From Corallococcus macrosporus DSM 14697 (GTDB lineage Bacteria; Myxococcota; Myxococcia; Myxococcales; Myxococcaceae), in NCBI RefSeq assembly GCF_002305895.1, contig NZ_CP022203.1, positions 7,722,001 through 7,786,000 on the forward strand: 64,000 nucleotides of DNA, given 5' to 3'. Below, one piece after another: positions 1 to 64,000 of this stretch. The translations under genes were made by a program, and so were the position numbers. The stretch's first letter is position 1. Every line of letters starts with the position of its first letter. The notes under the pieces were generated by a model. The model had not been told where the DNA came from, searched no databases, and was given only the letters and a program-made list of their open reading frames with translations.

Positions 1-308
1 TCCAGCCGCGTGAGGAGCAGCCCGCCCGCGTTCGCCGACCGGTCCGCGAGCACCGCCGCGTGCTCCAACGACACGCCTCGGGAGCGGGCGCGCCAGAGCC
101 ACGCGCCCAGCCCCAGGGCCAGCAGCGGCGGCAGGGCCCACACGAAGGCGCCGCGCAGGAGGAACCGGGCCAGCACGCAGGCCGTGGCGGTGGCCCACGC
201 GGGGACCACGCCCGCCTCCGCCCACGCCACCGCGTTCAGACGCCGCTGCACGCGCCGGATGGGCGCGAGCACCAAGGCCTGGAAGCGGCGTTCTTCACTG
301 GCAGCCAT
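1..308 (-). CDS. Membrane protein, N-terminal part (runs off left edge)
   Basis: This is an open frame from an ATG at 306-308 that runs off the left edge with no stop, so only about 102 residues are visible. The N-terminus is basic and hydrophilic. It is followed by a hydrophobic stretch at about residues 32-50 and a clearer membrane segment at about 54-72. After that comes a motif reading LEHAAVLADRSANAGGLLLT. That layout resembles the N-terminus of large membrane-anchored proteins of the DUF4175 kind, but the match is from memory and weak. The codons end almost always in G or C, which supports a real gene. The function is not assignable from this fragment. Confidence 0.6.
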   Translation of the reverse strand, partial: MAASEERRFQALVLAPIRRVQRRLNAVAWAEAGVVPAWATATACVLARFLLRGAFVWALPPLLALGLGAWLWRARSRGVSLEHAAVLADRSANAGGLLLTRL

Positions 309-598
309 GAAGCGGCGAGTGTCGGCTACTCAGCCCACTCTCCACAAGCGAGGCGGCGCCCAGCCGTCGCGGCCCGCGTGTGAGCGGTCGCATCCCCTCG
401 TGCATCGACGCCTCCTCTCACCGAACCCGGTCACTGCATCCCGCGCGGGAGGTGTCCACGGCGCCCCATGGACGCGAGGCTGCCTCCAGTGCCGGGATGA
501 GCGGCAAAGACGGCCCGGGCCCCGTCCCACGGGACAGGCAGCGCCCGCCGCGGGGCGCCCACGAGGCAGGGCCCTTGCTGGTAGAACACCGCCTCCGG

Positions 599-1423
599 AT
601 GCTCCTTGCCCGCCCTCCCGAGCTGGCGCCCCAGGCGCCCTGGCCCGACATGCCGCTGGTGGTGTGGCCCACCGCGCTCGCGATGTGGGGCCCTGGCGAC
701 GCGACGACGAAGCACGCCCACCACGCCATGCACCTGGTGCTCCGCCGGCAGGGCCACCTGTCCGTCCGCGCGCAAGGCATGAAGACCGCCGTGCAGGCGG
801 CGGGCGTGCTCGTGGGGCCGGACGTGCCCCACGCGCTCGACGCGCGCGGCGGCGAGGTCCTCATCCTCTTCGTCGAGCCCGAGAGCGACGACGGCGCCAG
901 GCTCCAGGCCGCGCTCGATGGGCCGCTGCGCCTGTTCGACGGCGCGCGGCGCGACGCGCTCCTCGCGGACCTGCCCCCTTCGGGCGCGCTCGCCCACGAG
1001 GCGGTCGGCGGGTGGATGGAGGCCACGCTGGCCTCGCTGTCCGGCACGCCCGCCGCGCCCCAGCGCCTCCACCCGCGGGTGCGCAAGCTCCTGCGCCACC
1101 TGCGCGCGGCGGCGGCGCCGGAAGACACCTCGCTCGAAGCCCTGGCCCAGGTCGCCGGCCTGTCGCCCAGCAGGCTGATGCACACGTTCACCGAATCCGT
1201 TGGCGTCCCGTTGCGGCCCTATCTCCTGTGGCTCCGGCTCCAGCGAGCCGCGGGGGCCATCGCCGCGGGCCGGACCTTGGGAGAGGCCGCGCACGCGGCT
1301 GGCTTCTCGGACGCGGCGCACCTGACGCGCACCTTCCGGCGGATGTTCGGCACCACGCCGTCATCGCTCCAGCGCCGGGGCCCACGCGTCCAGGCGCGGG
1401 GCCGCGACGGCGCACCCCGCTGA
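599..1423 (+). CDS. AraC-family transcriptional regulator
   Basis: This encodes a DNA-binding regulator of the AraC/XylS family, about 274 residues from the chosen ATG. The C-terminal 95 residues (about 175-268) form the double helix-turn-helix domain: the first helices include SLEALAQVAGLSPSRLMHTF and the second include GEAAHAAGFSDAAHLTRTF, ending in the usual FRRMFGTTPS. The N-terminal half (HAMHLVLRRQGHLSVRA, then VGPDVPHALDARGG) looks like a cupin-type sensor domain. The start is uncertain: in-frame alternatives lie at 380 (GTG), 497 and 650. 599 was chosen because G/C-ending codons become consistent there and the length fits the family. The ligand is unknown. The downstream DoxX-like gene is on the same strand but 280 bases away. 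Confidence 0.8.
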   Translation: MLLARPPELAPQAPWPDMPLVVWPTALAMWGPGDATTKHAHHAMHLVLRRQGHLSVRAQGMKTAVQAAGVLVGPDVPHALDARGGEVLILFVEPESDDGARLQAALDGPLRLFDGARRDALLADLPPSGALAHEAVGGWMEATLASLSGTPAAPQRLHPRVRKLLRHLRAAAAPEDTSLEALAQVAGLSPSRLMHTFTESVGVPLRPYLLWLRLQRAAGAIAAGRTLGEAAHAAGFSDAAHLTRTFRRMFGTTPSSLQRRGPRVQARGRDGAPR

Positions 1424-1704
1424 GCCCCCACTCAGGGCCGCGGCCATTCACGGGACAGGCGCCCCTGAAGCGCGGGTGGCCGCCCCTGGCGCCGCTGCTC
1501 GTGAGCGCTCCCCGGCCTCAGCCAGCGCGGGAAGGGGCGGCCGCCCGCGCATCCCTCGACATCACCTCCGTCACGGAACACCGAGCACCGCCCCCGCGAC
1601 ATCGCAGCCAGTTCGTTCAAGCGCGAGCCCACCCCGGCGCCCCATCCTGAAGTCACCGCCACGGCGAGCCAGCACCCGCCACGAGCCCTTCAGAGGAGCG
1701 CCCC

Positions 1705-2187
1705 ATGTCCTTCGCCATCCTGCTGCTGTCCTTCTTCCTGCTGCTGCACCTTCCCCCGCTGCGGCGCAGGCCCGCGCTGGCCACGCCCGAGGCGCGCGCC
1801 GCCGTGGCCGCGGGGCTCTTCTTCATCGGCGCGGGCGTCATGCACTTCGTCATGCCCGCACGCTACGAAGCCATGATTCCGCCCCAGCTCCCCTCCCCCG
1901 CCTTCTGGGTCTTCCTCTCCGGCGCGGCGGAGGTCGCGGGGGGACTGGGCCTGCTGCTGCCGCGCACCCGCCGGCTCGCCGCCCTGGGCCTCATCACCCT
2001 GCTGCTGGCCATCCTCCCCGCCAACCTCCACGAGGCCCGGGCCAACACCGCGGCCCACGTGCTGCCCTTCCCGGACTGGTACTTCTGGCTGCGCCTCCCC
2101 TTCCAGCTCGTCTACGTCGCCTGGGTGGCGTGGGCCGGCGGCCTGTGGCGTCCGCGAAGCCGTGCGCGCCTTCAGGCCCACGGTTAG
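1705..2187 (+). CDS. DoxX-like integral membrane protein
   Basis: This is a 160-residue inner-membrane protein with about four hydrophobic helices (residues about 2-18, 32-50, 66-85 and 92-108), plus a further hydrophobic stretch near 125-145. The segment AGVMHFVMPARYEAMIP followed by GAAEVAGGLGLLLP matches the pattern of DoxX-like and DoxD-like small membrane proteins. These are often linked to thiol or quinone redox chemistry, but a specific reaction cannot be given. A good ribosome-binding site (GAGGAG) lies six bases before the ATG. The 3' end lies 13 bases before the aldo/keto reductase start, so the two are probably cotranscribed. Confidence 0.8.
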   Translation: MSFAILLLSFFLLLHLPPLRRRPALATPEARAAVAAGLFFIGAGVMHFVMPARYEAMIPPQLPSPAFWVFLSGAAEVAGGLGLLLPRTRRLAALGLITLLLAILPANLHEARANTAAHVLPFPDWYFWLRLPFQLVYVAWVAWAGGLWRPRSRARLQAHG

Positions 2188-2200
2188 GCTCGCGCGCACC

Positions 2201-3199
2201 ATGCACTTCCGAAAGCTCGGCCGCAGCGGCCTCGTCGTCAGTGAGATTTCCTACGGCAACTGGCTCACCCACGGCTCCCAGTTGGAGGAGGAGGCCGCGC
2301 TCGCCTGCGTGCGCGCGGCCCTGGACGTGGGCATCACCACCTTCGACACCGCGGACGTGTACGCGGGCACCCGCGCCGAGGAGGTGCTCGGCCGCGCCCT
2401 GAAGGGCCAGCGCCGCGCCGGCTACGAGCTCTTCACGAAGGTGTACTGGCCCACCGGCCCCGGGAAGAACGACCGCGGCCTGTCGCGCAAGCACATCCTG
2501 GAGAGCATCGACGGCTCGCTGCGCCGGCTCCAGACGGACTACGTGGACCTGTACCAGGCCCACCGCTTCGACGTGGAGACCCCGCTGGAGGAGACGATGC
2601 TCGCGTTCGCGGACCTCCTCCGTCAGGGCAAGGTGCTGTACATCGGCGTCTCGGAGTGGACGGGCGAGCAGATTCGCCAGGGCGCCGCGCTGGCCCGCGA
2701 GCTGCGCGTGCCCTTCATCTCCAACCAGCCGCAGTACTCCATGCTCCACCGCGTCATTGAACCGGAGGTCATCCCCGCCTCCAACGAAGCGGGCCTGGGC
2801 CAGATTGTCTGGTCGCCCATCGCCCAGGGCGTCCTCACCGGCAAGTACCTCCCGGGCCAGCAGCCCCCCGCCGGCAGCCGCGCCACGGACGCCAACGGCG
2901 CGCGCTACGGCATCGCCCGCTTCATGACGGATGACGTGCTCACCCGCGTGCAGCAGCTCATCCCGCTGGCGAAGGAGGCCGGCCTCTCCATGGCCCAGCT
3001 CGCCGTGGCGTGGGTGCTCCAGAATCCGAGCGTCTCGTCCGCCATCGTCGGCGCCTCCCGGCCGGAGCAGGTGCACGACAACGTGAAGGCCGCGGGCGTG
3101 AAGCTGCAGCCCGAGCTGCTGCGCCGCATCGACGCAATCCTCGGTCCCGCCATCGAACGGAACCCGGCCCTCACCGAGGTCCCCGCCCGGCGGCCCTGA
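2201..3199 (+). CDS. Aldo/keto reductase (potassium-channel beta-subunit-like)
   Basis: This is a 332-residue NADPH-dependent carbonyl reductase with a TIM-barrel fold. The catalytic tetrad of the family is visible: Asp and Tyr in TTFDTADVYAGTRAEEVLG, Lys in ELFTKVYW, and His in DYVDLYQAHRFD. The C-terminal cofactor-binding part (SSAIVGASRPEQVHDN) is also typical. The closest subgroup by pattern is the Kv-beta/YghZ-like AKRs, which usually act on aldehydes or methylglyoxal; the physiological substrate is unknown. The ATG at 2201 matches the usual family start MHFRKLGRSGL; the frame is open 39 bases further upstream, which would overlap the preceding gene. Confidence 0.9.
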   Translation: MHFRKLGRSGLVVSEISYGNWLTHGSQLEEEAALACVRAALDVGITTFDTADVYAGTRAEEVLGRALKGQRRAGYELFTKVYWPTGPGKNDRGLSRKHILESIDGSLRRLQTDYVDLYQAHRFDVETPLEETMLAFADLLRQGKVLYIGVSEWTGEQIRQGAALARELRVPFISNQPQYSMLHRVIEPEVIPASNEAGLGQIVWSPIAQGVLTGKYLPGQQPPAGSRATDANGARYGIARFMTDDVLTRVQQLIPLAKEAGLSMAQLAVAWVLQNPSVSSAIVGASRPEQVHDNVKAAGVKLQPELLRRIDAILGPAIERNPALTEVPARRP

Positions 3200-3200
3200 A

Positions 3201-3219
3201 CCCGCCCCACCCGGGCGGG
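3201..3219 (+). terminator. Hairpin after the aldo/keto reductase gene
   Basis: A perfect 7-bp GC stem (CCCGCCC / GGGCGGG) with a five-base loop begins two bases after the reductase stop codon. There is no T run, so it is a terminator candidate only. Confidence 0.45.
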
Positions 3220-3406
3220 CGCCTGAGCGTCCGCTTCCGGGAGGGCCCACGGGAAACGCTTTGGAACCTGAACCGTAGGGAGAGGGCGGCCCCCGGACGG
3301 CGCCGTTCCATTTGACTTTCCGCGCCAAGGGAACAACAGATGGGCCCGCGAGTTGGCAACCGGGTTGCGCGTACCCCGCGACCCACATTCACTCAGGCTT
3401 CCCTCC

Positions 3407-4123
3407 ATGACGCCCTTCTTCTTCCTGGCCCAGACGAGTCACTCCGAGCTTGGGTGGCTCAGCCGCAAACTGCTCGGCGTGACGCTCACCTCCGCCGAGT
3501 GGGTGCTCTGGGTGCTCGTCATCCTGTCGGTGCTCTCCATCGCCATCATGCTGGAGCGCACGGTGTACTTCGCCCGCCACCGGCTGGCGGACTCGGAGGC
3601 GCTGGCGGTGCGGCTGGCCCGCGGCGAGTACGACGCGGCCCGCAAGGCCATTGAAGGCAAGACGGGCATGGAGGCCGCCGTCATCCGCGAGGCCCTGGCC
3701 TCCGCCGACCAGGGCGCGGACACCGTGGAGCAGGTGATTGCCTCCACCCTGTCGCGCGAGCGTCCCCAGTACGAGCGCTTCCTGTCGTACCTGGGCACGC
3801 TGGGCAACAACGCGCCGTTCATCGGGCTGTTCGGCACGGTGCTGGGCATCATCAAGGCCTTCAACGACCTGGGACAGATGAACGCCCAGGGCGGCGGCGG
3901 GGCCATGCAGCAGACCGTCATGGCCGGCATCTCCGAGGCGCTCGTCGCCACGGCCGTGGGCCTGGCGGTGGCGATTCCGGCGGTGGTGGCCTTCAACGTC
4001 TTCAACCGCCAGCTCAAGACGCTCACCAGCCGCGCCAACGCCCTGGGCTACGCCCTGGTGGGCAGCATGCGCGCGGAGCGCCCCGCGCCCGGCACGGCCG
4101 CTCGCGCGGCGGAGGCCCGTTAG
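3407..4123 (+). CDS. exbB: MotA/TolQ/ExbB proton channel protein
   Basis: This is the 238-residue ExbB/TolQ-like subunit of an inner-membrane proton-driven motor that energises TonB. There are three membrane segments: about 29-47 (WVLWVLVILSVLSIAIMLE), about 134-155 (NAPFIGLFGTVLGIIKAF), and about 175-200 (MAGISEALVATAVGLAVAIP). The conserved family sequence GLFGTVLGII and the third-helix motif are intact. The start at 3407 places the first helix near the N-terminus as expected; an upstream in-frame ATG at 3353 has no family support. It is followed after three bases by exbD and then a TonB gene, forming a complete three-gene energy-transduction operon. The receptor served is not encoded in the window. 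Confidence 0.92.
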   Translation: MTPFFFLAQTSHSELGWLSRKLLGVTLTSAEWVLWVLVILSVLSIAIMLERTVYFARHRLADSEALAVRLARGEYDAARKAIEGKTGMEAAVIREALASADQGADTVEQVIASTLSRERPQYERFLSYLGTLGNNAPFIGLFGTVLGIIKAFNDLGQMNAQGGGGAMQQTVMAGISEALVATAVGLAVAIPAVVAFNVFNRQLKTLTSRANALGYALVGSMRAERPAPGTAARAAEAR

Positions 4124-4126
4124 GCC

Positions 4127-4561
4127 ATGGCGGGTGGCGCGCAGGACAACGACGACGAAATCACGGGCATCAACGTCACCCCGCTGGTGGACGTGGTGCT
4201 GGTGCTGCTCATCATCTTCATGGTGACGGCCAACTTCATCGTCCGCGAGACGGTGGAGGTGGACCTGCCTCGCGCCGCCAACGGCGGTGAGACGGTGCAG
4301 GGCCTGGTCAACGTGGTGCTGGACAAGGAGGGCAAGTTCTTCTTCGACGGCGCCGAGGTGACGGAGAAGGAGCTGGAGGCGAAGGTCGCCGAGGCGCTGG
4401 CGAAGGACAAGGAGACGCGCGCCATCATCAGCGCCGACCAGTCGATTCCCTACGGCCGTGTCATGCGGCTCATCGACGTGGTGAAGGGCCAGGGCATCGC
4501 GAAGTTCGCGCTCAACATCGAGAAGGACGTGGCCCCCGCGGCCGCGCCCGCAACGCCCTGA
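4127..4561 (+). CDS. exbD: ExbD/TolR biopolymer transport protein
   Basis: This is a 144-residue ExbD/TolR-family protein with one N-terminal membrane helix (about 18-38) and a periplasmic domain. The sequence ITGINVTPLVDVVLVLLIIF contains the conserved Asp in the membrane helix that takes part in proton flow. The periplasmic part (GKFFFDGAEVTEKELEAKV) has the usual alpha/beta pattern. It works with the ExbB protein just upstream and the TonB protein 16 bases downstream. A short Ala/Pro-rich tail ends the protein. Confidence 0.92.
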   Translation: MAGGAQDNDDEITGINVTPLVDVVLVLLIIFMVTANFIVRETVEVDLPRAANGGETVQGLVNVVLDKEGKFFFDGAEVTEKELEAKVAEALAKDKETRAIISADQSIPYGRVMRLIDVVKGQGIAKFALNIEKDVAPAAAPATP

Positions 4562-4577
4562 GGCAAGGCACCAGCGC

Positions 4578-5384
4578 ATGAGTCAGGCGGTCCTCGACAA
4601 CGCTCCGACGCCCCGACGCGACCGCTCGCTGGCCGTGGTGGGCGCCTTCCTGTTCGTGTCGCTGGGGATTCACGTCGGCGGCTTCTGGGCCCTGGGTGAG
4701 GGCGTGGACCGCTCGCGTCCCGCCGCGAAGCGCCCGGTGGAGCTGGTGATGGTGGAGGTGCAGAAGCCGCCCCCGCCCCCGCCGCCCGTCGAGGAGCCCA
4801 AGCCGGAGCCCCCCAAGCCCCCGCCGCCCAAGCCCAGGGTGGTGAAGCCCCCGCCGGTGAAGGTGGCCGAAGCGCCCAAGCCCGTCCCCCCGCCGCCGGT
4901 GGACGCGCCGCCGCCCCCCAACGACACGCCGCCGCCGGAGCCGCAGGCCAAGCCGCCGCCGCTCATCGTCGGCATGACGATGTCCTCCACCACCAGCGCG
5001 GGCTCGTTCGCGGCGCCCGTGGGCAACACCGCCTATGGCAGGACGGGCCCCACCGCGAAGGACCCCAAGGACGTGAAGGGGTACAGCGCGCCGAAGTACG
5101 CGCCCATCTACCAGGTGGACTCCGAGCCCACCGTGGCCTCCGAGGTGAAGATTCCCTACCCGGAGGAGGCGCGCCGCGCGGGCGTCGAGGGCACCGTCAC
5201 GCTGTCCATCGCCATCAGCCACGAGGGCAAGGTGACGGCGGTGAAGATTCTCAAGGGGCCCGGCTACGGCCTCAACGAGGCGGCGCGGGACGCCATCCGC
5301 CGCTTCCGCTTCAAGCCCGCAATCAAGGGCGGCGAGCCCGTGGCCACGGAGATGAAGTACTCGTACACCTTCCTGCTGGACTGA
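4578..5384 (+). CDS. tonB: TonB-family energy transducer
   Basis: This is a 268-residue TonB-type protein. It has a cytoplasmic N-terminus of about 15 residues, a membrane anchor at about 17-38, a long proline-rich spacer at about 55-130 (repeated PPPPP and KPEPPKPPPPK blocks), and a C-terminal TonB domain at about 180-268. The last contains IPYPEEARRAGVEGTVTLSI and a C-terminal YTFLLD. It spans the periplasm and passes energy from ExbB/ExbD to outer-membrane TonB-dependent receptors. It is the last gene of the exbB-exbD-tonB operon and converges on the MarR gene. Confidence 0.92.
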   Translation: MSQAVLDNAPTPRRDRSLAVVGAFLFVSLGIHVGGFWALGEGVDRSRPAAKRPVELVMVEVQKPPPPPPPVEEPKPEPPKPPPPKPRVVKPPPVKVAEAPKPVPPPPVDAPPPPNDTPPPEPQAKPPPLIVGMTMSSTTSAGSFAAPVGNTAYGRTGPTAKDPKDVKGYSAPKYAPIYQVDSEPTVASEVKIPYPEEARRAGVEGTVTLSIAISHEGKVTAVKILKGPGYGLNEAARDAIRRFRFKPAIKGGEPVATEMKYSYTFLLD

Positions 5385-5387
5385 CGT

Positions 5388-5407
5388 GGGGCGCCTACTG
5401 GGCGCCC
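5388..5407. terminator. Bidirectional hairpin between tonB and the MarR gene
   Basis: GGGCGCC and GGCGCCC form a perfect 7-bp stem with a five-base loop. It sits exactly at the junction of the two convergent genes and includes the MarR stop codon. No T tract is present. Confidence 0.45.
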
Positions 5408-5871
5408 AGCGCGCGGCGCATGATGTCGCGCAGCGCGCACAGGTCCTCCTCCGGCAGGCCGCAGATGGCCTCCGGCGGCTCGAAGATGCGCTCCAGCAGC
5501 CGCTCGCGCAGCGCCGCGCCGTCCTCCGTCAGCACCAGCATCTTCACCCGCCGGTCCTGCTCGGAGCTGCGGCGCACCACCAGCCCGCGCGCCTCCATCC
5601 GGTCCACCAGCCCCGTCACGTTGGACGCGTCGCACGACAGGTACGCGGCCAGGGTGCTCATGGCCAGCGGCCCCTCCCCAAGCTGCCGCAGCACGTGCGC
5701 CTGCACCGGCGACAACTCAAACTCCGCCGCCAGGGCGGGGAAGTTGCGCATGTGTGTGTGCATCAGCTCGAAGAGGAGCGTCCACGCCTGGCGCGGCAGG
5801 TCACCCGCGGGCCCGGCCCGCACATCCTCCGGCTTCGTCTTCCGCTCCAACTGCTCGCCGCTCCCGTTCAT
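5395..5871 (-). CDS. MarR-family transcriptional regulator
   Basis: This is a winged-helix regulator of about 158 residues. The DNA-binding part contains EFELSPVQAHVLRQLGEGPL, then the recognition region LAAYLSCDASNVTGLVDRME, then the wing with RSSEQDRRVKMLVLTEDG, which are classic MarR features. It is divergent from a TolC-family efflux/secretion gene about 190 bases away, a common MarR-plus-transporter arrangement, so it may control that gene and itself. The start is taken as the ATG at 5871; a GTG at 5898 would add nine residues. The ligand is unknown. Confidence 0.88.
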   Translation of the reverse strand: MNGSGEQLERKTKPEDVRAGPAGDLPRQAWTLLFELMHTHMRNFPALAAEFELSPVQAHVLRQLGEGPLAMSTLAAYLSCDASNVTGLVDRMEARGLVVRRSSEQDRRVKMLVLTEDGAALRERLLERIFEPPEAICGLPEEDLCALRDIMRRALGAQ

Positions 5872-5906
5872 ATCCCCATGGTAAGTCACCTGAACCACCT
5901 AAACAA

Positions 5907-5919
5907 TTGACTTCATCAA
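5907..5919. promoter_or_regulatory. Inverted repeat, candidate MarR operator
   Basis: TTGA-N5-TCAA lies in a conspicuously AT-rich stretch (about 5895-5960), 36-48 bases upstream of the chosen MarR start and about 150 bases upstream of the divergent TolC-family gene. The position and symmetry fit an autoregulatory operator, but the site is short and no consensus for this MarR protein is known. Confidence 0.35.
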
Positions 5920-6064
5920 CTATTGAGAGCTACTACATTCCGGAGCTTCCAAATTCGGACGTCATGGACTATGGCTGCCGACCCGAGGCTGAACCCGTAG
6001 CAAGTCCATCCCGGACGCAGTGGCCCCCGCGCCGGCGCGGGCCCTTCAGGAGGTAGAGGCGGTC

Positions 6065-7465
6065 ATGAGTTCATTCCTGGCGTTGTCCCTGGCGGCCACC
6101 CTGGCCGCGGCACCGCCCACGCTGACCCTGGAGGACGCGCTCAACCGCGCCCGCAAGGAGAACCTGGACCTCAAGGCGGCGCAGGCCCGGCTCACGCAGG
6201 CGGACACCGCGTCGAGGAAGGCCTGGGCCGGCTACCTGCCCAACGTCAGCGTCAACGGCGCCGTCATCCGCAACTCCATCGAAGCGGTGATTCCCGCGGG
6301 TCCGCTCGCGCCGGTGGAAATCGTCATCCAGCCGCGGGTGCAGTTGCAGGCCCAGGGGCAGGTGCGGCAGGCCATCATCGCCCCTCAGCTCTGGGCCGGC
6401 ATCCAGGCCGCCTACAAGGCGGAGCGGGTCGCCGAGCTCAACGTGGAGCAGGCGCGGCGCGAAATCTTCTTCGGCGTGGCGCAGGCGTACTACGGCACCG
6501 TCGCGCAGGGGCAGGCCATCGCGGTGCAGGAGCGGCTGGTGGAGCTCAACAGCGCGCGCGCCAAGGACACGAAGGTCCGCTTCGAGGCGGGCACGGTGAC
6601 GCGCGTGGCGCTGCTGCGCGCCGAGCAGGACCTGGCCCGCGCGGAGCAGGACCTCATCCGCGCGCGCAACGCGGAGGCGGCCGCCAAGCTGGTGCTGGCC
6701 ACGCTGCTGGCGCTGGACGACCCGAACTTCGACGTGGCCCCGCCGCCCGAGCCCCAGGTGCCGGAGAAGACGGACACCGAGGCGCTCGTCGAGCGCTCGC
6801 TCGAGCAGCGCGCGGACGTCGCCGCGGCGCGTGAGTCCGTGGAGCTGGCGCAAATCAACAAGCGCGGCGTGTGGCTCAGCTACCTGCCCAACGTGCAGGT
6901 CTCCGGCACCTACAACATCAGCAACGCGGCGGGCCTCGTCGGCTCCAACCGCATCTGGCTCATCACCCTGGGCGCGAGCTGGACGCTGTGGGACGGCGGC
7001 CTGCGGGAGGCCAACCTGCAGGAGGCCTCGGGGGTCATCGCGGAGAACCGGGCCCTGCAGCGCAAGGCGGAGCTCACCGCGCGCCAGGAGGTGAACACCG
7101 CGCAGCTGGATTTGGAGAGCGCCCTGGCCAACCGCTTCAAGGCCGCGCAGGCCGTGGAGCTGGCGCGTGAGTCCCAGCGCCTCACCGAGGTCGCCTTCAA
7201 GGAAGGCGTGGCCACCTACCTGGAGGTCGCGGACGCGAACACCGCGCTGACGTCGGCGGAGATTGGCCTGGTGGGTGAGCGCCTCCAGGCCTCGCTCGCC
7301 GCCCTGCGCCTGATGCGCGCGGTGGGGGCGTTCGGCGCCCGCCCGCTGACGGCGGACCTCAAGGTGGAGGAGTCGGAGGCCCCGTTCCTCCAGCCGCTGC
7401 CGGAGCAGACGCAGCCGACGCAGCAGCCCCCCCAGGAAGCACCGGCGGACGCGCCCCGGCAGTAG
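6065..7465 (+). CDS. TolC-family outer-membrane efflux/secretion protein
   Basis: This is a 466-residue outer-membrane factor expected to form trimeric channels with long periplasmic helices, serving efflux or type I secretion. The start at 6065 follows an AGGAGG site by nine bases and gives a signal peptide (SFLALSLAATLAAAPP). Two internally similar halves are present: each has a long coiled stretch (for example LTLEDALNRARKENLDLKAA in the first, and EVNTAQLDLESALANRFKA in the second), with the strand-type motif GYLPNVSVNG in the first half repeated as SYLPNVQVSG in the second. The tail is Gln/Pro-rich. No inner-membrane pump or adaptor gene is adjacent, so the partner is elsewhere. Confidence 0.9.
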   Translation: MSSFLALSLAATLAAAPPTLTLEDALNRARKENLDLKAAQARLTQADTASRKAWAGYLPNVSVNGAVIRNSIEAVIPAGPLAPVEIVIQPRVQLQAQGQVRQAIIAPQLWAGIQAAYKAERVAELNVEQARREIFFGVAQAYYGTVAQGQAIAVQERLVELNSARAKDTKVRFEAGTVTRVALLRAEQDLARAEQDLIRARNAEAAAKLVLATLLALDDPNFDVAPPPEPQVPEKTDTEALVERSLEQRADVAAARESVELAQINKRGVWLSYLPNVQVSGTYNISNAAGLVGSNRIWLITLGASWTLWDGGLREANLQEASGVIAENRALQRKAELTARQEVNTAQLDLESALANRFKAAQAVELARESQRLTEVAFKEGVATYLEVADANTALTSAEIGLVGERLQASLAALRLMRAVGAFGARPLTADLKVEESEAPFLQPLPEQTQPTQQPPQEAPADAPRQ

Positions 7466-7482
7466 TCATTCCCAGGCGCCGG

Positions 7483-7508
7483 GCCGCCCGCCAGGGAAGG
7501 CGGGCGGC
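7483..7508 (+). terminator. Strong hairpin after the TolC-family gene
   Basis: A perfect 10-bp GC stem (GCCGCCCGCC / GGCGGGCGGC) with a six-base loop lies 18 bases after the stop codon. The T tract is weak. Confidence 0.6.
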
Positions 7509-7585
7509 GAGCGCCGGTTGTGAGCCGCCACCGCCAACCCCACCCTCGTGAAGAGGCCACGTGCCTCTTTCCCGAGGAGGACGTC

Positions 7586-7795
7586 ATGGCGGAAGGCCAG
7601 TGGGGCAACTGCAAGGGCTGCCGTTACTTCGCCAACCAGAATCCCCAGAGCGCCAGCGAGACGCACCGCTGCATGCAGCCGGAGCTGTCCGAGTTCGAGC
7701 TGGAGGTCTCAGGGGAGAGCGGCTGCAACGCCTACGAGGCGCGCACCGGCGTGAGCACTCCGGCGTACGAAGAGCCCGCCCCCTCCCTGCACTGA
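7586..7795 (+). CDS. Small cysteine-containing protein of unknown function
   Basis: This 69-residue soluble protein has four cysteines in a CKGCRYF ... HRC ... GCNAYEA arrangement, which could bind a metal or an iron-sulfur cluster. The start at 7586 follows a clear GAGGAGG site. The rest is acidic with a Pro-rich tail. It stands alone between two hairpins and converges on a Rieske oxygenase gene. I do not recognise a named family, and no function is proposed beyond possible metal binding. Confidence 0.7.
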   Translation: MAEGQWGNCKGCRYFANQNPQSASETHRCMQPELSEFELEVSGESGCNAYEARTGVSTPAYEEPAPSLH

Positions 7796-7805
7796 GCGCG
7801 AGCCC

Positions 7806-7832
7806 GCCCCGGGGCCCTCAGCGGCCCGGGGC
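7806..7832. terminator. Bidirectional hairpin between the small Cys protein and the Rieske gene
   Basis: A GC-rich stem (GCCCCGGGGCC paired with GGCCCGGGGC, one bulged base) spans the convergent gene ends and includes the stop codon of the minus-strand gene. Confidence 0.5.
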
Positions 7833-8867
7833 CTCGCGGGCGAGCGGCACCACGGCGCCCGTCCTCTTCGGGCCGGCGCCGTAGTAGATGCGCTCCAGCA
7901 GCCGCCGCTGGTGCACCAGGGGCGTGTCGAAGCGGTCCAACCGCATCCCCTTGTGGCTGTACGGCGTGTCCGCCACGGTGGCGATGAAGCGCGCGTCGTC
8001 CCGCACCTCCCACCACGTCAGGGCCATGGCCGCCCGCGCCGCCACGGGGAGCAGCGGACGCACCAGGGGCTGCTCGGTGCGCAGGAAGGAGAAGACGTGC
8101 AGGCGCGTGGTGCGCGCCGTCTCCGGCACGAAGAAGATGTTGGCGCGGGTGATGAAGGGGCGTGGAGCGCCGTCCGGCGCCACCCATTGGATGGTGTACT
8201 GGCTGCGCACCGGGTCGAAGCGCGTCACCCAGTCGTTCTGGAAGAAGTCCCCCTCCCGCACGCCCAGCACCTTCATCATGGGCGCGGGCCGCTGCGGGGC
8301 GCGGTAATGCACCTCCGTGCGGTCCTCCAGGTTGCGCGCCTCGAACTCCACGCGGCCCGCGTTCGCGTCATCCCAGCCCAGGCGGGTGTGGACGTAGGGC
8401 GTGTGCTCGTCCTCGCTGAAGTTGTCGAGCGACACGTGCAGCGGCGCCGCGAAGTGCGTGGAGAACGCGCCGCCGAAGACGTAGCCCTCGTCGCCCATGT
8501 CGGGCATCGCCGAAAGCGGGGTGTCCCGCTCGGCCAGCCAGAGGTAGCCGTAGCGCTCCACCACCTGGAAGCCGCGCGCGTCGCAGTGGCGCAGCTCCGG
8601 CTGGCTGGGGTTGCTGCCGCGCCCCTGCGCGTCGAAGCGCCAGCCGTGGTACGGGCACTGGAGCCGGCCATCCGCGCGCACCGTGCCCTTGGACAGGGGC
8701 GCGAAGCGGTGGGGACAGGCATCCGCGAGCGCCGCGGCCTGCCCGGAGCCATCCCGGAAGAGCGCGTAGGCCCGGCCCGCCACCTCCACGCGGACCGGCT
8801 TGCTGCCCAACGCGCGGGCGGAGAGCACCGGGTGGAAGTGACGGATGACCTTGGGGGTAGGCTCCAT
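7818..8867 (-). CDS. Rieske [2Fe-2S] non-haem iron oxygenase
   Basis: This is a 349-residue oxygenase component of the aromatic-ring-hydroxylating type. The N-terminal Rieske domain (about 10-110) has the cluster ligands CPHRFAPLSKG and CPYHGW. The catalytic domain carries the mononuclear iron pattern in NFSEDEHTPYVHTR (Asp/Glu, His-x4-His). It hydroxylates or demethylates a ring or sterol-like substrate using electrons from a reductase, which is not encoded nearby. The substrate is unknown. The ATG at 8867 is preferred; a GTG at 8888 would add seven residues. It is divergent from the DUF547 gene. Confidence 0.88.
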   Translation of the reverse strand: MEPTPKVIRHFHPVLSARALGSKPVRVEVAGRAYALFRDGSGQAAALADACPHRFAPLSKGTVRADGRLQCPYHGWRFDAQGRGSNPSQPELRHCDARGFQVVERYGYLWLAERDTPLSAMPDMGDEGYVFGGAFSTHFAAPLHVSLDNFSEDEHTPYVHTRLGWDDANAGRVEFEARNLEDRTEVHYRAPQRPAPMMKVLGVREGDFFQNDWVTRFDPVRSQYTIQWVAPDGAPRPFITRANIFFVPETARTTRLHVFSFLRTEQPLVRPLLPVAARAAMALTWWEVRDDARFIATVADTPYSHKGMRLDRFDTPLVHQRRLLERIYYGAGPKRTGAVVPLAREAPGR

Positions 8868-8905
8868 GAAGGCCCAGTATAGGTCCACGGCTATCCCGCT
8901 TTGGA

Positions 8906-9877
8906 ATGGACTCCGAGTTACGCGGGCTGAACTGGAGGGCCGGGCAGCGCGCCTTCCCCCTGGGCTATGATTTCCGCCCCGTGGCCACTCCCTCCACTCC
9001 TCGCCGCCGTCTCTCCCTCATCGCCGTGCTGCTGGCCGTGGCCGCGCTGCTGGGCGCGGGAGGCGCGCTCCACGTGCAGGGGTTGCTGCCCGCGCGGGTG
9101 CCCTCCGCCAACAGCCCGTTCAGCTACCACGACTATGAGAAGGTGCTGCGGCACGTGCGGCCCGACGGGGACGTGGACTTCGCCTCGGTGGGCCGCGAGC
9201 GGAAGACGCTGGACGCCTTCGTCGCCTCGCTGGCGTCGTTCTCCCCGCACAACCGGCCGGACGTCTTCCCCACGCCGGAGGACGCGCTGGCCTACTGGCT
9301 CAACACCTACAACGCGCTGGTGCTCCAGCAGGTGGTGGACGGCTACCCGTACCTGGAGACGGTGCAGCAGCCCCTGTTCGGGCGCTTCTTCTGGGGCCGC
9401 TCCTGGCCGGTGGGCGGCGAGCGGCTGACGCTGTGGGCGCTGAAGAACCGCGTGCTGCGCCGCGAGTTCGCCGACCCGCGCATCCACCTGGCGCTGTTCC
9501 AGGCGGCGCGCGGCGGCCCCAGGCTGGACGGCTCGCACTTCCAGCCGGAGTTCCTGGACTCGCAGCTCAACGAGGCCGGGCGCCGCTTCGTGGGGGACCG
9601 GCGCAACGTGCGGCTGGAGCGCGACACCGTCTACCTGGCGTCGCTCTTCGACGAGTACCGCGAGGACTTCCTCGCCGCGCTGCCCGAGGGCCGCGGCGGC
9701 AACGTGCTCCAGTTCGTCTGGGCCTTCCTGCCGGACACCTGCGAGGAGCGGCCGGGCTGCGACACCCGCAGTGACTTGGACCGCGCCTGCGGCCCCCGGC
9801 TGGACCAGTGCCGCGTCGCCTTCATGGCGCAGGACTGGACGTTGCCAGACGCCGCCGCTCGCGCCGCCCGGCCCTGA
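8906..9877 (+). CDS. DUF547 domain protein, membrane-anchored
   Basis: This is a 323-residue protein with a membrane or signal segment at about residues 37-57 (LSLIAVLLAVAALLGAGGAL) and an exported DUF547 domain at about 70-290. The domain hallmarks are ALAYWLNTYNALVLQQVVDG, GERLTLWALKNRVLRREF and FADPRIHLAL. The biochemical role of DUF547 is unknown. The start may instead be a GTG at 8981, which would put the membrane segment closer to the N-terminus. Near the C-terminus there are several cysteines (CEERPGC, CGPRLDQC) that could form disulfides. Its last 56 bases overlap the 3' end of the convergent ATPase gene. Confidence 0.82.
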   Translation: MDSELRGLNWRAGQRAFPLGYDFRPVATPSTPRRRLSLIAVLLAVAALLGAGGALHVQGLLPARVPSANSPFSYHDYEKVLRHVRPDGDVDFASVGRERKTLDAFVASLASFSPHNRPDVFPTPEDALAYWLNTYNALVLQQVVDGYPYLETVQQPLFGRFFWGRSWPVGGERLTLWALKNRVLRREFADPRIHLALFQAARGGPRLDGSHFQPEFLDSQLNEAGRRFVGDRRNVRLERDTVYLASLFDEYREDFLAALPEGRGGNVLQFVWAFLPDTCEERPGCDTRSDLDRACGPRLDQCRVAFMAQDWTLPDAAARAARP

Positions 9878-12671
9878 GCGCCGGAGGGGGCGCGCGGGTG
9901 TCCTCCTTGCGCTGCCGCAGCCACTTCTCCAGCCCCACCACGGGCAGCACCACCGCGCCGACGAGGATGGACAGGCCCACGTCCTTCAGCCCCAGCGGCG
10001 CGGTGCCGAACACGCGCTGCATGAAGGGCAGGTACATGAAGGCCACCTGGAGCAGCACCAGCAGGCCCATGCCCACGAACACCGTGCGGTTGCTGAAGAG
10101 GCCCACCTTGCGCACCGAGCCCTTCAGGCTGCGGCACATGAACAGGTAGAACATCTGGAAGCTGATGACGGTGTTCACCGCCATCGTCTGCGCCTCCGCC
10201 AGCGCGTGCGCTTGCCCGGTGCGAGGAATGTCCCGGCGGAACTCCCACAGGAAGAGGCCGATGGCGCCCGCCGCCATGAGCAGCGCCACCAGGCCGGTGC
10301 GCATCAGCACGAAGTGGCTCAGCACCGGGGCCGCCGGGTCCCTGGGGGGCCGGCGCATGACATCCGGCTCGCGCGCCTCGAAGGCCAGGGGCAGCGCCAG
10401 CGACACCGTGGCCACCAGGTTTATCCAGAGGAGCTGCGTGGGCAGCATGGCCATGAGCGGCACCAGCCGGCCCTGCACCTCTTGAATGGGGAAGAGGGAC
10501 ACGCCGAACAACAGGATGAGCGCCAGGCCCAGGTTGGTGGGCAGCACGAAGGCCAGGGACTTGATGAGGTTGTCGTAGACGCGCCGCCCCTCCTCCACCG
10601 CCGCGACGATGGAGGCGAAGTTGTCGTCCGTCAGCACGATGTCCGCCGCGTCCTTCGCCACCGCCGTGCCGGTGATGCCCATGGCCACGCCGATGTTGGC
10701 CTGCTTGAGCGCGGGCGCGTCATTGACGCCGTCCCCCGTCATGGCCACCACGTGCTGCCGGCGCTGGAGCGCGCGCACCAGCCGCAGCTTGTGCTCGGGT
10801 GCCACGCGCGCGAAGACGTTGGAGCGGCGGGCCACCTCCTCCAGCGCCGCGTCCTCCGTGGCGGCGAGCTGCGCGCCGGTGACGCCCTTCTCTTCCTCCG
10901 GCTTCAGCAACCCGAGCTGCGCGCCGATGGCCACCGCCGTGGCCGGGTGGTCGCCGGTAATCATCTTCACGGTGATGCCCGCCTCGTGGCAGGCGCGCAC
11001 CGCGGCCATGGCCTCCTCGCGCGGCGGGTCAATCATCCCCTCCAGGCCCAGCAGCCGCAGGCCGCCTTCCACGTCCTCCATGCGCAGCGCGGCGTGGGAC
11101 ACCGACACGTCCCGGCACGCCACCGCGAGCACCCGCATGCCCTGCCGCGCCAGGCCGTCCACCTCCGCCAGCACCGTGTCGGACGTGACGTGATCCTCCA
11201 GGGCGCAGCGGCGCAGCACCACCTCCGGCGCGCCCTTGAGCAGGATGCGGCGGCCGCCCTGCCCATCGTCATGGAGGGTGGCCATGAACTGGTTCTCCGA
11301 CTCGAAGGGGATGGCGTCCACGCGCGGGTGCTCCGCCCGCGCCTCCTCCACGGGCATGCCCGCCTTCTCCGCCGCCACCAGGAGCGCGGCCTCCGTGGGG
11401 TCGCCCGTCATGTCCCACTGCCCGTCGCGGTGCTGGAGCGCGGCGTCGTTGCACAGCGCGCCCGCCAGCAGCAGCTCGAGGACCTCTGGCGGCGGCGCGT
11501 CCAGGCGCGCGCCGTCCCGGGACAGCTCGCCCTTGGGCGAATAGCCCACGCCGCTGAGCGCGTAGCGCCCGGTGGCGGTCCACAGGGCCCGCACCGTCAT
11601 CTCGTTGCGGGTGAGGGTGCCCGTCTTGTCCGTGCAGATGACGGTGGTGCTGCCCAGCGTCTCCACCGCGGGCAGCTTGCGGATGACGGCCCGCCGGGCG
11701 GCCATGCGTTGCACGCCAATGGCCAGGGCGATGGTGACGATGGCGGGCAGGCCCTCCGGGATGGCGGCGACGGCCAGGGTAATGGCCACCACCACGGCCT
11801 CGCTCACCGCGTAGCCGCGCACCAGCCCCACCACCAGCAGCGCGGCGGAAATCACCAGGATGCCCAGGGTGATGTACTTGCCGATGACGGCCAGGGCCTT
11901 GGTCAGCGGCGTCTGGAGGTCGGTGGCCTCGCGCAGCAGCGTGGAGATGCGGCCCAGCTCGGTGGCCTGCCCGGTGGCCACCACCACCGCGGTGGCGGAG
12001 CCGGACGTCACCAGGGTGCCGCCGAAGAGCAGGCTGGCGCGGTCTCCCAGCTCGGCGTCCTCCGGCACGGGGGCCACGGCCTTCTGCGCGGGGACGGACT
12101 CGCCCGTGAGCGCGGCCTCCTCCACCGTGAGGTTGCGCGCGGTGAGCAGGCGCATGTCCGCGGGCACCTTGTCCCCTGGCGCCAGCTCCATGACGTCCCC
12201 TGGCACGCCTTGCGCCGCGGGCACCCGCGCCTTGCGGCCCGCGCGAATCACCGTGGCGTTCTCCGGCACCATCCGGCTGAGCGACTCAATGGCCTTGCCC
12301 GCCCGGAACTCCTGCACGAAGCCGATGAGGGTGTTGAGCACCACCACCGCGGCCACCACCAGCCCGTCCGTCACCTTCCCCATGATGACGGCCAGCACCG
12401 AGGAGGCGATGAGCACCCAGATGAAGGGGCTGTTCACCTGCCGCCACAGCAGCTTCAGCGGGCCATCCCCCCGGGCGCGCTCCAGCACGTTGGGCCCGTG
12501 ACGCGCCAGGCGCGCCTCCGCCTCCTCGTCCGTCAGCCCCTCCGCCGTGCTCCCGAGCGTCGTCAGCACCTGGTCCGGCGGCAGCGCGTGCCACGGGGGC
12601 TTGGCGCTGGCAGGCGGCCTGGCGGGCGCTGGTGCAGCCGGTCGTGCGGGTGCGGAGGGCTGATCTTTCAT
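9822..12671 (-). CDS. P2-type cation-transporting ATPase
   Basis: This is a 949-residue P-type ATPase that pumps a cation across the inner membrane, most like the Ca2+/Na+ P2 subgroup. Visible hallmarks are the actuator-loop LTGES, the PEGLP motif in membrane helix 4, the phosphorylation site DKTGTLTRNE with the aspartate at about residue 348, and the hinge TGDGVNDAPALKQANIG. About ten membrane helices fit the order. The first 35 residues are a Pro/Ala-rich extension. The last 35 residues are a basic, low-complexity tail translated from DNA that overlaps the convergent DUF547 gene. Ion specificity cannot be fixed by eye. The ATG at 12669-12671 opens after a likely AAGGAGC site. Confidence 0.93.
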   Translation of the reverse strand: MKDQPSAPARPAAPAPARPPASAKPPWHALPPDQVLTTLGSTAEGLTDEEAEARLARHGPNVLERARGDGPLKLLWRQVNSPFIWVLIASSVLAVIMGKVTDGLVVAAVVVLNTLIGFVQEFRAGKAIESLSRMVPENATVIRAGRKARVPAAQGVPGDVMELAPGDKVPADMRLLTARNLTVEEAALTGESVPAQKAVAPVPEDAELGDRASLLFGGTLVTSGSATAVVVATGQATELGRISTLLREATDLQTPLTKALAVIGKYITLGILVISAALLVVGLVRGYAVSEAVVVAITLAVAAIPEGLPAIVTIALAIGVQRMAARRAVIRKLPAVETLGSTTVICTDKTGTLTRNEMTVRALWTATGRYALSGVGYSPKGELSRDGARLDAPPPEVLELLLAGALCNDAALQHRDGQWDMTGDPTEAALLVAAEKAGMPVEEARAEHPRVDAIPFESENQFMATLHDDGQGGRRILLKGAPEVVLRRCALEDHVTSDTVLAEVDGLARQGMRVLAVACRDVSVSHAALRMEDVEGGLRLLGLEGMIDPPREEAMAAVRACHEAGITVKMITGDHPATAVAIGAQLGLLKPEEEKGVTGAQLAATEDAALEEVARRSNVFARVAPEHKLRLVRALQRRQHVVAMTGDGVNDAPALKQANIGVAMGITGTAVAKDAADIVLTDDNFASIVAAVEEGRRVYDNLIKSLAFVLPTNLGLALILLFGVSLFPIQEVQGRLVPLMAMLPTQLLWINLVATVSLALPLAFEAREPDVMRRPPRDPAAPVLSHFVLMRTGLVALLMAAGAIGLFLWEFRRDIPRTGQAHALAEAQTMAVNTVISFQMFYLFMCRSLKGSVRKVGLFSNRTVFVGMGLLVLLQVAFMYLPFMQRVFGTAPLGLKDVGLSILVGAVVLPVVGLEKWLRQRKEDTRAPPPALRAGRRERRRLATSSPAP

Positions 12672-12909
12672 CCGGTGGCTCCTTCCAACCCAATCTGGCA
12701 ACGGTCGCGCGCATCTCCACCTGGGCAGGGGGCGGGTGGACAACACACTGCCCTCCAGGGCCATTGTTCCGGACAGCCAGGGAAAGAAAGGCGTCCGCCG
12801 AGGATGGACAGGGTCGAACCCCACACGAGCTTCCGCACCATGAGGACGCCTGCCACTGGCACCGCGAGTGCAATCACTTTGCAACGGACAATGGGTCCGG
12901 GAGGCGCAA

Positions 12910-14871
12910 GTGATTGTGAGGCGGTGGAGAGTGGGATTGGGCGTGTTGCCCATCCTGGGGGTGGCGGTGGGGTGTGGCGGCGGTGGGGCGGAGGAGGCCG
13001 GAGGCCAACGGGCCCAGGCCGCGGCGGTGGAGGCGCGGGCGCTTCCACCTGGCTGCGAGGACCTGGGCCGTGAATACAACAGCACGGCGCACACGGTGAG
13101 CGACACCTACGTCGTCCAGGGCGCGCCGGACACGCCCCACGGCACGTCCCCGGTCCTCATCTCCGATGGAAACCCACGGCAGGAGGCCTACCTGCGCTTC
13201 CGGGTGGACAACGCGACGACCGCCACCATCCTCCAGGCGACGTTGAGGCTCTACGCCGTGGACGGCTCGCGCGACGGCCCCGCCGTGTACGCCACCAGCG
13301 CGGATTGGGGCATCCACGCCCTGACGTGGAACAACCGGCCCCCTCCCATCGGCGAGCCCCTGGCGAACGTGGGCCCCATCGCCTCTGGCACCTTCGTGGA
13401 ATACGACGTCACGGCCCACGTGACGGGGAATGGCCTGCACAGCTTCGCGCTCGTGCCCGAGGTGGGCGACGGGACGGACTTCGCGTCGACCCGATTCTCC
13501 GTCTACAACCAGCGCCCCGAGCTGCGACTGCGCATGCGAGAAACAGTGCCCCGGTGCCAGTACTGGGGCACGGGTGGCACCGTCACCCAGGTGCTCCGCG
13601 GCGGCGAGCACGCCAACGCGCTGGCCACGGACAGCAGCGGCGGCTTCGCCACCTTGAGCACGGTCCACTACGACGACGCACCCTATGGGACGGGGTTGCG
13701 GCTGACGCGCTACGACGCGAACGGCTCCTCGGTGTGGACGCGGGACTATCCCCAGCCGGGGAACTGGCTGACGCTCGGAGGGCTCGTGCTCACGCCGCTG
13801 GGCAACCTGCTCGTGCACGGCCAATACACGGGCGAGCTGGACTTCGGCGCCGGCCCCATCCCCGGAACAGGCGCGGGCTCGCACGGCTTCTTCGTCGCCA
13901 AGTTCAGCCCCACCGGTCAGTTCGTCTGGGCCAGGTCCTTCCGCTCGGTCGTCAACGACCAGGGGACGGTGACCCAGGGACAGCTCCTGGCCAACGGCAT
14001 CGCCACCGATGCGAACGGAAGCCTCATCCTCACCGGTGAGTTCACGGGCCAGATGGACTTGGGGGGCGGCATCCTGGACGCGGGCCCGTCCACCCATCCG
14101 CCCAGCGGATACCGGGGGATGTTCCTCGCGAAGTTCTCCTGGGAAGGGAACCACCTGTGGTCCCACGCCTTCGCCGCGAGCGCGGACGGCGGCACCCAGG
14201 GGCTCGCCGTGGCGGCCGACAGCCAGGGCCACGTCCTGGTCGGAGGGAACACCAGCGGCACCAACCCGCTGGGCTCCGCCGCACCGCAGACGCCCTTCAT
14301 CGCGCGCTTCCTCCCCACCGGTGAACTTCAATGGGCGCGCCGGCTCGACGGGACGACGGGCAGCATCAGGGGCGTGGCGGCGATGCCAGATGACGCCGTG
14401 GCGTTCAGTGGGCACGTCCGAGGCACCTTCACCTTCGCGGGCAACGCCCTGACGGCGCCTGTCGACTGGCCGGACATGGTGCTGGGCGTGCTGGAGACCT
14501 CCTCGACGGACCGCTGGGGGCGCCTGTATGGCGGCGACGAGGGTGAATACAGCCGCGGCCTCGTCGTGGACGCGCAGGGCAACCTGGTGACGACGGGCCT
14601 CTTCAACTCCAGGACCGACCTGGGCGGCGGCACCTTGAATCCCTACGAGGCCGGCGAGGTGAACCCCTATGTCGCCAGCTACGGGCCCGACGGCAGCCAC
14701 CGCTGGTCTCGCGCCATGGGTGAAGGACTGATTCCAACGCTGCTGGGCCTGACACCTTCGGGGGAGACGTTCTTCGGCGGATACCTCCTGGAGTCGGAGC
14801 CCATCCGCGTGGACCAGACGAACTACTCCTCCGATGACGGCTTCACCTTCCTCCTGAGGCTGTCGCCCTGA
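12910..14871 (+). CDS. Secreted lipoprotein with DNRLRE domain and propeller-like repeats
   Basis: This is a 653-residue predicted lipoprotein. The N-terminus (GVLPILGVAVGC) ends in a lipobox, so it should be lipidated and sorted to the envelope. Residues about 45-210 match the DNRLRE domain pattern (DTYVVQGAPDTPHGTSPVL, QEAYLRFRVDN, HALTWNNRPPP). The rest contains at least four repeats of about 70-100 residues, each with a motif such as KFSPTGQFVWARSF, KFSWEGNHLWSHAF, RFLPTGELQWARRL and SYGPDGSHRWSRAM. This resembles the SBBP-type beta-propeller repeats common in myxobacteria. The start is a GTG at 12910 just after GGGAGG; a GTG at 12916 is also possible. The role is unknown, and surface binding is plausible. 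Confidence 0.82.
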   Translation: MIVRRWRVGLGVLPILGVAVGCGGGGAEEAGGQRAQAAAVEARALPPGCEDLGREYNSTAHTVSDTYVVQGAPDTPHGTSPVLISDGNPRQEAYLRFRVDNATTATILQATLRLYAVDGSRDGPAVYATSADWGIHALTWNNRPPPIGEPLANVGPIASGTFVEYDVTAHVTGNGLHSFALVPEVGDGTDFASTRFSVYNQRPELRLRMRETVPRCQYWGTGGTVTQVLRGGEHANALATDSSGGFATLSTVHYDDAPYGTGLRLTRYDANGSSVWTRDYPQPGNWLTLGGLVLTPLGNLLVHGQYTGELDFGAGPIPGTGAGSHGFFVAKFSPTGQFVWARSFRSVVNDQGTVTQGQLLANGIATDANGSLILTGEFTGQMDLGGGILDAGPSTHPPSGYRGMFLAKFSWEGNHLWSHAFAASADGGTQGLAVAADSQGHVLVGGNTSGTNPLGSAAPQTPFIARFLPTGELQWARRLDGTTGSIRGVAAMPDDAVAFSGHVRGTFTFAGNALTAPVDWPDMVLGVLETSSTDRWGRLYGGDEGEYSRGLVVDAQGNLVTTGLFNSRTDLGGGTLNPYEAGEVNPYVASYGPDGSHRWSRAMGEGLIPTLLGLTPSGETFFGGYLLESEPIRVDQTNYSSDDGFTFLLRLSP

Positions 14872-14901
14872 AGCCCGCCGAGTCCTCCGGGATGAAGAGG
14901 C

Positions 14902-15987
14902 TCACGTCCCGGAGGCCAGGCGAACCCACCGGCGCTCCGCATGAGAGCGCCGGGCGGCGTCCAGCACCCGCTGGTTGAGCCAGCCGTCCTCCAACGTGGC
15001 CGCGTCCTCCACCGAGGCGCGGCCTTCGCGCAGGGCCCGCGTCAGCGCCTCCGCCAGCAGCAGGAAGCCGCGCGCCCATTCGTTGTCCGGCAGCCCGGGA
15101 GGCAGCGGCGGCTCCTCGGGAAGCGCCACCCGCTCCCAGGCGCGCGTGCCCACCGTGGAGCGCCACAGCTCGCGGCCCTCCACGCGCAGGCCCCCGCGCT
15201 CGCACGACACCTCGACGCCGTGGACGGGCTTGCCAGGTGACACCATCGACAGCTCGATGGCGGCGGTCGTCGCGCCGAAGCGGAGCAGCAGCCGCGCTTC
15301 GTCGTCGCTCGTCACCGGGCGCGGCTGCCCCGTGCGTGCATCGGGCCGCTCGGGGGTGTGCGTGGCCAGCTCGCCCAGCACCTCGTCGGGCTCCGAGCCC
15401 AGCATGAAGCGCAGCGTGTCCACCGCGTGCGAGCCGATGGCGCCCAGCAGGCCGCCTCCTCGCGCAGCGTCCGACCACCAGTCCCACGGCCGCTCCGGCG
15501 AGGCGCGGTTGTCGTTGCGGTAATCGACACGCGCGCCGCGCACCGCGCCCAGCTCGCCGGAGCGCAGCAACTCCCGCATCCGCCGCCGCGCGGGCAGGAA
15601 GCGCAGCTCATGGTCCAGGAGCGACAGGACGCGCCGCTCACGCGCCGCGCGCCACATGGCCTCTGCCTCCCGCGCGTCCAGCGCGGTGGGCTTCTCGCAC
15701 AGCACGGCCTTGCCCGCCTCCAGCGCGGCCAGGGTGATGTCCCGGTGCAGCGCTGGCGGCGTGGAGACGAACACGCACTCCACCTCCGGCCGCGCCACCA
15801 CCTCCCGCCAGTCCGTCGTCACGTGCGGCACCCCCAACTGGCGGCCCGCCTCCTCCACCTTCTCCCGCCGCGCGCTGGCCAGGCTCACCACCTCCACGCC
15901 GGGCAGCGCTCGCAGCGCGGGAATCTGCGTGGTGCGCGCGAAGCCCGCGCCAATGACACCCATCCGAACCGTGCGAGCCGTGGACAT
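14902..15987 (-). CDS. Gfo/Idh/MocA-family NAD(P)-dependent oxidoreductase
   Basis: This is a 361-residue dehydrogenase. The Rossmann domain opens with MGVIGAGFARTTQIPALRAL near residue 8, and the family motif EKP (VLCEKPTALDAREAEAM) is at about 98. The C-terminal domain contains the DYRNDNRASPERPWDWW and GGGLLGAIGSHAVDTLRFML segments typical of sugar or inositol dehydrogenases of this family. The substrate is unknown. The ATG at 15987 has a good AAGGGAG site, and longer in-frame starts lack support. It is transcribed away from the HEAT-repeat genes and faces the upstream lipoprotein. Confidence 0.9.
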   Translation of the reverse strand: MSTARTVRMGVIGAGFARTTQIPALRALPGVEVVSLASARREKVEEAGRQLGVPHVTTDWREVVARPEVECVFVSTPPALHRDITLAALEAGKAVLCEKPTALDAREAEAMWRAARERRVLSLLDHELRFLPARRRMRELLRSGELGAVRGARVDYRNDNRASPERPWDWWSDAARGGGLLGAIGSHAVDTLRFMLGSEPDEVLGELATHTPERPDARTGQPRPVTSDDEARLLLRFGATTAAIELSMVSPGKPVHGVEVSCERGGLRVEGRELWRSTVGTRAWERVALPEEPPLPPGLPDNEWARGFLLLAEALTRALREGRASVEDAATLEDGWLNQRVLDAARRSHAERRWVRLASGT

Positions 15988-16111
15988 TTCCGTCTCCCTT
16001 GAAGCGATGACGCGTCGCGCAGGCTGAGTTCTGGCAACCCCCATTGCCAAGCCCCCCAAATTCAAAGTATCCAAGAATTCGCAGGAATCACCGACTCAAC
16101 CCCTCTCCCTG

Positions 16112-17281
16112 ATGACTTCCAGAAACCTTCGTTGGACCGTGGCCGCGGGCGTCCTGCTGGTCGCGGCGGCCGTGGCCTTGCTGTGGCCACGGACCGTCCC
16201 CTCCCTCCCCGACGCGTCGCCATCGGTCGAGCCCACCGCATCGGCGGCGTCCAGCGCTCCAGGAGCACCTCGAGCCAGCGCCGCGAGCGCCGCGCCCACG
16301 GAGCCCGAGCTCGCGGTGGAGCAGATTCCCATGCCCGGGTGCTGGGACGGCCTGCACGCCTTCGACGCCTCGGTGTCCATGGACACCTTCCGCCAGGCGC
16401 TGGTGATGGCCATTGGCAACGGCGACCGGTACCTGGCGGCCTACCTCCAGGAGCGGCTGACGGAGCTGGTGGGCGAAGACGCCTCCCGCGCGCTCCAAGT
16501 GCTCGAGTGGGCCAGGAGCGCCAGCGGACCGGAGCTGGGCATCTACATGGAGGCGCTGAAGGCCGCGCCCGCGGTGCATGCGCCGCAGGTGGCGCAGGGC
16601 CTGTTGAAGATGGGCGAGGACCCAGGCGCGCCCCTGCAGACGCGCGGCGCCGCGCTGGACGCCCTGGAGACACAGCGGAAGCTGGCGTCTGGCGACATCC
16701 AGCGGCTCAAGAAGCTGGCGCTGGACGAGACGCTGGACTCCACCGCGTGGGTGGCCACGCGCACGCTGGGCCGGGTGATGAACGAGGACTTCGACCGCAC
16801 CGGCAACTACGCGCCCTATTGGAAGGAGCTGCTGGACATCGGCGGCACGTCCGACGACATGGCCGTCCGGCTGCTCGCGCTGGAGATGCCGTCGTATTCG
16901 AACCCGCTCATCGGCGGAGAGTCCTTCGACTCGCTCAAGCGCATCCTGGCCAACGACCGCGAGCGGGACGTGCGGGAGATGGCGGCCTTCCGCCTGGGGC
17001 TCACGAGCGAGCCGGACCAGGCGCTGGAAATCTTCCGGGCCGCCTTCCAGGCCGAGCATGACCTCTGCGTGCGCTGGGCCATCTTCCGCTTCGCCGTCCG
17101 CGCGGGCGGCGAGAAGGCGCTGCCGCTGCTGGAGCAGTTCGCCACCCAGGACCCGCGCTTCACGCAGGACTACCTGGACTTCAAAGCCCTCTACGCGTCG
17201 GGCACGGTGGACTTCGCCCGCATCTGGCTGGGCAAGCGCGAGTACCACGACTGCCTGGTCGAAGAAGGAGCGCCGCACTGA
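16112..17281 (+). CDS. HEAT-repeat-like exported protein (first of pair)
   Basis: This 389-residue protein has an N-terminal membrane or signal segment (TVAAGVLLVAAAVALLWP, about 9-26), an Ala/Ser/Pro linker, and a helical solenoid. The repeats are visible as paired helices around LASGDIQRLKKLALDETLDS, RDVREMAAFRLGLTSEPD and EHDLCVRWAIFRFAVRAGGE. Such HEAT-type scaffolds bind other proteins, but the partner is unknown. Its stop codon overlaps the start of the next HEAT-repeat gene (TGATG), so the two are translationally coupled. Confidence 0.75.
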   Translation: MTSRNLRWTVAAGVLLVAAAVALLWPRTVPSLPDASPSVEPTASAASSAPGAPRASAASAAPTEPELAVEQIPMPGCWDGLHAFDASVSMDTFRQALVMAIGNGDRYLAAYLQERLTELVGEDASRALQVLEWARSASGPELGIYMEALKAAPAVHAPQVAQGLLKMGEDPGAPLQTRGAALDALETQRKLASGDIQRLKKLALDETLDSTAWVATRTLGRVMNEDFDRTGNYAPYWKELLDIGGTSDDMAVRLLALEMPSYSNPLIGGESFDSLKRILANDRERDVREMAAFRLGLTSEPDQALEIFRAAFQAEHDLCVRWAIFRFAVRAGGEKALPLLEQFATQDPRFTQDYLDFKALYASGTVDFARIWLGKREYHDCLVEEGAPH

Positions 17282-18267
17282 TGTCCCCCCTGTCGATGAA
17301 GCGAGTGGGGCGCGCGGCGCTCCTGGTGGCCCTCTCTTCCCTGCTGCCCGTGACGGCGCGCGCCGAGGCGTCGCTCCGCCCCGCGCAGTGCACCGTGCAG
17401 GGCATGTTGGAAGACGTGCGCGCGGCGATGAAGCGCGGCTCTCCCGCGCTGAAGCGCTACGTGAAGATGCGGCTGAAGGAGGCCGCGCTCGCCATGCCCG
17501 CGGAGTCCCTGCTGGCGGCGATGAGTGATGAGCAGGACCCGGAGGTGCTGGAGGCCCTGGGCGCGGCGTTGGCCACCAAGGCCAGCAACGCGGAGGACCC
17601 GGGCCTCATCCAGCCGCTGCTGGCCCGGGCCACCGGGGATTCGGACCCGGCCTTGCGCGCGGCGGCGGTGCGCGGCCTGCGCGGGGTGCCCTCCGTGGAG
17701 TTCATGGAGAAGAACGGCGGCGTGGTGACGTACGAGCAGTTGGTGCGTGACCCCTCTCCCGAGGTGCGCGCGGCGGTGGCGGACAACATCGTCACCGAGA
17801 GCGCGGACGTCTACAGCGGCCATGACCGCCGGGTGTCGGAAGCGGCGGTGTCCGCGGCGGCGGCGTCGGAGGACCCGGCGGTGGCGGCGAAGCTGCTGCG
17901 CGAGGTCTCCATGGAGGCCGTGGGCCCCGAGGCGGTGGAGCAGGTGACGCGCCAGCTCCGCGCGGAGGACCCGGCGGTGCGCGCGGCGGCGGCCACGGCC
18001 CTGGGCGGCGTGCCTGGCGGCGAGGCCGCGGGTGCGCGAGGCTCGCTGGTGGACCTGTTCCGGGAAGACAAGGACCCGGCGGTGCGCAAGGCGGCGCTCC
18101 AGGGGATTGCCCGGCTGGGCCAGTCTCACGCGGTGCCCGTGCTGGAGTCGCTGCGCGGCGTGGACCGCGCGATGGATGCGGAGATCGACGCCTGGGTGTC
18201 CGTCCTGAAGCTCAACCTCCAGGAGTGGGAGCTGGTGCTGCGGGAGAAGCAGCGCCGCCGGAGGTGA
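17281..18267 (+). CDS. HEAT-repeat exported protein (second of pair)
   Basis: This is a 328-residue protein with a signal peptide (VALLVALSSLLPVTARAEA) and about seven HEAT-like repeats. Examples are DPEVLEALGAALATKA, DPALRAAAVRGLRGVPS, SPEVRAAVADNIVT and DPAVRKAALQGIARLGQ, spaced about 30-40 residues apart. It is translationally coupled to the preceding gene and likely acts with it in the periplasm or at the envelope. The M23-type peptidase gene starts 50 bases downstream. No enzymatic motif is seen. Confidence 0.78.
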   Translation: MSPLSMKRVGRAALLVALSSLLPVTARAEASLRPAQCTVQGMLEDVRAAMKRGSPALKRYVKMRLKEAALAMPAESLLAAMSDEQDPEVLEALGAALATKASNAEDPGLIQPLLARATGDSDPALRAAAVRGLRGVPSVEFMEKNGGVVTYEQLVRDPSPEVRAAVADNIVTESADVYSGHDRRVSEAAVSAAAASEDPAVAAKLLREVSMEAVGPEAVEQVTRQLRAEDPAVRAAAATALGGVPGGEAAGARGSLVDLFREDKDPAVRKAALQGIARLGQSHAVPVLESLRGVDRAMDAEIDAWVSVLKLNLQEWELVLREKQRRRR

Positions 18268-18317
18268 CCCCTGCATCACCGCAGTACGCAGCGCTACAAC
18301 AACGAGGGAGTCTCTTG

Positions 18318-18866
18318 ATGAAGACGATGAAGCTGACCATGGCGGGCCTGGTGCTCGCCGCGGCGGGTTGGGCCACGTCTGTCACGGCCGCCACGGCCGT
18401 GGGCCCCATCTGTGACACCGCGGCGCGCGTGGGTTCCACGACGTACTACTCGTGCTCGGGCGGCAGCCACAACGCGCTCGACATGAGCAACGGCACCTGC
18501 AGCGTGTGGAACCACCGCGGGATGATCAACGTCAGCCGCCACTACGTGTACTACGGCGGCTGTGCGAACAACTGCAGCGGCGGCACGAGCTGCAACGGCG
18601 GCGCGGGCAACTACTACATCACCTCGGGTGGCAGCGGCTGGCAGTTCCGCCAGCTCCACCTGAACTCCAACGTCTCGTCCGGCACCAAGACGTGCGACCG
18701 CTGCGCGCTGGGCCTCGTGGGCTCCACGGGCAACTCCACCGGCGCGCACGTCCACGCGGACAACCGCCAGTACGGCACGCGCAAGACGGCCTGGTACACC
18801 AACGTCGGTACGACGTGCGGCTCCAGCGCGTACTGCAGCAACCGCGTCGGCACGCCCACGCTGTAG
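18318..18866 (+). CDS. Secreted M23-type (LasA/beta-lytic-like) metallopeptidase
   Basis: This 182-residue exported protein (signal peptide ending near TSVTAATA) has the zinc-binding pattern of M23 peptidases: His-x3-Asp in GGSHNALDM and His-x-His in STGAHVHADN. A conserved His is also present in QFRQLHLNSN. The family cuts glycine-containing bonds in peptidoglycan cross-links or in proteins. There are many cysteines (at least eight), suggesting disulfides. No propeptide domain is present, so it is shorter than classic beta-lytic proteases. A GAGGGAG site precedes the ATG, and a strong terminator follows. It would fit a role in prey lysis or wall remodelling. Confidence 0.78.
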   Translation: MKTMKLTMAGLVLAAAGWATSVTAATAVGPICDTAARVGSTTYYSCSGGSHNALDMSNGTCSVWNHRGMINVSRHYVYYGGCANNCSGGTSCNGGAGNYYITSGGSGWQFRQLHLNSNVSSGTKTCDRCALGLVGSTGNSTGAHVHADNRQYGTRKTAWYTNVGTTCGSSAYCSNRVGTPTL

Positions 18867-18892
18867 GCACTTCGAATCCTGCTTCACCCACA

Positions 18893-18934
18893 CCCCGCCC
18901 CGTCCCGGTGCCGCGATGCACTGGGGCGGGGTTT
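18893..18934 (+). terminator. Rho-independent terminator after the M23 gene
   Basis: CCCCGCCCC pairs perfectly with GGGGCGGGG across a 21-base loop region, followed by TTT. It lies 26 bases after the stop codon and just before the convergent DUSAM gene end. Confidence 0.75.
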
Positions 18935-18940
18935 CTCGTG

Positions 18941-19309
18941 TCACTCCAGGTGGCTGAGCTCCGCTTCCGCGTGCTGTCGGTACAGGGGTACGACTTCGAC
19001 AGCGAGAACATCTTCCAAGCATTGCCGGGCGCCAGGCATGTCCCCAGATTCCACGAGGCGATTGGACTCGGAGATGGCGCGCATCAGACGTTGCGAACCT
19101 TCTCGGATGCGGCGGCGTACTTCGCGGACCAGCTCGACGCTTCCCGAACGCGTCATCAAGGCACGGTGAACCTCCGCGTCGGGTACGACGACATCGCGCG
19201 CGACCCGGCGGAGCAACTCCGACACCTCGGGCGTCAGCTCCAGTTCCTCCCCCCGAACGAGTTGGCGCTCCAGCGCGGCAACCTTGTCCCAATCGTGCGC
19301 GTCACGCAT
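18941..19309 (-). CDS. DUSAM-domain protein
   Basis: This 122-residue cytoplasmic protein matches the DUSAM (DUF2379) domain, a family expanded in myxobacteria. It opens with HDWDKVAALERQLVRGEELE, then LLRRVARDVVVPDAEVHRAL, and a helical C-terminal part with RRRIREGSQRLMRAISESN. The function of the family is not established. The ATG overlaps the stop of the upstream lipoprotein gene (TGATG on the minus strand), so the two are translationally coupled and probably functionally linked. Base composition is lower in GC than in surrounding genes. A role as partner or immunity factor of the lipoprotein is an inference. Confidence 0.8.
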   Translation of the reverse strand: MRDAHDWDKVAALERQLVRGEELELTPEVSELLRRVARDVVVPDAEVHRALMTRSGSVELVREVRRRIREGSQRLMRAISESNRLVESGDMPGARQCLEDVLAVEVVPLYRQHAEAELSHLE

Positions 19310-19761
19310 CAACGAACCTTGCCCCTTCGCCAGCAGAGATGAAACGGCCATTCACGCTGACCTTCGCAGTTCCGGAAACAGTCGTAGCAGTCGCCCTCCC
19401 ATCCCTTCTGATTCCTGCAGGCGACATAAGTATCCATGCAGTGCTGCTTCCATCCAGCGTCGGCTGATGCCGCAGCATCCTCTGAAGCTGCTTGCGTCGC
19501 TTCGTTGAGGACCCGCGCACCGTTGAGGAGTCCCGCAGCCTCCGCGGCACTGACTCCGCAGCTCTCAGGGCCCCATTTCTTGATACAGCAGACCACAGAG
19601 GACTCGCCGGGTTTGCATTCAACGACCGACGCCTGGGCGAGGTACGCCGAGTCCACGACCTCGGGTCGCCCTCCTGCACACCCGGCTGCAAACAAGCCCC
19701 CGAGCAGCGCGGAAGTTGGCATGGCCAACATCCGGCCCAGTGTCATGGTTTGGCTCGACAT
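19309..19761 (-). CDS. Small lipoprotein with cysteine-rich tail (candidate OME toxin)
   Basis: This is a 150-residue predicted lipoprotein: a signal segment MPTSALLGGLFAAGC gives a lipobox with Cys28. The middle is Ala-rich, and the C-terminal 45 residues carry six cysteines in CMDTYVAC ... GDCYDCFRNCEGQREWP ... LCW. This tail looks like the variable tips seen on small myxobacterial lipoprotein toxins of the Sit type, but I recall this only by pattern. It is translationally coupled to a DUSAM gene and sits in a stretch of visibly lower GC. An alternative is a structural or signalling lipoprotein. No catalytic motif is recognised. Confidence 0.65.
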   Translation of the reverse strand: MSSQTMTLGRMLAMPTSALLGGLFAAGCAGGRPEVVDSAYLAQASVVECKPGESSVVCCIKKWGPESCGVSAAEAAGLLNGARVLNEATQAASEDAAASADAGWKQHCMDTYVACRNQKGWEGDCYDCFRNCEGQREWPFHLCWRRGKVR

Positions 19762-19988
19762 GACGCGAATTCAAACAGAAGAGTCGGCAAACCTGAGTCC
19801 GTTTGTGTGCTGGCAGTGAAAGCCAGCAACTCCGGATGGACGACTCGGTCGGCACTGAATGTTCCCCCGCCCACGACTGAACACCCATCCGTCCCCCGAG
19901 GCAGTCGGATTGACGGGGCACTGAAGCAGGAAGCACCCTGGACAGGCATCTCTGTCGACGTTCCCCTCGGCCCAGGAGCGTACCTGCC

Positions 19989-20525
19989 ATGCCATCTGCC
20001 TCGTCCCTGCGCGGCATCGACCACATCGGCATCACCGTGCCGGACCTCAACGCGGCCACGGCCTTCTTCATCGAAGCCCTTGGCGCGGAAGTCCTCTACG
20101 ACACCTTGGCGAAAGGCCAGCCCCCGCAGGAAGGCGCAGATTTGCAGCGGCGCCTGCGCTTCCTCCCGGGCTCCAGCATCCGCGCCATGCGCATGCTCCG
20201 CCTGGGCAACGGCCCCAGCATCGAGCTGTTCGAATACGCCGCCCCCGAGCAGCGCCCGCCGGCCCGCCCCAATGACCTGGGCCTCCAGCACCTGGCCGTC
20301 TACGTGGATGACATGGACACAGCGCTCGCGCGCTTCCAGGCAGCCGGAGGCGAGGTCTTCTCGAGCCCCCACGAGCTGCCCGCGCTGGAGCAAGGCCCGG
20401 GCAACGCCTTCTGCTACGCCCGGGCGCCTTGGGGCACCCTCATCGAGTTCATCAGCTACCCGTCGCCCCAACCCTACGAACAACAGACCGCGCTGCGGCG
20501 CTGGAAGCCACCGGAGCGCGGCTGA
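19989..20525 (+). CDS. VOC (glyoxalase/dioxygenase) superfamily protein
   Basis: This is a 178-residue protein built from paired beta-alpha-beta-beta-beta modules. The first module begins GIDHIGITVPDLNAATAFFI, and the second has GLQHLAVYVDDMDTALARF. Metal-ligand positions are the His in DHIGI, the His in QHLAV and the Glu in GTLIEFISY. Members are lactoylglutathione lyases, dioxygenases or resistance proteins; which one this is cannot be decided. The ATG follows AGGAG by nine bases. It converges on tpx. Confidence 0.85.
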   Translation: MPSASSLRGIDHIGITVPDLNAATAFFIEALGAEVLYDTLAKGQPPQEGADLQRRLRFLPGSSIRAMRMLRLGNGPSIELFEYAAPEQRPPARPNDLGLQHLAVYVDDMDTALARFQAAGGEVFSSPHELPALEQGPGNAFCYARAPWGTLIEFISYPSPQPYEQQTALRRWKPPERG

Positions 20526-20532
20526 GACACCG

Positions 20533-21048
20533 TCACAGCGACTCGCGAACCGCCTTCAGCGCGCCGTCGTAGTCGGGCTCGTGCGTCATCTCCGGGACGA
20601 TCTCCCGGAACACGACCTTGCCCTCCCGGTTCAACACGAAGGTGCTGCGCGCCAGCAGCCCCAGCTCCTTCATGTACAGGCCGTACTTCTCACCGAACTC
20701 GCGGTCCTTGTAGTCCGACAGCGTGGTGACGTTCTGGATGCCCTCGGTGCCGATGAAGCGCCCCAGCGCGAAGGGCAAGTCCAACGTGATGAACCACACC
20801 TTCACGTCCGGCCCCAGCGCGGTGGCCTCCTTGTTGAACGCGCGGAGCTGCGCCGCGCACACCCGCGTGTCCACGCTGGGCGCCACGCTCAACACCACCA
20901 CGCTGCCCTTCACGTCCGACAACCGCACCGTGTCGTTGAGCCCCTTGTAGACGGTGAAGTCCGGAGCGGCGTCGCCCACCTTCACCTCGTCCCCCACCAG
21001 CGTCACCGGCTGACCCTTGAACGTGACGATTCCCTTGTGCTCGGCCAT
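20533..21048 (-). CDS. tpx: Thiol peroxidase, Tpx type, lacking the resolving cysteine
   Basis: This is a 171-residue peroxiredoxin of the Tpx (atypical 2-Cys) family, reducing alkyl hydroperoxides. The peroxidatic Cys lies in APSVDTRVCAAQLRAFN. In E. coli Tpx the resolving Cys lies in a RFCGAEG motif; here the same place reads RFIGTEG, so Ile replaces it. The codon ATC is clear, and the whole protein has a single cysteine. The C-terminal motif EMTHEPDYDGALKAV is typical. Loss of the resolving Cys implies a one-Cys mechanism using an external thiol. It lies next to the ROK kinase gene on the same strand, 32 bases downstream of it. Confidence 0.92.
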   Translation of the reverse strand: MAEHKGIVTFKGQPVTLVGDEVKVGDAAPDFTVYKGLNDTVRLSDVKGSVVVLSVAPSVDTRVCAAQLRAFNKEATALGPDVKVWFITLDLPFALGRFIGTEGIQNVTTLSDYKDREFGEKYGLYMKELGLLARSTFVLNREGKVVFREIVPEMTHEPDYDGALKAVRESL

Positions 21049-21080
21049 GGAATGCCTCCTCCTCCGGAAAGGGGCGCGGC

Positions 21081-22013
21081 CTACTTCACCAGCAACGCCG
21101 CGCCAATCAGACCGCTGTCATCTCCCAGCTCCGCGTCCGCGATGAGCAGCCCCTCACGAGACGTCATCGAGGACCACTGGCGGACGCCCTCCTCCGCGCG
21201 GCGGCGCAGCCCCGGGCAGTGGCTCAACACCCCGCCGCCCAGCACCAGCCGCGCCGGGTTGAGCATGGTCACCATGTTGGCCACGGACAGGGCAAGGAAG
21301 CGCGCCGCCCGCTCATAGACTTCAACCGCCGCCGCGTCCCCCACCTCCGCCGCCTGCTCCAGCGTCACCGGGGTGATGCGCGCCGGGTCACCGCCCGTCA
21401 GCCGCGCCACCTCCGGCGAATCGCCGCTGGCCAGCAGCTCGCGCGTCTGCGCGATGAGGTTGTGACCGCCCACGTAGGCCTCCAGGCACCCCAGCTCGCC
21501 GCAGCCGCAGCGGCGGCCACCCGGAATCACCTTGATGTGGCCCAGCTCGCCCGCCACGCCGCCGCCGCCGTCCACCAGGTGGCCGCCCGCGATGATGGCG
21601 CTGCCCACGCCCGAGCCCACGAACACCACCAGCATGTCCTGCGCGCCCCGGCCCGCGCCCGCGTGCAGCTCGCCCCACGCCGCCGCGGCCAGGTCGTTCA
21701 CCACGCGCACCGGGTGCCCCAGCCGGTCCGTGAGCAGCGCGCCCAGCGGCACGTTGCGCCAGCCCAGGTTGGGAGCAACCGACAGCACGCCCGAGTCCTT
21801 GTGAATCTGCCCGGCGGCCGCCACCCCGCAGGCCCCCAGGGGCACCCCGGCGGCCTTCACCGCGTCCGAGGCCGCCTGGGCAATGGTCTCCACCACCCCC
21901 GAGGGGCTGCGCTCCACCAGGGCCACCTTGGCGGCGGCGAGCAACCTGCCCACCCCGTCCACCACCGCGGCGCGGGCGAAGGTCCCCCCCAGGTCGATTC
22001 CAAGCGTTGGCAT
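21081..22013 (-). CDS. ROK-family sugar kinase (glucokinase-like)
   Basis: This is a 310-residue ATP-dependent sugar kinase. It has the phosphate-binding start LGIDLGGTFARAAVVD, the catalytic Asp in VVNDLAAAAWGE, and the ROK zinc-binding signature GCGELGCLEAYVGG preceded by the His of GELGHIKV. The family phosphorylates glucose, mannose or N-acetyl sugars; specificity is not decided. Neighbours encode a phosphomannomutase/phosphoglucomutase and a mannose-1-phosphate guanylyltransferase, so a hexose-6-phosphate supply role fits. The ATG at 22013 has a GAGAGGA site. Confidence 0.9.
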   Translation of the reverse strand: MPTLGIDLGGTFARAAVVDGVGRLLAAAKVALVERSPSGVVETIAQAASDAVKAAGVPLGACGVAAAGQIHKDSGVLSVAPNLGWRNVPLGALLTDRLGHPVRVVNDLAAAAWGELHAGAGRGAQDMLVVFVGSGVGSAIIAGGHLVDGGGGVAGELGHIKVIPGGRRCGCGELGCLEAYVGGHNLIAQTRELLASGDSPEVARLTGGDPARITPVTLEQAAEVGDAAAVEVYERAARFLALSVANMVTMLNPARLVLGGGVLSHCPGLRRRAEEGVRQWSSMTSREGLLIADAELGDDSGLIGAALLVK

Positions 22014-22027
22014 GGGCGCGTCCTCTC

Positions 22028-22579
22028 TTACGGCTTCAGCTTGGAAACCAACGCGGCCGCCAGGGCTTCCACTTCCTTCTGGCGCGCCTCGTCCTTCAGC
22101 TTTCCGTCCGGGGAGAAGGCCTCCCCCGCGCGGGCCATATGCACCTGCGTGGGCAGCACGTGCGCCCCCACGGAGGACATCACCTGCCGCAGGTGCGGCT
22201 GCATGCGCGCGGTGCCGAAGCCGCCGGGCGTGGCGCCCATCATCGCCACCCACTTGTCCTGGAAGAGCCGCCCCGGCGGGCGGGACACCCAGTCGATGGC
22301 GTTCTTCAGGCCACCGGGGATGGAGGAGTTGTACTCCGGGCTGGCGATGAGCAGGCCCTGGGCCTTGCCCAGCCGCTCGCGCAGCTCCTCCACGGGCGCG
22401 GGCAGGGCCTTGGCCTCCACGTCGCCGTCGTAGACGGGGAGCGCCAGCGCCTTCAGGTCCACCACGTCCACCTCCGCGCCCAGCGAGCGGGCGTGGGCGA
22501 CGGCGATGTCCAGGAGCTTGCGGTTGAAGCTCCCGGTCCGGAGGCTGCCACTGATGGCGAGGATTCGCGGCGTCGTCAT
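22028..22579 (-). CDS. NADPH-dependent FMN reductase
   Basis: This is a 183-residue flavodoxin-fold reductase. The phosphate loop is ISGSLRTGSFNRKLLD, and the family signature is ASPEYNSSIPGGLKNAIDWV, typical of FMN reductase / chromate-quinone reductase members. It transfers electrons from NAD(P)H to FMN or quinones. It starts one base after the stop of the mutase gene upstream on the same strand and is followed after 14 bases by the ROK kinase gene, so it is part of one operon. Confidence 0.9.
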   Translation of the reverse strand: MTTPRILAISGSLRTGSFNRKLLDIAVAHARSLGAEVDVVDLKALALPVYDGDVEAKALPAPVEELRERLGKAQGLLIASPEYNSSIPGGLKNAIDWVSRPPGRLFQDKWVAMMGATPGGFGTARMQPHLRQVMSSVGAHVLPTQVHMARAGEAFSPDGKLKDEARQKEVEALAAALVSKLKP

Positions 22580-22580
22580 G

Positions 22581-23951
22581 TCAGCCCCCGACCTCGACCT
22601 TGACCTTCTCCACCGTGCCCTCGATGAGGGCCTGGATCTCCTTCAGGCGCTCGGGCGTGTTGGCCTCGAAGCGCAGCACCAGGATGGGCTGCGTGTTGGA
22701 GGCGCGGATGAGGCCCCAGCCGTCTGGGAAGGTCACGCGCACGCCGTCCACGTCGATGATGTCGTGGCCCGCGTCGCGCAGCGTCTCCGTGGCGCGCTTG
22801 ACCATCTCGAACTTCTTCTCCTCCTTCGTGTCGAAGCGCAGCTCCGGGCTGGCGTACGTCTTCGGCACGTCGGAGAGCAGCTCCGACAGGGTCGCCTTCT
22901 CCTGCGTGAGAATCTCCAGCAGGCGCGCGGTGGAGTAGATGGCGTCGTCGAAGCCGAAGTAGCGGTTCTTGAAGAAGATGTGGCCGCTCATCTCGCCGGC
23001 CAGCTCCGCCTGGGTCTCCTTCATCTTCGACTTGATGAGCGAGTGCCCGGCCTTCCACATGACGGGCTTGCCGCCGCGCTTCGCGATGTCGTCGTACAGC
23101 GTGTAGCTGCACTTCACCTCGCCGACGATGGCCGCGCCCGGGCTCTCCTTCAGCACGTAGCGGCTGAAGAGCACCATGAGCTGGTCACCCCAGAGGATGT
23201 TGCCCTGGTCGTCGATGACGCCGATGCGGTCGCTGTCGCCGTCGTAGGCGATGCCCACCTCGGCCTTCTCGCGCTTCACCGCCGCGATGAGGTCCTCCAG
23301 GTTCTCCACCACCGTCGGGTCCGGGTGGTGGTTGGGGAACGTCGCGTCCATCTCACAGAACAGGGGCACCACGTCGAAGCCCATGCTCTCGAAGAGCGGC
23401 ACCGCGATGGCGCCGCCCGTGCCGTTGCCGGCGTCGATGACGATGCGCATCCCCTTGCGGCCCACCTTCACCGTGCTGCGCACGAAGTGGTTGTAGGGCG
23501 TGATGATGTCGTACGGCGTCACCGTGCCCGGCTTGGACGACACCTCGAAGTCCCTGGCCTCGATGAGCTTGCGCAGGGCCTGGATTTCATGGCTGTGGAA
23601 GGTCGTCTTCCCCGCGCCAATCTTGAAGCCGTTGTACTCGGGCGGGTTGTGGCTGCCGGTAATCATCGCCAGGCCGTCCACCGGCAGGGTGTTGGCGGCG
23701 AAGTAGGTCAGCGGCGTGGGGACCACGCCCACGTCGAACACGTTGAGGCCGGTGGACGTCAGGCCCGCGCAGAGCGAGTCCCGGAAGCGGGTGGAGGACT
23801 CGCGGCAGTCGCGGCCCACCGCGATGGAGCGCCCGCCCTGGCGACGGATGATGGTGCCCAGGCCCTTGCCCAGCAGCTCCACCACCTCGGTGGTGAGGTC
23901 CTTATCGACCAGGCCTCGGATATCGTATTCGCGGAAGATGTGCGCGTTCAT
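22581..23951 (-). CDS. Phosphomannomutase/phosphoglucomutase
   Basis: This is a 456-residue alpha-D-phosphohexomutase that interconverts hexose 6- and 1-phosphates. The phosphoserine loop is MITGSHNPPEYNGFKIG, the metal-binding loop is AYDGDSDRIGVID, and the sugar-specificity loop is AGEMSGHIFF. The C-terminal phosphate-contact loop RASNTQPILVLRFEA is intact. The length matches the AlgC/ManB type, bifunctional for mannose and glucose. With the guanylyltransferase gene about 2.4 kb away, it supplies GDP-mannose or UDP-glucose precursors. The start MNAHIFREYDIRG is the usual one. Confidence 0.93.
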   Translation of the reverse strand: MNAHIFREYDIRGLVDKDLTTEVVELLGKGLGTIIRRQGGRSIAVGRDCRESSTRFRDSLCAGLTSTGLNVFDVGVVPTPLTYFAANTLPVDGLAMITGSHNPPEYNGFKIGAGKTTFHSHEIQALRKLIEARDFEVSSKPGTVTPYDIITPYNHFVRSTVKVGRKGMRIVIDAGNGTGGAIAVPLFESMGFDVVPLFCEMDATFPNHHPDPTVVENLEDLIAAVKREKAEVGIAYDGDSDRIGVIDDQGNILWGDQLMVLFSRYVLKESPGAAIVGEVKCSYTLYDDIAKRGGKPVMWKAGHSLIKSKMKETQAELAGEMSGHIFFKNRYFGFDDAIYSTARLLEILTQEKATLSELLSDVPKTYASPELRFDTKEEKKFEMVKRATETLRDAGHDIIDVDGVRVTFPDGWGLIRASNTQPILVLRFEANTPERLKEIQALIEGTVEKVKVEVGG

Positions 23952-24090
23952 GAAGGTGTCCCCGCCCCCGTGACGACGGAGGGCATGGCAGAGGGCGGCG
24001 GACTCTACACGAGCGCGGGCCAGGGGGGCACCCGACCCGAGGGCGCCCCGGGCCCGTTGGAGGGCCAAGGGGCCTAAAGAGGCACCCGCG

Positions 24091-26163
24091 CTACGGCAGC
24101 GAGGCGGGGTGGGCCACCGGAGCCTCGTGGAGCACGGGGGGCAGGGAGGGCACCAGGCCCTGCGCCCGCTGGCGCAGCTCCTGGTAATGCCTCAGCCAGG
24201 ACACGTTGAGCGGGTCCAACGCCAGCGCGTCCGCGTAGCGGGACAGCGCGGCGCGCAGGGCCCGCTGCACCTCCAGGGCATGTCCCTGGGTGAAGAGCGC
24301 CCGGGCCCGCGCCTCCGAGCCCGGCCGGGCCGCCAGGAAGGCGTGCCGCAAGGGCTCCACCTCCTCGTCCGGCAGCCCGGCCTCCACGCAGCGGGCCAGC
24401 CCGGACAGGTTGCCCCGCACGGCGTCGAAGCCGGCGCGGCTCAGCGGCTCGCCCAGCGTGCGGCGCGCGGACTCCACCCGCCCCCTCAGCGACTCCAGCG
24501 CGCGGCGCTGCGCCGACGGCAGCGCGCGGCCCCGGAAGCCCTCCAGCCGGCGCAGGGCGGCGCTGGCGCGGCGGCGAAGCTCCTCGAAGTCGGCGTCGGG
24601 CCGCGCGCCCAGCAGGGCATACGGGTCCTTGGCGGCCTCGGCGGCCCGGGCGAGCAGCCGCGCCAGCTCCCCATCCGGGCGCGGCTCCGGCCGGCGGCCC
24701 TCCTCCAGCATCCACGTCACCCACTCGCGCAGCGCCGGGCCGGGCTCGGCGAAGTGGATGAACGCGCCCGCGGCCACGCCCCAGGTCCGGGCCTCGTCCC
24801 CCGTGACGTGGCGGACCACGTCGCCCTCACACGTCGTGGCGCGCCCCGCGAAGGACAGCGACACCCCCAGCCGCGCGGCCAGCGGCGGCAGCGCGCCCTC
24901 GTCACACGCGGCGAAGAAGCCGTCCACCGACACGTCACTGGCCACCACGCGCGTCCAGCCCTCCGCGAGCCGCACGCGGACATCCAGGCCCGCGGGCGCG
25001 GCGACGCGAGGGGCCGGCGCCTCCAGCACCGGCGCCGCGTGGGCCGCCGCCCGCAGCGCCAGGTGCAGCGGCGTGGCGCCGTCCTCCGGAATGGCCTGGC
25101 CGAAGATGGTGACGTTGCCTTCCGGCACCCGCATCTCCGGCAGCAGCAGGATGGGCTCCCGCGGCGCGGGCTCGGAGGCCTCGTCCACGTCGTCGAGCGC
25201 GAGGTCGATGTCCACCAGCAGCTCCACCTCGTCCACCAGCGCCGACTCGCGCTCCGCCGCGAGGACCCGCGGGTCCATGCAGCGCGCCAGCGCCTCGCGG
25301 AACGCGCGGGCATCCGGGAAGCGCTCGGCGGGCCGCGGGGCCAGGGCCCGCAGCAGCACCGCGGACAGCGCGGGCGGCACGCAGGGGTTGAGGCCATGCG
25401 GCTCCGGCGGCGCCAGCTCGCCCGCGCGGCCGATGCCGAAGGGCAGCCGCCCCGTGAGCAGCAGGTAGCCCACCACGCCCAGCGCGTACACGTCCGCGCG
25501 GCCATCCACGGGCTCCCCCGACCACTGCTCGGGCGCGATGAAGGCCGGCGAGCCCACCACCATGCCGCGCGCCCGCTCCGCGGGGGACAGGCTGGAGCTG
25601 AGGATGGCGCTGGCGCCGAAGTCGAGCACCTTCACCCGCCGCTCGCCACGCGCGTCCCGGGTGAGGATGAGGTTGTCCGCGGACAAGTCCCAGTGCATGA
25701 GCCCGCGCGCGTGCGCGGCCTCCACGGCCTCCAGCGTCTGCCCCAGCAGCTCCACCGCCTCCACGGGCGTCAGCGGCATGGGGAGCCGGGAGAAGGACTC
25801 GCCGTCGGCGTACTCCATCAGCAGGCACGGCAGGCCGCCCGGCCCCGGGCGCGCGTCCAGCACGCGGGCCACGTGCGGGTGGACCAGCTCACGCAGCGCG
25901 CTCGCCTCCGCGTAGAAGCGGCGCTGCATGTCCGGCTGCGCCGCCAGGTGCGGGTGCAGCACCTTCACCGCGAAGCGGTGCCCCGTGGGGAGATACTCGG
26001 CCAGGTACACCGTGCCCAGCGCCCCCGCGCCCAGCCAGCGCCGGAAGACGAGCGGCCCGTGCCGGTGCCCCTCCAGGCAGCTCGCCGACACCGCGACGCC
26101 GTCATGCACCGCCGGGCACGCCGCCCCGGCCGGATGGTCCACGTCACACCGCATGCAGGCCAT
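24091..26163 (-). CDS. Ser/Thr protein kinase with PilZ-like and J-like domains
   Basis: This is a 690-residue cytoplasmic protein with no membrane helix. It starts with a Cys-containing N-terminus (C3, C6, C16). The kinase domain (about 38-295) has the glycine loop LGAGALGTVYL, Lys67 in FAVKVLH, and DFG at 181-183. The catalytic loop reads HWDLSADN (157-164): Asp and Asn are kept, but the usual Arg and Lys of HRDLKxxN are Trp and Ser. A PilZ-like domain follows at about 392-472 (DVSVDGFF matching DxSxxG), without a clear RxxxR motif. A region at about 513-585 reads like a J domain without HPD, and TPR-like helices end the protein. Kinase activity is likely but not certain. Confidence 0.88.
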   Translation of the reverse strand: MACMRCDVDHPAGAACPAVHDGVAVSASCLEGHRHGPLVFRRWLGAGALGTVYLAEYLPTGHRFAVKVLHPHLAAQPDMQRRFYAEASALRELVHPHVARVLDARPGPGGLPCLLMEYADGESFSRLPMPLTPVEAVELLGQTLEAVEAAHARGLMHWDLSADNLILTRDARGERRVKVLDFGASAILSSSLSPAERARGMVVGSPAFIAPEQWSGEPVDGRADVYALGVVGYLLLTGRLPFGIGRAGELAPPEPHGLNPCVPPALSAVLLRALAPRPAERFPDARAFREALARCMDPRVLAAERESALVDEVELLVDIDLALDDVDEASEPAPREPILLLPEMRVPEGNVTIFGQAIPEDGATPLHLALRAAAHAAPVLEAPAPRVAAPAGLDVRVRLAEGWTRVVASDVSVDGFFAACDEGALPPLAARLGVSLSFAGRATTCEGDVVRHVTGDEARTWGVAAGAFIHFAEPGPALREWVTWMLEEGRRPEPRPDGELARLLARAAEAAKDPYALLGARPDADFEELRRRASAALRRLEGFRGRALPSAQRRALESLRGRVESARRTLGEPLSRAGFDAVRGNLSGLARCVEAGLPDEEVEPLRHAFLAARPGSEARARALFTQGHALEVQRALRAALSRYADALALDPLNVSWLRHYQELRQRAQGLVPSLPPVLHEAPVAHPASLP

Positions 26164-26363
26164 ACCCCATCACCCTCTGCCGCCCCGGAGCGGGGCAGGC
26201 GGAGGGGGCCTTGCAACCGGCGTGCAGAGGACCCTTGTCCGCTCATGGACAGAGCAAGCCCCCAGGTGGCCGAGGTCGCCGGTGAATCAGGGGCTCGCGG
26301 CCGGTAATTCTTCCAGGGGCGGAGCCGGGCGTTTCTCCAGCGCACCCGCCCCCACCTGGGCAC

Positions 26364-27428
26364 CTACAGGTACTTCGTCAGCTTGCGCGCCTTGAGCGCC
26401 TCCACGACCTTGCGCACGTCCTGGCTCTTGTCCTTGGGCACCACCAGCACCGCGTCGCCGGAGTCCACCACCACCATGTCGGTGAGGCCCACCACGGACA
26501 GCGGCCGCTTGTCCGCCAGCACCACGCAGTTGTGGCAGTCCACCACCACGGCCAGGTTGCCGGACACCACGTTGCCGTGGGCGTCCGCGGGGCGCACCTC
26601 CGGAATCGCCGCGAAGGAGCCCACGTCCGACCAGCCGAAGTCTCCCGGCAGCACCGCGATGTTGGAGGCCTTCTCCATCACCCCGTAGTCGATGGAGGTG
26701 GAGGGCAGCTTGGGGAACACCTTCTTCAGCACCGCGCCGAAGGTCCGCTTGCCCGCGGCCTTGCGCAGGGCGTCCAGGCCCTTCTGCATCTCCGGCATGT
26801 GCTTCGCGAAGGCCTCCAGGATGACGTCCACGCGGAAGACGAAGATGCCGCCGTTCCACAGGTAGTCCCCGGAGGACACGTAGCCGCGCGCCGTCTCCAG
26901 GTCGGGCTTCTCCTTGAAGGCCCGCACCTTGCGTCCGCCGCCCTCCAGCGCGTCGCCGAGCTGGATGTAGCCGTAGCCCGTCTCCGGGCGCGAGGGCTTG
27001 ATGCCCAGCGTGACGAGGTGCCCCGCCTCCGCCAGGTCCGCCGCGTCCGCGAGCGTGCGCTTGAAGCCGGGCACGTCCGCCACGTGGTGGTCGGAGGGCA
27101 GCACCACCATGACGCCCTGGGGGTCCCTGGCGGCCACCTGCACCGCCGCCAGGGCGATGGCGGGCGCGGTGTTGCGGGCCACCGGCTCCACCAGCAGGTT
27201 CGCCCTGGGCAGCCCCTTCACCAGCTTCGCCGCGGCCTTCGCGTGCAGCGGGCCACAGACGATGAAGGTGTCCTTCACCGAGGCGAGCCCCTTGAGGCGC
27301 GCGGACGTGTCGGTGATGAGCGGCAGCCTGGAGGCCAGCGGCAGGAACTGCTTGGGCCGCGCCTGACGGGACAGCGGCCAGAAGCGGGTGCCGGAGCCAC
27401 CGGCCATGATGACGGGGTAGAGGGCCAT
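26364..27428 (-). CDS. manC: Mannose-1-phosphate guanylyltransferase
   Basis: This is a 354-residue nucleotidyltransferase making GDP-mannose from GTP and mannose 1-phosphate. The signature loop PVIMAGGSGTRFWPLSR is at the N-terminus with the catalytic residues, followed by PKQFLPL, then EPVARNTAPAIALA, VLPSDHHV, and the specificity motif FKEKP. The C-terminus FGWSDVGSFAAI is typical of the GMP family. It is the monofunctional form with no isomerase domain. It is divergent from the SGNH/MBOAT genes, and all fit polysaccharide synthesis. The ATG at 27428 begins the conserved core. Confidence 0.94.
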   Translation of the reverse strand: MALYPVIMAGGSGTRFWPLSRQARPKQFLPLASRLPLITDTSARLKGLASVKDTFIVCGPLHAKAAAKLVKGLPRANLLVEPVARNTAPAIALAAVQVAARDPQGVMVVLPSDHHVADVPGFKRTLADAADLAEAGHLVTLGIKPSRPETGYGYIQLGDALEGGGRKVRAFKEKPDLETARGYVSSGDYLWNGGIFVFRVDVILEAFAKHMPEMQKGLDALRKAAGKRTFGAVLKKVFPKLPSTSIDYGVMEKASNIAVLPGDFGWSDVGSFAAIPEVRPADAHGNVVSGNLAVVVDCHNCVVLADKRPLSVVGLTDMVVVDSGDAVLVVPKDKSQDVRKVVEALKARKLTKYL

Positions 27429-27546
27429 TGCGGGTGTTGCACTCCTAGGGCCCCGGACCCAGCCGGCGGCCATGGCGGCGCACCATACCGTTTCGGCCTC
27501 GCCGGGAAAGGGGGACTCGCCCGCCCGCCCTCCAGACGGAGGGGCC

Positions 27547-30345
27547 ATGAAGGGCGGTGAGAGTTTTGACCCGCCACCCAAAAGCCAGTCTCATGCCGCG
27601 CTGTTGGACTTCCTCAAGGCCAGATCCACCGGGCTGACGCTCATCCTCACCGTCGCGCTGGCGCTGGGGTTGTCGCTTGCCCCGGTCCCAGACGCCCTCC
27701 GGCCCCTCCCGAGTCTCCAGCGAGGTCCCCTGCCAGAGAAGCTGGTGGCGCTCGTCCGGCCGGCCTCGGTGTCGGGCGGGCGCGCCGCGCGTCCGCCCGG
27801 CGAGGTGATGACGGCGGGCGCGGACGCCGCCAAACGCCCCCCGGCGGAGACGGAGGAGGTGGAGGACGAGGCCGACGCCGGGGCGCTGGTGGCGGAGCCC
27901 CTGCCCGCGGTGCCCACCGCGCCGGGCATCGGGCTGGAAGAGCTGAGCGCCCCCACCCTGGCCCGCGCGAAGGACCTGGAGGCCCTGCGCGAGCGCATGG
28001 GCGCCCAGCACGTGGACCTCGAGCTGAACTGCCGCAAGGCGGGGCCGGACGGGCGCTGCGTGGAGGACGGACTGGCGCCCTTCACCCGCGCCCTGGCCGA
28101 GCTGCGCGCGGACGCCCGGCGCCTGCCGGTGCGCGTGGTGCACCTGGGTGACTCGCTGGTGGCCTCCGACCACATCACCGACCTGGTGCGCGACCGGCTC
28201 CAGGAGCGCTTCGGCGCGGGCGGCAAGGGCTTCCTCTTCATCACCCGCCCCGCCAGCGCGGGCCGCTGGACGCGCTCCGGCCGGGGCTCGGACGGCTGGG
28301 AAATCGAGCGGCTGGTGGACACCCGGTGGCCGAGGGACAGGGTGGGCTGGACGGGCGTGGCCTTCAGCTCCGCCAAGGGCTCGCAGAGCACGCGGTATGA
28401 CGTGGAGGGCTCGCGCGTGGCGGAGCTCTTCTTCCTGGCGCAGCCGGCCAGCGGCTCCGTGCAGTTCTCCGTGGACGGCAAGCCGCTCCAGCGCATCCAC
28501 ACGCGAGGCTTCTCCAAGAGCAAGTCGGAGGCGGCCTTCGCCCGCGTGAAGCTGCCGCGGGGCGCGAAGACGCTGACGCTCAGCACCTCCGGCAAGGTGG
28601 AGCTGCACGGCATGACGCTGGAGTCGGGCACGCCGGGCGTCGTCTACGACACGGTGGGCCTGCTGGGCGGCATGGCGGAGGTGTACCTGCGCGCCCAGCC
28701 CGCCGCCTTCCGCGCCCAGCTCCGCCAGCGCAAACCGTCCCTGGTGGTGATGATGGTGGGCGGCAACGAGGCCTTCTTCTACTCGCGCGGCCGCACGACG
28801 CTGGAAGCGGTGCGGGAGCAGGTCCGGGAGCTGATGTCCCGCGTGCGCGCCAACGTGCCGAACGCGGCGTGCCTGCTGATGGCCCCCATCGACGCGGGCG
28901 TGCGCACCATGAGCGGCGAGGTGGTGTCACGCCGGGGCACAAAGGAGATTGGCGACATCTACCGCGAGGAGGCCCGCGCGGCGGGCTGCGCCTTCTGGGA
29001 CGCCTACGCCGCCATGGGTGGCGAGGGCGCCGCGCTGCGCTGGTTCGAGGAGGGGCTGATGCTGGACGACCTCGTCCACCCGCGCGCCCGGGGCTCGGAC
29101 CTGCTGGGCCACCTGTTCGACCTGTCCCTCCAGCGCGCCTTCGCGAAGAGCCGGGCGCCGCTGCTGGCCGTGGTGGACCCCATGGGCCTGCAGGACGCGG
29201 ACACCGCGCTGGTCCGCACCTTCGACAAGCTGAAGCGCCGCGAGGCCGGCGAGCCCGTGCGCGTGGGCGTCGCGCAGCTCGGCGGCTCGCATACCGCGTC
29301 CCACTTCTTCACGGACGCGGTGCGAGAGGTGCTGACGAAGCGCTTCGGCGACGCGGGCCGGGGCTTCGTCGCCGCGGGCAAGGCGTCCTCCCGCCTGGAG
29401 CCCGCGGGCGTGACGCGGACGCTGGAGGGCGACTGGACCCTCGAGGACGCCCGGAACACGCCCTCCGGTGGCCCCTGGGGCCTGACGGGCATCCGCGCCG
29501 TGGGCGGCCCGGGCGCGAAGCTGCGCATCCAGTTCTGCAAGGACTGTCCGGAGGCGAAGGGGACCTCGGGCCGGTTGGATTTGTACTCGCTGGACGCGCC
29601 GGACGTGCGCGCGCCGGACATCGCGGTGGACGGCGAGCTGCTGCCGCCGGACGCGCCCCCGCCAGAGCCGTTGACCCAGCCCACCGTGCGCATCCGCTCC
29701 TTCCCCGTCACGGGGCACGCGCACACCGTGGAGGTGACGGCGCCCAGGGACGGCAACGTCACGGTGCTGGGCGCGGCCCTGGAGTACGACACGCCGGGCG
29801 TGGTGTACGACGCGCTGGGCCTGCCGGGCGCCACGGCCGCCACGCTGGGGGACATGGACGCGGCGGCGGTGGACTCGCAGTTGGCGTCGCGGCGGCCGGA
29901 CCTGCTGGTGTTCTGGTACGGCACCAACGAGGCGAGCCGGCCGGAGCTGGACGCCTCCGCGCTGCGCCGGGACTACGCCGCGCTCTTGACGCGGCTGCGC
30001 AAGGCCACCAACGCGGAGTGCCTGGTGATGGGCCCCACGGACCGGCTGGCGCGGGACGCCAACGGCCGGTGGAGCGAGGCGCCCGCGCTGGCCTCGGTGT
30101 TGAACACGCTGCCGCAGGTGGCGAAGGACGCGGGCTGCGCGTACTGGTCACCGCGCGCGGCCATGGGCGGCGAGCGCGCCATGCTGCGCTGGCAGCGCAT
30201 GCAGCCCGCCCTGGGCCACGCGGACGGCGTCCACCTGACGCCGGAAGGCTACGCACGGCTGGCGGGGGCCTTCTCCCGGGAGCTGCTCACCGCGTACGAG
30301 GCCCACAAGAAGGCGGGCCCCACCTCGCGCGTGGAGGACAACTGA
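27547..30345 (+). CDS. Membrane-anchored protein with two tandem SGNH hydrolase domains
   Basis: This is a 932-residue protein with an N-terminal membrane segment at about 27-47 and a Pro/Ala-rich spacer. The first SGNH domain has the nucleophile motif VVHLGDSLVASDH (Ser at about 202), block III MMVGGNEAFF (about 404), and the catalytic DLVHP (about 508). The second has the same order, but the first block reads QLGGSHTASHF, with Gly for Asp, then VFWYGTNEASR (about 791) and HADGVHLTPEGY (about 892). It is followed after one base by an MBOAT acyltransferase gene. By analogy with AlgI/AlgJ and PatA/PatB it is probably the exported half of a polysaccharide or peptidoglycan O-acetylation system. 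A GGAGGGG site precedes the ATG. Confidence 0.85.
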   Translation: MKGGESFDPPPKSQSHAALLDFLKARSTGLTLILTVALALGLSLAPVPDALRPLPSLQRGPLPEKLVALVRPASVSGGRAARPPGEVMTAGADAAKRPPAETEEVEDEADAGALVAEPLPAVPTAPGIGLEELSAPTLARAKDLEALRERMGAQHVDLELNCRKAGPDGRCVEDGLAPFTRALAELRADARRLPVRVVHLGDSLVASDHITDLVRDRLQERFGAGGKGFLFITRPASAGRWTRSGRGSDGWEIERLVDTRWPRDRVGWTGVAFSSAKGSQSTRYDVEGSRVAELFFLAQPASGSVQFSVDGKPLQRIHTRGFSKSKSEAAFARVKLPRGAKTLTLSTSGKVELHGMTLESGTPGVVYDTVGLLGGMAEVYLRAQPAAFRAQLRQRKPSLVVMMVGGNEAFFYSRGRTTLEAVREQVRELMSRVRANVPNAACLLMAPIDAGVRTMSGEVVSRRGTKEIGDIYREEARAAGCAFWDAYAAMGGEGAALRWFEEGLMLDDLVHPRARGSDLLGHLFDLSLQRAFAKSRAPLLAVVDPMGLQDADTALVRTFDKLKRREAGEPVRVGVAQLGGSHTASHFFTDAVREVLTKRFGDAGRGFVAAGKASSRLEPAGVTRTLEGDWTLEDARNTPSGGPWGLTGIRAVGGPGAKLRIQFCKDCPEAKGTSGRLDLYSLDAPDVRAPDIAVDGELLPPDAPPPEPLTQPTVRIRSFPVTGHAHTVEVTAPRDGNVTVLGAALEYDTPGVVYDALGLPGATAATLGDMDAAAVDSQLASRRPDLLVFWYGTNEASRPELDASALRRDYAALLTRLRKATNAECLVMGPTDRLARDANGRWSEAPALASVLNTLPQVAKDAGCAYWSPRAAMGGERAMLRWQRMQPALGHADGVHLTPEGYARLAGAFSRELLTAYEAHKKAGPTSRVEDN

Positions 30346-30346
30346 C

Positions 30347-31762
30347 GTGCTGTCGCACAGCGTCCAGTACCTCATCTTCGTCATCGCGGTGTTCGCCCTG
30401 TACTGGGCGGTGCACCGGCACTACTGGCCACGCATCGGCGTGCTGCTGGTGGCCAGCCTCTTCTTCTACGCGGCCTTCACGCCCTTCCCCATCCTCATCT
30501 TCCTGGTGGGCGTCACGGTGGACCACCTGTGCGTGAAGGGCATGGCCCGCGCGCAGTCACTGGGGGTCCGCAAGGCGCTCGTCACGGTGTCCGTCGTCTC
30601 CAACCTGGGCCTGCTCGCGGGCTTCAAGTACCTGGAGATGCTGCGGCAGACGCTGCTGTCGCTGCTGGCGCCGTGGGGGATTGAGGTCCGCGCCGAGCCC
30701 TTCGACCTGCTGATGCCGGTGGGCCTGTCCTTCTTCGTCTTCCAGGCCATCAGCTACACGGTGGACGTGTACCGGGGGAAGGCGAGCGCGGAGCACTCGT
30801 TCATCGAGCACCTGCTGTACCTGCTCTTCTTCCCGCGCGTGGTGAGCGGCCCCATCGTCCGGGCGTCGGAGCTGATGGCGCACTTCCGCCAGACGCCTGG
30901 CCTCACGCCCGAGGCCGGCGGCCACGCGCTGTTCCGCATCGCGGTGGGCCTGGTGAAGAAGCTGGTCATCGCGGACGTGCTGGGCGCGGGGCTGGTGGAC
31001 CCCGTCTTCGCCGCGCCGGAGAAGTACGCCTCCGCGGAGTGCATCGTCGCGGCGGTGGCCTACACCTTCGAGCTCTACTACGACTTCTCGGGGTACTCGG
31101 ACATCGCCATTGGCGTGGCGGCGCTGTTCGGCTTCACCTTCCCGGAGAACTTCAACCGGCCGTACCTGGCGAAGAACATCGGCGAGTTCTGGAACCGGTG
31201 GCACCTGAGCCTGTCCACCTGGCTGCGGGACTACCTGTACCGGCCCCTGGGCGGCAACCGCGTGTCGAAGCCGCGCGTGCTGTTCAACCTGATGACGGTG
31301 ATGGTGCTGGGCGGCCTGTGGCACGGCGCGGACTGGCGCTTCGCCGTCTGGGGCGCGGTGCACGGCATCGCGCTGTGCATCTCCCGTTGCTGGGAGTGGT
31401 CGGTGGGCAAGCCGGAGTCCCCGGGCATCCCCCGCGTGGCGCTGGGCATGCTGACCACGTTCACCATCGTCGTGTTGACGCGCGTGGTGTTCAGGGCCGC
31501 GGACATGGCGCACGCGGGTGAGTTCTACGAACGGATGATGGCGGGCGTGCCCGGCATCGCCAACGTGAGCCCGCTGGTGTGGGCCATGCTGGCGGCGGCC
31601 GTGTTCTTCCACGCGGTGCCGATGAAGCTCTACACGGTGTCGTCGGACCTCTTCGTCCGCATGCCGGTGCCGGTGCGCGCGGTGGTGCTGGTGGTGCTGG
31701 GCCTGGGCATCCGCCACCTGTCCGCCGTGGAGACGCGGCCGTACGTGTATCTGCAGTTCTAG
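30347..31762 (+). CDS. MBOAT-family O-acyltransferase (AlgI/PatA-like)
   Basis: This is a 471-residue inner-membrane protein with about ten or more helices. The family signature is seen in ENFNRPYLAKNIGEFWNRWH and LSTWLRDYLYRPLGG, and the catalytic His in GGLWHGADWRFAVWGAVHG. It is expected to move an acetyl group from a cytoplasmic donor across the membrane for the partner SGNH protein encoded one base upstream. The start is a GTG at 30347. The acceptor is unknown; nearby GDP-mannose genes make an exopolysaccharide likely. Confidence 0.92.
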   Translation: MLSHSVQYLIFVIAVFALYWAVHRHYWPRIGVLLVASLFFYAAFTPFPILIFLVGVTVDHLCVKGMARAQSLGVRKALVTVSVVSNLGLLAGFKYLEMLRQTLLSLLAPWGIEVRAEPFDLLMPVGLSFFVFQAISYTVDVYRGKASAEHSFIEHLLYLLFFPRVVSGPIVRASELMAHFRQTPGLTPEAGGHALFRIAVGLVKKLVIADVLGAGLVDPVFAAPEKYASAECIVAAVAYTFELYYDFSGYSDIAIGVAALFGFTFPENFNRPYLAKNIGEFWNRWHLSLSTWLRDYLYRPLGGNRVSKPRVLFNLMTVMVLGGLWHGADWRFAVWGAVHGIALCISRCWEWSVGKPESPGIPRVALGMLTTFTIVVLTRVVFRAADMAHAGEFYERMMAGVPGIANVSPLVWAMLAAAVFFHAVPMKLYTVSSDLFVRMPVPVRAVVLVVLGLGIRHLSAVETRPYVYLQF

Positions 31763-31799
31763 GCGAGCCGCCGGGCCCCGGCTCCCCGGGCCCTCGCCT
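31761..31799 (+). terminator. Hairpin after the MBOAT gene
   Basis: AGGCGAG and CTCGCCT form the outer stem, with an inner GGGCCCC/GGGGCCC-like pairing. It starts at the MBOAT stop codon. There is no clear T tract. Confidence 0.45.
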
Positions 31800-31913
31800 C
31801 CGTCTTGCCGCCGGGGCGGAGTGTTCCCAGTCTCAGGGGGGCGGGCCCGGCCACCGTGCCAGCCCGCCTGGGCGCGCTGGCGCAGGGCCGGTGCCGTGGC
31901 GGAGGGACTGCGC

Positions 31914-33314
31914 ATGGCGGGCATCCAGGCGCGCTCCCGCGTGGCCATGGGGCATGGCGTCCCCAGGGACGGCCCTCCGCGAGACGCCGCGCCCATCCAG
32001 TGGTGGCTGCGGCATCGGGTGTGGCTCTCGCCCGTGGTGGGCGCGGTGGTGGGGGCCTGCCTGGGCGTGGTGTTCGTGAGCCGGCCCGTGTTCGCGGCGA
32101 GCGTCCTGCTCGGCGTCGCCTGGCAGGCCACCGCCACCGAGGCGCGGGACATGCTCTTCACCGTGTTGGGCATCGCGCTGACGTCCCTGAGCATCGTGTT
32201 GTCCCTCTCCATGCTCGTGGTGCAGAACGTCTCCGAGCAGTTCACGCCCCGGCTGCTGCGGCATTTCGTGCGCGGCGCGGGCATCCGCGTCGTCATCCCG
32301 GTGTTCGTCGCCACGAGCGTCTTCTGCCTCGTGGCCGCCCACGAGTTCGGGCTCGTCGCGGGCGCCGAGCGCGCTCCCCGGCCCGCGCTCGGCCTGGCCA
32401 TGGTGCTGCTCATTGCATGTGAGGGCGCGCTCGTCTTCCAGGTGCTCCACACCATCCAGACGATGCGCGTGGAGAACATCGTCCAGCAGGTGCGCATGGA
32501 CACGCTGCGGGTCGCGCACAGGATGGAGCGGCTGCGCTCAGCGGATGTCCAGGCGCCAGCCAGGGCACTGGCGCCCACGGGTGAGGCGTGGCCCCTTCGC
32601 GCGCCGCACAACGGCTTCGTCGTCTCCGTGGATGCGCGGGCCCTGCTGGAGGTGGCGACGGCGCGGCGGCTCGTCGTTCACCTGGAGCGGGCCATTGGCG
32701 AACCGGTGATTCAAGGCACGGCAGTGGGCTGGTTCGCGCCGGAGGACCGCCTCGCCCCGGCTTCGTGCGAGGAGACCGAGGCCGTCCTGCTCCGGGCCCT
32801 CCGAACGAACCGCTGGCGGGACGAGGACGTGGACGTCGCGCTGGGGGTGCGCCAGTTGGTGGACGTGGCCATCAAGGCGCTCTCGCCCGGCATCAACGAC
32901 CCGTACACCGCCGTGGAGGCGTTGGATCAGCTCATCTTCCTGATGTGCGAGCTGAGCCGGATGCGGCTGGGCCCGCGCGTGGTCCCCGACGCGTCCGGCA
33001 AACCACGCGTCTTCCTGCATGCCCCGTCGCTGCGCGACTACCTGGACCTGATTACGGACCAGACGCTTCGCTATGGCGACAGCGAACCGACCGTCGTCAT
33101 CCGGCTGCTGCGGCTGGCGGGCACCGTGGGGCAATGCGCGCGGAGCGCCGACGCGCGCCAGGCGGCGCTCGGGACGCTGCACCTCATCCTGGCGGCCACG
33201 GAGCGGAAGCAGCAGGACGCATCGTGGCTTGGGAGCATCCGCCGTTACGCGGAGTTGATGGCGCAGGCGCTGGAGGGAAGGCCCCTGCCTCCGCTCCCCG
33301 CCATCGGGTTCTGA
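31914..33314 (+). CDS. DUF2254 membrane protein
   Basis: This is a 466-residue inner-membrane protein. It has four hydrophobic segments in the first 180 residues (for example WLSPVVGAVVGACLGVVFV and GIALTSLSIVLSLSMLVVQN) and a large cytoplasmic C-terminal domain. The hallmark DUF2254 motif is present: KALSPGINDPYTAVEALDQL. The function of the family is unknown. The start may be the ATG at 31914 or a nearby in-frame codon, as no strong ribosome site decides it. Confidence 0.85.
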   Translation: MAGIQARSRVAMGHGVPRDGPPRDAAPIQWWLRHRVWLSPVVGAVVGACLGVVFVSRPVFAASVLLGVAWQATATEARDMLFTVLGIALTSLSIVLSLSMLVVQNVSEQFTPRLLRHFVRGAGIRVVIPVFVATSVFCLVAAHEFGLVAGAERAPRPALGLAMVLLIACEGALVFQVLHTIQTMRVENIVQQVRMDTLRVAHRMERLRSADVQAPARALAPTGEAWPLRAPHNGFVVSVDARALLEVATARRLVVHLERAIGEPVIQGTAVGWFAPEDRLAPASCEETEAVLLRALRTNRWRDEDVDVALGVRQLVDVAIKALSPGINDPYTAVEALDQLIFLMCELSRMRLGPRVVPDASGKPRVFLHAPSLRDYLDLITDQTLRYGDSEPTVVIRLLRLAGTVGQCARSADARQAALGTLHLILAATERKQQDASWLGSIRRYAELMAQALEGRPLPPLPAIGF

Positions 33315-33318
33315 GGAC

Positions 33319-33520
33319 TCACCCGGCGGCACGCTCTCGCAAGAGCGCGAGCAACCCACCCGCCCCCAGGAGCAGGGCGAGCAACGCCAGACAAGCGCGG
33401 ACCAGGAGCTGCACGGCCCTGTCGAAGGCATGGTCCACCCAGCCCCGGGCAACACGCGGCGAAGAGCAGGACCATCAGGCCCGCGAGCAGGCGCCCTGGG
33501 CGAGCGAGAGCGGGGCACAT
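33319..33520 (-). pseudogene. Possible frameshifted two-helix membrane protein
   Basis: In this otherwise gene-free stretch, two minus-strand frames join into a coherent small membrane protein. The first half from an ATG at 33520 reads RPGRLLAGLMVLLFAACCPG. The second half in another frame reads FDRAVQLLVRACLALLALLL and ends at a TGA at 33319-33321. The total length, 202 bases, is one more than a multiple of three, and removing one G from the GGGG run near 33440 joins the halves into 66 residues. The ribosome site is weak. This could be a decayed gene, a sequencing error or chance. Confidence 0.3.
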
Positions 33521-33671
33521 GGGACTGCGGCCGACAGTGCGCCCGCCCCCTCCGTCCGCCAAGCCGCCTGCAAGTCCGGGGGCCCGTTGCATCGCGGACG
33601 TCGGCGGATTGCGCGGCGGCTGGGGCGTCCTCAGCGTGTGGCGGGGAACATCGGCACGAGGGGACCTGGTG

Positions 33672-35426
33672 GTGAGCGACCTGGCGGCGCGAACATGGCG
33701 AGCGGTCCGGCGGGGGCCACCGGGCCTGCGCCAGGCGCGCGACTATCAGCGCCGTTGGTTCCGGGAGGACCTGCTCTCCTCACTCACGATTGGCGCGATG
33801 CTCATCCCCCAGGGCCTGGCCTATGCGCAGCTCGTGGGCGTGCGCCCCGCGGCGGGGCTCTACGCGGGCGTGGTGGGCATGGTGGCCTACGCGCTGTTCG
33901 GGCCCTCGCGGCACCTCATCATCGGTCCGGAGGCCGGTGCCGCCATCCTCAGCGCCGCGGCGCTCGCGCCGATGGCCGCGGGAGCGGACGCCGCCCGCTA
34001 CGCCTCGTTGGCGGCGCTGCTGGCGCTGCTGGTCGGCGGGCTGAGCCTGCTCGGAGGACTGCTCAAGCTGGGCGCGCTCGCGGACTTCCTGTCCAAGCCC
34101 ATCCTCATCGGCTACATCAATGGCGCGGCGCTCATCATCATCGGCAGCCAGCTCGCGCGGCTCTTCGGGCTGGAGCGCCACGCCGACACCTTCACGGGGC
34201 AGGTCCACGAGGTGGCCACCCACCTCCGCCAGACCCACATCCCGACGCTCCTGCTGGGGCTGGGCGTCATCACCCTGCTCGTGCTGCTGCGGCGGCTGCT
34301 CCCCAAGGCGCCCGGTCCGCTCATCCTCGTCGTCCTCACCACGGCGGCGGGGGCGCTGTTCCAACTGGAGCATGGCGGCATCAAGGTCGTGGGCCCCCTC
34401 GCCGCCGAGCCTCCCACTCCGAGCCTGCCGTCCCTGCGCTTCGACGACGTGCGGGCGCTGCTCCCCGCCGCCTTCAGCCTGGCGCTCGTCAACTACGCCA
34501 GCTCCGTCCTGACGGGCCGGCTCTACGCCGACAGGTTCCGCTACCGGCTGGACAGCAACCAGGAGTTCCTCGGTCAGGCCGCCGCCAACCTCGCCAATGC
34601 CTTCAGCCAGGGGTTCCCCGTGACGGGAAGTGACTCGCGCACGGCGGTCAACGTCTCCATGGGTGGGCGGACCCAGTTGGTGGGGGTGCTCGCCTCCGCC
34701 GTGGTGCTGGTGTTCGCGTTGTTCCTCACGCCCCTGTTGCGCGACCTGCCCATGGTGACGCTCGGCGCCATCGTCTTCGTGGCCGCGGTGTACCTGCTGC
34801 AGGTCCAGGCCATCATCGACCTGTGGCGCGTGCGGCGCGTGGAGGCGGTGCTCGCGTGCGTGACGATGGTGGGGGTGCTGGTGCTGGGCATCCTCCAGGG
34901 AATCCTCGTCGCGGTGGCGCTGGCGCTGGCGGACCTCATCCGCCGCGCCGCCCGGCCCCATGACGCGGTGCTGGGCCAGCGCGAGGGCATGCCCGGCTAT
35001 CACGACATCGAGCGCGCCGAAAACACGGAGACCGTGCCTGGACTCGTCATCTACCGCTTCGATGCGCCGCTGTTCTTCGCCAACGCGAGACATCTGCGGG
35101 AGCAGGCCCGGTCCCTGATTTCCAGCGCGGAGGCGCCCGTGCGGTGGTTCATCATCGATACGTCCGCCGTGTTCGACATGGACGTCACCGCGGCGGAGGG
35201 CCTGGAGAAGCTGCGGCGCGAGTTCGAGGACGAGGGCGTGGTGCTGGGCATCGCCGAGCCCCGGGCGCCCCTGCGCGTGCTGCTGCGGCGCACCGGGCTG
35301 CTGGAGCGCCTGGGCCCGCAGAACGTGCATGCCACCGTGGGAGCGGCCGTGCGCCATTTCCTCAAGGACGCCGGCGCGAGGCACCCGCGTGCCGGTGAGC
35401 CTCCGGCGCCCCCTCCCGTGCACTGA
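33672..35426 (+). CDS. SulP-family anion (sulfate) transporter with STAS domain
   Basis: This is a 584-residue SLC26/SulP transporter. It has about twelve or more membrane segments: the N-terminal signature IGAMLIPQGLAYAQLVGVRP, then FSQGFPVTGSDSRTAVN in the core. It ends in a STAS domain at about 455-565 (VIYRFDAPLFFANARHLREQ, then IDTSAVFDMDVTAAEGLEKL). Substrates in the family include sulfate, bicarbonate and other anions. The GTG at 33672 was chosen because GAGGGGA lies seven bases upstream; the frame is open back to 33519. An arylsulfatase gene follows 91 bases later, which favours sulfate. Confidence 0.9.
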   Translation: MSDLAARTWRAVRRGPPGLRQARDYQRRWFREDLLSSLTIGAMLIPQGLAYAQLVGVRPAAGLYAGVVGMVAYALFGPSRHLIIGPEAGAAILSAAALAPMAAGADAARYASLAALLALLVGGLSLLGGLLKLGALADFLSKPILIGYINGAALIIIGSQLARLFGLERHADTFTGQVHEVATHLRQTHIPTLLLGLGVITLLVLLRRLLPKAPGPLILVVLTTAAGALFQLEHGGIKVVGPLAAEPPTPSLPSLRFDDVRALLPAAFSLALVNYASSVLTGRLYADRFRYRLDSNQEFLGQAAANLANAFSQGFPVTGSDSRTAVNVSMGGRTQLVGVLASAVVLVFALFLTPLLRDLPMVTLGAIVFVAAVYLLQVQAIIDLWRVRRVEAVLACVTMVGVLVLGILQGILVAVALALADLIRRAARPHDAVLGQREGMPGYHDIERAENTETVPGLVIYRFDAPLFFANARHLREQARSLISSAEAPVRWFIIDTSAVFDMDVTAAEGLEKLRREFEDEGVVLGIAEPRAPLRVLLRRTGLLERLGPQNVHATVGAAVRHFLKDAGARHPRAGEPPAPPPVH

Positions 35427-35517
35427 GCGGGGCGCGGCAGGACGCTGGAGTGCCCCCTCCTTCCGGACCATGCCCCCACGGCGCCACGTGCACACCTCTC
35501 CGTCCAGGAGGCGACAC

Positions 35518-37182
35518 ATGGCAAGCAAGGCGAAGCCCACGGGCAATGGAAATGGCAACGGCAAGCAGGCGCGGGGCAAGCCCAACATCCTGGTCATCTG
35601 GGGCGATGACATCGGGCTCTGGAATGTCAGCGCCTACAACCAGGGGATGATGGGCTACCGCACGCCCAACATCGACCGCATCGCGAAGGAAGGCGCGATG
35701 ATGACGGACTGCTACGGCCAGCAGAGCTGCACCGCGGGCCGCGCGGCCTTCATCACCGGAATGAATCCGCTCCGCACGGGGCTCACCACCATCGGCATGC
35801 CCGGGGCGAAGTATGGGCTCCAGGACTCCGACCCCACCATCGCGGAGCTGCTCAAGCCGCTGGGCTACACCTGCGGCCACTTCGGAAAGAATCACGTGGG
35901 TGACTCCAACCCCTACCTGCCCACCGTCCACGGCTTCGACGAGTTCTACGGCAACCTCTACCACCTCAACGCGGAGAACGAGCCGGAGTGCCCGGACTAC
36001 CCGAAGGACCCGGCCTTCAAGGCGCGCTTCGGCCCGCGCGGCGTGCTCCACAGTTGGGCCACGGACCGCGATGACCCCACCGATGACGAGCGCTGGGGCG
36101 TGGTGGGCAAGCAGCGCATCGAGGACACCGGCCCGCTCACCCGCAAGCGCATGGAGACCGTGGACGGGGAGTTCCTGAAGGGGACGCTGGACTTCATGGA
36201 GCGCGCGGTGAAGGACGGCAAGCCGTTCTTCCTCTGGCACAACACCACGCGCACCCACGTCTGGACCTACCTCCAGGAGAAGTACCAGAACGCCACCGGC
36301 TACGGCCTCTACGCGGACGCCATGCGGGAGCTGGACGACATCGTCGGCGCGCTGCTGGCCAAGCTGGACGAGCTGGGCATCGCGGACAACACGCTGGTGG
36401 TCTTCTCCACCGACAACGGCGTGGAGAAGATGGGCTGGCCGGACGGCGGCAACTGCCCGTTCCGGGGCGAGAAGGGCTCCACCTGGGAGGGCGGCGTGCG
36501 CGTGCCCTGCCTGGTACGCTGGCCGGGCGTCGTGGAGGCCGGGCGCGTCATCAACGACATCTTCGCGCATGAGGACTGGATGCCCACGCTGGTCTCCGCG
36601 GCGGGCGGCCCCACGGACCTCGTGGAGCAGTGCAGGCGCGGCTACAAGGCGGGAGACAAGACGTTCAAGGTCTACCTGGACGGGTATGACCAGAACGGGC
36701 TGCTCTCCGGCAAGGAGGCGGGGCGCCGGCACGAGTTCATCTACGTGCTCGACAGCGGGAACCTCGCGGCCGTCCGTCACGACGACTGGAAGCTCATCTT
36801 CAACTACCAGGATGGCGAGGGCCCGGACATGTGGTTCAGCGGCAAGCGCTTCGACCCGACGTGGCCGTACCTCATCAACCTGCGCTCGGACCCGTTCGAG
36901 TACGGACCGAATGCCGGACAGTACCTGCGGTGGTACGGGGAGCGCATGTTCACCTTCGTGCCCGCGCAGGCGCTGGTCCAGAAGTTCGCCCAGAGCCTGC
37001 TCGACTACCCCCCCAGCCAGGCTCCGGGCAGCCTGAGCATCGGCCCCATCAAGGAGCGGGTGAAGCGGCAGTTGCAGGAGGAGCGCGAGCGCCAGGAGGA
37101 GTCCGGCATCGGAGACCAGGTCATGGCGCTGGCCAATGACGTGGAGAAGTTCATCCGCCGCTTCCAGCAGTCCCACGCGTAA
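35518..37182 (+). CDS. Arylsulfatase (sulfatase family)
   Basis: This is a 554-residue sulfatase hydrolysing sulfate esters. The formylglycine site reads QQSCTAGRAAFITG, matching the Cys-type CxAxR signature, so it needs a formylglycine-generating enzyme encoded elsewhere. Metal ligands are Asp-Asp in VIWGDDIGLWN and Asp-Asn in FSTDNGVEKMGWP. The start has a Gly/Asn-rich low-complexity leader and no signal peptide, so it is probably cytoplasmic. The C-terminal 60 residues are helical and charged. AGGAGG precedes the ATG. It follows a SulP anion transporter, which suggests a linked sulfate use or release role. Confidence 0.93.
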   Translation: MASKAKPTGNGNGNGKQARGKPNILVIWGDDIGLWNVSAYNQGMMGYRTPNIDRIAKEGAMMTDCYGQQSCTAGRAAFITGMNPLRTGLTTIGMPGAKYGLQDSDPTIAELLKPLGYTCGHFGKNHVGDSNPYLPTVHGFDEFYGNLYHLNAENEPECPDYPKDPAFKARFGPRGVLHSWATDRDDPTDDERWGVVGKQRIEDTGPLTRKRMETVDGEFLKGTLDFMERAVKDGKPFFLWHNTTRTHVWTYLQEKYQNATGYGLYADAMRELDDIVGALLAKLDELGIADNTLVVFSTDNGVEKMGWPDGGNCPFRGEKGSTWEGGVRVPCLVRWPGVVEAGRVINDIFAHEDWMPTLVSAAGGPTDLVEQCRRGYKAGDKTFKVYLDGYDQNGLLSGKEAGRRHEFIYVLDSGNLAAVRHDDWKLIFNYQDGEGPDMWFSGKRFDPTWPYLINLRSDPFEYGPNAGQYLRWYGERMFTFVPAQALVQKFAQSLLDYPPSQAPGSLSIGPIKERVKRQLQEERERQEESGIGDQVMALANDVEKFIRRFQQSHA

Positions 37183-37196
37183 CCCCGCGCGGCGCC

Positions 37197-37222
37197 GGGC
37201 GGCGGAGCACCAGCCGCCGCCC
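37197..37222 (+). terminator. Hairpin after the arylsulfatase gene
   Basis: A perfect 9-bp stem GGGCGGCGG / CCGCCGCCC with an eight-base loop lies 14 bases after the stop codon. Confidence 0.55.
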
Positions 37223-37229
37223 GTGCCCG

Positions 37230-37565
37230 CTACACGCGCGCGGGCCCAGACGGCGCCGTGTCGCCGCGGTCCACGCGGCGGCAGCACGTGCGCGTCGCTG
37301 TATTCGGGCAGCGGCCGGAAGAAGCGCCACAACGTCGTGGCCGCGAGGATGCCCACGCCGAGCATCAGGAAGCGCAGCAGGCCATAGGCCAGGCGCGTCA
37401 GGCCTGCCTCCACGGACTCCGTTGCCAGCTCCAGCGAGCCGAGCGTGACGACCGTCGCGGGCACCAGCAGCTCCACCCCGCCGCCAATGCCTGGAGAGGC
37501 CCTTCGATGAAACGTGCGAGCGCGGCGAGCAGCCGGCCCCCTTCGTTCAGCGCTCCACGAACCAT
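37230..37565 (-). pseudogene. Frameshifted small membrane protein gene
   Basis: An ATG at 37565, preceded by an excellent AGGAGGGAG site, opens a frame reading MVRGALNEGGRLLAALARF. After the GGGG run near 37477 the sensible protein continues in another frame with ELLVPATVVTLGSLELATES and RLAYGLLRFLMLGVGILAA, then FFRPLPEYSDAHVLPP. Near 37290 it returns to the first frame and ends DRGDTAPSGPARV at a TAG (37230-37232). The span is exactly 112 codons, so the two shifts cancel. With one base added and one removed it encodes about 111 residues with one or two membrane helices. Part resembles the ThrE exporter C-terminus, weakly. It is either a decayed gene or a sequence error. Confidence 0.45.
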
Positions 37566-37836
37566 GCTCCCTCCTGGCGCGCCGCGCCCCACACTGCCTT
37601 CCAGGACGGTGATGCCGGCATCAACGCTCCACAACGCCGACTGGAGGGCGTGGGCAGAGGGCCCGCTGGGCCCGGCCGCCCATGGAACTCCCTGATATTG
37701 CTGCACTTCCATGCCCTCCTTGAGGCCAAGGCGAGCGGGCTTCCCGATTTTTTCGCCGCGTGTCGATCCGCCCCGGGTTTATTCGTCGCCCTTTTGAACG
37801 AGGCCGCAGCGCCTCCCGAACCGAAAGGAAGCACCG

Positions 37837-38271
37837 ATGCGCGTCATGGTCATTGTGAAGGCGACGAAGAACTCCGAGGCCGGCGTGATGCCCGACGAGA
37901 AGCTGATGACCGACATGGGCAATTACAACGAGGAGCTGATGAAGGCTGGCGTGCTCCTGGCTGGTGACGGTCTCCACCCGAGCACCAAGGGCAAGCGCAT
38001 CCGGTTCGCGGAGGGGAAGAAGCGCGTCATCGACGGTCCGTTCGCGGAGACGAAGGAGCTCATCGCCGGCTATTGGATCTGGCAGGTGAAGTCGATGGAC
38101 GAAGCCGTGGAGTGGGCGCGCCGCTGCCCGCCCCCCATGCCCGGCGAGGAGTCCGAGCTGGAGATTCGTCCCGTCTTCGAGGCCGAGGACTTCGGCGCCG
38201 AGTACACGCCGGAGCTGCGCGCCCAGGAGGACAGGCTGCGCGCGGAGCTGGAGCAGAAGCAGAAGGCGTGA
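37837..38271 (+). CDS. YciI-like/DGPF-domain protein
   Basis: This is a 144-residue protein of the YCII-related family. The hallmark DGPF motif is present in KRVIDGPFAETKELIAGYWI, with the following helix VKSMDEAVEWARRCP. These small dimeric alpha/beta-barrel proteins are often cotranscribed with ECF sigma factors, but no sigma gene is adjacent here and the reaction is unknown. The GAAAGGAAG site before the ATG is good. A charged helical tail of about 30 residues ends the protein. Confidence 0.9.
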   Translation: MRVMVIVKATKNSEAGVMPDEKLMTDMGNYNEELMKAGVLLAGDGLHPSTKGKRIRFAEGKKRVIDGPFAETKELIAGYWIWQVKSMDEAVEWARRCPPPMPGEESELEIRPVFEAEDFGAEYTPELRAQEDRLRAELEQKQKA

Positions 38272-38284
38272 GGCGGCGCGGAGT

Positions 38285-38307
38285 GAGGCCCGGTGCCGCC
38301 GGGCCTC
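38285..38307 (+). terminator. Hairpin after the YciI-like gene
   Basis: A perfect 9-bp stem GAGGCCCGG / CCGGGCCTC with a five-base loop lies 13 bases after the stop codon. Confidence 0.6.
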
Positions 38308-38382
38308 CTCGGGTCGTCAGAGCCGGGTGCTAACGCCTGATGGGTGCTCCCACGGACTCGGAGCACGCGTCAGGGGGACGGC

Positions 38383-39747
38383 ATGACGTTGCGTGGGGCA
38401 GTGGCGCTGCTCGTGAGCGTGCTTCTCGTGGGCTGCACGACACCGCGAGTCGTACGCCTGGAGACGGGACAGGGCGAGCCCATCGTCTACATCCCGCCGA
38501 AGAACGCGAAGCAGGTCGAGGTGGATGAAGACGCGTTCCGGAATGTGATGACCCGGCTCGTGCTCGACATGCGCTTCTCCCTTCGCGAGGAGGAGACGGG
38601 GCGTCCACGAGTCCGGCTCGCCTCGTGGGGTTCAGCGTCCCAGGGGGCCGGGCACGACTATGGCGCCTGGTGCTCCCGCCAGGACAGTCCTGGCGAGTGC
38701 CTCACGCTCCTGGAGGGTGGCTTCTCCTTCCTGGATGCCAGGGCCCGTCGGCAGATGGCGCTCGCCTTCGCCTGGGACGGCGTGTGGGAGGGAGTGCAGG
38801 ACGCGGTGCAGGAGGTCGTCAATCCGCTCGCGCTCAAGGCCATGCTGACGTCGGCCATGGCCGCGTACATGTTCCTTGTCGTCGCGCCGGAGCCCGTCAC
38901 CAAGGTCGTCGCCGTCGCGCTGACGACCTTTGTCCTCGCCTACCTCGGCGTGGACGCCTTCATGAGCCTCGTGGAGGGCTGGCAGCGCCTGTCCGCGGAC
39001 ACCGAACGAGCCGTGTCGTTCCGGGAACTGGAGGACGCGGGGCACCGCTTCGGCCAGGTCATGGGGGAGAACGGCGCACGCGTCCTCATCCTCGCGCTGA
39101 CGGCGGCGCTGAGCGGCGGTGCCTCAAGCATGGCCTCCAAGGGGCCCACGCTCCCTGGCTTCGCCAGCGCCGCGCTGGCCGCGGAGACGCAGGCCGGCTT
39201 CCGGCTGTCCGCCGCGATGGCGGGGGGCGTGCGCTCCATCTCCGTCGCCGAGGGCGTCATGACCGTGGGCATCGCGCCCCATGCGGTCGCCATGACGGCT
39301 CGCGGGCCTGACAAAGAGCCCACACCTGGGGTTGATAGCACTGCATCCGAGCAGTTGCTCCCTAACCAGCAACCCGATTTGCTTCCTGTAGAGCTAGAAC
39401 GAGCGCGCAAGCTCGGGGTCCGTCCCACTCGCGTGGATTCGGCTGAGTTCGCACGCTATGCCACCGAGGACCGCGTGAAGTGGGTGCTCACTGCAGACGG
39501 CCAGCTACAAATCGTCCCGCACACTTGGAGGGGACTGGAGATCTCCCACGCCGTCGCCAGCGGAGGCAAACCCGTGCTCGCGGCAGGGGAAGCAGAGTTG
39601 GCCGTCCACGGGTCCACGTATTTTGGTATCCGGATCACGTCTCAGAGTGGCCACTACCTCAAAGGTGCATCAAAGGTCACGAACAGTCGGGTCGTTGAGC
39701 TTGGACGAAGAGCCTTCGCTCAATTTGGAATCACCTTTCCTCCCTGA
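38383..39747 (+). CDS. SitA5-like polymorphic toxin lipoprotein
   Basis: This is a 454-residue lipoprotein whose N-terminus (LLVGCTTPRVVRLETGQGEP, lipidated Cys18) closely fits the myxobacterial SitA5 toxin family as I recall it. SitA proteins are handed between sibling cells by outer-membrane exchange and kill cells lacking the cognate immunity protein. The conserved middle includes a helical membrane-like stretch (about 155-200: MLTSAMAAYMFLVVAPEPVT and VLAYLGVDAFMSLVEGW) and VMGENGARVLILALTAALSG. The C-terminal 130 residues (from about 315) form the variable tip with WRGLEISHAVASGGKPVLAA and ITSQSGHYLKGASKVTNSR. Its activity is unknown. GC content falls at the tip. A separate small gene, the likely immunity gene, follows ten bases later. 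Confidence 0.82.
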   Translation: MTLRGAVALLVSVLLVGCTTPRVVRLETGQGEPIVYIPPKNAKQVEVDEDAFRNVMTRLVLDMRFSLREEETGRPRVRLASWGSASQGAGHDYGAWCSRQDSPGECLTLLEGGFSFLDARARRQMALAFAWDGVWEGVQDAVQEVVNPLALKAMLTSAMAAYMFLVVAPEPVTKVVAVALTTFVLAYLGVDAFMSLVEGWQRLSADTERAVSFRELEDAGHRFGQVMGENGARVLILALTAALSGGASSMASKGPTLPGFASAALAAETQAGFRLSAAMAGGVRSISVAEGVMTVGIAPHAVAMTARGPDKEPTPGVDSTASEQLLPNQQPDLLPVELERARKLGVRPTRVDSAEFARYATEDRVKWVLTADGQLQIVPHTWRGLEISHAVASGGKPVLAAGEAELAVHGSTYFGIRITSQSGHYLKGASKVTNSRVVELGRRAFAQFGITFPP

Positions 39748-39757
39748 TGGAGGGGCC

Positions 39758-40306
39758 ATGGAAGTGAACTCCTCGTTGGTCCAAACCGTCTTGAGGTGGC
39801 CGCTACCGCGGTTGAGGGCGTGGCTTGATGGACTTGCCGTCGGTGAGCCCGTCGACGGAAAGGACTTCAACTGGGATGTCTTCGCCTTCACCCTCGCGGC
39901 GCGAGCCCAAGAAGAAACGAGCGTGGAATGGGCCCACCTCGCGCTGCTGGTCTACGGCGTCCTCGCACAACGCCGTTCCGACGAAGCGGAATTCTCCATC
40001 AGGCTCTCAGAGATGAACCTGCGCGCGTGGATGATTGCGGAGGTCGGCCAGCGTGAGGGCGACTTCGTCCTCGACCCCGCCCCCATCGTCGCGTGGGTCC
40101 AGCGCCTGACGACAATGCCGCTGGAAGAGGCCGCCCGATGGGTGGCCCATGAAGACCTTCGCGCCATCCCTATCGAGAAACTCCAAGCCATGCGCAGGCT
40201 CAAGCACGCCCTCAAAATCCTGGCCCACGCCCTACCCAGGACGAATGTGGAGCAGAAGCACCCGGAGCTCATCCCCTGGCTCCAGCTCCGAGCTCGCCTC
40301 CCCTGA
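39758..40306 (+). CDS. Putative immunity protein for the adjacent SitA5-like toxin
   Basis: This 182-residue soluble, mostly helical protein has no signal peptide or recognised domain. Features are an N-terminal helix VQTVLRWPLPRLRAWLDGLA and a C-terminal helical run EKLQAMRRLKHALKILAHAL. It starts ten bases after the toxin stop with GGAGGGG as ribosome site, so it is cotranscribed. Position, size and lower GC content match immunity genes of Sit loci, which act in the cytoplasm or at the membrane of the recipient. The immunity role is inferred from context only. Confidence 0.75.
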   Translation: MEVNSSLVQTVLRWPLPRLRAWLDGLAVGEPVDGKDFNWDVFAFTLAARAQEETSVEWAHLALLVYGVLAQRRSDEAEFSIRLSEMNLRAWMIAEVGQREGDFVLDPAPIVAWVQRLTTMPLEEAARWVAHEDLRAIPIEKLQAMRRLKHALKILAHALPRTNVEQKHPELIPWLQLRARLP

Positions 40307-40315
40307 CGCGCCGCC

Positions 40316-40909
40316 CTACCCCGCCCCGCCAGGCACCTGCGTCACGTGGCTCAGGAAGTCGCGAAGAATCCGCGCCGTCGCCCCCCAGATGACGTGCGTC
40401 CCGTACGTGTAGAAGTACAGGTCCCGCTCCGCCCCCAGGATTTCCTTCCGCTCCACGCGGAGGATGGACGGGTCCAGCAGGCCGGACAGCGGCACCTCCA
40501 GGATGAAGGCCACCTCCTCCGCGCTCGGCTGGTACTTCCCGTCCCCGGGAATCACACCGACAAACGGCCGCACCCGGTACTGCGAAATCGTGGGCACCTC
40601 ATCCAGCATCCCCAGCACCCGCACGCCGCGCCGGTCGATGCCCAGTTCCTCCTCCGTCTCCCGCAGCGCCGTGTGCAGGGGCGTCGCGTCCTCCGGCTCG
40701 CGGCCCCCGCCCGGGAAGCTGTACTGGTCCGCGTGCGTCCGCAGCGTCGCGGGCCGGCGCGTGAAGAGCACGTGGGGCACGCCGTCCCGCTCGAACACCG
40801 GCACCAGCACCGAGGCCTCGCGCAGGGTCCACCCCGGCAGGTGCACCTCACGCGCCGGCCGCGCGGACAGCCGTGACTCCAGTGCCTGGAACAGCGCCTC
40901 CACACTCAC
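40316..40909 (-). CDS. NUDIX hydrolase, CoA pyrophosphatase-like
   Basis: This is a 197-residue NUDIX enzyme. The Nudix box is [20 protein letters not shown] followed by EELGI, with the conserved Glu pair. Upstream is [20 protein letters not shown], the pattern typical of the NudL/YeaB CoA diphosphatase group (LxxRSxxLxxHxGqiaFPGG). The start is a GTG at 40909. It lies 18 bases downstream of uppP's end on the same strand and converges on the immunity gene. CoA or nucleotide pyrophosphate cleavage is likely. Confidence 0.88.
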
Positions 40910-40927
40910 GGCCCACGTCCTCCCACG

Positions 40928-41821
40928 CTAGTCGGTAATCTGCTTCTCCACCGGCGGCGTCCCCGGCTCGCCCGGGACGTCCACGTTCTCCGTCCCCGAC
41001 AGCGGGCTGAGCTTCCCCGTCTGGAGCAGCGCCAGCAGCAGCAGGCCCAGCGCTACGCGGTACACCACGAACACCATCGTCGTCCGCGTGCGCAGGAACT
41101 TCAGCAGCCACGCGATGGCCACCATGCCCGACGCGAAGGCCACCAGCGTCCCCACCCAGAGCGCCATGGCGGAAGGCCGCGTCTGGGCCTCCAGCAGGTG
41201 CTTGAGCTCGAAGACGCCCGCCAGCGTGGTGGCCGGAATGGACAAGAGGAACGAGTAGCGCGCCGCGTCCTCGCGCTTGAGCCCCAGCGACAGGCCGCCC
41301 GTCAGCGTGGTGCCGGAGCGGGACGCCCCCGGAATCAGCGCCAGCGCCTGCCACATGCCGATGAGGATGCCGTCCTTCCACCGCATGTCCGACAGCGTCC
41401 GCTGGTGCGAGGCCCGCTTCTCCACCACGAGCAGGATGAGCGCCAGCACGATGAGACTGCCGGAGATGACGTAGAGCGAGCGGAACTCGTTCTCGATGAA
41501 CTTCTTCAGCGTGAGCCCGGCGATGCCCACCGGCAGCGTGCCCACCAGGACGAACCACGCCAGCCGCGCCTCCAGCGTGCCGAAGGGCTCGCGCCGCGCC
41601 AGCCCCCGGAAGAAGGCCGCCACCAGCGACACGATGTCCTTGCGGAAGTAGATGAGCACGGCCGCCACCGTGCCCAACTGGATGACCGCCGAGTACGCCG
41701 CGCCCGGGTCCTTCCAGCCGAACAGCTCCGGCGCGATGCGCAGGTGCGCCGTGGAGCTGATGGGGAGGAACTCCGTGAGACCCTGGACCAGACCCAGGAC
41801 GATGGCTTCGAGGAGGCTCAT
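40928..41821 (-). CDS. uppP: Undecaprenyl-diphosphate phosphatase
   Basis: This is a 297-residue inner-membrane enzyme recycling undecaprenyl pyrophosphate for cell-wall and polysaccharide synthesis. It belongs to the UppP/BacA family: the acidic motif is GLVQGLTEFLPISSTAHL, and the second motif IPGASRSGTTLTGGL contains the catalytic Ser-Arg. About eight membrane helices are visible. The C-terminus carries an extra acidic, Pro-rich tail of about 25 residues. AGGAGG-like sequence is not evident before the ATG, but the start MSLLEAIVLGLVQG is the conserved one. Confidence 0.94.
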   Translation of the reverse strand: MSLLEAIVLGLVQGLTEFLPISSTAHLRIAPELFGWKDPGAAYSAVIQLGTVAAVLIYFRKDIVSLVAAFFRGLARREPFGTLEARLAWFVLVGTLPVGIAGLTLKKFIENEFRSLYVISGSLIVLALILLVVEKRASHQRTLSDMRWKDGILIGMWQALALIPGASRSGTTLTGGLSLGLKREDAARYSFLLSIPATTLAGVFELKHLLEAQTRPSAMALWVGTLVAFASGMVAIAWLLKFLRTRTTMVFVVYRVALGLLLLALLQTGKLSPLSGTENVDVPGEPGTPPVEKQITD

Positions 41822-41935
41822 AGGGTGCGGCCACCGGATGTATGCCCGCTCTCCCCGCCCAGCAAGGGTGTTCCGCCGCCTCTGTGCGCATGAGCACCCA
41901 AGGCCCGCGCGGGCCGGGTAGGCTCGGACCGCACC

Positions 41936-42418
41936 ATGCCCCCTGCCCCCCTCTGCCCCTGCTCCTCCGGCCTGCGCTACCGCGAGTGCTGCGCGCCCTT
42001 CCACCGCGGCGAGGCCGAGCCCCCCGACGCCGAGCGCCTCATGCGCAGCCGCTACAGCGCCTTCGCCCTGCGCGAGGTCGCCTGGCTGTGGAAGTCCCTG
42101 CACCCCGACCACCCGGACCGCGCGAAGCCCCAGGAAGCGGTGCTGCGCGAGCTGCGCGCGTTCGCCCAGGCCCACCAGTACCCGAAGCTGGTGGTGATGG
42201 ACCGCGAGCCCCCGGATGAAACCGGGCTGGCGCAGGTGCTCTTCTTCGCCAAGGTGTTCGAGAAGGGAAAGGACCAATCCTTCGTGGAGCGCTCCGACTT
42301 CCGGCATGACGGCACCGGCTGGCGCTACCTGTCCGGCGTGGCGCTGGCGCCCAAGGCGCTCTCCGTCCCGCCGGAGTCCCTCACGCTCGCCACGTTCCCT
42401 CGCCAGGTGGGCGTCTGA
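41936..42418 (+). CDS. YchJ-family (UPF0225) SEC-C motif protein
   Basis: This is a 160-residue protein with an N-terminal zinc-binding SEC-C-like motif (CPCSSGLRYRECCAPFHRGE), followed by the conserved RLMRSRYSAFALREVAWLW that marks the YchJ family. The C-terminal domain has an NTF2-like pattern (FFAKVFEKGKDQSFVERSDF). The role is unknown. It starts about 115 bases from the divergent uppP start, so the two may share a promoter region. Confidence 0.9.
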   Translation: MPPAPLCPCSSGLRYRECCAPFHRGEAEPPDAERLMRSRYSAFALREVAWLWKSLHPDHPDRAKPQEAVLRELRAFAQAHQYPKLVVMDREPPDETGLAQVLFFAKVFEKGKDQSFVERSDFRHDGTGWRYLSGVALAPKALSVPPESLTLATFPRQVGV

Positions 42419-42506
42419 AAGTGGATGAAGCAGGCTGCCCGCCCGCCCCCGGGGGCGGCAGTCTCCCGTTGAAATGAAGGGGCCCTTCTCGTAGGTTCCC
42501 CCGTGA

Positions 42507-42575
42507 CTTCGAGGAGCGCTGCGAGGCCGGCCACGGCCCCAGGCTCGAAGCGGAATCACCCAACGGCGCTCACCT
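42507..42575 (+). promoter_or_regulatory. S-adenosylhomocysteine (SAH) riboswitch
   Basis: This is an RNA element about 95 bases before ahcY. The three conserved blocks of the SAH riboswitch are present in order: CGAGGAGCGCTGCGA, CCAGGCTCG and CAACGGCGCTCACC. P1 pairs perfectly (CTTCGAG 42507-42513 with CTCGAAG 42544-42550). The pseudoknot P4 pairs perfectly (GAGCGC 42514-42519 with GCGCTC 42566-42571). A P2 hairpin sits between (GGCCG/CGGCC). In the known class, SAH binding turns on the downstream gene, so substrate accumulation would induce AhcY. Confidence 0.9.
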
Positions 42576-42670
42576 GTACGCGTCTCTTGCGAGGGTGAGC
42601 CGTCGGAAGCACCCCACACCGAACTTCCCGCGCCCGGGACGCCGCGCCCGCTGGACCAGGAGCCATTGCC

Positions 42671-44101
<1,431 letters not shown>

Positions 44102-44128
44102 GCGCGCCGCCTCCGGGCTGAAGCACGA

Positions 44129-44163
44129 CGGGCCGCCTCCCTCACTGGGAAGCGGCCCGTTTG
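44129..44163 (+). terminator. Terminator of ahcY
   Basis: CGGGCCGC ... GCGGCCCG forms an 8-bp stem extended by TCCC/GGGA, followed by TTTG, 28 bases after the ahcY stop. Confidence 0.75.
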
Positions 44164-44209
44164 CGTCGCGGGCCCTCACGCGCCCGCGGAGCGCCCAGGC
44201 GCCAAACAC

Positions 44210-44243
44210 AACGGGCCGCCTCCCCATGAGGGAGACGGCCCGA
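44210..44243 (-). terminator. Terminator of metK
   Basis: CGGGCCG and CGGCCCG with an inner TCCC/GGGA pairing form a hairpin. On the minus strand it is followed by TTGTGTTT. It lies about 60 bases beyond the metK stop. The sequence is strikingly similar to the ahcY terminator on the other strand. Confidence 0.7.
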
Positions 44244-44303
44244 GTGCTTTCGAGTCCCCGCGCTCCGCTCAGGAGGCGCGAGGCCCGATGCGAGGCGGTT
44301 GCC

Positions 44304-45497
44304 TCAGACGGCCTTCAGGCGACGGCCACCACCCGAGGGGGCCGCGCTCTTGGCGGCGTCCCGCAGCGCGTCCTTCTTCTCCTCCACGCGCTCCCAGGAG
44401 AACTCCTTCTCCGTGCGGCCGAAATGGCCGTAGGCGGCGGTCTTCTGGTAGATGGGCCGCAGCAGGTCCAGGTACGCGGTGATTTCGCGCGGGCGCAGAC
44501 CGAACGTCTTGCGGACGGCCAGGGCGATGCGCTCTTCCGGAACCGTCGCGGTGCCGAAGGTCTCCACCATCACGCTGACGGGCTCGGCCACGCCGATGGC
44601 GTAGGACACCTGCACCTCGCAGCGCCGGGCCAGGCCCGCGGCCACCACCGTCTTGGCGATGTGCCGGCCCATGTACGCGGCCGAGCGGTCCACCTTGGAC
44701 GGGTCCTTGCCGCTGAACGCGCCGCCACCGTGACGGCCCATGCCGCCGTAGGTGTCCACGATGATCTTCCGGCCCGTCAGGCCGGAGTCACCCATGGGGC
44801 CACCCACCACGAAGCGGCCGGTGGGGTTGATGAAGAACTTCGTCTTGTTGTCGACGAGCTTCTTGGGCAGCGCCTTCGCGATGACGTCCTCGCGGATGGC
44901 CTCCTGGATCTTCTTGTTGGAGACCTCGTCGGAGTGCTGCGTGGACACCACCACCGCGTCGATGCGCGCGGGGCGGCCGTCACGGTACTCCACCGTCACC
45001 TGGCTCTTGCCGTCCGGGCGAATCCACGGGTGCTGCTTGCGGCGCGCGTCCGCCAGGCGGCGGGTGATGGCGTGGGCGTAGTGGATGGGGGCCGGCATCA
45101 GCTCCGGCGTCTCGTCGCAGGCGAACCCGAACATCATGCCCTGGTCGCCAGCGCCCTGGTCCTTCTTGTTGTCGACACCCCGGGCGATGTCCTGGCTCTG
45201 GCCTTCGATGGCCACCATGACGCCGCAGGTGTTGCCGTCGTAGCCCATGGCGCTGTCGGTGTACCCGATGCGGCAGATGGTGCCGCGGACGATCTTCGGG
45301 ATGTCCACGTAACAGTTCGTCGTCACCTCACCCGCGACGATGGCGAGGCCCGTCTTGACGAGCGTCTCCACGGCGACGCGCGCCTGAGGGTCCTTGGCGA
45401 TGATGGCATCCAGCACACCGTCGGAGATCTGATCGGCGATCTTGTCCGGGTGGCCTTCAGTGACGGATTCGGACGTGAACAGGAAGTCGGTAGGCAT
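44304..45497 (-). CDS. metK: S-adenosylmethionine synthetase
   Basis: This is a 397-residue enzyme forming S-adenosylmethionine from ATP and methionine. Signatures are [20 protein letters not shown] at the N-terminus, [20 protein letters not shown] in the middle, and the glycine-rich loop [19 protein letters not shown]. The C-terminus has a short basic tail beyond the usual end. It is paired tail to tail with ahcY. A small hairpin lies just upstream of the start on the minus strand. Confidence 0.97.
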
Positions 45498-45510
45498 GTC
45501 GTCTCAAGGG

Positions 45511-45529
45511 CTGCGCTGACAGTGCGCAG
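45511..45529 (-). promoter_or_regulatory. Hairpin in the metK 5' leader
   Basis: CTGCGC and GCGCAG form a 6-bp stem with a seven-base loop, 14-32 bases upstream of the metK start. It could affect translation. No known SAM riboswitch pattern was recognised around it. Confidence 0.3.
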
Positions 45530-45735
45530 AGGGCGGACACTAAACGTGGCCTCCTGGGAGAGTCAAACACGCAAGAGGGCCGCATCATTCATCTTTTCGG
45601 AATCCGCCAGCACCCGGCAACCAGGCACCATCACCCGCCCGCCCGCCGTTCGCCCCGGCGTGAATTTCGCGAGGCGCCGGGCGTTCCCTTGGGCTAACAG
45701 ACGTCCGCGCATCCGCTCTGGAGGAACAGCCCGAC

Positions 45736-46311
45736 ATGAACGCCCGCTTCCGTACCCTCGCCTTCCTGGCCACCGTCGCCTTCGCCATGCCCGCGCTCGC
45801 CGCGAAGGAGGACCCCGTCGCCAAGCCGGTGAAGACCGTGGTGCAGGCCGTGCGCTACGAGCGCGACGCCCTGGCCCTCAAGCACTTCGGCAGCCAGGAG
45901 CAGGGCAAGTTCCTGCTCGGCGACAACTGGGGCGAGGGCACCGAGGCGCAGCGCAAGGAGTTCGTCACGCTGTTCCAGGACCTCTTCGCGAACATCGCCT
46001 TCCCCCGCGTGCGGGAGAACTTCAAGAACCTGGACACCATCACCTATGAGCCCTCGCAGGTGAAGGGCGCCGAGGCCACCGTGGCCTCCACCGTCTTCAT
46101 CAAGCACCCGCTGAAGACGCAGGAGATGAAGCTCAAGTACCGGCTGGTGAAGGAGGCCGCCGCCTGGAAGGTCGTGGACGTGACGGTGCTGGGCTCGTCC
46201 ATGCTCACGGACATCCGGGACACGCAGGTGAAGCCCCTCATGGAGAAGGGCGGCTGGGATTTGCTGCTGGAGCGCATGCGCACCGAGCTGGCGAAGGTGA
46301 AGAAGAAGTAG
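45736..46311 (+). CDS. MlaC/Ttg2D-type periplasmic phospholipid carrier
   Basis: This is a 191-residue exported protein (signal peptide MNARFRTLAFLATVAFAMPA, then LAAKE). The mature part follows the MlaC family layout: an N-terminal helical region, QRKEFVTLFQDLFANIAFPR, and a beta-rich half with VASTVFIKHPL and YRLVKEAAAWKVVDVTVLG. It probably ferries lipid between membranes with an Mla-type ABC transporter, whose other genes are not in this window. It ends in a Lys-rich tail. The SpecificRecomb gene follows about 100 bases later. Confidence 0.85.
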   Translation: MNARFRTLAFLATVAFAMPALAAKEDPVAKPVKTVVQAVRYERDALALKHFGSQEQGKFLLGDNWGEGTEAQRKEFVTLFQDLFANIAFPRVRENFKNLDTITYEPSQVKGAEATVASTVFIKHPLKTQEMKLKYRLVKEAAAWKVVDVTVLGSSMLTDIRDTQVKPLMEKGGWDLLLERMRTELAKVKKK

Positions 46312-46417
46312 CCCGCCCCTGCCCGGCGGCCGGGCCACCAGGCTCCCCGGCCGCCAGCGCGGTTTCCGCGGCGGCAGCGCATCACGTAGAGTCGCCCTTC
46401 CCCCTCGCGCCTGGCCG

Positions 46418-48556
46418 ATGACCGCCCCCGCCCCCGTCCCCGCCCCTCCCCCCAGGCCGCAGCCCTCCGCCCGCGAGGTGGACGCGTTCTGCATGCAGTA
46501 CGCGCCCCGCGCGCCCGGCCACGCCGCGGTGAGGGACCTGTACCGGCTGCTGTACGACCTCCCCGAGGACGGCCTGGAGCCGCGCCTCCAGTGGGTGGAG
46601 CGCTGGATGCTCTGGCTGCGCGAGCGGCTCCCGGCCCACGGGCTGGTGGACGCGGCCGAGCCAGAGGTCTCCGCCGCCGACAGCCGGCTGGCCCTGCTGG
46701 TGCGCGTGCTCGAAGGCGAGCCCGCGATGCGCGCCGCCCTCACGCGGCTGGTGGCCGCCGTGTTCGCGGGCAGCCGGGGCCTGAAGCTCTTCGCCCAGGT
46801 GGGCCTGCCCGCCGGACAGGGCTTCTTCGCGGAGGCGTCGGACCGGCTCGCCCGCTCGCTGCTGCCCGCGCCCCCCGAGCCCGGCAACCTGGCCGAGCTG
46901 CTGCTGCGCCTGTGCCCCGACCCGGACGACGCGGACTGGCTCGCCCGGCTGTCCCCCGTGAAGCTCGCGCGGATTGCCGCGCTGGTGGGCGAGCCCGCAT
47001 CGTCGGAGCCGCCTCCCGCCGCCCGGCTGCGCGCGGACCTGATGGACGCGCTGCTGCTGCTGGCGGTGCAGGTGGCGTCCCTGGGCATGGCGCAGGACGT
47101 GCGCGACCGCAGCCCGGAGACGTCCTTCCGCGCCTCGCCCTTCCTGCGGATGCGGCTGGTCTGCGACTCGGTGCTGGCGCGCGACGCGGCGGCGGACACG
47201 CTGCGGGACCTGTCGCAGTGCGTGGCCGACTGCCGCCAGGTGGTGGCCAGCGTGTCACGCCACCTGGAGGACGCGGGCGTCAGCGTGGACCTGGTGTACC
47301 GGCTGGAGCGCATCCGCCGGGGCCTGGAGCGCATGGAGGCCATTGCCCGCGTGCTGGGCGCTCCCCGGGGCGAGCCTCGCTGGCGCGAGGCCATGGCGCT
47401 GGTGTCGGACCTGCTGCGGCGCGCGCACGCGGACCGCTCCGTGGTGGAGCTGGTGAAGCGCAACATGCGGATGCTGGCGCGCAAGGTCATCGAGCGCGCG
47501 GGCCACTCCGGCGAGCACTACATCACCAGCACCCGCGAGGGCTTCCACGCCATGGTGCACTCCGCGGCGGGCGGCGGCCTGGTGACCGCGGTGGCGGTGG
47601 CCAACAAGGCGTTCCTGTCGGGCCTGCTGCTGGCGCCCTTCTTCTCCTTCCTGGCGGTGGGCCTCAACTACGCCCTGGCCTTCCTGCTCATCCAGCTCCT
47701 GGGCTTCACCCTGGCCACCAAGCAGCCGTCCGTGACGGCGGCCACGCTGGCGGGCGCGGTGGGCGAGGGCGCCCGGGGCGAGCGGCTGGCCAGCCTGGTG
47801 GAGCTCATCCCGCGCATCACCCGCTCCCAGCTCGCGGCCTTCGCGGGCAACCTGGGCGTGGTGGCCCCGGCGGCCGTCCTGTTCGCGCTGGGGTACCAGC
47901 TCGCCACCGGCCACGCCTTCCTGAGCCCGGCCAAGGCCCAGGCCACGGTGGCCTCGCTGCACCCGTGGAAGAGCGGCACGCTCCTCTTCGCCGCCATGAC
48001 GGGCGTCATGCTGTGGATGAGCAGCGTGGCGGGCGGGTGGCTGGAGAACTTCGTGGTGTACCGGCGGCTGCCGGAGGCGCTGGCCCACCACCGCGTGCTG
48101 CGGCGGCTGCTGGGGGACGCCCGGGCCCGGACGCTGGCGGAGCACTTCCAGCACGCGGCGTCCGGCCTGGGGGCCAACATCACGCTGGGCTTCCTGCTGG
48201 CCCTGTTGCCCGTGGTGGGCCGCTTCTTCGGGCTGGCGCTGGATGTGCGCCACGTCACCTTCGTGCTCGGCTCGCTCTCCCTGGCGGGCACGGCGCTGGG
48301 CCCCGGGGCGGTGCTGCAGCCGGAGTTCCTGGCCGCCCTGGCGGGCATGGCCCTCACCGGCATCATCAACTTCGCGGTGTCCTTCTCCCTGGCGCTGGGG
48401 GTGGCCGTCCGCGCCCGCGACGTCCCGTCCCGCGAGGCCCTGCCCTTCCTGCGCGCCGTGCTCACGCACCTGGTGAAGGACCCGCGCTCGTTCGTTCTAC
48501 CTCCCAAGGAACCGGAAAACGACGTGCTGCGGGTGTCCGCGCCGCCCGCGCCCTGA
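46418..48556 (+). CDS. SpecificRecomb-family membrane protein
   Basis: This is a 712-residue protein. The first 350 residues are helical and charged with no catalytic recombinase motif. The C-terminal half holds several membrane segments. It contains HSAAGGGLVTAVAVANKAFL and PFFSFLAVGLNYALAFLLIQ, followed by TKQPSVTAATLAGAVGE, the block typical of PF10136. The family is annotated as site-specific recombinase, but the membrane topology argues against a conventional recombinase, so the name should be taken as historical. It precedes an MMPL transporter. Confidence 0.82.
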   Translation: MTAPAPVPAPPPRPQPSAREVDAFCMQYAPRAPGHAAVRDLYRLLYDLPEDGLEPRLQWVERWMLWLRERLPAHGLVDAAEPEVSAADSRLALLVRVLEGEPAMRAALTRLVAAVFAGSRGLKLFAQVGLPAGQGFFAEASDRLARSLLPAPPEPGNLAELLLRLCPDPDDADWLARLSPVKLARIAALVGEPASSEPPPAARLRADLMDALLLLAVQVASLGMAQDVRDRSPETSFRASPFLRMRLVCDSVLARDAAADTLRDLSQCVADCRQVVASVSRHLEDAGVSVDLVYRLERIRRGLERMEAIARVLGAPRGEPRWREAMALVSDLLRRAHADRSVVELVKRNMRMLARKVIERAGHSGEHYITSTREGFHAMVHSAAGGGLVTAVAVANKAFLSGLLLAPFFSFLAVGLNYALAFLLIQLLGFTLATKQPSVTAATLAGAVGEGARGERLASLVELIPRITRSQLAAFAGNLGVVAPAAVLFALGYQLATGHAFLSPAKAQATVASLHPWKSGTLLFAAMTGVMLWMSSVAGGWLENFVVYRRLPEALAHHRVLRRLLGDARARTLAEHFQHAASGLGANITLGFLLALLPVVGRFFGLALDVRHVTFVLGSLSLAGTALGPGAVLQPEFLAALAGMALTGIINFAVSFSLALGVAVRARDVPSREALPFLRAVLTHLVKDPRSFVLPPKEPENDVLRVSAPPAP

Positions 48557-48666
48557 GCCCTCTCACGGCGGGCCCGCCATGACGCGGACGCCCGTGGCAG
48601 GGCAGCGGCCTGGCGGCCGGGCTTTGCCTTTCGGGCCAGGGCGTTTGCCGGTAGGGTCGCCGCCGC

Positions 48667-51351
48667 ATGAGCGGCGATAGAAATCCGAACTCCCACTCCC
48701 GTTTCGCCCAAGCCTTCGCCGGACTGCTGGTCCGCAGGCCCGGGGCCGTCCTCCTGGTGATGCTCGCCCTGCTGGCCGCGTCGCTCTGGGGCACGTCGAA
48801 GCTGCACATCAACTCGAACCAGCTCGACCTCATCTCCCAGGACCTGGAGGAGGTGAAGGACGTCAAGCAGGTCATCGACATGGTGGGCGGCAGCGGCTTC
48901 CTCATGGTCGCCCTGCGCTCGGAGGACGAGGCCGCGCTCAAGCGCACCGCCGACGACCTCGCGGCCATCATGCAGGCGGACACGGAGAACGTGCGCAACG
49001 TCTCCTACAAGCTGCCCGTCGAGTTCATCCAGCAGAACATGGTCCTCTTCGTGAAGACGGAGGACCTGGTCGAGGGCAAGCGCCGCATCATGGCGTTCCT
49101 GCGCGACAAGCTGAAGCGCAGCAACCCCTTCTTCATCGACCTGGGGGGCTCCAAGCCCGTCGAGCTGGACATGCAGGACCTGGTCGACAAGTACTCCTCC
49201 ATTGGCAAGAAGAGCATCCGCGACGACTACAACATCTCCGACGACAAGAAGATGTTGCTGCTGCTCGTCAAGCCGATGTGGGACAACACCGAGATTGGCA
49301 AGACGAAGGCGTACCTGGAGCGGCTCAAGGGCCAGCTTGACGCGTACGCCGCGCAGCCGGGCAAGGTGAAGCTGGTGGAGGACTACGAGCGGATGGGCGA
49401 CGGGAAGACCATCGCCTACGGCTTCACCGGCTCGTACAAGACGACGGTGGATGACTCCTACGCGATTGAAGAGTCGCTGGAGCCGGTGACGCTCATCGCG
49501 CTGGCCGCCATCTTCGTCATCACCGTCATCTTCTTCCGCAAGCTGGCGCCCACCTTCCTGGTGGTCACCGGCACGGTGGTGGGCACGATTTATACGCTCG
49601 GCTTCACCTACGCGACGGTGGGCGAGCTGAACATGATTACGTCCATCCTGGGCGGCATCCTGCTCGGCTTCGGCATCGACTACGGCATCCACTTCGTCTT
49701 CCGCACCCGGCTGGAGCTCGGCGCGGGCAAGCCGTACGACGTGGCCATCCGGGACGCGGTGATGAACGCGGGCCGCCCGGCCGCGGTGGCCGCGGTGGTG
49801 ACGGCGGGCTCCTTCTTCGTGCTGATGGTCAGCGAGTTCCGCGGCTTCAGCCAGTTCGGCTTCCTGGCCGGCATGGGCACGCTCATCCTGGGCCTGACGC
49901 TGTTCTGCTGGAGCGCGTCCATCCTGGCGCTGGCCGGCCGCATCAACCCGGCGCTGCCGCAGAAGCTCATCGGGGTGATGAAGCCGCCGTCCACCAACTC
50001 CGCCGTCACCGGCAAGGAGCTGCGCATCCCCCGGCCGAAGCTGGTGCTGGGCGTCAGCACCACCATCGTCGCGCTCATCTGCGCCGCCGCGGTGCCCTGG
50101 GCCGGCTCGGAGGAGCCGCCCAAGGGCGTGGAGCTGGGCTTCTTCGAGCGCCTCAAGTACGGCGTCAGCTTCAACTACAACACCCGCGCGCTCATCCCCG
50201 ACGGCATGTCGTCCGTGCTGCTCCAGGACGAAATCAACGAGCGCTTCAACATCTCCAGCGACCCGATGGCCATCTACACCAAGGACCTGGACGAGGCCGA
50301 GGGTGTGTACCGGGAGCTGACGCAGAACGCGCACAAGTACCCCTCCATTGACCAGGTGGTGAGCATCTTCACCTTCGTGCCTCCGGCGGAGACGGCCGCG
50401 GCCAACGCCAAGGTGCTGGAGGAGTGGAAGGCGGAGATGAAGCAGTTGGAGGAGGAGGGCTTCTCCGTCGCCGCGCTGCCGCCGGAGATGCAGGCCAACG
50501 CGGACTTCTTCAAGAAGGTGCTGGACGCCAGGCCCTTCGACGTCCACGGCGTCCCGGCCAACTACACCGCGCAGTTCCGCAACCTGCCCACCGCCAGGCC
50601 GGAGAACCACGGCTACCTCACGTACATCTACGCGAGCGTGGACCTGCTGGACGGCCAGAAGATGCTGAAGTTCTCCGACGAGACGAAGGTCATCAAGGCC
50701 ACGTACTCGCCGGGCAAGTACGACCAGGACGCGTGGGACCCCAAGGCCCCCACGGTGGAGAAGGAGTTCCGCGCCGCGGGCGCCACGCAGCTCTACGCGC
50801 GGCTGGCGCGCATCGTGCTCTGGGACGGCAAGGTCACCGTGGTGCTCACCGCGCTGTGGATCCTGGCCATGCACTTCCTGGACTTCCGCAACGTGAAGCT
50901 GGCGCTGGCGTCCGTGATTCCGCTGGGCGTGGGCGTGGCGATGATGCTGGGCATCATGTCGCTGACCGGCCTGCGCCTGAACTTCATGAACATCATCATC
51001 CTGCCCATCCTCCTGGGCTTCGGGGTGAGTCACGGCCTCTACCTGCTGCACCGCTTCCTGGAGGGCACCTCGCCGCTGGTGGCGCTGCGCAGCGTGGGCG
51101 CGGCCGTCGCGTCCTCCACGCTCACCGCGGTGGTGGCCTTCGCGGCGCTGCTGGCCGCGGCCCACAACGGCCTGCGCTCCATGGGTCTGGTAGCGTGCAT
51201 TGGCCTCATCACCACGCTGGTGGTGTCCTTCACGGTGCTGGCCGCGGTGATGCAGCTCATGTACGACCGGAAGCAGCGCGAGCCGGGCGCGTCCTCCGGT
51301 GAGGGCGGCGCGGCTGGCGGTGGCAACGACTCCGAGCCGAAGGCGGCCTGA
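48667..51351 (+). CDS. MMPL/RND-type membrane transporter
   Basis: This is an 894-residue transporter of the RND superfamily, MMPL/HpnN-like. It has the expected two halves: helix 1 at about 23-42 (PGAVLLVMLALLAASLWG), then a periplasmic domain, helices 2-6 (about 270-430, including GILLGFGIDYGIHFVFRTRL), a break near residue 455, a second periplasmic domain, and a closing helix group (LNFMNIIILPILLGFGVSHG). HpnN members export hopanoids, and others move lipids. A lipoprotein gene and an MgtC-like gene follow on the same strand, while an MlaC-like gene lies upstream, so a lipid-trafficking role is plausible. Confidence 0.9.
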   Translation: MSGDRNPNSHSRFAQAFAGLLVRRPGAVLLVMLALLAASLWGTSKLHINSNQLDLISQDLEEVKDVKQVIDMVGGSGFLMVALRSEDEAALKRTADDLAAIMQADTENVRNVSYKLPVEFIQQNMVLFVKTEDLVEGKRRIMAFLRDKLKRSNPFFIDLGGSKPVELDMQDLVDKYSSIGKKSIRDDYNISDDKKMLLLLVKPMWDNTEIGKTKAYLERLKGQLDAYAAQPGKVKLVEDYERMGDGKTIAYGFTGSYKTTVDDSYAIEESLEPVTLIALAAIFVITVIFFRKLAPTFLVVTGTVVGTIYTLGFTYATVGELNMITSILGGILLGFGIDYGIHFVFRTRLELGAGKPYDVAIRDAVMNAGRPAAVAAVVTAGSFFVLMVSEFRGFSQFGFLAGMGTLILGLTLFCWSASILALAGRINPALPQKLIGVMKPPSTNSAVTGKELRIPRPKLVLGVSTTIVALICAAAVPWAGSEEPPKGVELGFFERLKYGVSFNYNTRALIPDGMSSVLLQDEINERFNISSDPMAIYTKDLDEAEGVYRELTQNAHKYPSIDQVVSIFTFVPPAETAAANAKVLEEWKAEMKQLEEEGFSVAALPPEMQANADFFKKVLDARPFDVHGVPANYTAQFRNLPTARPENHGYLTYIYASVDLLDGQKMLKFSDETKVIKATYSPGKYDQDAWDPKAPTVEKEFRAAGATQLYARLARIVLWDGKVTVVLTALWILAMHFLDFRNVKLALASVIPLGVGVAMMLGIMSLTGLRLNFMNIIILPILLGFGVSHGLYLLHRFLEGTSPLVALRSVGAAVASSTLTAVVAFAALLAAAHNGLRSMGLVACIGLITTLVVSFTVLAAVMQLMYDRKQREPGASSGEGGAAGGGNDSEPKAA

Positions 51352-51421
51352 GCGGCCCGCCCCGGCCCGTATCTGAAGGAGGCCCCCTTCGCGCGCGAAA
51401 GGGGGCCGGGAGAGGGACACC

Positions 51422-52018
51422 ATGAGGAAGCAACTGTGGCCCGTGCTCGGGCTGGGCCTGCTGTCCGCCTGTTCCACGGTGAAGAACCAGCGGCTGCGCG
51501 GTGACTACGACACGGTGGACAAGCACCAGGTGAAGCGCCTGGTGGTGGTGGCGCAGCCGCTGCCCGACGGCAAGGTCTCCGTGGGCGAGCTGTGGAGCCT
51601 CATCGCCCGCCAGTGGGTGAACCAGAACCGCGACTTCCTGGTGAAGGAGAGCGTGGCGCTGCCCGACGTGCCCACGGACACCACCTTCAAGGCGCTGTGC
51701 GTGGAGGGGCTGGAGGGCGTGCTCTGGCTGTCCCCACAGATTCAGCTCCGGGGCAGCGGCGCGGAGGCCGCGGTGAGCGCGAAGCTGGTGCGCTGCCGCG
51801 ACGGCGAGGAGGTCTGGGCCGCCGAGTCCGCCGGGAGCTGGGGCTCCAAGGACGAGGACTTCGAGCAGCGCGTGGACCAGTACGTCGAGGAGTTCGGCGA
51901 GGAGGTGCGGCCCTACGTGGTGCCGTCCAGCAAGCTGCTGACGGCCACGCTGGACACCCTGCCCAATCCCGAACTGACCGAAGCGGACAAGGACGAGAAA
52001 ATCGAGCTGGGTGAGTAG
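51422..52018 (+). CDS. Small lipoprotein next to the MMPL transporter
   Basis: This is a 198-residue predicted lipoprotein: signal LWPVLGLGLLSACS, lipidated Cys17. The mature part is a soluble alpha/beta domain with YDTVDKHQVKRLVVVAQPLP and GELWSLIARQWVNQNRDF. It resembles the MXAN_6521/LA_1396 lipoprotein family as remembered, without established function. AGAGGGACACC provides a ribosome site. It lies 70 bases downstream of the MMPL gene and probably works with it at the envelope. The C-terminus is acidic. Confidence 0.82.
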   Translation: MRKQLWPVLGLGLLSACSTVKNQRLRGDYDTVDKHQVKRLVVVAQPLPDGKVSVGELWSLIARQWVNQNRDFLVKESVALPDVPTDTTFKALCVEGLEGVLWLSPQIQLRGSGAEAAVSAKLVRCRDGEEVWAAESAGSWGSKDEDFEQRVDQYVEEFGEEVRPYVVPSSKLLTATLDTLPNPELTEADKDEKIELGE

Positions 52019-52029
52019 GCTCCCCGCTC

Positions 52030-52518
52030 GTGGATGAGCAGACCGTCGCCATGAGATTGGCCCTGGCCGCCCTGCTCGGGGGCGTGCTGGGCCTGGAGCG
52101 TGAGGTGAGCGGCCAGGCGGCCGGGCTGCGCACCCACATCCTCGTCTCCCTGGGCGCGTGCTGCTTCACGGTGGCCAGCGTCTTCATCGAGGTGGCGCTG
52201 GGCCCCGACACCCCCGAGGGCACCCGGGGTGACATCGGCCGCATCGCCAGCCAGGTGGTGGTGGGCATCGGCTTCCTGGGCGCGGGCGTCATCCTGCGCC
52301 ACAACGGCCAGGTGAAGGGCCTGACGACGGCGGCCAACCTCTGGCTCACCGCGTCCGTGGGCCTGGCCGCCGGGCTGGGCTTCTACTTCGCCGCCGTCAC
52401 CACCATGGCCATTGCCCTGCTGTGCCTCGCGGGCCTGCGCCCCCTGGAGCGCGCCATCAAGCGCTACCGGACACGCCAGGGCGCGGCCCGCGAGGTGGAT
52501 GAGGACGCCGGCGCCTAG
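52030..52518 (+). CDS. MgtC/SapB-family membrane protein
   Basis: This is a 162-residue inner-membrane protein with about four or five helices. The MgtC signature is present in LALAALLGGVLGLEREVSG and ILVSLGACCFTVASVFI, with VGIGFLGAGVILRHNG and GLTTAANLWLTASVGLAAG in the second half. The C-terminus lacks the ACT-like regulatory domain of true MgtC. The start is a GTG at 52030. The role is uncertain: members affect magnesium homeostasis or ATP synthase. It ends about 160 bases before the zinc-type operon. Confidence 0.88.
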   Translation: MDEQTVAMRLALAALLGGVLGLEREVSGQAAGLRTHILVSLGACCFTVASVFIEVALGPDTPEGTRGDIGRIASQVVVGIGFLGAGVILRHNGQVKGLTTAANLWLTASVGLAAGLGFYFAAVTTMAIALLCLAGLRPLERAIKRYRTRQGAAREVDEDAGA

Positions 52519-52568
52519 GCACGCCCGCTCCCGGACGGACGGCTCGCGCTACGGCTTGCGCCGATAAC

Positions 52569-52581
52569 GCAACTTAGTTAC
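52569..52581. promoter_or_regulatory. Near-palindrome, candidate Zur-like operator
   Basis: GCAAC-TTA-GTTAC (one mismatch from a perfect inverted repeat) lies in an AT-rich patch within an otherwise GC-rich region, about 100 bases before the zinc-type operon. The position suits a Fur/Zur-family operator, but the site is short and the myxobacterial Zur consensus is unknown to me. Confidence 0.35.
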
Positions 52582-52680
52582 AACAACACCCCGGAAACCA
52601 TTCACTGCCGTCCTGCGTGACTCCCGCGCGGCGCATCGCCGCCGCATGGCCTCGTCATGCCCGCGCGGCCGGAGCCCACC

Positions 52681-52808
52681 ATGCCCAAGGGAAACCGCAC
52701 CATCATCCACCTCGTGTCGTCCGCGGGGACCGGCCAGGAGAAGCTCCAGCTCAAGAAGTACGACCCTCGCGTGCGCAAGCACGTGCTGTTCGTGGAGGGC
52801 AAGCCGTG

Positions 52809-52809
<1 letters not shown>
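52681..52809 (+). CDS. rpmG: 50S ribosomal protein L33, cysteine-free, shortened
   Basis: This is a 42-residue L33 paralogue. It opens [18 protein letters not shown] and ends [18 protein letters not shown] plus a short tail. L33 is usually about 54 residues; here the roughly 13-residue segment with the YTT...KNKR motif is missing between AGTG and EKL, apparently by an in-frame deletion. It has no cysteines, so it is the zinc-independent form. The ATG follows GGAG, and the stop overlaps the start of the COG0523 gene (TGATG). This is the first gene of a zinc-starvation operon. Confidence 0.85.
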
Positions 52810-54052
<1,243 letters not shown>

Positions 54053-54053
<1 letters not shown>

Positions 54054-54685
54054 TGCAACCCGCCCTCCGTCCCCTCGCGCCGGCCTCCCACGCCTTCGTG
54101 TGGACGCCCGAGGAGCTCGCGGGCATCTACCGCGAGGAGGTCAACCTGTGCGTGTGGCGCCGGGGCCTGGACACGCCGCTGGCGCACTGGCTCAGCGACG
54201 TGACGGCCACGCGTGAGCTGGACGTCATCGCCCGGGTCCAGGCCGACGCGCCTGACTTGCGGCGCCGGCTGGACGGGTTGCCTCAAGGGCCGCGGTTCGA
54301 AGCCTGGCTCGAGGACGTGCACTTCCTGCTGCACCTGTACGCGGACCTGTTCGGCGCGACAGAGCTGGGCGTGCGCCTGCACATCCTGGCCAAGGACATG
54401 TGCCCCCGCTTCCACGTGGACCGCGTGGGCGTCCGGCTGCTCTGCACCTACGCGGGGCCCTCCACCGAGTGGCTGGAGAACGTCCACGTGGTGCGCGGCG
54501 CACTGGGCGCCACGGGCGACGTGACGCGGCCCGGCGCGCCCGTCCACGCGTTGGAGCGCTTCGACGTGGCGCTCCTCAAGGGCGAGTCCTGGCCCGGCAA
54601 TCAGGGCAACGGCGCCGTGCACCGCTCCCCCGCCATCGCCGGCAGTGGCCGGCGGCGGCTCTTCCTTTCCATCGAAGCACTCTAG
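54053..54685 (+). CDS. DUF1826 protein
   Basis: This is a 210-residue protein of the DUF1826 family, recognised by PRFHVDRVGVRLLCTYAGPS and GNQGNGAVHRSPAIAGSG, with the C-terminal RRLFLSIEAL. DUF1826 genes often accompany COG0523 GTPases in zinc-responsive clusters. The His-rich conserved core (FHVDR, AVHRSP) might bind metal, but the function is unknown. The start overlaps the stop of the GTPase gene. rpmB follows after 12 bases. Confidence 0.9.
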
Positions 54686-54697
54686 AGGAACGCATCC

Positions 54698-54934
54698 ATG
54701 TCGAAGGTCTGCCAGGTCACCGGGAAGCGGCCGCTCGTCGGCAACACCGTGTCCCACGCCAACAACCGGCACAAGCGGCGCTCGCTGCCGAACCTCCAGT
54801 GGCACCGCTTCTGGGTGCCCAGCATGAGCCGCTTCGTGAAGCTGCGGGTCAGCGCACACGGCATCCGCATCATCAACCAGCGCGGCATCGACCGCGTGGT
54901 GCGGGAGCTGCTCGCGGAGGGAGTGAAGCTCTGA
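54698..54934 (+). CDS. rpmB: 50S ribosomal protein L28, zinc-independent type
   Basis: This is a 78-residue L28 of the E. coli type ([51 protein letters not shown]). It has one cysteine only and lacks the CxxC pairs of zinc-binding L28. It is part of the alternative ribosomal-protein set expressed when zinc is low. GAGGAACG lies before the ATG. Its stop codon overlaps the start of the small unknown gene downstream (TGATG). Confidence 0.95.
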
Positions 54935-55128
54935 TGCGCCGCCGCGATGGACGCCCCACCCACGCCCTCTGGCGCCGGGCCGCCGCGCGGCACCGGCTTC
55001 AGGGCCGCGAGTTCGCGCCGCCGCTGCTCGTCGGCGTGACGGAGGACGACGAGGCCGCGGCCCCGGCGCCGCCCTCCCACCTGAACGTCGTGCCCTCCCC
55101 TGAACCCCTGAGCGAGTCCGCGCCCTGA
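54934..55128 (+). CDS. Small unknown protein in the zinc-type operon
   Basis: This 64-residue protein is Arg-rich at its N-terminus ([20 protein letters not shown], then RLQGREFAPPLLVGV) and acidic and Pro-rich at its C-terminus. I do not recognise it. It starts inside the stop codon of rpmB and ends 30 bases before rpsN, so it is cotranscribed. The basic N-terminus could bind RNA or the ribosome, but this is only an inference. It could also be a decayed ribosomal-protein paralogue. Confidence 0.6.
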   Translation: MRRRDGRPTHALWRRAAARHRLQGREFAPPLLVGVTEDDEAAAPAPPSHLNVVPSPEPLSESAP

Positions 55129-55158
55129 GGGGCGGCTCGCAGCGAGAAGGACAGCATC

Positions 55159-55464
55159 ATGGCGAAGAAGAGCAAGGTCGCGCGCAACGAGCAGCGCAAG
55201 GCGCTGGTCGCGAAGTACGCGAAGCGCCGCGCGGCGCTGAAAGCGCGCATTCGCGACACCACCCTCTCCCATGAGGAGCGGCGCGCCGCGCAGGACGCGC
55301 TGGCGTCCCTGCCCCGGGACTCGAACCCCAACCGCGTGACGAACCGCTGCACGCTGACGGGGAGGCCTCGGGGCAACCTGAGGCGCTTCGGCCTGTCGCG
55401 CATCGCGTTCCGCGAGAAGGCGCTCCGGGGCGAGATTCCCGGCGTCGTCAAATCGAGCTGGTGA
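55159..55464 (+). CDS. rpsN: 30S ribosomal protein S14, zinc-independent type
   Basis: This is a 101-residue S14 of the long, zinc-free form: [20 protein letters not shown] at the start and [20 protein letters not shown] near the end, with the conserved C-terminus PGVVKSSW. It has one cysteine, so no zinc site. It is the last gene of the L33-COG0523-DUF1826-L28 operon. A GC-rich hairpin follows, before a convergent gene. Confidence 0.95.
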
Positions 55465-55497
55465 GCACGGCGGCGGCCACTTCAGTGGCGCGCGTGC
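55465..55497. terminator. Bidirectional hairpin between rpsN and the PRC-barrel-like gene
   Basis: An inner GCCAC-TTCA-GTGGC stem is extended by GCACG/CGTGC arms. It starts at the rpsN stop and overlaps the stop of the convergent gene. Confidence 0.45.
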
Positions 55498-55925
55498 CGC
55501 CTTGAATCCGAGGAGGGCGCCTCACGGCGAGGCGCCGCTTCGTCGTCCGCGCCCGCCCACTGGTGCGCCGGCCCCTCCGAGGACGGCCGCGCCGGGTGCG
55601 GCAGGGACTCCTCGTCCTCCTGCGCCCAGCCCAGGCCGCCCGTCAAATCATGCTGGAGCGGCAGGCCCGCGGTGGTGGCCATCCGCCGCGCGGGCGCCAG
55701 GGCCTCCGGCTTCAGGTCCGGCAGGTCCGACAGCTCCTCACGCAGGTAGACGTCCTCGCCGTCGACGTCCGTCACGTCCGAGAAGGACATCCGGCAGTCG
55801 CGCGTGAACAGCCGCCCCCTGCCGATGAAGAAGCCCGCCGCGTCCGAGGCGATGATGGTGCCTACCTTCTCACCGTCCCGGTCTCTCGCGGTCATGCCCA
55901 TCTGGATGTTGGCGGGATTGAACAT
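55482..55925 (-). CDS. PRC-barrel/DUF2171-like protein
   Basis: This 147-residue protein has an N-terminal half forming a compact beta-barrel pattern: NPANIQMGMTARDRDGEKVG, then TIIASDAAGFFIGRGRLFTR and FSDVTDVDGEDVYLRE. This matches PRC-barrel/DUF2171-type domains that occur in stress or ribosome-associated proteins. The C-terminal 70 residues are acidic and low complexity. AGGAGC lies before the ATG at 55925. It converges on rpsN. No more specific role can be given. Confidence 0.72.
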   Translation of the reverse strand: MFNPANIQMGMTARDRDGEKVGTIIASDAAGFFIGRGRLFTRDCRMSFSDVTDVDGEDVYLREELSDLPDLKPEALAPARRMATTAGLPLQHDLTGGLGWAQEDEESLPHPARPSSEGPAHQWAGADDEAAPRREAPSSDSRRHARH

Positions 55926-56058
55926 GCTTGCTCCTGGGGCGAGCCCATGTGCTCGTCCCAGGAAGTTGCACACGGCCGTTCGCGTCCGGAATCCCCTCCA
56001 GGTCCGGGAGGCGTGTGGGCAACCCACCGCCACGCGCCCCACCCTCGCGGGCAGGGGG

Positions 56059-57891
56059 TCAGGCCGTGTTCCGCCCCGAGGGCTCGTGGTCCGCGGGCTC
56101 CACGTTCCCTACACCCGGCGCGCCCGGCTCCATCGTCTCACTGAAGCGGCGGTCCATCTCCGTGCGCACGTAGCGCTCGATTTCCTCCGCGGTGGTCAGC
56201 TCCATGGCGTTCTGCAGCAAGTCCATGGCGTCCGCGCGGCTCACCCGGCGCAGGAAGCGCTTCACCACCGGAATCTGGCCCGACGTCATGGACAGCTCGT
56301 CGAAGCCCAGCGCCAGCAGCACCAGCGTGTAGAGCGGGTCCCCCGCCATCTCCCCACACATGGACACGGGGATGTTGGCGGCCCGGGCCGCGTCGACGAT
56401 GCCGCGCAGTTGCCGGAGCACGGAGAGGTGGAGGGGCCGGTAGAGGTAGGCCACCTCGCGATTCTGGCGGTCGATGGCCAGCGAGTACTGGATGAGGTCG
56501 TTGGTCCCCACCGAGAAGAAGTCCGCCTCCTGGGCCAGCCGGTCGGCGATGGTGGCCGCGCTGGGCGTCTCCACCATGATGCCCACGGGGAAGCGCTTGC
56601 CCACGGGCACCCCGGCGCGGCCCAGCTCCGTGCGGCAGGACTCCAGCTCGGCGCGGGCCTCGCGCAGCTCGCTCACGCCGCAGATGAGGGGGAACATCAG
56701 CCGCAGGTTGCCGTGCACGCTGGCGCGCAGCAGGGCGCGGAGCTGGGTGCGGAACAGCTCCCGGTTGGACAGGCAGTAGCGGATGGCCCGCAGGCCCATG
56801 GCCGGGTTGGGTTCCTTCTCGTGCTTCGTCTTGCCGGGCACCTTGTCGCCGCCCAAATCCAACGTGCGGATGGTGACGGGGCGGCCGCCCATGGCCTCCA
56901 GCACCTGGCGGTAGGCGCGGTAGTGCTCCTCCTCGGTGGGCGCCGTCTTCCGGTCCAGGAACATGAACTCGGTGCGGTACAGGCCAATGCCCTCCGCGCC
57001 GTGCGCCAGCAGTGACGGGATTTCCTCCAGGAACTCGATGTTGCCGTTGAGGCGAATCTGGAAGCCGTCGGTGCTGATGGCCGGCAAGTCCTTGGTGGCC
57101 AGCGCCAGCCGCTCGCTCTCCTGGTGGCGGCGCTGCTCCTCGCGGAAGACGGCGATCTGCTCGTCCGAGGGGTTCACCAGCACCACGCCCCGGATGCCGT
57201 CCATGGCCACCAGGTCGCCCGGCGAAATCTGCTCGCTGGCCCGGCCGGCGCCCACCACCGCGGGCGTCTCCCGCGCGCGGGCGACGATGGCGGTGTGGCT
57301 CGTCTGGCCGCCCAGGTCCGTCACGAAGCCGGCCACCCGGCCGCTGCGCGCCATCAGCGCCGCGTCCGCGGGGGACAAGTCGTGCGCCACGACGATGGCC
57401 TCGGCGGGGACCTCCACCTCCTCGTCCACCACCTGCCCCATCAGGTTGCGGATGATGCGGTCGGCGACGTAGTCCACGTCCGAGCGGCGCTCGCGGAAGT
57501 ACTCGTCCGGGATGTTGTCGAACAGGTGCTTGATTTTGCGCGCCACGCGCCGGACGGCCCACTCGGCGTTGATGCGGTCCTCGATGATGAGCCGGTTCAC
57601 CTCGTCCACGAGCATGGGGTCGTGGAGCATCAGCCGGTGCGCCTCGAGGATGAGGGCGTGGTCGCTGCCCTCGGTGCGCGTAATCTGCTCCTTCAGCTCG
57701 GCGAGCTGACGGTCGGACAGGTCGATGGCGGTCTTCATCCGCATCCGCTCGGGCTCGACCTCCGCCTCCGCCAGCCGCAGCTTGGGGGTGCGGATGCGCT
57801 TGCGGTCCAGGATGAAGGCGTGCCCCACCGCCACGCCGGGCGAGGCGCCGATGCCCGATAACCTCAGAGTGGGGGTGGCCTGGCTGCTCAC
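56059..57891 (-). CDS. ptsI: PTS Enzyme I (phosphoenolpyruvate-protein phosphotransferase)
   Basis: This is a 610-residue Enzyme I that takes phosphate from phosphoenolpyruvate and gives it to HPr. The active-site His lies in LGGQTSHTAIVARA, the PEP-binding signature includes RTLDLGGDKVPGK and EGIGLYRTEFMFLD, and the catalytic Cys lies in SMCGEMAGDP. The start is a GTG at 57891 with GGAAGGAACC before it. The C-terminus has a short extra tail. It is the last gene of the IIA-IIB-IIC-IID-HPr-EI cluster, 46 bases after HPr. Confidence 0.96.
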   Translation of the reverse strand: MSSQATPTLRLSGIGASPGVAVGHAFILDRKRIRTPKLRLAEAEVEPERMRMKTAIDLSDRQLAELKEQITRTEGSDHALILEAHRLMLHDPMLVDEVNRLIIEDRINAEWAVRRVARKIKHLFDNIPDEYFRERRSDVDYVADRIIRNLMGQVVDEEVEVPAEAIVVAHDLSPADAALMARSGRVAGFVTDLGGQTSHTAIVARARETPAVVGAGRASEQISPGDLVAMDGIRGVVLVNPSDEQIAVFREEQRRHQESERLALATKDLPAISTDGFQIRLNGNIEFLEEIPSLLAHGAEGIGLYRTEFMFLDRKTAPTEEEHYRAYRQVLEAMGGRPVTIRTLDLGGDKVPGKTKHEKEPNPAMGLRAIRYCLSNRELFRTQLRALLRASVHGNLRLMFPLICGVSELREARAELESCRTELGRAGVPVGKRFPVGIMVETPSAATIADRLAQEADFFSVGTNDLIQYSLAIDRQNREVAYLYRPLHLSVLRQLRGIVDAARAANIPVSMCGEMAGDPLYTLVLLALGFDELSMTSGQIPVVKRFLRRVSRADAMDLLQNAMELTTAEEIERYVRTEMDRRFSETMEPGAPGVGNVEPADHEPSGRNTA

Positions 57892-57937
57892 GGTTCCTTC
57901 CGCTCCTGTCCGTCTACCGCGTTGTCCGAACGACTCG

Positions 57938-58216
57938 TCACTGCGCCTCGCCGAAACGGTCTCCAATGAGCTTCGCCAGCTCCTGGAGGCAGGCGTCCGC
58001 GTCGTCGCCCTTGCAGGTGAGCTTCACCTGGGTGCCCTGGGCGGCCGCGAGCATCAGCACGCCCATGATGGATTTGGCATTGGCCCGCTGTCCCTGGGCT
58101 TCGATGGTGACCTCGCTCTTGAACCGGTTGGCCACCTTGACCATCTGCGCCGCGGCCCGGGCGTGCAGCCCCAGCGCGTTGATGATCTCGTACGTCCCTT
58201 CGACCACGCTTGCCAT
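57938..58216 (-). CDS. ptsH: PTS phosphocarrier protein HPr
   Basis: This is a 92-residue HPr. The phosphorylated His is in ALGLHARAAAQMV, and the regulatory Ser in NAKSIMGVLML is also present, which in other bacteria is a target of HPr kinase. The ATG at 58216 follows a GGAG-containing site. It passes phosphate from Enzyme I to the IIA protein encoded upstream in the cluster. Confidence 0.96.
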   Translation of the reverse strand: MASVVEGTYEIINALGLHARAAAQMVKVANRFKSEVTIEAQGQRANAKSIMGVLMLAAAQGTQVKLTCKGDDADACLQELAKLIGDRFGEAQ

Positions 58217-58233
58217 CGCGACTCCCACTCTCC

Positions 58234-59000
58234 TTAGAGGAATGCTCCCGCCACGCAGGCCAGGCCCGCCGCGACATAGAGCACCACGTAGTTCGGCACC
58301 CGACGGCTGACCAGCACGTAGGACGCCACCCCCAGGGCCAGACAACCGGCCGCCAGCACGGGCGCATACAGCCCGCCCGCGTTGGCCCCGAACGACACCG
58401 CCAGCCAGGCGGCCACGCCGCCCGCGCTCGCCGCCGCCACCGCCCGCAGCCGGGCCCCCGCGCGGGGAGGTTGGCGCGGGCCACCGCCTCCACCAGCAGG
58501 TCCCCCAGCGTCAGGCCCAGCCAGTACAGGCGCACCCGCAGCAGCAGGTGCACCAGGTTGTAGAGCACCAGGAACAGCGGCACCGCCCACACGCCCAACA
58601 GCGGCACCAGCGCGGCGCTCACCGCCCCCGTCGCGGGCTTGAGGGACAGCCAGAAGAAGCCGTCCCCCAGCGCCGCCAGCGGCCCCATGAGCGCGGCCTT
58701 GAAGGCCACCACCTTGTCCGGCGTCTCCTCGCCCCGGGCGATGCGCTGCTCGTGGTTGATGACGCCGCCGACAATCGCCGCGGCGACGTAGGGGTGCGTG
58801 TTGAAGAAGACCAGGTGCCGGCGCACCGCCTCCTCGCGCGCGGGCCCCGGGGGGTACAGCGCCGCCAGCGCGGGGTACACGGCGTAGGCCAGCCCCAGGT
58901 TCTGCATGCCCTTGGGGTTCCACGACGCCTGGAGGAAGAGCGAGCGGAGGAAGACGCGCAGCAGCACGCCGAAGGAGAGCGTGGCCGGGGGCGTGCTCAT
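58234..59000 (-). pseudogene. PTS mannose-family IID component, frameshifted
   Basis: The first part from an ATG at 59000 reads as a normal IID protein: LFLQASWNPKGMQNLGLAYA, then TPDKVVAFKAALMGPLAALG and PLFLVLYNLVHLLLRVRLYW. After NLPARG the frame goes into nonsense. The expected remainder continues in another frame with RLRAVAAASAGGVAAWLAVS and ends ACVAGAFL at a TAA (58234). The span is 767 bases, one short of 256 codons. One missing G in the five-G run (58455-58459 on the plus strand as Cs) explains it. Restored, it would be 255 residues. The start overlaps the IIC stop (ATGA). It may be a real mutation, programmed slippage or a sequencing error. Confidence 0.8.
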
Positions 59001-59713
59001 CGCGCCTCCAGGAGGAGGACGCTCACGACGGAGGCCGTCACCAGCGCCGCGCCCAGCCCCGCGTAGAGCGGCGCGCGGCGCGCGTGGCTGCCCTGCGCCG
59101 CGATGGCCGCCGCCACGGACGCCATGGCCGGCCAGGCCCACGCCAGCCCGCGCACCACCACCGGGGGCAGCGCCTGGAGCAGCGGCTCAATGAAGAAGCC
59201 CAGCAGCGCGCACAGCGCGGTGAGCGCCCCGTACACCCCGAAGTGGGGCCACATGCCCCACAGGTTCTGCCGCATCGCCCGGGTGAGGTTCCCCGCCTCC
59301 GCGGAGGCCAGCGCCACCCGGGCCAGCCGCGCCGTGTAGCCCTCCAGCAGCCGGTCACCCTTGCGGCCCACGCGCCCCAGGCCGATGAAGAGCAGCACGG
59401 CGAGCGCCCAGATGGCCGGCGTGGAGCCCGAGCCCGTGGCCGCGGACAGCGTGGCCGCCGCGGCGCTGGTGCCGGTGGCCGCCAGGGTGTCGTTCTCCGG
59501 CAGCGCGGCGCCCAGGTTGGCGGTGCCCAGGAAGAACAGCTCCAGGAGCATGCCAATGGCCAGCCCCGAGGCCACGTCATCCAGGATGGCGCCCATGACG
59601 GTGGCGGCGACCAGGGGCCGGGACAGCATGGCCTGGAGGAACGCCTTGCGCTCCAGTGCCACCAGTCCGCCCCACAGCCCCGCCAGCGCCACCTGGGTCC
59701 AGACGACGCTCAC
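58997..59713 (-). CDS. PTS mannose-family IIC component
   Basis: This is a 238-residue membrane permease subunit of the mannose/fructose/sorbose PTS family, with about seven helices. Conserved parts are LAGLWGGLVALERKAFLQAM, the DDVASGLAIGMLLELFFLGT region, and ALPENDTLAATGTSA. It forms the sugar channel together with IID. The start is a GTG at 59713, five bases after IIB. The transported sugar is unknown, and in myxobacteria such systems may be regulatory. Confidence 0.93.
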   Translation of the reverse strand: MSVVWTQVALAGLWGGLVALERKAFLQAMLSRPLVAATVMGAILDDVASGLAIGMLLELFFLGTANLGAALPENDTLAATGTSAAAATLSAATGSGSTPAIWALAVLLFIGLGRVGRKGDRLLEGYTARLARVALASAEAGNLTRAMRQNLWGMWPHFGVYGALTALCALLGFFIEPLLQALPPVVVRGLAWAWPAMASVAAAIAAQGSHARRAPLYAGLGAALVTASVVSVLLLEAR

Positions 59714-59717
59714 GCGC

Positions 59718-60203
59718 TCACCCGGCCTTCGCCCACCGCTCGCGGAGGTCCGGCAGGTCCACGGGCTTCTCGGCGGGCACCGCCCGGGCGGCCACCCGGA
59801 CGCCCTGGTCGGCGAGCTGCTGGAGCGTCGTCAGCTCCGCCTCCGCCAGGAACACGGACGGGGAGACCTGCCTGCGGCCGGTGCCGAAATGCACGTTGCC
59901 CAGGTTCAGCTCATCCAGGGCCAGCCCGTGCGCATGCGCGAAGGGCACCGAGGCCACGTCCCGCAGCAGCACCAGGGTGCGCACGCCGTCCTTGGACAGG
60001 GCGGCGAAGTCCACCTGGGACAAGGGCAGAATCTGCACCTCGATGGCGCTCTGGACGGCCAGCGCCATGGCGGCGCGGATGAGGGGGCTGGAGGCCGCCT
60101 CGTCATCCGCCACGACCACCCGGGCGACTTTGAGGAACGGGAGCCAGGCCTCGACGACCTGACCATGGATGAGGCGGTTGTCGACGCGGACCAGGGTGAT
60201 CAC
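59718..60203 (-). CDS. PTS mannose-family IIB component
   Basis: This is a 161-residue IIB protein. The phosphorylated His is in LVRVDNRLIHGQVVEAW, the family signature. The rest (VADDEAASSPLIRAAMALAV, LNLGNVHFGTGRRQVS) fits. It relays phosphate from IIA to the sugar at IIC/IID. It is separate from IIA here, unlike the fused E. coli ManX. Confidence 0.95.
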   Translation of the reverse strand: MITLVRVDNRLIHGQVVEAWLPFLKVARVVVADDEAASSPLIRAAMALAVQSAIEVQILPLSQVDFAALSKDGVRTLVLLRDVASVPFAHAHGLALDELNLGNVHFGTGRRQVSPSVFLAEAELTTLQQLADQGVRVAARAVPAEKPVDLPDLRERWAKAG

Positions 60204-60236
60204 GGCAGTCTCGAATCGCCGACCCGCGCGGGTCCG

Positions 60237-60656
60237 TCAAGTTCGCGGCTGCTGGGCCTCGCGAAGCAGGGCGGATGCGCAGGTGATGTTGCGCTGGCCA
60301 TGGGAAGCCAGCTGGTTGGCCATCTCCGGTAGCGACAACTGCTCCGACCGGAGCGAGTTCGCCTTCAGCAGCATGGGCAGGTTGACGCCCGCAAGGACCT
60401 CCACATTCATTCGCTGACACATCATCAGCGATTCCTTACAGGGCGTACCTCCGAAGAGGTCGGCCAGGATGATGACACCAGAGCCCTCATCCACGCGGGC
60501 GACCGCTTGCTTCATCTTCGCCCGGAGGTCCTCGACGGGAGTCCCAGGCTCGATGTTGCAAGTAGCCACCGCGGGAAGCTCTCCCACGATCTGCTCCGCG
60601 GTGGAGACCAGCTCCTCCGCCAGACGTCCGTGCGCTGCGACGACGAGGCCGACCAT
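60237..60656 (-). CDS. PTS mannose-family IIA component
   Basis: This is a 139-residue IIA protein. The phosphorylated His is in GLVVAAHGRLAEELV. A second conserved block is VIILADLFGGTPCKESLMM. It accepts phosphate from HPr. It is the first gene of the PTS cluster on the minus strand. IIB begins 33 bases downstream. The long upstream gap probably holds the promoter. Confidence 0.95.
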   Translation of the reverse strand: MVGLVVAAHGRLAEELVSTAEQIVGELPAVATCNIEPGTPVEDLRAKMKQAVARVDEGSGVIILADLFGGTPCKESLMMCQRMNVEVLAGVNLPMLLKANSLRSEQLSLPEMANQLASHGQRNITCASALLREAQQPRT

Positions 60657-61086
60657 GTCCGCTCCTGACCAACCCCCCGAAGCTGCGTCCTACGCCTGAA
60701 CGCTGCGGCGCGCAACTCCGGCGAAAGTTTCCGCCCTGACCTCTGACCTAAGCTGCCTCTTCCTGTCTCGAAAGCTAAGACGACCACAGCAGCAGTGCCC
60801 GAAATTTCGGGTCCGGCCGCGCCCAGGGCTGTCGCCTGCCGGACGGGGAAGCGACACCGCCTCCCCTACACTTTAAGAGATGCGCGCGTCGACAACAGGA
60901 TGCGGTCGCGCGGAAGCCAATCATTAGGCTCCATATGACCCGCCAGGGAGACAAGCAGGCGGCCGTGAGGTCGTCTTCAACACCGGCTTTCAGCACGGCG
61001 GATTACTTGTGGGGACGCGGCGGGCCGGATGGGATGTGCCCGGCGTTGAACGCACCGGCCTGACTCCGGGGCGACGCGAGGACGTC
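60657..61086. other. Gene-free divergent region between the PTS cluster and the peroxiredoxin gene
   Basis: These 430 bases have lower GC than their neighbours and no convincing coding frame on either strand. They contain a perfect palindrome at 60798-60811 and presumably both divergent promoters. No tRNA or riboswitch fold was recognised. Confidence 0.6.
60798..60811. promoter_or_regulatory. Perfect 14-bp palindrome, candidate operator
   Basis: CCCGAAATTTCGGG is an exact palindrome with an AT core, about 140 bases upstream of the IIA start and 275 bases upstream of the peroxiredoxin gene. It looks like a repressor site for a dimeric regulator. The regulator is unknown. Confidence 0.45.
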
Positions 61087-61584
61087 ATGGCGAAGACGAA
61101 GCTCTTGAAGCAAGGCGATGCGGTACCGGACATCACCCTCACCGGCGCGGGCAATCAGCCGGTGCGGCTGCGCGACCTGGTGGGTCAGAAGGTGTTGGTC
61201 GTCTACTTCTACCCGAAGGATGACTCGCCTGGCTGCACGGCGCAGGCGTGCGGGCTGAGGGACCAGTACGAGGACTTCGTCGCGGCCGGCGCGGAGGTGG
61301 TGGGCATCAGCGGCGACTCGGTGGGTTCGCACGAGGGCTTCGCCGCGAAGCACCGGCTGCCCTTCAAGCTGCTCAGCGACGCGCGCGGCGAGGCGCGCGA
61401 GGCCTTCGGCGTGTCCACGTCGTTCCTCGGCCTGCTGCCCGGGCGTGTCACCTTCGTGGTGGACCGGTCCGGCATCGTCCGCGACAGCTTCGAATCGCAG
61501 CTTCGCGTGGGCGAGCACGTCCGGCGCGCGCTGGAGCTGGTGCGCACGCTGGCGCAGGAAGGCACCGCCCCCGCCTCGAAGTAG
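61087..61584 (+). CDS. Peroxiredoxin, BCP/PrxQ type
   Basis: This is a 165-residue thiol peroxidase reducing hydrogen peroxide and organic peroxides. The active site YPKDDSPGCTAQACGLRDQY has the peroxidatic Cys and a second Cys five residues later, the usual BCP/PrxQ alpha2 arrangement. VVGISGDSVGSHEGFAAKH is also typical. The ATG at 61087 is preceded by GCGAGGA. It stands alone, divergent from the PTS cluster. Confidence 0.94.
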   Translation: MAKTKLLKQGDAVPDITLTGAGNQPVRLRDLVGQKVLVVYFYPKDDSPGCTAQACGLRDQYEDFVAAGAEVVGISGDSVGSHEGFAAKHRLPFKLLSDARGEAREAFGVSTSFLGLLPGRVTFVVDRSGIVRDSFESQLRVGEHVRRALELVRTLAQEGTAPASK

Positions 61585-61662
61585 GCGGCCGCGCCCAGGC
61601 GAGCTCCGGGACGGCGCGCCCCGGAGCCCCGCGCGCGGCTGCGAGCGGGTTAGAGTGGGCCC

Positions 61663-62235
61663 ATGTTCATCTCATGCGGTAGGCGATTGGGCGCCGTGGT
61701 GCTGGCCCTGGGGATGCTGGGCGGCGCGTGCGCGGCGCGGCAGGACGTGACGTCCGCTCCTGCGACAGCGCAGCCGACGAAGGAGGAGCAGGCGGTGGGG
61801 ACGACGCTGACGTGCAAGTTGAGCGGCCCGGAGCAGGCGCGCGCGGGCGAACCCGTGGAGCTGACGTTCGAGCTCGGCAATCCCACGGCGCAATCCCTGC
61901 GCGTGCTCGCCTGGCACACGCCGCTGGAGGGCGTCCGTAACAAAATCTTCGAGGTGTCCCGCGACGGCGCCCCGCTGGACTACCAGGGGCCCATGGCGAA
62001 GCGCGCGCCGCCCGCGGCCGACAGCTACGTCACGCTCTCCCCCGGTACGTCGGTGGAGGGCAAGGTGGACCTCGCTCGCTTCTATGACTTGCAGGCGCCG
62101 GGCACGTACCGCATCGCGTTCCGGGGGCCGCTGATGGACGTCGCCCGGGAAGGCGAACCGGTGCCCGCTCCGAATGGCGGCTTCCGCCCGGCGGACGTGC
62201 CCTGCCCCGAGGTGCTGGTCACCGTCACGCCCTGA
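61663..62235 (+). CDS. Lipoprotein resembling a metalloprotease pro-domain
   Basis: This is a 190-residue predicted lipoprotein (GAVVLALGMLGGAC, lipidated Cys23). The mature part is a beta-sandwich pattern: LTCKLSGPEQARAGEPVELT, then LRVLAWHTPLEGVRNKIFEV and VDLARFYDLQAPGTYRIAF. These segments look like the N-terminal domain found before the catalytic part of peptidyl-Lys (M35) metallopeptidases, but no catalytic domain follows. It may be a free-standing inhibitor-like or chaperone-like domain. This family link is from memory. Confidence 0.75.
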   Translation: MFISCGRRLGAVVLALGMLGGACAARQDVTSAPATAQPTKEEQAVGTTLTCKLSGPEQARAGEPVELTFELGNPTAQSLRVLAWHTPLEGVRNKIFEVSRDGAPLDYQGPMAKRAPPAADSYVTLSPGTSVEGKVDLARFYDLQAPGTYRIAFRGPLMDVAREGEPVPAPNGGFRPADVPCPEVLVTVTP

Positions 62236-62294
62236 CGGCGGGCCCGCGTGTCTCGCCGCGCGAGGTGCCTGGCCCAAGGCGCCTCGCGCGGCCC

Positions 62295-63215
62295 TCAGCC
62301 CACCACCAGCCGCGCGCGCTGCTTCGCGGGGCGGATGCGCGCGGTGGCCCCCGCGCCGAAACGAAGGAAGTCCTCCTCCACCCCGTCGCTGAAGATGACG
62401 CCCTCCGACGCCATCCGCGACTCCAGCACCAGCTCGCGCGCCTCCGTCACGTCGCCCATCACCAGGCTGGCGCCCGAGTGGCGGCTGGCGAAGGGCTCGC
62501 GCACCACGAAGACCAGGCGCGGGTCCTCCCAGTCCAGGCGCAGGGGCGCCCCCGGCACCCCGCCCGCGTGCGCCGTCACGCCTCGCGCCAGGTTGAAGAT
62601 GGAGGACAGCCACCCGGTGGCGCCCGCGCCCGTGGACACCACCACGCCGCTGGAGGACTGGGCCTCCTCCTGGTCCCCGGTGCGCAGCCGGTAGCGCGCG
62701 GAGACATGGGAGCGCGCCCCGATGAACAAGTCATTGAAGGCCAGCAGCCGCTGCCCGTCCGCCAGCCGCGCCTCCGCCAGCGTCACGCGCCTGAAGGCCG
62801 CCGTGTCCTCCAGCACCTTCCGCACCGCGCCGCGCGCGCCCGCCACCGAGCAGGGCAACAGCACCCCGTCGAAGCGCTCCGGGTCCGGGTTCACGCCCAC
62901 CAGCGGCTGCTCCCCCACGTACTTGGCCACGTTGGCCACCAGCCCGTCCTGCCCCGCGACGACCACCACCTCCTTGCCGGTGAAGAGGAAGGTGGGCACC
63001 AGGCTCCGGTCCACCTGCTGCACCGGCAGCCCGAAGGACAGCGACTCCCGCAGCGTGTCCACGTTGCGCCGGTAGGCCTCGTCCTCCCGGGAGAACTCGT
63101 CGAAGTCCTGCCCCGCGTGCTCCACGTAGAACTTCGCCTGCTTCTTCGTGTTGAAGCGCTCCACCAGCCCCGCCAGGCGGGTGCGGCGGGTGACGAGCAC
63201 GATCTTCTCGTACAT
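62295..63215 (-). CDS. NAD kinase-like protein
   Basis: This is a 306-residue protein with the ATP-NAD kinase fold. The nucleotide motif is visible as VVVAGQDGLVANVAKYVGE, where Gln replaces the second Gly of the usual GGDG. AFNDLFIGARSHVSARY and SSGVVVSTGAGATGWLSSI follow in order. True NAD kinases make NADP; the altered GGDG motif and longer N-terminus (MYEKIVLVTRRTRLAGLVER) leave the substrate open. It lies 15 bases downstream of a band-7 protein gene on the same strand, so the two are likely cotranscribed. Confidence 0.85.
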   Translation of the reverse strand: MYEKIVLVTRRTRLAGLVERFNTKKQAKFYVEHAGQDFDEFSREDEAYRRNVDTLRESLSFGLPVQQVDRSLVPTFLFTGKEVVVVAGQDGLVANVAKYVGEQPLVGVNPDPERFDGVLLPCSVAGARGAVRKVLEDTAAFRRVTLAEARLADGQRLLAFNDLFIGARSHVSARYRLRTGDQEEAQSSSGVVVSTGAGATGWLSSIFNLARGVTAHAGGVPGAPLRLDWEDPRLVFVVREPFASRHSGASLVMGDVTEARELVLESRMASEGVIFSDGVEEDFLRFGAGATARIRPAKQRARLVVG

Positions 63216-63230
63216 GGCCCCTCCCCCGCG

Positions 63231-64000
63231 TCAGCGCTCGCGGCCCTTGCCGCCCTGCGCGGGCGGCTGCGCCCGGCCCGGCCCGCCCACCAGCGACTGC
63301 AACAGGTCCGGCGACACGTTGAGCTCGCCAATGCGCTGCGCGTTCTCCGCCATCTCCCGGAACGCCAGGGCGATGTTGAGCGCCGGGTCCCCGCCACTGG
63401 CCGACGTGGCCATCAGCGTCTTCCAGTCCACCCCGCGCACGGGCGCCAGCGTCTTCTCCAGCGCGTAGGCGCGGGCGTCCGCGGCCTGCCGCTCATTGTC
63501 GCTCCAGCGCGTCATCAGCGCGGCGCGCTGCTCCTCCACGGCGATGTCCGCGGCCATCCTCGCCTCGCGAATCTGGCGCTGCCGCTCCTCCACCGCCAGC
63601 TCCGTGGCCAGCTCGCTCTCCTTGATGCGCCGCTCCTGCTCCACCGCGGCGTTGCGGCGCGCGTAGATGGCCTCATCCGCGCCGCGCTGTAGCGCCTCGC
63701 GCGCCTCGGCCTCCAGCGCCCGCGCCATCTCCGGCGCCGGCTTCACCGACAGCAGCGAGAAGGCCATCACCTCCACGCCCAGCGCCTTCACCGGCTCCGC
63801 GACGGACAGGGCCGCCAGCACCTGCTGCTCGATGGCGTCCGAGCGCACCAGCACCTCGCGCAGCGTCAACCCCTGCACCACCGAGCGCGCCCGCACCTGC
63901 GCCACCTGCACCAGCCGCTCCTCCAGCTTCTCCGGGTCATCCGACTGGTAGCGCCCCGTGGGGCCCAGGGAGTAGTCCAGGAGCGAGGCCAGCCGGCGCG
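63231..64000 (-). CDS. SPFH/band-7 domain protein, C-terminal part (runs off right edge)
   Basis: The frame is open to the right edge, so the start lies beyond the window and about 256 residues are visible. The visible part begins in the SPFH domain (SLLDYSLGPTGRYQSDDPEK, then VQGLTLREVLVRSDAIEQQV and LGVEVMAFSLLSVKPAPEMA). A long charged coiled coil (ARRNAAVEQERRIKESELAT and EERQRQIREARMAADIAVEE) and a Gly/Pro-rich tail follow. Such proteins form membrane-associated rings or scaffolds. A GTG at 63911 is inside the gene, not its start. Confidence 0.88.
   Translation of the reverse strand, partial: RRLASLLDYSLGPTGRYQSDDPEKLEERLVQVAQVRARSVVQGLTLREVLVRSDAIEQQVLAALSVAEPVKALGVEVMAFSLLSVKPAPEMARALEAEAREALQRGADEAIYARRNAAVEQERRIKESELATELAVEERQRQIREARMAADIAVEEQRAALMTRWSDNERQAADARAYALEKTLAPVRGVDWKTLMATSASGGDPALNIALAFREMAENAQRIGELNVSPDLLQSLVGGPGRAQPPAQGGKGRER

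What the first reader, a model, noticed from the sequence alone, without database searches (positions are those of the whole stretch)
38383..40306. SitA5-like toxin/immunity pair for kin discrimination
A 454-residue lipoprotein with the SitA5-type N-terminus and conserved helical middle is followed after ten bases by a 182-residue gene with no known domain. Sit toxins are transferred by TraA/TraB-mediated outer-membrane exchange and kill siblings lacking immunity. The tip motif ISHAVASGGKPVLAA ... SGHY has no activity known to me, so the toxin mode and the immunity partner may be undescribed.
Basis: partly seen in the sequence, partly recalled or inferred. Interest (0 to 1): 0.8.

Follow-up and report, generated by a model that had tools for sequence, protein, structure and literature searches.

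The report
SitA5 toxin with unnamed tip domain
This soil bacterium carries a gene pair for killing look-alike neighbours during membrane swapping: the delivery part is a known type, but the toxic tip and its antidote belong to families that have no name, yet occur together in distantly related bacteria.

Summary
Confirmed and extended. Window 38383-39747 is a SitA5-family lipoprotein (NCBIfam NF050093 SitA5_escort, E 1.4e-83, 280 bits against a cutoff of 160). The same genome has traA and traB, both over their curated cutoffs, and five other intact SitA5 paralogues with different tips (three AHH nucleases). The tip (39343-39744) and the next gene (39758-40306) match nothing in Pfam, NCBIfam or PDB sequences. 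By conservation they are a mobile toxin/immunity module. The tip also ends Rhs/Hint-type proteins in Sorangium, Streptomyces, a Beggiatoa-like MAG, cyanobacteria and E. coli. The immunity family follows it closely across phyla: 10 of 10 core-family tips not used to build the immunity model have it. A minority, including E. coli, carry a cupin-like gene instead. AlphaFold2 folds the tip confidently (pLDDT 94). The best solved match is weak: human phosphohistidine phosphatase PHPT1, Z 5.7, no sequence support. By element order its catalytic Lys/His/Ser positions fall on the tip's Lys366, invariant His389 and SGH422-424. I infer phosphate chemistry by the tip (phosphatase-like, or a metal-independent RNase), undecided. 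Delivery follows published SitA biology. Killing was not tested.

The parts
38383..39747 (+). sitA5-type toxin gene, 454 aa lipoprotein
   Evidence: ORF; NF050093 SitA5_escort E 1.4e-83
38383..38436 (+). lipoprotein signal peptide ending in lipobox LVGC (Cys18), Thr at +2
   Evidence: read directly from sequence
38413..39123 (+). SitA5 escort domain (residues 11-247), delivery/entry part
   Evidence: 36-49% identical escorts on five other intact SitA5 genes of this genome
39343..39744 (+). C-terminal toxin tip (residues 321-454), unnamed domain; lower G+C (60-61%) than escort (69.8%) and window (70.8%)
   Evidence: AlphaFold2 pLDDT 94.3
39478..39480 (+). Lys366 (tip K46), present in 24 of 31 aligned toxin tips
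39547..39549 (+). His389 (tip H69), invariant in all 37 aligned sequences, at N-terminus of the first helix after the first two strands of the sheet
39646..39654 (+). Ser-Gly-His 422-424 (tip S102-G103-H104), loop between last long strand and C-terminal helix; the His is kept in every aligned toxin
39758..40306 (+). sitI-type immunity gene, 182 aa, all-helical predicted protein (pLDDT 92.3), unnamed family
40316..40909 (-). conserved chromosomal neighbour (its protein has a homologue in all 27 Myxococcus genomes; NUDIX-like by eye); in 9 genomes including this one the sitAI pair sits beside it, marking a fixed site

Best explanation
A SitA5-type kin-discrimination toxin/immunity operon. The lipoprotein is anchored in the outer membrane, is passed to TraA-compatible neighbours by TraA/TraB outer-membrane exchange, and uses its SitA5 escort domain to carry the C-terminal tip towards the cytoplasm; the downstream helical protein stays in the producer and binds the tip, so siblings survive and cells lacking the immunity allele are poisoned. 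The tip is a small alpha/beta enzyme that I infer does phosphate chemistry with invariant His389 as the key residue, the Ser-Gly-His 422-424 loop as phosphate-binding and/or second catalytic site, and Lys366 assisting. Two target classes fit: a phosphohistidine-phosphatase-like attack on phosphorylated proteins, or metal-independent RNA cleavage. Shown here: family membership of the delivery part, traAB in the genome, modular tips, and conserved linkage of tip and immunity across phyla. Inferred: delivery, killing, immunity and chemistry. Subjective odds: SitAI pair about 0.95; tip is an enzyme toxin neutralised by the downstream gene about 0.9; phosphate chemistry of either kind about 0.55.
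For: SitA5_escort E 1.4e-83. traA/traB adjacent in the genome, 1163 and 1027 bits. Five other intact SitA5 paralogues in the genome have other tips, three of them AHH nucleases (E 2.8e-18, 1.2e-20, 1.9e-22), the one tested having an Imm11 partner (E 9.4e-15); all 27 Myxococcus genomes carry SitA5 escorts. The same tip ends Rhs/Hint proteins in other phyla and the immunity family follows it: all 10 core tips not used to build the immunity model (L173-L180, L203, L204) have an immunity match just downstream, E 1e-11 to 1e-32. Escort and tip identities are uncoupled: 89% escort with 56-58% tip in L022, L024 and L025 at the same site, 63-64% escort with 69-70% tip in L016 and L017. The tip has lower G+C than the escort. 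Tip model pLDDT 94.3; best VIA match PHPT1 2nmm Z 5.7, 2.9 A over 81 residues; PHPT1 catalytic residues Lys21, His53, Ser94 (PMC4817053) fall by order of elements on K366, H389 and S422. SitA delivery, modularity and ExbB1-dependent SitA5 entry: PMC5562445, PMC8546572.
Against: No experiment. The PHPT1 match is weak (Z under 8 may be only a common arrangement; Foldseek E above 0.09 for every PDB chain), hhalign gives under 1% probability and my own profile alignment is not clearly better than shuffles; residue superposition could not be computed, so the K/H/S correspondence rests on the order of helices and strands. Lys366 is replaced in 7 of 31 toxins. PHPT1 needs one histidine, whereas the toxins keep two. 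Some tips have a cupin-like gene or no recognised partner downstream.
Confidence: 0.8

Rival explanations
1. The tip is a metal-independent ribonuclease of the two-histidine-plus-lysine kind (His389 and His424 as acid/base pair, Lys366 stabilising the transition state); the PHPT1 resemblance is coincidental.
For: Two histidines kept in every aligned toxin of the family, and a lysine in 24 of 31; SitA toxins studied so far act as nucleases (PMC8546572); no conserved cluster of acidic or cysteine metal ligands in the tip alignment.
Against: No RNase fold stood out among the structural matches, though absence there is inconclusive; the lysine is lost in a subgroup.
Confidence: 0.35
2. The tip is a phosphohistidine-phosphatase-like (PHPT1/Janus fold) enzyme that strips phosphate from histidine-phosphorylated proteins such as two-component kinases or PTS proteins.
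For: Best VIA hit 2nmm Z 5.7, with another PHPT1 entry second; same order of elements and positions of Lys, His and Ser-loop.
Against: Weak Z, no sequence similarity; the second histidine is not explained.
Confidence: 0.25
3. The locus is a decayed or silent sitAI relic with no current function.
For: A truncated SitA5 escort (L008) and orphan tips without escort (L029, L033, L034) show that such relics occur.
Against: Both frames are open here; tip and immunity conserved at 56-77% and 61-81% across neighbouring species at the same site with invariant residues kept.
Confidence: 0.04
4. The downstream gene is an unrelated neighbour and not the immunity gene.
For: No activity shown; a few tips have a cupin-like gene instead.
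Against: Same family directly downstream of the same tip in Rhs/Hint toxins of Sorangium, Streptomyces, cyanobacteria, and a Chloroflexi MAG; arrays of extra immunity copies beside the tip in L066, as is usual for immunity genes.
Confidence: 0.04

Closest known systems
SitA5/SitI5 toxin-immunity loci of Myxococcus (PMC5562445, PMC8546572)
   Same: SitA5 escort domain, lipobox, polymorphic C-terminal tip, downstream immunity gene, traAB in genome, several alleles per genome
   Different: the SitA5 tips tested in PMC8546572 are AHH or HNH nucleases; this tip and immunity match no family
AHH nuclease / Imm11 pairs on SitA5 paralogues of the same genome (L002, L003, L004)
   Same: same escort family and genetic order
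   Different: tip is PF14412 AHH in all three, partner of L002 is PF07791 Imm11; no similarity to this tip or partner
Rhs/Hint polymorphic toxins of Streptomyces, Sorangium, cyanobacteria and E. coli
   Same: same tip family, and mostly the same immunity family, at the C-terminus
   Different: different delivery part; the E. coli tip and two others are followed by a cupin-like gene
Human PHPT1 (Janus/Ocnus family, PF05005)
   Same: order of strands and helices; Lys, His and Ser-loop positions by topology
   Different: no detectable sequence similarity; second histidine in the loop only in the toxins

Membership tests
SitA5 family (OME-delivered SitA toxins) | SitA5 escort domain | tested here: met
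   NF050093 280.4 bits, cutoff 160, E 1.4e-83
SitA5 family (OME-delivered SitA toxins) | lipoprotein signal with lipobox | tested here: met
   LVGC at residues 15-18, read directly; localisation not measured
SitA5 family (OME-delivered SitA toxins) | traA and traB in the same genome | tested here: met
   NF033759 and NF033763 far above cutoffs
SitA5 family (OME-delivered SitA toxins) | swappable polymorphic tip | tested here: met
   five other intact SitA5 genes of the genome with other tips; tip family found on Rhs/Hint proteins
SitA5 family (OME-delivered SitA toxins) | immunity gene directly downstream | tested here: met
   10-base gap, conserved linkage across phyla; protection itself not tested
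SitA5 family (OME-delivered SitA toxins) | TraA-dependent killing of non-immune siblings | not testable with these tools
   needs competition assays
PHPT1/Janus (PF05005) | match to family profile or sequence | tested here: not met
   no PF05005 match in scans of members; hhalign under 1%
PHPT1/Janus (PF05005) | shared fold | tested here: inconclusive
   VIA Z 5.7, rmsd 2.9, 81 residues, top of list
PHPT1/Janus (PF05005) | catalytic Lys/His/Ser arrangement | tested here: inconclusive
   order of elements fits, no superposition possible
AHH nuclease tips of SitA5 (PF14412) | match to the AHH or another HNH-type Pfam model | tested here: not met
   no Pfam family for the tip, while three paralogues in the same genome match AHH

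The most novel reading that the evidence does not exclude
The tip founds an unnamed, cross-phylum toxin domain family with a PHPT1-like fold that kills by removing phosphate from histidine-phosphorylated proteins, a mode not known to me for any polymorphic toxin, with two unrelated antidote families (helical and cupin-like).
Probability: 0.18. Interest if true: 0.85.

Novelty: new variant of a known kind. Interest (0 to 1): 0.55.

Why it matters
The delivery system is known, but the warhead and antidote match no Pfam or NCBIfam family although they occur together in several phyla. One E. coli Rhs locus carries the tip and is labelled by RefSeq only as RHS protein plus hypothetical protein. A confident fold with two invariant histidines makes the activity directly testable, and the swap of helical for cupin-like partner genes behind one toxin would show how antidotes are replaced.

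Tried and rejected
Pfam, NCBIfam and PDB sequence searches with the window tip and with 19 and 37 family members: nothing significant for the tip. Viral contigs and phage records: no relatives. Foldseek on PDB: nothing under E 0.09; GNAT and gelsolin-like hits rejected as diffuse. BFVD gave viral proteins with a similar fold (best E 2.4e-4, unnamed), not followed. PF05005 search of the phylum gave one hit in a spurious reading frame, discarded. Sequence alignment of the tip profile to PHPT1 did not clearly beat shuffles. The immunity model resembles generic helical repeats only; helical matches at this Z are not informative. PA14 and myxo_disulf_rpt searches for traA missed it; it was found by reading 400 kb where synteny with M. 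xanthus, from memory, suggested it. A resemblance of the SGHY motif to plant IQM proteins was recalled from memory only and could not be tested, so it is not used (one search found nothing helpful). A search for SGHY in toxin papers gave nothing relevant.

Full report
Observation. The first gene runs from ATG 38383 to stop 39747 (454 aa), the second from ATG 39758 to stop 40306 (182 aa), with ten bases between. The N-terminus carries a lipoprotein signal ending in LVGC. Residues 11-247 match the NCBIfam model SitA5_escort at E 1.4e-83, 280 bits against a cutoff of 160.

The genome as a stage for outer-membrane exchange. traA and traB lie together at 8.189-8.193 Mb of the same chromosome and match NF033759 and NF033763 at 1163 and 1027 bits. 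Six SitA5 escorts in the genome are intact and a further one is a truncated fragment. The five other intact ones carry other tips: three match PF14412 AHH, and the gene after one of these, the one tested, matches Imm11; two have tips without a Pfam match. All 27 Myxococcus genomes searched have SitA5 escorts, 3 to 28 each. Published work shows SitA toxins to be transferred by TraA/TraB, with modular tips and ExbB1-dependent entry of SitA5 (PMC5562445, PMC8546572).

The tip is a module of its own. A search with the tip alone finds it on SitA5 escorts in related Myxococcaceae, on Rhs/Hint proteins with open frames of about 2300-2600 residues, and as free pieces. Outside the order's SitA proteins it ends proteins of Sorangium, Streptomyces, a Beggiatoa-like MAG, Mastigocoleus, a Chloroflexi MAG and Lacisediminimonas, and of Oscillatoria and E. 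coli. In 298 genomes of the family of one Streptomyces, 37 have a match; the weakest are distant relatives, several with a zinc ribbon and STGYCP in place of SGHY. Escort and tip identity are uncoupled between species: 89% escort with 56-58% tip in some neighbours at the same site, 63-64% escort with 69-70% tip elsewhere. The tip is 60-61% G+C, the escort 69.8%. Nine genomes including this one hold the pair beside the same conserved neighbour gene.

The second gene is the immunity gene by linkage. A profile of the immunity family, tested on loci not used to build it, finds a relative just downstream of 10 of 10 core-family tips (eight Streptomyces-family genomes, an Oscillatoria plasmid and a Streptomyces plasmid), E 1e-11 to 1e-32; it is also there in Sorangium So ceGT47, Mastigocoleus and the Chloroflexi MAG. 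Some genomes hold extra copies in a row (L066). Exceptions: L070, L075 (the same kind as L026/L027), and the E. coli loci L202/L205 have a cupin-like gene instead. These proteins are related to one another (37% and 20% identity to L075, the latter E 3e-6 in a single comparison). L028 and L073 have no recognised partner. Orphan immunity genes without a tip also occur.

What the tip does. AlphaFold2 gives pLDDT 94.3 with two helices, two strands, a short helix starting at His389, two long strands, the SGH loop and a last helix. Across 37 sequences His389 is invariant; all 31 toxins keep a histidine at 424; Lys366 is present in 24 of 31. Among solved structures the best VIA match is human PHPT1 (2nmm, Z 5.7, 2.9 A, 81 residues), with another PHPT1 entry second. 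The aligner's notes say that Z under 8 may be a common arrangement only. In PHPT1 Lys21, His53, Ala54, Arg78, Ser94 and Ala96 form the active site, and the substrate site lies by the first helix and the loop between the last strand and the second helix (PMC4817053); by order of elements Lys366, His389 and Ser422 take the places of Lys21, His53 and Ser94. This is an inference: coordinates could not be superposed, and sequence comparison gives no support. Two conserved histidines plus a lysine fit a metal-independent RNase at least as well, and characterised SitA tips are nucleases. I therefore commit to phosphate chemistry centred on His389, and leave the target open between RNA and phosphorylated protein.

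Verdict. An ordinary SitA5 delivery system carrying a warhead and antidote that match no Pfam, NCBIfam or PDB sequence, and that occur together across phyla. New variant of a known kind; the warhead family deserves a name and a biochemical test. The 2019 catalogue of SitA toxin domains was not readable here, so an earlier informal listing of this tip cannot be excluded.

Noticed in passing
L070:3384-3715, L075:3390-3734, L202:3362-3721: Cupin-like small gene directly behind the same toxin tip in Sorangium, Myxococcus qinghaiensis and E. coli, in place of the helical immunity gene: apparently a second, unrelated antidote family for one toxin.
   Followed up: partly
L066:3397-5995: Row of about four diverged copies of the immunity gene behind one SitA5 tip in Myxococcus dinghuensis.
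   Followed up: partly
L102, L103, L104, L193, L198, L201: Stand-alone proteins of Myxococcaceae and Streptomyces that share the tip core (H389 position kept, SGHY replaced by STGYCPD) and end in a zinc-ribbon-like CxxC...CxxC; possible cellular relatives of the toxin, unnamed.
   Followed up: partly
L205:1-4669 (Escherichia coli MEI003): E. coli Rhs protein with this tip family; RefSeq annotates only RHS core and hypothetical protein.
   Followed up: partly
L202 (NZ_CP134663.1): A 4.9 Mb E. coli record is filed as a plasmid in PLSDB; its size suggests a chromosome.
   Followed up: no
L067 (BNCN01000012.1): Record titled Comamonas sp. KCTC 72670 carries Myxococcus-like sequence (SitA5 locus, and a neighbour gene 94% identical to this window in the matching genome G107); probably misnamed.
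   Followed up: no
L008: Truncated SitA5 escort without tip in the window's own genome, a likely pseudogene.
   Followed up: no
BFVD G8DGH9, E5EQ39, A0A3G5AB55: Viral proteins with a fold similar to the tip (best Foldseek E 2.4e-4; one from a Hyperionvirus).
   Followed up: no
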